A DNA stretch of 5,729 bases from DASVDK01 sp036562265 [NCBI: Thermodesulfobacteriota bacterium]. Its GTDB lineage: Bacteria; DASVDK01. The DNA lies in the NCBI GenBank assembly GCA_036562265.1, contig DATCKS010000566.1, forward strand, positions 1 through 5,729, written 5' to 3'. Made by a program: the position numbers and the translations under genes. The notes beneath the pieces were generated by a model. The model did no database searches, was not told the DNA's origin, and worked only from the letters and a program-made list of their open reading frames with translations. Positions 1 to 5,729 of the stretch are shown in pieces (within the stretch, counting starts at the first letter, position 1; the number at the start of each line of letters is the position of its first letter).

Positions 1-488
1 CGCTGGACGCGCTCATCGCCTTCGCCTTCCTGGCGGCGCTCGTCGCCGTGAGCGGGATCGACCTTCGGATCCGCGAGATCCCCGACGCGATCAGCCTGCC
101 GGGAACCTTCATCGGGCTCCTCGTCTCGCCCTGGTCGGGCCTCGTCAGCTCGCCGTCGGCGGCGCTCGTGGGGGCGCTCGCCGGCGCCGGCGGGCTCTAC
201 CTCGTGGCGGCCACGTACGAGTGGATCCGGGACCAGGAGGGGATGGGCCTCGGCGACGTGAAGCTGCTCGCCATGATCGGCGCGGTTCTCGGCTGGGAGG
301 CGCTCGTGCCGACCGTGCTCCTGGCCTCGCTGGTCGGCGCGGTGGTCGGGATCGCGCTCACGGTGGCGAAGGGGCGCAGGGACCTCGCCCTGGCGATCCC
401 GTTCGGGCCGTTCCTCGCCCTCGGCGCCGCCGTGACGCTCCTCGTCCCGGGCTGGTGGATCGCGCTCCTGGCGCGGCTTGCCGGTTGA
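1..488 (+). CDS. pilD: Prepilin peptidase (PilD/TFPP, A24 family), C-terminal part, 5' end outside window
   Basis: This is an inner-membrane aspartic protease that cleaves the leader of type IV prepilins and pseudopilins after Gly. Full-length members usually also N-methylate the new N-terminus. The open frame enters from the left edge (first full codon at base 3) and gives 161 residues up to the TGA at 486-488. Both family aspartate motifs are visible: the first in GIDLRIREIPD (fragment residues 18-28, Asp at 20) and the second in GMGLGDVKL (residues 80-88, GxGD with Asp at 85). The rest is a series of hydrophobic membrane segments, with an IPFGPFLALGA stretch at about 132-142 that is typical of the C-terminus. 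The N-terminal methyltransferase-like domain, with its cysteines if present, lies outside the window. Processed substrates are encoded downstream in the same window (PilW, FimT and PilV types). No internal start is needed: the frame stays open and PilD-like upstream of the GTG at 48. Confidence 0.93.
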   Translation, partial: LDALIAFAFLAALVAVSGIDLRIREIPDAISLPGTFIGLLVSPWSGLVSSPSAALVGALAGAGGLYLVAATYEWIRDQEGMGLGDVKLLAMIGAVLGWEALVPTVLLASLVGAVVGIALTVAKGRRDLALAIPFGPFLALGAAVTLLVPGWWIALLARLAG

Positions 489-514
489 CAGGGCGCCGGC
501 CGGTCGAAGATAAT
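485..514 (+). promoter_or_regulatory. Predicted sigma-70-type promoter for the kinase/activator operon (TTGACA-N18-GATAAT)
   Basis: A perfect -35 hexamer TTGACA lies at 485-490, and a 5-of-6 -10 hexamer GATAAT at 509-514, with an 18-base spacer. The -35 overlaps the stop codon of the prepilin peptidase (TGA 486-488). The expected start near base 521 would leave a leader of about 30 bases carrying the Shine-Dalgarno of the kinase gene. Such hexamers are rare by chance in DNA this GC-rich. The role is inferred from sequence only. Confidence 0.55.
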
Positions 515-527
515 CCGCCCGGCTTTT
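495..527 (+). terminator. Possible weak intrinsic terminator or attenuator after the prepilin peptidase gene
   Basis: GCCGGCCGG (495-503) can pair with CCGCCCGGC (515-523), forming nine pairs with one internal C-C mismatch and an 11-base loop. A TTTT run follows at 524-527. It begins 7 bases after the peptidase stop codon, as a terminator would, but the T-run is short. Its loop contains the -10 hexamer of the predicted promoter, so the two calls compete or act in turn. Confidence 0.3.
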
Positions 528-537
528 CGAGGCCACC

Positions 538-543
538 GGGGGA
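538..543 (+). promoter_or_regulatory. Shine-Dalgarno sequence of the sensor kinase gene
   Basis: GGGGGA ends 7 bases before the ATG at 551. It fixes this ATG as the kinase start. The frame is open further upstream, but that part lies inside the peptidase gene. Confidence 0.6.
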
Positions 544-550
544 ACGGCGC

Positions 551-2343
551 ATGGAGGCAGAGGGGCGCGCGTCGAGTCCCGGCGCCGCGCGAGCCGCGGC
601 GGCGCAGGCGACGGCGCCGGACGGGCCGGCGCGGCCGGCCGTGCCCCCCGCGCGCCGGCGCTTCGGGCTCAGGACCGAGATCGTCGCCAGCATCGCGATC
701 GTGCTGGTCGCGGCCCTCCTCCTGGTCGGCCTCGTCGTCACGAAGGTCATCGAGCGGATCGCGCTCGACCAGCAGGTCCGCTTCGGGGAGGCGGTCCTCC
801 AGTCGCTCCAGTACAACGTCGCGCTCGCCTTCCCGGCCGGCACGGGCGCGCTCGAGTCGCTGCGCGGCGGCCCGCTCGAGACGGCGGCCGCGCTCTACGC
901 CACCGGCGGACAGGTGCTGCGCGTCGTGGTCACCGACCGGCAGGGCGTCGTCCTGGCCGACACGGACGGCCGGGCGGTCGGCACGCGCGACGACGGCGCC
1001 GACCTCGCCCGCGCGGTGGCGGAACGCCGCCGCGTGGTGCGGTTCGAGGACCCGGGGCGGCTGTTCAACCTGGCCGACGAGCTGGCCGTGGCCGGACCGA
1101 TCGTGGTGCGGGGCGAGCCGGTCGGCGCGGCGCGCGTCACGCTCTCGCTGCGCGGCGTCCAGGAGAGCCTGTCGCGAGCCCGGTCGCTCGTGGCGCTCTA
1201 CGCGGTGGTCGACTCGGCGCTGCTGATCCTCTTCGGCGGCTACCTGTTGACGCGCCGGGTCGTGACGCCGGTTCGGCGCCTCGCCGACACGACGCGCCGG
1301 ATCGCCGAGGGGAACCTCACGGAGTACGCGCCGGTGTACTCGACCAACGAGATCGGCGAGCTGGCCGCATCGTTCAACACGATGATCGACGCGCTGGCCG
1401 AGCACCGCCGCCGCCTGGAAGAGCAGGTGGCCTCCACCGAGCGGGCCAACCAGGAGCTGGAGCGGGCCAACCGGGAGCTCAAGCGGGCCCAGGAGGAGGT
1501 CATCCGGTCGGAGAAGCTCGCCTCCGTCGGCCGCCTCGCGGCCGGCGTGGCGCACGAGATCGGCAACCCGCTCGGCGCCGTGCTCGGGTACGTCGACATC
1601 CTCCAGAAGGGGAGCGACGGCGAGGAGGCGGCCGACTGCCTGCGGCGGATCGAGATGGAGACCCGCCGCATCCAGCGGATCATCACCGATCTCCTGCGCT
1701 TCTCGCGTCCCGCCCCGGTGGAGGTGCGGCCGACGCCGCTCAACGACGTCGTGCGCGAGGCGGTCGACCTCCTCAGGCCGCAGCAGGCGCTGCGCGGCAT
1801 CGACCTCGTGACCGACCTGGCGGAGCCGTCGCCCGTGGTCCTGCTCGACCGGAACCTCATGGCGCAGGTCCTGATCAACCTCGCCATCAACGCGGCCGAC
1901 GCCATGCCGGACCGCGGAGGCGGCCGGGGGCGGGGGCGGCTCGCCATCGCCACGCGCGTGACCCGCTTCGAGTCGGGCCCCACGATGGCGGAGCTGGCGC
2001 CGCGGCGCCGGAGCGAGGACCCGCCGGGGGCGGACTTCTCGCACCTGCGCGGGTCGGCCTCGAGGCCGCGCATCAGGCGGGGCGACCTCGTGGCCGAGGT
2101 CACCGTGTCCGACACGGGCGAGGGGATTCGCCCGGAGGACCTCGGCCGCGTCTTCGACCCGTTCTTCACGACCAAGCCGCCGGGGCAGGGGACGGGGCTC
2201 GGCCTCGCCATCTGTTTGCGCATCGTCGAGTCCTTCGGCGGCCACATCGACGTCCGATCGACGCGCGGCGTCGGGACGACCGTGACCATCCTGCTGCGCC
2301 TGGCGGAGACGCCGGTGCAGCGCGCTTTTCCGGCGGGAGTGTG

Positions 2344-2344
<1 letters not shown>
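551..2344 (+). CDS. Membrane sensor histidine kinase (CACHE-like periplasmic domain, HAMP, HisKA, HATPase), probably T4P-regulating
   Basis: This 597-residue protein senses an unknown signal and phosphorylates the activator encoded next to it. In order it has: an Ala/Pro/Arg-rich cytoplasmic tail (1-40); TM1 (about 44-66); a periplasmic domain of about 145 residues with a PAS/CACHE-like VVVTDRQGVVLADTDG stretch (126-140); TM2 (about 212-233); HAMP (about 234-286); a charged coiled coil (about 285-322); and HisKA with phospho-acceptor His335 in AHEIGNPL. The ATPase domain shows an N box (NLAINAADAM, 443-452), a G1 box (DTGEGI, 521-526), an F box (FDPFFTTK, 535-542) and a G2 box (GTGLGL, 547-552). 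HEIGNPL-type kinases (HPK4 group) usually pair with NtrC-family regulators, as here. Pseudomonas PilS has six TM helices, so this is not PilS by architecture; AtoS/ZraS-like kinases fit better. An unusual stretch of about 39 residues sits between the N and G1 boxes (472-510). The stop overlaps the next ATG (TGATG). All catalytic boxes are intact. Confidence 0.93.
2335..2339 (+). promoter_or_regulatory. Shine-Dalgarno sequence of the sigma-54 activator gene
   Basis: GGGAG lies inside the last codons of the kinase gene, 4 bases before the ATG at 2344. A GTG at 2341 is in the same frame but would leave only one base of spacing, so the ATG is preferred. With the TGATG overlap this points to translational coupling of kinase and activator. 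Confidence 0.5.
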
Positions 2345-3726
<1,382 letters not shown>

Positions 3727-3735
3727 GCCCGGGGC

Positions 3736-3758
3736 GGGCCCGACCCCGGTGCGGGCCC
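3736..3758 (+). other. GC-rich stem-loop just after the activator gene, without a U-tract
   Basis: GGGCCCG (3736-3742) pairs perfectly with CGGGCCC (3752-3758) around a 9-base loop, starting 9 bases after the activator stop codon. It is followed by six A residues (3761-3766) and no T-run, so it is not a canonical intrinsic terminator on the + strand. It may stabilise the operon mRNA end or stall polymerase. Confidence 0.35.
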
Positions 3759-3779
3759 CGAAAAAAGTAGCGATCGGGA

Positions 3780-3802
3780 CGCGCCGCGCGGACAGCGGCG
3801 CG
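3780..3802. repeat. Perfect 8-bp inverted repeat upstream of the pilW promoter
   Basis: CGCGCCGC (3780-3787) and GCGGCGCG (3795-3802) form a perfect dyad with a 7-base centre. It lies about 95-117 bases upstream of the predicted pilW transcription start, a normal distance for an enhancer site of an NtrC-type activator. It could equally be an RNA hairpin or a by-product of GC content. Its sequence does not match the dyad upstream of fimT. Confidence 0.3.
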
Positions 3803-3870
3803 GGGCCTGGGGCCCCGGCTTCCCGCCGGCAGCGGGGCGTTGCCCTCCCGCGGGCGCCCGTGCCGCCGGG

Positions 3871-3886
3871 TGGCACGCCGCTTGCT
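3871..3886 (+). promoter_or_regulatory. Sigma-54 (-24/-12) promoter for pilW
   Basis: TGGCACGCCGCTTGCT matches the sigma-54 consensus TGGCACG-N4-TTGCW at every fixed position of the -24 and -12 blocks. The GG (3872-3873) and GC (3884-3885) are separated by the required 10 bases. Counting from GC as -13/-12, transcription would start near 3897, about 6 bases before the ATG at 3903. The gene for a sigma-54 activator lies directly upstream, which supports the call. A near-copy of this element sits in front of fimT. Confidence 0.75.
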
Positions 3887-3902
3887 CGTCGTCCGCCGCG
3901 CG

Positions 3903-4646
3903 ATGCCGGCACGACTGCGACCACGGGAGGCTCGGCGCGGGGAGGCGGCGGGGGTCACCCTCGTCGAGTTGGCCGTCGCCCTCGCCGTGGCGGTCGTCGT
4001 GACGCTCGGCATCTACCTCCTCTACGCGGGCGCCACCCGCTCCTTCGTGGCCCGCGACCCGGTCCTCGAGGCCCAGCGGGTCGCCCGCCTCGCCATCGAG
4101 TCGCTGACGCAGGACCTGCTTCGCGCCGGGTACGGGGTTCCGTGGCCCGCCCCGGCCATCCCCCACGCATCGGCCGACGCCGTCACCGTCGAGTACTTCA
4201 ACGACCAGGCCGACCGGTTCGAGCGGGTGCGGTACGCCCTCGACGGCGAGGGTCGGCTCGTCCGCGAGGTGCTGCGCAGGACGGGAGACGACTGGACGGC
4301 GCCGCCCGAGTCGGTGCTGAGGGAGGTCGTCGCCGAGCACGTCCGCTTCGCCGACACCGACGGCGACGGCGTGCGGGAGCCGGGCGAGGCCCCCGCGCTC
4401 GAGTTCGCCTTCTTCACGGAAGCGTCGGCGCCGGCCTCGCCGGGCGCGGACGGGCGCCTCGACGTGACCATCCCGCTCGACGCCGCCTCGGGAGACGCGG
4501 CCGCCGGGCGCCTGCGCCTGATCCGCCGCGTCGCGATCACCCTCACCGTGCGGCCGGCCGAGCCCGACCCCGTGACCGGCGCCTACCTCCACCGGACGCT
4601 TCGCGCCGAGGTCGTCCTGCGCCACGCCGGCGGGGGGCCGACGTGA
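3903..4646 (+). CDS. pilW: PilW-like type IV minor prepilin
   Basis: This 247-residue protein has a class III (prepilin) signal: a basic leader MPARLRPREARRGEAAG, a cleavage site after Gly17, the mature start VTLVE with Glu at +5, and a hydrophobic helix to about residue 42. It should be cut by the peptidase at the left of the window and sit at the pilus tip or base as a minor pilin. The pattern after the helix (LEAQRVARLAIESLTQDLLRAGYG, in two blocks over 55-78) is typical of PilW-type proteins, whose globular part is otherwise variable. Residues 151-162 form an EF-hand-like loop, DTDGDGVREPGE. The +1 residue is Val, where Phe or Met is usual. The ATG at 3903 is chosen because upstream in-frame starts (TTG 3840, GTG 3870, TTG 3882) lie in or before the promoter. 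No Shine-Dalgarno precedes it. It could instead be a GspJ-like pseudopilin, but the pilus context favours PilW. Confidence 0.82.
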   Translation: MPARLRPREARRGEAAGVTLVELAVALAVAVVVTLGIYLLYAGATRSFVARDPVLEAQRVARLAIESLTQDLLRAGYGVPWPAPAIPHASADAVTVEYFNDQADRFERVRYALDGEGRLVREVLRRTGDDWTAPPESVLREVVAEHVRFADTDGDGVREPGEAPALEFAFFTEASAPASPGADGRLDVTIPLDAASGDAAAGRLRLIRRVAITLTVRPAEPDPVTGAYLHRTLRAEVVLRHAGGGPT

Positions 4647-4887
4647 AGCGCTCCGCCCACCACCCGCCCGCGCCCTGACGGCGCGCCGATCCGTCGGTTC
4701 GGGCGACCGGGCCGGCGAGACGGCCGCAACCGGGCCTCGCGGCGCCGTTCGGGCCCGCTCGTACCTCGCAAAAAGTTCGCAGGCAGGCCAACCTGCTTGC
4801 GCGCTGCGGCCGCCCGCGCCCGGCGTGACGGCCCGGCAATTGTCGTCCAAGTTGCTGACGTGGCGAGGATATTTGACTGGAAGCACA
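4647..4887. other. Intergenic regulatory region between pilW and fimT, no gene seen
   Basis: No credible coding sequence, tRNA or rRNA is visible here. The first part (4647-4760) is very GC-rich without a canonical terminator. From about 4764 the base composition becomes more AT-rich (AAAAAG, CAATTGTC, GATATTTGAC), as expected for a promoter-proximal control region. It carries the dyad at 4778-4801. A TTGACT at 4873-4878 resembles a -35 hexamer but has no matching -10 at the right distance. Confidence 0.6.
4778..4801. repeat. Imperfect 10-bp dyad, candidate activator-binding (enhancer) site upstream of fimT
   Basis: CGCAGGCAGG (4778-4787) and CCTGCTTGCG (4792-4801) are inverted repeats around CCAA, nine of ten positions matching (the tenth is a G-T pair). 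The centre lies about 137 bases upstream of the predicted fimT start, within the usual range for sigma-54 enhancer sites. On the - strand the structure is followed by AACTTTTTG, so a minus-strand terminator is an alternative, but no minus-strand gene reads into it. Confidence 0.4.
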
Positions 4888-4899
4888 GGTCAGGTGACC
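4888..4899. repeat. Short perfect palindrome GGTCA-GG-TGACC abutting the -24 element of fimT
   Basis: Two 5-base half-sites in inverted orientation flank a 2-base centre. They end one base before the -24 TGG at 4901 and include the AGGTGA that could serve as a ribosome-binding site for the ATG at 4905. The position would suit a repressor or an accessory regulator; no family can be named. Confidence 0.3.
4892..4897 (+). promoter_or_regulatory. Shine-Dalgarno-like AGGTGA for an alternative, longer fimT start (ATG 4905)
   Basis: AGGTGA ends 7 bases before an in-frame ATG at 4905, which would give an 8-residue longer leader (180 residues in all). This ATG lies inside the -24/-12 element, so a transcript from that promoter could not use it. 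Only a promoter further upstream could make the longer form. Confidence 0.35.
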
Positions 4900-4900
4900 C

Positions 4901-4916
4901 TGGCATGGCGCTTGCT
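4901..4916 (+). promoter_or_regulatory. Sigma-54 (-24/-12) promoter for the fimT-pilV operon
   Basis: TGGCATGGCGCTTGCT matches TGGCACG-N4-TTGCW with one substitution (T for C at 4906). GG (4902-4903) and GC (4914-4915) are 10 bases apart, as required. Transcription would start near 4927, about 2 bases before the ATG at 4929. Together with the next two bases it matches the pilW element at 16 of 18 positions. Confidence 0.7.
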
Positions 4917-4928
4917 CGGTCGCCGGGC

Positions 4929-5447
4929 ATGCACACGCGTCGCTCGGCGACCGCGGCCTCGGGCTTCACGCTCATCGAGGTCGTCGTCGTCCTGACGGTC
5001 ATGGTGATCTTCATGCTGATCGCCCTGCCGAGCTTCCGGACCTGGGTGGTTCAGCAGCAGCTGCAGTCCGCCGTGGCGCAGGTCGAGGCCGACCTGCGGC
5101 TGGCGCGGATGACGGCGATCAACGAGAACGGGCCGGCGACGATCCGGTTCCAGGCGCCGCCCGGCAACGCCTACGAGGTCTTCATCGACGACGGCGCCGG
5201 CGGGGGGACCGCGCGCAACCTCCAGCGGGACGGGGGCGAGACGCTCGTCGTGTCGCGGACGCTCGATCACGGGATCGTCTTCTCGGCGGTCGACTTCAAC
5301 GGCGGGGTCGCCATGTCGTTCAACGGCCGTGGGCTCAAGGCGCTGCCGGCCACCGGGCTCGCCCAGGTCGTTCTCGAGAACCGGGACGGGACCCGGTACC
5401 GGATTCGGGTGAGCCCCGCGGGGAGCATCGATGTCTCGCGTCTGTAG
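4929..5447 (+). CDS. fimT: FimT/GspH-type minor prepilin
   Basis: This 172-residue protein (from ATG 4929) has a 12-residue prepilin leader MHTRRSATAASG, predicted cleavage after Gly12, mature start FTLIE with Glu at +5, and a hydrophobic helix to about residue 34 ending in ALPSF. The FimT/GspH pattern follows: a helix with LQSAVAQVEADLRLARMTAI (45-64), then beta strands including TIRFQ (71-75), YEVFIDDG (82-89), a FNGRG turn (131-135) and a C-terminal strand RYRIRVSPAGSIDV (156-169). The role is that of a minor pilin in pilus priming; some FimT proteins bind DNA for natural transformation. The ATG at 4929 fits the -24/-12 promoter but has no Shine-Dalgarno. The ATG at 4905 has one (AGGTGA) and remains a real alternative. 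The last 17 bases overlap pilV. GspH of a type II secretion system is the other reading; the neighbours PilV and PilW favour the pilus. Confidence 0.87.
   Translation: MHTRRSATAASGFTLIEVVVVLTVMVIFMLIALPSFRTWVVQQQLQSAVAQVEADLRLARMTAINENGPATIRFQAPPGNAYEVFIDDGAGGGTARNLQRDGGETLVVSRTLDHGIVFSAVDFNGGVAMSFNGRGLKALPATGLAQVVLENRDGTRYRIRVSPAGSIDVSRL
5420..5425 (+). promoter_or_regulatory. Shine-Dalgarno sequence of pilV
   Basis: GGGGAG lies within the end of fimT, 5 bases before the ATG at 5431. It supports this start and co-translation with fimT. Confidence 0.6.
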
Positions 5448-5729
5448 ACCCGGCGTGCGCCGCGCGGCCGCCACGAAGCGCGCTGGCTTCACCCTTCTCG
5501 AGGTGCTCGTCGCGGCGGTCATCCTCGCCGTCGGCCTCCTGGCGCTCGGCGCCGCCGAGATCACGGCGGCCGGCGCCACCGGCCGGTCGCGCGCGGTGTC
5601 GATCGCCACGGCGTACGGCGAGGAGATGATCGAGCGCATCCGCCGCAACCGCGACGAGATCGCCGCCTACAACGGCTTCGACACGCAGAACTCGACGACC
5701 CGGCCGCCCGGGGCCGGCATGCTGCAGAC
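5431..5729 (+). CDS. pilV: PilV-type minor prepilin, 5' part, 3' end outside window
   Basis: The frame starts at ATG 5431 and runs off the right edge after 99 full codons without a stop. A 19-residue basic leader (MSRVCRPGVRRAAATKRAG) precedes the cleavage site after Gly19, with mature start FTLLE and Glu at +5. The hydrophobic helix EVLVAAVILAVGLLALGAAE follows (24-43). The next block, AYGEEMIERIRRNRDEIAAY (61-80), is the helix typical of PilV, where family members show an alanine-rich stretch and then an E-R-(M/I)-R-x-N-R motif. The role is that of a minor pilin in the tip or priming complex, made as a prepilin in the inner membrane. The start overlaps the fimT end by 17 bases with a strong Shine-Dalgarno, so the two are one operon. 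More minor pilins (PilX, PilY1) are expected beyond the edge but cannot be seen. The C-terminal domain is missing from the window. Confidence 0.87.
   Translation, partial: MSRVCRPGVRRAAATKRAGFTLLEVLVAAVILAVGLLALGAAEITAAGATGRSRAVSIATAYGEEMIERIRRNRDEIAAYNGFDTQNSTTRPPGAGMLQ

Follow-up and report, generated by a model that had tools for sequence, protein, structure and literature searches.

The two prepilin genes downstream of a pilS-pilR pair in this window (the whole 5,729-nucleotide stretch of DNA analysed here) raise the question of how a message is translated when its predicted sigma-54 transcription start lies almost on its start codon. The genes are all on the plus strand in the order partial pilD, PilS-like kinase, PilR-like activator, PilW-like prepilin, FimT/GspH-type prepilin, and a PilV-like prepilin truncated by the window end. 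The PilD-like prepilin peptidase (3–488; PF01478, E 1e-21) has its 5' part beyond the window. The PilS-like sensor histidine kinase (551–2341) carries HAMP, HisKA, and HATPase_c domains, and its full-length relatives adjoin pilD and pilR. In the 10 best PilS loci among 148 genomes belonging to one phylum, pilR adjoins pilS in all 10, and pilD is also visible in 9; the tenth has a contig end there. At E 1e-80, PilS had no match in 149 genomes from the same phylum as an Acidobacteria MAG or in 140 from that of a Polyangiaceae MAG, empty results that are uninformative by themselves. The PilR-like sigma-54 activator (2344–3726) is of the NtrC/AtoC kind, with response regulator (PF00072), AAA+ (PF00158, E 7e-75), and Fis helix-turn-helix (PF02954) domains. 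It is up to 68% identical to relatives that have the same gene order. Gene order and relatives are the grounds for the name PilR, since none of the 25 NCBIfam models among those listed reaches its cut-off. A search of Rfam gave no match.

The type IV prepilin signature, a short basic leader ending in G followed by a hydrophobic stretch with E at +5, is present in pilW, fimT, and pilV. The PilW-like prepilin (3903–4646, from the in-frame ATG of the open reading frame) has the leader MPARLRPREARRGEAAG and the cleavage motif G|VTLVEL. Pfam has no match for it, and its NCBIfam prepilin match is weak (E 4e-4, far under the cut-off), so the name PilW is assigned from motif and position. The FimT/GspH-type prepilin (4929–5447; PF12019, E 3e-11, and PF07963) has the leader MHTRRSATAASG and the motif G|FTLIEV. 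The PilV-like prepilin (5431–5727, its 3' part beyond the window; PF07963, E 7e-8, with TIGR02523 just under the cut-off) has the motif G|FTLLEV. Its reading frame overlaps the last 17 nt of fimT (5431–5447), with a GGAG 5 nt before the ATG and within fimT. This overlap suggests translational coupling of pilV to fimT, unlike the two upstream prepilins.

A predicted sigma-54 promoter precedes each of the two upstream prepilins. The pilW site (TGGCACGCCGCTTGC, 3871–3885, in a promoter annotated at 3871–3886, plus strand) has no mismatch to TGGCAC-N5-TTGC and scores 19.5; the fimT site (TGGCATGGCGCTTGC, 4901–4915, in a promoter annotated at 4901–4916, plus strand) has one mismatch and scores 18.5. 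Both have the GG and GC dinucleotides at -24 and -12, N10 between them, and the TGGCAC...TTGC context, and the gene for the enhancer-binding PilR-like activator adjoins them. The score uses hand-set weights, and 18.5 was chosen as the cut-off after the sites had been seen; on this scale, the window holds two sites at or above 18.5, whereas 300 Markov sequences averaged 0.027 and none contained a site of 19.5. Between 3700 and 4990, a strict scan gave no sigma-70-like promoter (zero is also expected in shuffles), and the plus strand showed no terminator-like site.

An upstream element found in relatives was used to examine these promoters. The relatives' box is an inverted repeat (consensus CTATGAAAAAATTTCATAG) that was first spotted by eye in relatives and in the A-tracts of the window, before a matrix existed. 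The 19-base matrix was built without the window from the 27 of 33 relatives' promoters examined in which the box is present above a hand-set cut-off. In the class of genome G167, the box starts 69–72 nt before the sigma-54 site in 20 of 21 promoters and 101 nt before it in the other one. The repeat CTATGAAA-N3-TTTCATAG thus stands about 70 nt before the site at a near-fixed distance across the class (for example in loci L164, L182, and L222) and is a candidate PilR operator. The two top matches of the matrix in the window are split between the two intergenic regions. The best match, the candidate activator box before fimT (CCTCGCAAAAAGTTCGCAG, 4764–4782, plus strand), is 137 nt before the sigma-54 site (p = 0.019 in region-matched simulations). 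The second-best, before pilW (CCCCGAAAAAAGTAGCGAT, 3756–3774, plus strand), is 115 nt before its site (p = 0.012). Both distances are longer than the 69–72 nt usual in the G167 class. Whole-window simulations have a 95% level of 6.4, above the two scores of 5.1 and 3.4, and the evidence for the boxes is therefore their placement and not their score. A minus-strand terminator-like hairpin with a T-rich tail (4779–4796; one found compared to 0.3 expected) overlaps the edge of the box before fimT.

Two observations support both putative sigma-54 promoters: each has a relatives-derived box upstream, and the sites of relatives are similarly placed. Non-Shine-Dalgarno starts are common in bacteria, and on that general ground the two sites could be chance or inactive sequences, with both genes read from longer transcripts. 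The number of sites compared to expectation speaks against this, as do their positions, both before prepilins, beside a sigma-54 activator, and each preceded by a relatives-type box. In many relatives, too, sigma-54 sites precede prepilins downstream of pilR. We regard chance sites as highly improbable.

By the sigma-54 convention, +1 is the base 12 nt after the C of the -12 element. The predicted pilW leader is then 6 nt (3897–3902, plus strand) and the predicted fimT leader 2 nt (4927–4928, plus strand), which agrees with the sequence-only reading that had put starts at about 3897 and 4927, roughly 6 and 2 bases before the ATGs at 3903 and 4929. The leaders would be short because the -12 element is only 18 (pilW) and 14 (fimT) bases before the ATG. 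In Campylobacter jejuni, the sigma-54 motif is placed 8–13 nt upstream of the transcription start in the available text of PMC3847290. As we read it, this spacing would give a pilW leader of about 3–8 nt. For fimT, transcription would begin at some point between 4 nt before the ATG and a position just within it, which makes a truly leaderless transcript possible.

Neither prepilin ATG has a Shine-Dalgarno sequence, as that reading had stated. Pairing with the anti-Shine-Dalgarno is -1.9 kcal/mol at the pilW ATG3903, with no exact match of 3 or more bases, and -4.4 at the fimT ATG4929, with 3 exact bases. The reading had also set these two starts against those of the kinase, the activator, and pilV, all said to have Shine-Dalgarno sequences. 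This applies to pilR (-6.9) and pilV (-7.3), each with a GGAG, but at pilS (-8.6) exact pairing is limited to 3 bases. The contrast within the window is modest because random positions of this GC-rich sequence already pair well (median -5.0, a quarter below -7.4, 5% level -11.5). The further claim that no later in-frame start would keep a prepilin leader is borne out for ATG, GTG, and TTG in both genes; pilW has an in-frame CTG at 3915 that lacks a Shine-Dalgarno. In the predicted fold of the fimT message, the AUG is unpaired. The first 45 nt of the pilW mRNA have a predicted fold of -17.3, compared to -10.1 to -14.1 at three control starts; this more stable fold does not help the near-leaderless claim and would speak against it.

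Translation of pilW could instead begin upstream, at TTG3882, GTG3870, or TTG3840, on a transcript from another promoter, with ATG3903 an internal codon. The frame is open to 3840, the codon-position GC of 3840–3902 (0.81/0.71/0.95) resembles that of the gene body, and TTG3882 has a GGTG 9 nt before it (-7.6). However, GTG3870 and TTG3840 lack an exact Shine-Dalgarno match of 4 bases, all three codons precede the predicted +1 and two are inside the promoter, and the strict scan gave no sigma-70-like promoter. An upstream pilW start seems to us very improbable.

The case of fimT is less simple. A second in-frame ATG (4905–4907, plus strand) lies inside the -24 element and would give a longer leader (MALARSPG followed by MHTRR...). 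It is preceded by the Shine-Dalgarno AGGTGA (4892–4897, plus strand), which has 6 exact bases to the 16S 3' end and ends 7 bases before the ATG. Its pairing, -10.3 kcal/mol, is the best of the 12 starts tested; it falls between the 5% and 25% levels of random window positions and is therefore good but not rare. ATG4905 is upstream of the predicted +1 and so would not be usable by the sigma-54 mRNA. The plus strand has no terminator-like site, and read-through from pilW could therefore use it. The mature pilin would be identical from 4905 or 4929 after peptidase cleavage. A relative, L118, shares this layout. Its only in-frame prepilin start is inside the -24 element, with a Shine-Dalgarno of -14.4, and no in-frame start follows the predicted +1. 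The L118 region is about 257–336 nt after the end of the pilR alignment, with a full match to the half-sites of the upstream box ahead of it. Sigma-54 geometry and translation start are at odds in this locus, a warning that a good-looking sigma-54 site need not set the start and that the real start can lie within the -24 element.

These observations give weight to the alternative that fimT is translated mainly from ATG4905, on a transcript from pilW or an unseen upstream promoter, with the sigma-54-like site at 4901 partly a coincidence or a second promoter. Against it are the candidate box within the 282-nt gap ahead of the sigma-54 site, the lack of a sigma-70-like promoter in the strict scan, and the codon-position GC of 4797–4904 and 4905–4928, which is unlike that of the gene body (both segments are short). 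The alternative does not apply to pilW. We consider it unlikely as the main route for fimT. The near-leaderless reading is thus the simplest for pilW, and for fimT it meets competition from the Shine-Dalgarno-led start on any longer transcript. pilW is the stronger and cleaner case, and fimT may be dual-mode.

The class of G167 was used to see how often this layout occurs. Of its 63 genomes, 44 have a PilR match at E<=1e-165; 37 of these plus G729 were examined, giving 38. G759, G745, G753, G036, G571, G551, and G752 stand outside this count; G036, viewed apart as L161, has a 12-nt leader with a Shine-Dalgarno. A site scoring at least 15 precedes the first motif-matched prepilin in 21 of the 38. 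Three more were assigned by eye (G732, G733, and G734, all leadered), which makes 24 paired promoters. The 14 left out comprise 6 without a strong site and 8 with a strong site (at least 18.5) but no assignable prepilin start (G610, G717, G723, G725, G726, G737, G738, and G750). In the G610 locus, L180, the strong site (19.5) is kept about 68 nt after the end of the pilR alignment; unlike its close relatives L173 and L179, it has no start within 60 nt after +1 that opens at least 35 codons. L180 may possibly have lost its first prepilin or carry a frameshift in it.

The first ATG is 2–8 nt after +1 and lacks a Shine-Dalgarno in 7 of the 24 assigned promoters (L164, L168, L172, L173, L175, L179, and L211); in the other 17, the start was taken at least 13 nt after the predicted +1. 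A Shine-Dalgarno of -5.6 or better (hand-set cut-off, -5.5) is present in 13 of the 14 leadered promoters among the 21 that were site-scored. None of the starts of L193 has one; in L183 and L193, a GTG or TTG additionally occurs 10 and 8 nt downstream of +1. L172 and L175 have no later start, although L172 has a TTG upstream of +1. The remaining 5 near-leaderless promoters have a second ATG 16–22 nt after +1, also lacking a Shine-Dalgarno. A later start with a Shine-Dalgarno therefore occurs in 0 of 5 near-leaderless and 13 of 14 leadered promoters (Fisher p = 0.0005, values entered by hand).

The class closest to the window in the PilR tree is that of G101 (support 88). From its 13 matching genomes, 13 loci were examined, leaving aside a second PilR copy, L237. 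A sigma-54 site precedes an assignable prepilin start in 8 loci and not in the other 5. Seven of the 8 were counted as leadered. The exception, L235, is near-leaderless, its only ATG being 4 nt after +1 and lacking a Shine-Dalgarno. An alignment shows that L235 lacks the stretch that carries the Shine-Dalgarno in L231, L232, L234, and L236. L234 was counted as leadered for its ATG at 19 nt with a Shine-Dalgarno, despite an in-frame ATG 1 nt after +1; otherwise the near-leaderless count is 2 of 8. L048 likewise has an in-frame ATG 6 nt after +1 plus a later Shine-Dalgarno-led ATG, and these two loci show that a close ATG by itself proves nothing. L235, like L172 and L175, shares with the window the lack of any later start.

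Most comparable promoters of relatives are followed by an ordinary leader of 12–41 nt with a Shine-Dalgarno. The same is true of a wider set of 33 rows that includes more distant relatives (two rows are the window, one a duplicate), in which L051 and L063 look like false sites. One member of the collection, L047, is a record titled as a Bifidobacterium breve MAG with a PilR-like activator 46% identical to that of the window; it is possibly mis-binned. The PilR tree has 36 rows, 8 labeled near-leaderless and 28 leadered, and was built without L118, L235, and second copies of one genome. It requires at least 6 changes between the two states, with 12 of 33 inner branches open and no sure direction of change. 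The 7 of 24 and 1 of 8 promoters in two classes make near-leaderless sigma-54 prepilin genes look recurrent and not unique. The layout of the window seems to be a minority state that has arisen several times. The sequence-only reading had called leaderless translation from sigma-54 promoters unusual. That view holds to the extent that most relatives are leadered with a Shine-Dalgarno, and it is weakened by the other near-leaderless sigma-54 prepilin promoters found here.

These data lead us to favor, as probable though well short of certain, a PilS-PilR/sigma-54 switch that acts on two prepilins with near-leaderless mRNAs, in an arrangement that recurs through leader loss. Phosphorylated PilR would bind the upstream boxes and open sigma-54 polymerase at both promoters. 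The primary transcripts would begin about 3–8 (pilW) and 0–4 (fimT) bases before the AUG, which leaves no room for a Shine-Dalgarno, and translation would use the AUG near the 5' end by a near-leaderless route. The leader between +1 and the ATG would have been lost repeatedly among PilR-linked prepilin promoters. The exact N-terminus of a prepilin should be tolerant of such change because the peptidase cuts the leader peptide off. The sites, their spacing, the lack of a Shine-Dalgarno at the ATGs, the upstream boxes, and the recurrence in relatives come from sequence; from them we infer promoter activity, the position of +1, the mode of translation, and the direction of change. An AUG close to the 5' end reportedly favors leaderless expression in E. 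coli strongly, so the 6 nt of pilW may cost efficiency. More tentatively, and with somewhat less than even confidence, we suggest that the fusion of promoter core to start codon is a recurrent design in which the choice of promoter for fimT sets the translation mode. The Shine-Dalgarno-led start at 4905 would be used on read-through mRNA and the near-leaderless start at 4929 on the sigma-54 mRNA.

Elements of this arrangement are known from other systems. Geobacter is said to have two PilA isoforms. The available text of PMC2725144 describes an RpoN-dependent promoter for Geobacter sulfurreducens pilA, mapped by 5'-RACE, and its control by PilR. The window resembles that system in having a pilin gene directly downstream of pilR with an RpoN-type promoter. 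It differs in having two minor prepilins, each with its own promoter and a predicted leader of 2–6 nt. In Deinococcus-Thermus, a promoter core a few bases before the open reading frame gives leaderless mRNA, as it may here, but the core there is an ORF-adjacent -10 element and that of the window is an activator-dependent -24/-12 element (PMC12340547, in the part available). The predicted pilW and fimT messages are also like the leaderless mRNAs of C. jejuni and Bradyrhizobium japonicum in having the AUG at or near the 5' end and no Shine-Dalgarno (PMC3847290 and PMC4842269, available portions). Those leaderless genes go with sigma-70-type motifs, a sigma-70 promoter sequence in C. jejuni (PMC3847290) and an extended -10 type motif in B. 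japonicum (PMC4842269), whereas the prepilins of the window go with sigma-54 sites. In the accessible portions of the open-licence literature covered, supplements being outside its scope, we saw no leaderless sigma-54 genes (the articles include PMC3616915, PMC3847290, PMC5243855, PMC4842269, PMC12340547, PMC3333780, PMC12403871, and PMC4176332, and in addition PMC2725144, PMC12316311, PMC9031893, and PMC6771412). The published sigma-54 sets, given there as 112 transcription starts in S. meliloti and 1201 RpoN-like promoters in B. japonicum, may hold near-leaderless cases. PilR/sigma-54 control of pilins and leaderless mRNAs are thus each known, and their combination was not seen in the portions of the literature covered.

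If the near-leaderless reading is true, a strict, activator-dependent on/off switch of transcription would be tied in these prepilin genes to a different mode of ribosome entry. The leadered and near-leaderless orthologues would be natural pairs for testing what the leader does.
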